Below, one piece after another: positions 1 through 9,589 of a stretch of DNA of 9,589 nt. The stretch is from Myxococcota bacterium (lineage in GTDB: Bacteria; Myxococcota_A; UBA9160; PR03): positions 1 through 9,589 of the forward strand of contig JASJBO010000288.1 of NCBI GenBank assembly GCA_030066475.1, given 5' to 3'. The notes below the pieces were generated by a model. It was not told the origin of the DNA. It was given only the letters and a program-made list of their open reading frames with translations, and did not search any database. A program made the position numbers and the translations under genes. Numbering within the stretch: the stretch's first letter is position 1; the number at the start of each line of letters is the position of its first letter.

Positions 1-115
1 GAGTCCACCAAGGCCGGAGGCGAAGCCGAAGCGCGCAGCGAGCCGCAGGCGAGCGGAGTCCACCAAGGCCGGAGGCGAAGCCGAAGCGCGCAGCGAGCCG
101 CAGGCGCGCGGAGTC
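1..115. repeat. Tandem GC-rich 55-bp repeat, two full copies plus a stub
   Basis: Copy one spans 1-55 and copy two 56-110. They differ only at position 52 (a) versus 107 (c). A third copy begins at 111 (gagtc) and is lost after about five bases. The core, read on the + strand, has the blocks GGCGAAGCCGAAGCGCGCAG and CGAGCCGCAGGCGAGCG, followed by GAGTCCACCAAGGCC. The same core recurs at the other end of the window (9439-9496 and 9535-9589) in the same orientation, so this is a dispersed family rather than a local duplication. No coding signal is convincing inside it. Its function is unknown; a REP/BIME-like extragenic element is the nearest known category. Confidence 0.9.
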
Positions 116-129
116 AACCCAGACTAGTT

Positions 130-138
130 TGATATGCT
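130..138 (+). promoter_or_regulatory. Possible extended -10 promoter for the first kinase
   Basis: TGATATGCT has the TGn extension followed by a TATnnT hexamer and lies in the only AT-richer patch between the repeat block and the first kinase. It ends 26 nt before the ATG at 165. The identical nine bases occur upstream of the amidase on the other strand (8914-8922). No good -35 hexamer is visible. A promoter here would place the TTG at 129 upstream of the transcript, which favours the ATG at 165 as the start. Confidence 0.35.
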
Positions 139-164
139 CCCGCCGGGGTGCCGGCCGGAGCCCG

Positions 165-2723
165 ATGAATCCCACCGCTACCGCGCGCTTCCGCCGGGCG
201 ACTGCGCTCCTGGCGCTTGCCTGGGCTCTGCTCGCGCTGGGCCTCGCGGTCGCGGTGCGTCTGGCGGATAACGACCTCGGCCCGCCCTTCGTGTTCGACG
301 GGATCGTCACCGATCCGTGGCGACTCGCCGAGGTGTCGCCCGAGGCGCGTGCGGCCGGCGTGTCGGGCGGCGACCGGGTGCTGTCGATCGACGGGCAGCA
401 GCTCGAGCGCATGGCGTTCCGCTGGGACGAGTTCTTCGAGCGCGAGCGGCCCAACCGCTACGAGGTCGAGAAGGGCGGGGGCACGCGGATCGACGTGGCG
501 CTGCGCCCGGTGCGGACGTCCGAGCTGGTGTCGCCGCTGCGGAAGGTGTTCTCGCTGGCCCTGCCGCTGGTCGGTCTCGTATACCTCGCGGTGGGCGTGG
601 CGGTGTGGCGTTTCCGGCCCGAGCGATCCGAGAGCTGGGCCCTGCTGCTGTTCTGCGCCGCGATGGGCACCGCCCTGGCGCTGCCCTGGCAGCCGGGCGG
701 TGCCGCGTGGCTGATGTACTGGACGACTCTGCCGCTGATCGGCGCCACCGCCTTCCACCTCTTCACCAGCTACCCGATCGAGCCGACCTGGATCGTGCGC
801 AAGCCGGGCCTGCGACTCGCGCCCTATCTGGCGGCGGCCCCCATCGGTCTGCTCGCCGCGGCGGAGGGGCCGCTTGGCTGGCCGCTCGGGATCGGCAAGG
901 TCGTGGCGCTGTGGTTCACCATCGCGCTCGTGTTCGGCTGCGTGGGGGTGGCGCTCTACGAGCGCGCCCGGGTGCGCGACACGCACGCGCGCGAGCGCGC
1001 CGACATCATGCTGCTGGGCTCCCTGGTGAGCTTCACGCCGGGCGTCGCGGTGCTGATGGCCGAGAGCTTCGTGCGCACCCCGTTCCCGTGGTACCTCGGC
1101 TTCCTGTCGTTCTTCGTGTTTCCGGTGGCCGTGGGCTACGGCATCGTGCGCAAGCAGCTCTTCCACATCCGCCTGATGGCGCGCTCCTCGGCCAGCTACG
1201 GGGCGGCCACGCTCGCGATCACCGGCCTCTACGCCTCGCTGATCGTCTTCGCCGACGCGATGTTCTCCCGCTACAACGTCAACGCGCGCTCGCCCTGGTT
1301 CTCGGTGCTGTTCCTGTTCCTGGCGATCCTCGCGTTCAACCCGCTGCGCAGCCGCATGCAGCGCCTCGTCGACCGCATCTTCGACCGCGACCACGCGCTC
1401 TACCGCCAGGCCGTGCAGGAGATCTCGGAGGCGATGATCGCGATGCTGTCGACCGTGGAGGTGGTCGACCGCATCCTGGTGGCGCTCACCGAGACGATGG
1501 GCGTGCAGCGCGCCGTGGTGCTGCTCCAGGAGGAGCAGGGGCGCCGCATCGTGCCCGCCGCCTCGCGCGGCGAGTGGGACGACGAGTCGCTGGGCGTCGA
1601 GATTCCGCTGGCGCACCCGCTGTGCCGCCGGCTGCTGTCCGGGCGCGACGTCGTGGCGCGCGGCGACTTCGACCACGAGGAGGACATCGAGGTCCGCGAG
1701 GCGTGCCGCGACGTGTTCGACCAGCTCGAGGTGGAGCTGCTGGTGCCGATCCTGTTCGGCGCCGATCTGCTGGGCGTGATCGGCGTGGGCCACAAGCTCT
1801 CGGGCGACCGCCTGAGCGGGGACGACCACCAGCTGCTGCTCACGCTCGCGAACCAGAGCTCGATCGCGATCGAGAACGCCCGCGCCTTCGACGAGATCGC
1901 CACGCTCAACGCCACGCTCGAGGCGCGCGTCGACGAGCGCACCCGCGAGCTGCGCGAGGCGCAGCTCCAGCTGCTCCAGAGCGAGAAGATGCGCTCGCTG
2001 GGCCAGCTGGTGGCGGGCGTGGCGCACGAGCTCAACAACCCGATCGGCTTCGTCCACGCCAACCTGCACCTGCTGCAGGAGCAGATGCGCCGCCTGATCC
2101 AGGCCGAGCGGAGCGGCGACGACTCCTCGCGCGCCGAGACCGCGATCGAGAAGCTGCTGCTGCGCAGCCGCGAGGGCACCGACCGGGTCAAGCAGATCGT
2201 GGCCGATCTTCGCACCTTCTCGCGGATGGACCAGGCCGAGCTGGTCGACGTCGACCTGAACGAGGAGATCGAGCGCACCCTGGGCCTGATGGCGCCGCGC
2301 TTCCGCCACGGCATCGAGATCGTGCGCGACTACGGGGAGCTGCCCAAGGTGCGCTGCTTTGCGGGCCAGCTCAACCAGGTGTTCATGAACCTGCTGATGA
2401 ACGCAGGCGACGCGCTCGACGGCAGCGGTCACATCCGGATCAAGACGCGCGCGCGGTCCGGCGGCGTCCGACTCGAGTTCCACGACGACGGGCCCGGCAT
2501 CCCGCCCGAGGTGCAGGCGCGCATCTTCGAGCCGTTCTTCACCACCAAGCCGGTGGGGCAGGGCACGGGGCTCGGACTCTCGATCTCGTACGGGATCGTC
2601 GAGCGCCACGGCGGCCGCATGCTGCTCGGCTCGGCGCTCGGCCAGGGCACTACGTTCGTGATCGAGCTGCCGCTCGAGGCCAGTCCCCCCGCGGCCGACG
2701 AAGTCCGCGAGGCGTGGGTTTGA
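165..2723 (+). CDS. Membrane sensor histidine kinase (PDZ-like, ~10 TM, GAF, HisKA, HATPase), first of a tandem pair
   Basis: Two-component sensor kinase, 852 aa. Seen in the sequence: TM1 at about residues 12-31; an extracytoplasmic PDZ-like region (about 50-118) with the loop SGGDRVLSIDG from 67; nine more hydrophobic segments (about 128-148, 157-175, 182-203, 218-235, 246-266, 281-302, 309-328, 344-367, 378-394). These put the C-terminus in the cytoplasm. A GAF domain (about 433-572) and a coiled coil lead into the H-box HELNNPIGF with phospho-acceptor His621. The ATPase has N-box Asn742/Asn746/Asp749, DGPG at 775-778, an [10 protein letters not shown]-box and GTGLGL at 800-805. The start is ATG 165 behind GGAG at 157-160, and the protein then aligns residue for residue with the next gene. 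TTG 129 is the alternative. No response regulator is nearby. The ligand is unknown; the GAF and PDZ-like parts are candidate sensors. Confidence 0.95.
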   Translation: MNPTATARFRRATALLALAWALLALGLAVAVRLADNDLGPPFVFDGIVTDPWRLAEVSPEARAAGVSGGDRVLSIDGQQLERMAFRWDEFFERERPNRYEVEKGGGTRIDVALRPVRTSELVSPLRKVFSLALPLVGLVYLAVGVAVWRFRPERSESWALLLFCAAMGTALALPWQPGGAAWLMYWTTLPLIGATAFHLFTSYPIEPTWIVRKPGLRLAPYLAAAPIGLLAAAEGPLGWPLGIGKVVALWFTIALVFGCVGVALYERARVRDTHARERADIMLLGSLVSFTPGVAVLMAESFVRTPFPWYLGFLSFFVFPVAVGYGIVRKQLFHIRLMARSSASYGAATLAITGLYASLIVFADAMFSRYNVNARSPWFSVLFLFLAILAFNPLRSRMQRLVDRIFDRDHALYRQAVQEISEAMIAMLSTVEVVDRILVALTETMGVQRAVVLLQEEQGRRIVPAASRGEWDDESLGVEIPLAHPLCRRLLSGRDVVARGDFDHEEDIEVREACRDVFDQLEVELLVPILFGADLLGVIGVGHKLSGDRLSGDDHQLLLTLANQSSIAIENARAFDEIATLNATLEARVDERTRELREAQLQLLQSEKMRSLGQLVAGVAHELNNPIGFVHANLHLLQEQMRRLIQAERSGDDSSRAETAIEKLLLRSREGTDRVKQIVADLRTFSRMDQAELVDVDLNEEIERTLGLMAPRFRHGIEIVRDYGELPKVRCFAGQLNQVFMNLLMNAGDALDGSGHIRIKTRARSGGVRLEFHDDGPGIPPEVQARIFEPFFTTKPVGQGTGLGLSISYGIVERHGGRMLLGSALGQGTTFVIELPLEASPPAADEVREAWV

Positions 2724-2773
2724 CGTCGCCCGCGCCGAGTCCTTACCCTGGGTGGGGAGGCGATGGCAGCGCG

Positions 2774-5347
2774 ATGGTGCCGCTCCCCACGCAGCGCTGG
2801 CGCCGCGCCACGGCAGGTCTGGCGATCGCCTGGGCCCTGCTGGCGCTGGCGGTCTCGATCCAGGCCAACCTGTTCAAGACGGGTCTGTCGATGCCCTTCC
2901 ACACCACCGCGGGCAGCGGCGACCTGATCGTGAGCTGGGCCGCGCCGGACGCCGCCCGGGCCGGTGTGTCGGTGGGCGACCGCGTGATCAGCGTGGACGG
3001 CCTCTCGGGCTTCGCGTGGACCCGCGAGCGCCGCTGGGAGGAGCTGCGCGCCGGCGTCCCCAATCGCTACGAGTTCTCGACGCGCGACGGCGTGCGCTAC
3101 GCGCTCGACCTCGAGCCGATCCCGGCCACCGACGGTCCGGCGCTCCAGGTGCCGATCTACGCGGCCTCGCTGCTGGTGGGAGCGGTCTACCTCGGCCTCG
3201 GCCTGCTGGTCTGGATGCTGCGCCAGGGACGCGCCGAGTCCTGGGCGTTCCTGCTGATGGGCTCGGCGATGGCCACCCAGCTCTTCACGGCCTTCGAGAC
3301 CTTCCGCGCTCCGCTCGGCTACGAGCGCACGGTGTGGAACCTGTTCTTCCTGGGCGCCGCGATCTTCCACCTGTTCACCTCGTATCCGTTCGAGCCGCGT
3401 TGGATCGCCGAGCGGCCCATGCTGCGCCGCATCCCCTACTGGCTCGCGGCGGCGATGGCGCTGCCGATCCTGTTCGAGCGCCAGCTGCGCCTCCCCGAGG
3501 GCCTGCTGCCCGCCATCGGCTTCTTCACGGCGGTGCTGCTGTCGCTCACGTGCGTGGGGATCCTGGCGCGCGAGCGCTATCGCAACCGCGAGCACGAGGA
3601 GGCCGACCGCGCCGACGTGATGCTGTTCGGCGCCCTGGTGAGCTTCGTGCCGGTGGTGGTCCTGCTGCTGCTCGAGATGTTCACCCCCCTGCGCTTCCCG
3701 TTCTGGACCGCCCTGCTCTGGTTCGGGCTGTTCCCGCTCTCGATCGCCTACGGCATCGTGCGCCGCCAGCTCTTCGACATCCGCCACCTGGCGCGCTCCT
3801 CGGTCGCCTACGGTGCCGCCACGGTGGCCATCACCGGCCTCTACGCGCTGCTCGTGGCGGGGGCGGATGCGCTGGTGGCGCGCGGCGTGATGAGCGCGCG
3901 CTCCCCGCAGTTCTCTCTGATCTTCCTGTTCTTCGCGATCCTCGCGTTCAACCCCCTGCGCAACCGCACCCAGCGCATCGTCGACCGCGTCTTCGACCGC
4001 GACCGCGTCACCTACCGGCAGGCCGTCCAGGAGATCTCCGAGGCGATGGTCTCGATGCTCTCCGTGAAGGAGATCGTCGACCGCATCGTGCGCACGCTCA
4101 CCGACTCGATGGGCGTGGACCGCGCCATGGTGATGCTGCTCGACGACGGCGAGCGCAGCCTGCGCCCCGAGGCCGCCGGCGGACGCTGGCCCGAGGGCGC
4201 CGAGCGCCTCGAGCTCCGCATGGACCACCCGGTGTGCAAGCTGCTCTGGATGCGCCGCGAGGAGCTCTCTCGCGCCCAGGTGGCGGCCGAGGCGGACCCG
4301 CGCGTCCGTGACGACTGCCTCCAGGTGTTCGATCGCCTCGAGGCCGCGCTGCTGGTGCCCGTGCTGTTCGGCGTCGACATGCTGGGCCTGATCGCGGTGG
4401 GACGAAAGCTCTCGGGCGAGCGCTTCCATCCCGAGGACCGGCAGCTGCTGCTCACGCTCGCCAACCAGAGCTCGATCGCGATCGAGAACGCGAAGGCCTT
4501 CGACGAGATCGCGAAGCTCAACGAGACGCTCGAGGCGCGCGTCGAGGAGCGCACCCGCGAGCTGCAGGACACCCAGACCCAGCTGATGCACAGCGAGAAG
4601 ATGCGCACCCTGGGCCAGCTGGTGGCGGGCGTGGCGCACGAGCTGAACAACCCGATCGGCTTCGTGCACGCCAATCTCAAGCTGCTCGAGGAGTACGTTG
4701 CGAAGCTCGAGCGCCTGCGCGAGGCGGGCCAGGACACGACGCGGGCGCGCGACGCGATCGCCAAGCTGCTGTCGCGCAGCCGCGAGGGGACCGACCGCGT
4801 CAAGAAGATCGTCGCCGATCTGCGGACGTTCTCGCGCATGGACCAGGAGGAGCTCCAGGACGCCGATCTCAACCAGGAGATCGAGCGCACCCTCACCCTG
4901 ATGGAGCCGCGCACCCGCGGCGGCATCGAGATCGAGCGGCACTTCGGCGCGCTGCCGCGCGTGCGCTGCCACGCCGGCCAGCTCAACCAGGTGTTCATGA
5001 ACCTGCTGATGAACGCGTGCGACGCGATCGCACCACAGGGCCGCATCGCGATCCGCACCGAGCCGCGCGGCACCGAGGTGCGGCTGGTGTTCGAGGACGA
5101 CGGGCCCGGGATTCCGGAGTCGGTGCGCGACCGCATCTTCGAGCCGTTCTTCACCACCAAGCCGGTGGGACAGGGCACCGGGCTCGGGCTGTCGCTGTCG
5201 CACAGCATCATCGAGCGCCACGGCGGTCGGATCTCGGTGGACGAGGCGCCCGCCGGCGGCACCCGCTTCGTCATCGAGCTGCCGGTCGACGCGGGGCCCG
5301 CGCTCGCGCAGGCCGAGGCCGACGAGGCGACCTCGGCAACCGCCTAG
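2774..5347 (+). CDS. Membrane sensor histidine kinase (PDZ-like, ~10 TM, GAF, HisKA, HATPase), second of a tandem pair
   Basis: Paralogue of the preceding gene with the same domain order, 857 aa. The PDZ-like loop [11 protein letters not shown] starts at residue 66. A polytopic membrane region ends in a stretch close to [18 protein letters not shown], matching NPLRSRMQRLVDRIFDRD in the first kinase. GAF and coiled coil follow, then HELNNPIGF with His622, N-box Asn743/Asn747/Asp750, DGPG at 776-779 and GTGLGL at 801-806. All catalytic motifs are intact, so it should be an active kinase. The gap after the first kinase is 50 nt. ATG 2774 is chosen because [17 protein letters not shown] then aligns with RRATALLALAWALLALG of the paralogue. 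GGGGAGG at 2754-2760 is rather far upstream (13 nt), and a TTG at 2720 overlapping the previous stop is an alternative coupled start. The input halves differ more than the kinase cores. Confidence 0.94.
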
Positions 5348-5388
5348 GCTACGTTTCCCAGCCCAACCCGACCCGAGGAGTCCCTCCC

Positions 5389-6426
5389 ATGTCCGACCTC
5401 CGTCTCGGTCTCCTGCTCGGCTACTCCGGCGCCCGCGTGCAGATCCCGCTCGACCTCGTGCTCGAGGCGGAGCGCCTCGGCTTCGACTCGGTGTGGTCGG
5501 CGGAGGCCTACGGCTCGGACGCGGCGACGCCGCTCGGCTACCTCGCCGGGCGCACCACGAAGATCCGGCTCGGCACCGCGATCATGCAGATGCCGGCGCG
5601 CAGCCCCGCGATGACCGCGATGACGGCGATGACCCTCGACCAGATCTCGGGGGGGCGCTTCATCCTCGGGCTGGGTCCCTCGGGCCCGCAGGTCGTCGAG
5701 GGCTGGCACGGCGTTCCCTATGGCAAGCCGCTCACGCGCACTCGCGAGTACGTCTCGATCGTGCGCAAGATCCTGGCGCGCGAGGCCGCGCTCGAGCACA
5801 AGGGCGAGCACTACGAGATTCCCTACCGCGGACCCGGGGCGACCGGGCTCGGCAAGCCGATCAAGAGCATCGTGCACGGGCGCGCCGACCTGGAGATCTA
5901 CACCGCGGCGATCGGCCCGGCGGGCGTCCGCACCAGCGCCGAGGTGGCCGACGGACTGATCCCGGTGTGGATGAACCCGGAGCGCTTCGACCTGTTCGAG
6001 CCGCACCTGAACGAGGGCTTCGCCAGGGCGGGTGGCGGCAAGGGACTCGACGGCTTCGACATCGCGCCGTTCGTGACCTGCATCCTGGGCGATGACGTCG
6101 AGCAGTGCCGGATGCCGGTGAAGATGATGCTCTCGCTCTATATCGGGGGCATGGGAGCCCGCGACAAGAACTTCTACAACGACTACGCGAAGCGACTCGG
6201 ATACGAGGAAGAGGCGGTCCGCATCCAGGACCTGTATCTCGACGGCAAGAAGGGCGAGGCCGCGCACGCGGTGCCCGACCGGCTGGTCGACGAGGTGGCG
6301 CTGATCGGGCCGCGCGAGCGCATTGCGGAGCGACTCGAGGCCTGGAAGGCCTCTCAGGTGAAGACGATGCTGATCGGCGGCAACCAGCCCGAGGCGCTGC
6401 AGGCGCTGGCCGAGCTCGCGCTGTAG
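5389..6426 (+). CDS. Luciferase-like (LLM class) F420-dependent oxidoreductase
   Basis: TIM-barrel oxidoreductase of the bacterial luciferase superfamily, 345 aa, cytoplasmic. Members use reduced F420 or FMN for hydride transfer or oxygenation of varied substrates. Seen: the first strand LGLLLGYSG, the helix [18 protein letters not shown] (residues 28-44), then [18 protein letters not shown], and the hallmark [20 protein letters not shown] (83-102) followed by [19 protein letters not shown]. The C-terminus has the usual [21 protein letters not shown] segment. Length and the GPSGPQV...[10 protein letters not shown] signature resemble the Rv3520c-type F420 subgroup, from memory of that family. 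The start is well supported by GAGGAG at 5375-5380, 8 nt before ATG. It lies 41 nt after the second kinase, with no visible terminator between. Substrate cannot be deduced; FMN dependence cannot be excluded. Confidence 0.92.
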
Positions 6427-6435
6427 GGCGGCGAG

Positions 6436-6486
6436 GTGTCGGCGTCCGACCGCGAACGCATCGTCCGGCTCGACGAGGCCGCCTGA
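6436..6486 (+). other. Possible 16-codon mini-ORF between oxidoreductase and DUF3179 gene
   Basis: A GTG at 6436, preceded by a weak GGCGAG, opens a frame reading MSASDRERIVRLDEAA and stops at TGA 6484-6486. The Shine-Dalgarno of the next gene starts at the last base of that stop. It could be a coupling leader peptide, a remnant of a decayed gene, or chance. No family is recognisable. It is listed because it fills most of the 71-nt gap and because of its tight junction with the next ribosome binding site. Confidence 0.2.
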
Positions 6487-6499
6487 AGGAGATCTCCTT
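6486..6499 (+). promoter_or_regulatory. Strong Shine-Dalgarno inside a perfect 14-bp palindrome, fixing a TTG start
   Basis: AAGGAGATCTCCTT is its own reverse complement. The left half is a near-ideal ribosome binding site (AAGGAGA at 6486-6492), 5 nt before TTG 6498, and the right half runs into that start codon. No ATG or GTG start is better placed, so TTG is taken as the DUF3179 start. Whether the palindrome is also a protein-binding site or an RNA-pairing element is open. Confidence 0.6.
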
Positions 6500-7463
6500 G
6501 ACGACCGCACGGGCCGCGTGGCCGGCGCGGATCGCGCTCGCCCTGCTGGCGTGCTCTCTCGTCGCCGCCGAGGCGGAGGAGAGGCCCAATGGCTTCGAGA
6601 TCACCCGCCACCGCGTCGACCGCACCAAGATCCTCGCCGGCGGGCCGTCGCGCGACGGCATCCCGCCCGTGGACGCGCCGACCTTCGCCGACTTGGAGCA
6701 GGCGACCTGGGTGGCTCCCGACACGCCGGTGCTCGGCGTCGCGTCGGGTGGCGAGGCGCGCGCCTACCCGGTGCACCTGATCGAGCGGCACCAGGTGGTG
6801 AACGACGAGATCGGCGGCACGCCGGTCGCGGTGACCTTCGACCCGCTGGCCGGATCGCCGCTGGCCTTCGACCGGCGGGTCGATGGCCGGACGCTGCGCT
6901 TCGGCGTGTCGGGCCTGATCTACAACTCGAACTTCCTGCTCTACGACCGCGAGACCGAGAGCCTGTGGTCGCAGTTCAACGGCGAGGCGATCTCGGGCCC
7001 GCTCTCGGGCAAGCGGCTCACGCGACTCCCGGTGCGGCAGGAGGACATGGCGACCTGGACCGGGCGCCACCCGGACACGCGGGTGCTCGAGCGCCCCGAC
7101 CGGCGCGGCATCGACTACCGCTACAGCCCCTACACCCGCTACTGGCAGGAGGACGACGTGTCGTTCCCGGTGGAGGCCGTGGACCGTCGGTTCCACGCCA
7201 AGGAGATCGCGGTGGGCGTCGAGGTGGACGGGAAGCGCCGCGCCTACCTGGGGTCGATCGTCACGGCGGCGGGCGGGTCGGTCCAGGACGAGTTCCACGG
7301 CAAGAAGATCCGTCTGGAGTACTCGTCCGATCTCGCGGTGTTCCGCTACGAGGTCGACCCCGGCGTCGAGCTGACCGAGGCCTACTGGTTCGCCTGGAAG
7401 GCGTTCCACCCCGACACCGACGTGTGGAAGGACCCCGGCGAGGTGCCGGGTCGGAAGCCGTAG
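6498..7463 (+). CDS. DUF3179 domain-containing exported protein, CxxC motif lost
   Basis: DUF3179 family protein of 321 aa; the biochemical role of this family is not established. The N-terminus (ARAAWPARIALALLACSLVAAEAEE) is a signal peptide. LLAC with Cys19 could be a non-ideal lipobox, or cleavage may follow AEA, so the protein is periplasmic or outer-layer anchored. Family features seen: IPPVDAPTF, a VVNDEIGGTPVAVTF strand, FGVSGLIYNSNFLLYDRETE (135-154) followed by SLWSQF, then TWTGRHPDTRVLE and SPYTRYWQEDDVSFPV. Most members, as I recall, have TxCPLCxS after the VAVT strand; here it reads TFDPLAGS, with Asp115 and Ala118 in place of the cysteines. The start is TTG 6498, set by the strong AAGGAGA. 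It follows the oxidoreductase by 71 nt on the same strand and ends 25 nt from the convergent amidase stop. Confidence 0.92.
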   Translation: MTTARAAWPARIALALLACSLVAAEAEERPNGFEITRHRVDRTKILAGGPSRDGIPPVDAPTFADLEQATWVAPDTPVLGVASGGEARAYPVHLIERHQVVNDEIGGTPVAVTFDPLAGSPLAFDRRVDGRTLRFGVSGLIYNSNFLLYDRETESLWSQFNGEAISGPLSGKRLTRLPVRQEDMATWTGRHPDTRVLERPDRRGIDYRYSPYTRYWQEDDVSFPVEAVDRRFHAKEIAVGVEVDGKRRAYLGSIVTAAGGSVQDEFHGKKIRLEYSSDLAVFRYEVDPGVELTEAYWFAWKAFHPDTDVWKDPGEVPGRKP

Positions 7464-7488
7464 CGGCCGGCGTCCCCCCTCTGCTCGG

Positions 7489-8892
7489 CTATGCGGGCCA
7501 GTGGTGGGACCAGGGGTGGGCTCGTTCGAAGGCGTGGGCGGCCTGGAGGACGAGGTCGTCGCGGTGGCGGGGGCCGACGATCTGGAGGCCGACGGGGAGG
7601 CCCGCCTTCGAGAAGCCGGCGCGCACGCTGGCGGCGGGGTGCCACGAGAGGTTGAACGGCATGGTGAAGCTGCCGACGTTCGCCTGGGGCTGGCGGCGTC
7701 CCTCGACCTCGGTCGTGAGCGGCCCCTTGGCGGGCGGCGGATCGTAGGGGACGGTCGGCGTCAGCAGCAGGTCGAAGCGGTCGAACAGGTCGGCGCACCA
7801 GCGGTTCAGCTCCTCGCGCCGGCGGCGCAGCACGGCGAAGCGCACCGGGCTCATCCGCACGCCCGTCTTCACGCCCGCCAGGAAGCTGCGGCCGAATTCG
7901 TCCTCGCGCTCGGGCAGGTGCTCGTCGAGCTCGCCCAGCAGCTCGAAGGAGCCCATCAGGCCCCAGTCGCGCCCCGGCTCGGGCGGGCCTTCCGTGATCG
8001 GCTCGACCACGTGGCCGAGCGACTCGAAGGCCTGGGCCGCTGCGCCCGCCACTTCGGCGACGTCCGACTGCACCACCGCATAGCCGAGGTCGGCCGACAC
8101 CGCGATGCGCAGGCGCTCGGGACCGCGCCCGAGCACTTCCCGGTACGAGAGCCCGGGGTGCGGCAGGGAGTTGTGGTCGAGTGGGTGGGCGCCGACGGTC
8201 AGGTCGAGGTGCAGCGCGGCGTCCTCGACGGTGCGGGTGAGCGGGCCTACGACGGAGGTGTCGCCCATGTCCCAGTGGGCGTGCGGGCCGCGCGGGATGC
8301 GGCCGAAGCTCGGCTTGAGCCCGAAGCAGCCGGTGAAGCTGGCGGGGATGCGGATCGAGCCGCCGCCGTCGCTGGCGGTGACCAGGGTGATCATGCTCCC
8401 GGCCAGCGCCGCCGACGAGCCTCCGCTCGACCCGCCCGGCGTGCGCTCCGGGTCCCAGGGGTTGCGCGAGGGGGGAAACAGCAGGTTCTTGGTCACGGCC
8501 GTGTAGCCGAACTCCGGCGCGTTGGTCTTGCCCACCACGATGGCACCCGCCGCCCGCAGGCGCTCCACCTGGAGCGAGTCGCGCGCCGCCACGTCGTCCT
8601 TGAACGGCACGGAGCCGTGCGTCGTCACCAGGCCCTCGGCGTCCTCGAGGTCCTTCACGCCGAGCGGGACGCCCTCGATCGGCCTCGCCTCGCCCCGTCC
8701 GATCCGCTCCTCTGCGGCGCGCGCGTCCGCCAGCAGCGCCTCGCCGTCGCGCATGGCGACGAATGCGCCGAGCTTCTCGTTGACGAGCTCGATGCGCTCG
8801 AGCGTCGCTCGCATCAGCTCGACGGGCGACAGCTCGCGGCTGCGCAGGCGTTCGGCGATTTCGGTGAGGGGGCGGGAGAGCAGATCCGTCAT
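7489..8892 (-). CDS. Amidase signature family hydrolase
   Basis: Ser-cisSer-Lys amidohydrolase of 467 aa, the usual length for the family, predicted cytoplasmic with no signal peptide. Catalytic Lys80 lies in IEGVPLGVKD. The glycine/serine signature TPGGSSGGSSAALAG starts at residue 151, with the cis-Ser at 155, and the nucleophile Ser179 is in SDGGGSIRIP. The spacings Lys to cis-Ser (75) and cis-Ser to nucleophile (24) equal those in fatty acid amide hydrolase. GKTNAPEFG at 121-129 is also typical. The C-terminus GLPVGLQIVGPRHRDDLVLQAA is the standard family end. Start ATG at 8892-8890 is preceded by GGAGGA (complement of 8896-8901) three bases away. The C-subunit of the Glu-tRNA amidotransferase is less likely because no GatA/GatB partners are present. 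Substrate unknown. The gene diverges from the histone gene and converges on the DUF3179 gene. Confidence 0.95.
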   Translation of the reverse strand: MTDLLSRPLTEIAERLRSRELSPVELMRATLERIELVNEKLGAFVAMRDGEALLADARAAEERIGRGEARPIEGVPLGVKDLEDAEGLVTTHGSVPFKDDVAARDSLQVERLRAAGAIVVGKTNAPEFGYTAVTKNLLFPPSRNPWDPERTPGGSSGGSSAALAGSMITLVTASDGGGSIRIPASFTGCFGLKPSFGRIPRGPHAHWDMGDTSVVGPLTRTVEDAALHLDLTVGAHPLDHNSLPHPGLSYREVLGRGPERLRIAVSADLGYAVVQSDVAEVAGAAAQAFESLGHVVEPITEGPPEPGRDWGLMGSFELLGELDEHLPEREDEFGRSFLAGVKTGVRMSPVRFAVLRRRREELNRWCADLFDRFDLLLTPTVPYDPPPAKGPLTTEVEGRRQPQANVGSFTMPFNLSWHPAASVRAGFSKAGLPVGLQIVGPRHRDDLVLQAAHAFERAHPWSHHWPA

Positions 8893-8913
8893 GGGTCCTC
8901 CGTCGGCCGGATC

Positions 8914-8922
8914 AGCATATCA
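8914..8922 (-). promoter_or_regulatory. Possible extended -10 promoter for the amidase gene
   Basis: On the minus strand this reads TGATATGCT, the same nine bases found upstream of the first kinase at 130-138. It ends 21 nt before the amidase ATG, a suitable distance for a short leader carrying the GGAGGA ribosome site. No convincing -35 hexamer lies 16-18 nt further upstream, so it would rely on the TGn extension. Confidence 0.35.
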
Positions 8923-8940
8923 GGCGATCCCGAGAGCCGG

Positions 8941-8993
8941 CGGATCCGGAAGCCCAGAAACGCCGTTTTCGGGCCTCAGAGGCCCGGATCCGG
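8941..8993. repeat. Cluster of short dyads in the amidase-histone intergenic region
   Basis: Between the two divergent promoters lie the palindrome CGGATCCG (8941-8948), an inverted repeat CGGGCCT-cag-AGGCCCG (8970-8986), and a second, longer palindrome CCGGATCCGG (8984-8993) containing the same CGGATCCG core 44 bp from the first. The inverted repeat ends about 20 bp upstream of the histone -35 element. It could be an operator or, read from either side, a small hairpin. No known regulator site is recognised. Confidence 0.45.
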
Positions 8994-9004
8994 CCATTTT
9001 TCCT

Positions 9005-9032
9005 TTGACTCCGACGGCGGAAGGCTTATGAT
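9005..9032 (+). promoter_or_regulatory. Sigma70-type promoter of the histone gene
   Basis: TTGACT (9005-9010), a 16-nt spacer and TATGAT (9027-9032) match the housekeeping consensus at five of six positions in each hexamer. A T-rich stretch (ATTTTTCC) sits immediately upstream of the -35. In a window this GC-rich, it is the best promoter-like match seen. Transcription would begin near 9039, leaving a leader of about 110 nt before ATG 9153. Confidence 0.65.
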
Positions 9033-9053
9033 CCGCAAAACCCGCCCGAGACG

Positions 9054-9083
9054 CCCGAAATCAGGCGATTTCTGGGGTTCGGG
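9054..9083 (+). other. Leader stem-loop in the histone mRNA (proximal)
   Basis: GAAATC (9057-9062) pairs with GATTTC (9067-9072) around an AGGC loop. Alternatively, CCCGAA (9054-9059) can pair with TTCGGG (9078-9083). The two pairings share bases, so only one can form fully at a time. The decamer ATCAGGCGAT in this hairpin also occurs at 8919-8928, next to the amidase promoter motif. The function is unknown; an mRNA structure or a DNA-binding site are both possible. Confidence 0.4.
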
Positions 9084-9108
9084 GGGCGCATCAGCGACAG
9101 CCAACCAG

Positions 9109-9135
9109 GAGCGGCCGGGATCTGCGCGGCCGCTC
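9109..9135 (+). other. Leader stem-loop next to the histone ribosome binding site
   Basis: GAGCGGCCG (9109-9117) and CGGCCGCTC (9127-9135) form a perfect 9-bp, almost all G/C stem with a 9-nt loop. The stem ends 6 nt before the G-run (9142-9147) that serves as Shine-Dalgarno for ATG 9153. The 5' arm includes the end of an AGGAG that would otherwise look like a ribosome site. The position suits translational control, but no known riboswitch class is recognisable. Confidence 0.5.
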
Positions 9136-9152
9136 GACATTGGGGGGAACCA

Positions 9153-9368
9153 ATGGCTGCCCGGAAGAAGAAGAAGACTGCGCGCCGCGCCAAGGCGCCG
9201 GCCGAGCTGATCATCTCGAAGGCCCGCGTGAAGAACGCGGTGAAGAAGTGCAACGTGGGGAGCGACTTCTACCCCGCACTCGACGCCGCCGTGCGCGAGG
9301 CGATCAAGGGCGCCGAGGCGCGTGCGGTCGGGAACAAGCGCAAGACCCTGAAGCCGGTGGACCTGTAG
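9153..9368 (+). CDS. Small bacterial histone-fold DNA-binding protein with basic N-terminal tail
   Basis: A 71-aa, strongly basic protein (20 Lys/Arg against 6 Asp/Glu) that I read as a bacterial histone; such proteins bind and organise DNA in the nucleoid as dimers. Seen: a tail of about 17 residues (ARKKKKTARRAKAPAE), a likely short alpha-1 (about 22-32, SKARVKNAVKK), a long alpha-2 (about 37-60, SDFYPALDAAVREAIKGAEARA) and the loop NKRKTLKPVDL. The RKT loop and the spacing Arg63 to Asp70 match the Arg-Asp clamp of archaeal histones (HMfB RKTIKAED, R52/D59). The chain stops one residue after that Asp, so alpha-3 is absent or vestigial. Short alpha-3 regions are, as I recall, reported for Bdellovibrio-type bacterial histones. 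ATG 9153 follows the G-rich site 9142-9147. A different basic nucleoid protein is the alternative, but there is no HU-like signature. Confidence 0.82.
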   Translation: MAARKKKKTARRAKAPAELIISKARVKNAVKKCNVGSDFYPALDAAVREAIKGAEARAVGNKRKTLKPVDL

Positions 9369-9382
9369 CCGGACTCGGGATC

Positions 9383-9438
9383 TCCGCCGCTCGCGCGGCG
9401 GACCAGGGGCCCGCCGGGCAATGCCCGGCGGGCCCTTT
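9383..9438 (+). terminator. Tandem hairpins forming the histone gene terminator
   Basis: A first hairpin has TCCGCCG (9383-9389) pairing with CGGCGGA (9396-9402). A second, much stronger one has complementary arms at 9407-9420 and 9422-9435 (GGGCCCGCCGGGCA and TGCCCGGCGGGCCC); with a realistic 3-5 nt loop this leaves 12-13 G/C pairs. It is followed directly by TTT (9436-9438). The U-tract is short, but the stem and its position 15-70 nt after the stop fit intrinsic termination. Confidence 0.8.
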
Positions 9439-9496
9439 CCGCAAGCGAAGGCGAAGCCGGAGCGCGCAGCGAGCCGCAGGCGAGCGAAGTCCACCA
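9439..9496. repeat. Dispersed GC-rich repeat, third copy
   Basis: It begins with CCGCAAGCGAAGGCGAAGCC immediately after the terminator's T-tract. It contains the same GAGCGCGCAGCGAGCCGCAG core as the left-edge copies and ends GCGAAGTCCACCA. It differs from those copies by CCGG for CCGA in the core and GAAGTCC for GAGTCC at the end. Orientation is the same as at 1-110. Confidence 0.88.
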
Positions 9497-9534
9497 GGCC
9501 GTCTTCGTCCGGCAACGAGATCCTTGAGGGCACC
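9497..9534. other. 38-bp unique spacer between repeat copies
   Basis: The stretch between the third and fourth copies begins GGCCGTCTTCGTCC. It shows no coding signal or structure. The first four bases continue the similarity to the left-edge copies (CCACCAAGGCC), so the true unit may extend slightly into it. Confidence 0.6.
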
Positions 9535-9589
9535 CCGCAAGCGCAGGCGAAGCCGGAGCGCGCAGCGAGCCGCAGGCGAGCGAAGTCCA
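9535..9589. repeat. Dispersed GC-rich repeat, fourth copy, cut by the window end
   Basis: It starts CCGCAAGCGCAGGCGAAGCC and runs to GCGAAGTCCA at the window edge. It is nearly identical to the third copy, with one change (GCGC for GCGA) in the first ten bases. The distance from the start of the third copy is 96 bp. Confidence 0.88.

Follow-up and report, generated by a model that had tools for sequence, protein, structure and literature searches.

Face-to-face (FtF) histones are defined, by prediction, by a ring-shaped (torus) tetramer, and their RxTxxxxD motif shapes loop 2 (PMC11390915). According to the parts of that study consulted here, the FtF logo has R48 and N52, which join the FtF dimers and are both missing from bacterial dimer histones, and in H. 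volcanii D4GZE0 the interface Arg forms a salt bridge with the carboxyl of residue 55, the one next after the clamp residue D54. The Leptospira histone HLp forms its tetramer through R49, N53 and R55 and wraps ~60 bp of DNA (PMC12701072, in the sections consulted). Schwab 2024 (PMC11390915, in the parts consulted) had already reported Myxococcota among the carriers of FtF histones and a mostly positive charge on the tails of bacterial members, so the family described below is a known one.

The window (the whole stretch of DNA that was analysed, 9,589 nucleotides) encodes at 9153-9368 a genuine bacterial histone of this known FtF kind with a basic tail. The gene and its surroundings comprise the following features, with the basis of each in brackets.

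9005..9032, forward strand: sigma-70-like promoter TTGACT-16-TATGAT (promoter scan), giving a leader of ~114 nt from the inferred start site
9142..9149, forward strand: putative ribosome-binding-site-like G-rich stretch GGGGGGAA, 5' of the ATG (read from the sequence)
9153..9368, forward strand: coding sequence of the 71-residue FtF-type histone, ATG at 9153, stop included at 9366-9368 (homologues, core conservation, profile and Foldseek searches); its translation is the complete window protein, MAARKKKKTARRAKAPAELIISKARVKNAVKKCNVGSDFYPALDAAVREAIKGAEARAVGNKRKTLKPVDL
9153..9206, forward strand: basic N-terminal tail, residues 1-18, MAARKKKKTARRAKAPAE (translation, structure model, tail statistics)
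9219..9239, forward strand: helix alpha1, residues 23-29 as modelled (structure model)
9240..9266, forward strand: loop 1 region, residues 30-38, with C33 (model and conservation)
9267..9332, forward strand: helix alpha2, residues 39-60, which holds the FtF tetramer residue R57 (model, conservation, published FtF residues)
9333..9353, forward strand: loop 2, residues 61-67, with N61 (tetramer), R63 (clamp) and T65 (DNA contact in relatives) (model, conservation, literature)
9354..9365, forward strand: one-turn alpha3, residues 68-70, with the clamp D70, then the C-terminal L71 (model and conservation)
9407..9435, forward strand: perfect 14-bp inverted repeat 3' of the stop, a hairpin that resembles a terminator and has a short T tract (repeat search, folding)

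The first-pass annotation had called this protein a histone, and profile and structure matches to the solved histones HTkC, HLp and HBb bear it out. The FtF structures HTkC and HLp head both the profile and the Foldseek searches. In the PDB, both the single sequence (E 0.013) and the close-relative profile find HTkC as their best match, and HLp tops the A4 profile search and the VIA list; by structural Z, HBb ties with the FtF histones. The annotated details are likewise correct in the translation: the loop RKTLKPVDL spans residues 63-71, seven positions separate R63 from D70, residues 5-8 are four consecutive lysines, and the chain ends a single residue past the clamp Asp. The structure model (pLDDT 80.8) places alpha2 at residues 39-60 and a helical turn at 68-70, in keeping with the minimal third helix that had been proposed, and residues 1-11 of the annotated basic tail fall below pLDDT 50 in this single-chain model and are taken as disordered. 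The proposed check against histone-family profiles returned no family from Pfam, while HTkC and HLp came out on top among solved histones. No significant match to a non-histone family was found: Pfam has no family that fits the window protein or more than two of 35 relatives (best E 0.056), and NCBIfam offers a single match for the histone, MinE (E 0.067), which at 13.3 bits falls below the cut-off of 108 and was dismissed as chance. A search of phage records gave no match up to E 1.

The fold also discriminates among the histone types. The model combines a histone fold with the shortened alpha2 and one-turn alpha3 of FtF histones. Both residues equivalent to R48 and N52, whose absence marks bacterial dimer histones of the HBb type, are present; the chain stops one residue past D70 and has no full-length alpha3 for the four-helix-bundle contact of archaeal nucleosomal histones (HMf type); and a single 71-residue fold without a Pfam match is found in place of the two fused folds of DUF1931 pseudodimers (PF09123). 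A tail is present and basic; a eukaryote-like tailed histone would in addition have it regulated by post-translational modification. In the alignment to HLp, residues R49, N53, R55 and D62 correspond to R57, N61, R63 and D70 of the window protein, and the DNA contacts K15, K17, K21 and T57 to R25, K27, K31 and T65, of which the first three lie within or adjoining alpha1. Two HLp residues, S52 and T61, are changed here to G60 and V69. The conserved tetramer residues, together with HTkC and HLp as top matches, suggest that the likely unit is a DNA-wrapping tetramer and not a bare dimer. Similarly, the carboxyl contact in D4GZE0 and the correspondence with HLp indicate that having almost no third helix is FtF design and not the mark of a degenerate dimer. 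The earlier description of a dimer module was thus right about the histone fold and probably stopped one assembly step short, given R57 and N61; it had recognised the archaeal-like R-D clamp and overlooked the FtF class to which R57, N61, R63, T65 and D70 point.

A database search with the window protein returned 1467 proteins at E<=1e-3, so the reading frame is a real gene and no chance ORF. Residue counts were taken from the best 120 of these 1467 matches, 119 of which align over the core, gap-free and with the same end position. R57, N61, R63, T65, R25, K27, K32 and C33 are kept in 119/119 aligned matches and D70 in 118, with one Glu, so that the RxTxxxxD motif is intact in nearly all; R57 and N61 also occur in 54/54 rows of the A4 alignment. 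The alpha1 lysine of the FtF logo (K16; K11 in D4GZE0) corresponds to the invariant K27, an equivalence of columns read from A4 by eye. Each tail among the 119 matches has 16-21 residues, of which 6-10 are Lys/Arg and one is acidic; KKK is present in 108 and KKKK in 70. Over the first seven positions there is little variation (M; A; A/V; R/K; K/R; K; K or T), and positions 8-12 are more variable; as these 119 are the closest matches, the conservation partly reflects recent common descent. Some matches are named 'histone H3/H4' or 'DUF1931' in the source database, and three carry the name 'citrate lyase gamma subunit', which we take as misnaming.

Several variants were seen among the relatives. 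The loop-1 cysteine C33 (9249-9251), found in 119/119 aligned relatives, is absent from ten haloarchaeal relatives, HLp and HTkC. One relative has a longer tail of KKATKKATKKATRR-like repeats (L035 3135-3380, and L036). Another protein, P0002 (genome G079, contig C50; L046 320-745, reverse strand), the remaining one of the best 120 matches, is an in-frame head-to-tail histone doublet. It starts with MAQSKAGSEM, which is not lysine-rich, and the gapless core pattern did not fit it. The two 162-nt halves compared are identical, which leaves a recent duplication or an assembly artefact as possible origins. Use of this doublet as a stand-in for the dimer was dropped, as MAFFT scattered the single-fold tails across its first half.

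The gene had been credited with its own strong promoter and terminator. The promoter stands as a site: TTGACT-16-TATGAT was found once where 50 shuffles gave 0.0 on average, and sites of this kind recur upstream in relatives. Promoter-like sites matching at least 9/12 lie upstream in 21/36 stretches, the window included, where 100 shuffled sets gave 0.68 on average and never more than 3; these 36 are what remains of the window plus 38 loci after setting aside two without a start and one with too short an upstream stretch. For the terminator, the perfect 14-bp inverted repeat is present and 9366-9445 folds at z -4.46, but only three Ts follow the repeat and the terminator scan made no call at the 9407-9435 hairpin. 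Inspection by eye of 15 aligned upstream stretches for a conserved leader RNA revealed nothing consistent besides the promoter and a GGG stretch, and Rfam gave no useful match for the histone leader. Further downstream, a 55-nt GC-rich direct repeat, 98% identical, occupies 9439-9493 and 9535-9589, the second copy forming the window end.

The strand that carries the histone also has, further upstream, an LLM F420-type oxidoreductase gene (TIGR03559, 5392-6426). It is conserved upstream and on the same strand in 11/38 loci (L001, L003, L005, L007, L011, L013, L014, L015, L017, L019 and L021) at 64-69% identity, many loci being too short to tell; in a twelfth, L031, the match reaches only 30%. 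The window also holds two adjacent, similar-looking histidine kinases at 129-2723 and about 2760-5347, the first with GAF, HisKA and HATPase domains by Pfam and the second recognised by reading of its ORF. A GAF histidine kinase match also occurs in six of the 11 oxidoreductase loci.

Genomes of one order and one class were reached through those holding related loci. The close-relative profile (A1) matches 75/79 genomes of the order, 74 of them once and the doublet genome twice. Within the class, which we take to be GTDB UBA9160, the A4 profile matches 84/90 genomes, 83 at E<=1e-18; in the 84th, G093, the zinc-finger histone locus accounts for the sole match. Bacteria at large may seldom have histones, as the first-pass annotation held, yet the type is near-universal in this class (83/90 genomes). 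In an even sample of 282 phylum genomes, 57 match A1 at E<=1e-10, a search with a close-relative profile that would miss more distant FtF histones elsewhere in the phylum, and 56/57 belong to the class; the other, G133, matches at E 4.6e-11. Five of 27 first-set carrier genomes fall outside the 90, with strong matches in G018, G024 and G025 (E 4.7e-32, 4.2e-22 and 5.2e-22; two labelled Planctomycetota) and weak ones in G026 and G027. With at least three strong carriers outside it, the FtF type is not confined to the class. Related contigs are labelled mostly Myxococcota, Myxococcales or Deltaproteobacteria, with some Planctomycetota, Methylomirabilota, Spirochaeta and plain bacterium. HU/IHF (PF00216) occurs in 89/90 class genomes, usually with two matches, and in 27/27 first-set genomes (27 of the 38 loci used). 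Many of the assemblies are fragmented metagenome assemblies, in which absences are weak evidence. A search of the open-access literature, preprints excluded, found no publication on this class and its histone.

These data bear on what else the protein might be. That it is a basic non-histone protein whose loop resembles that of histones by chance is barely credible: the missing Pfam family and the lysine-rich composition would fit, but the sequence and structure matches to HTkC, HLp and HBb and the 46-50% identity to haloarchaeal FtF histones would not. A DNA-bending dimer like HBb, with the FtF residues as relics, is easier to defend, since the short alpha2 and alpha3 are the same as in HBb, structural Z to HBb equals that to FtF histones, and two HLp interface residues are changed here. 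We nevertheless consider it improbable, because the R48/N52 pair absent from bacterial dimers (PMC11390915, parts consulted) is retained as R57/N61 in all 119 aligned matches, sequence profiles favour HTkC and HLp with HBb at 22% identity, and separate dimer-type histones exist in some of the same genomes.

The remaining alternative accepts the histone fold and assigns the protein a minor or conditional place in the nucleoid, with bulk packaging by HU/IHF. The HU/IHF content of the class speaks for it, as do two published observations, each from the portions of the reports consulted: Leptospira, whose FtF histone is regarded as the main organiser, reportedly has no HU (PMC12701072), and expression of HTkC is 34 times below that of HTkA (PMC11390915). 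Near-universality, a recurring consensus-like promoter and strong sequence conservation suggest instead a central role. We rate a minor role as somewhat unlikely, while noting that it overlaps with the main explanation and does not exclude it.

The explanation we prefer, and regard as quite likely, is that of an FtF alpha3 histone on an archaeal-like branch that serves as a chromosomal DNA-packaging protein. Two chains would pair head to tail via alpha2, as shown for relatives. Two such dimers would then join at both ends, by way of R57, N61, R63 and the C-terminal carboxylate, to complete a ring; these residues are present, and the tetramer is extrapolated from HTkC and HLp. By analogy with HLp, ~60 bp of DNA may run round the basic rim via R25, K27, K31 and T65, and the disordered Lys/Arg tail could add non-specific contacts with the wrapped or neighbouring DNA. 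The histone would act alongside HU/IHF and not replace them; the two co-occur in related genomes and may divide the labour. For the window histone, tetramer, wrapping, tail role and abundance are thus what we infer.

The class contains other histones as well. The A4 profile also finds weaker loci, 14 of which were fetched (L048-L061): eight have the short dimer-type loop and six join an N-terminal Cys/His region to a histone fold. In the eight short dimer-type proteins the N61 place holds Asn in none and the R57 place holds Arg only in L048. Of the eight ligands published for ZZ histones (PMC11390915, parts consulted), seven agree with the Cys/His spacing; Pfam finds no ZZ finger in these proteins, the best match being a C1 domain at E 0.098. 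A five-sequence profile of the Cys/His (ZZ-like) type matches 53/90 class genomes at E<=1e-50, 51 of them also with the FtF histone; because the latter is near-universal, its co-occurrence with the ZZ-like type alone proves nothing.

Reading of histone tails by ZZ histones has been judged unlikely, on the grounds that the tails lack conserved sequence, that a second histone is found in only half of ZZ proteomes and that the eukaryotic pocket residues are not conserved (Schwab 2024, PMC11390915, in the parts consulted). The first two objections look weaker in this class, given the conserved tail start and the co-occurrence, and the third stands. In a broader scenario, which we offer as speculative and on balance doubtful, an archaeal-type FtF histone entered an ancestor of one Myxococcota class, acquired there its basic tail and loop-1 cysteine, and was fixed in a layered chromatin of tailed DNA-wrapping FtF histone and HU/IHF, with a ZZ-like zinc-finger histone in many genomes and a dimer-type one in some. 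Its boldest step is that the ZZ-like domain would read the tail start M-A-A-[RK]-[KR]-K-K.

By sequence, the window histone is nearer archaeal FtF histones than Leptospira HLp, with identities of 46-50% to ten haloarchaeal FtF histones, 37% to HTkC, 28% to HLp and 22% to HBb. A 31-sequence tree contains a branch (98/96) with myxococcotal and haloarchaeal rows, HTkC and one planctomycete row on one side and HLp together with HLp-like planctomycete, dimer and zinc-finger histones on the other. A single bacterial FtF clade is marginally disfavoured (p-AU 0.0325), in a test whose group was named after the tree had been seen, though motivated by the clusters in the consulted parts of PMC12701072. 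The tree uses 54 columns, and the program cautioned that columns were few and that long branches meet, including HTkC beside the myxococcotal rows; the archaeal-side placement is therefore a lead, and as midpoint rooting gives no direction, archaea-to-bacteria transfer would be a further inference. As such a lead, the tree differs from PMC12701072, where 'bacterial FtF' and 'archaeal FtF' histones form clusters of their own, and it fits the multiple-transfer idea of PMC11390915 and PMC12701072, as far as the parts of both consulted go.

What raises the finding above routine is the near-universal carriage in one class, the archaeal-like sequence, the conserved tail start and the invariant cysteine. 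A class with a near-universal tailed archaeal-like FtF histone beside HU/IHF would open three questions to test: whether FtF histones reached bacteria on more than one occasion, how one chromosome is shared between histones and HU, and what a basic tail does in the absence of a nucleus.

Compared with known systems, the window protein shares the fold, the R-D clamp and the one-turn alpha3 with the Bdellovibrio dimer histone HBb/Bd0055 (PDB 8CMP, 8FVX), which differs in having no R48/N52 and in its low identity. HTkC of Thermococcus kodakarensis (PDB 9F2C; PMC11390915, parts consulted) shares the fold and short alpha3, and differs in its 59-residue chain without a basic tail, its longer loop 1 and its archaeal host. 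Haloarchaeal FtF histones (mostly of 55 residues and annotated as DUF1931; published type member D4GZE0) align gap-free over the core to the same C-terminal end, whereas the rows compared are acidic, tailless and without the loop-1 cysteine. HLp of Leptospira perolatii (PDB 9QT0-9QT2; PMC12701072, parts consulted) has R49, N53, R55 and D62 as equivalents; it falls on the other side of the main tree split, and Leptospira is reported to lack HU, with HU/IHF present in this class. The tailed FtF histones of Myxococcota and Planctomycetota (PMC11390915) agree in family, phylum and tail character. The parts of that report consulted describe bacterial tails without conserved sequence and give no class-level distribution, whereas the tail start is conserved among our 119 closest matches and the class pattern is added here. 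It is to this published tailed bacterial FtF group that the window protein most likely belongs.
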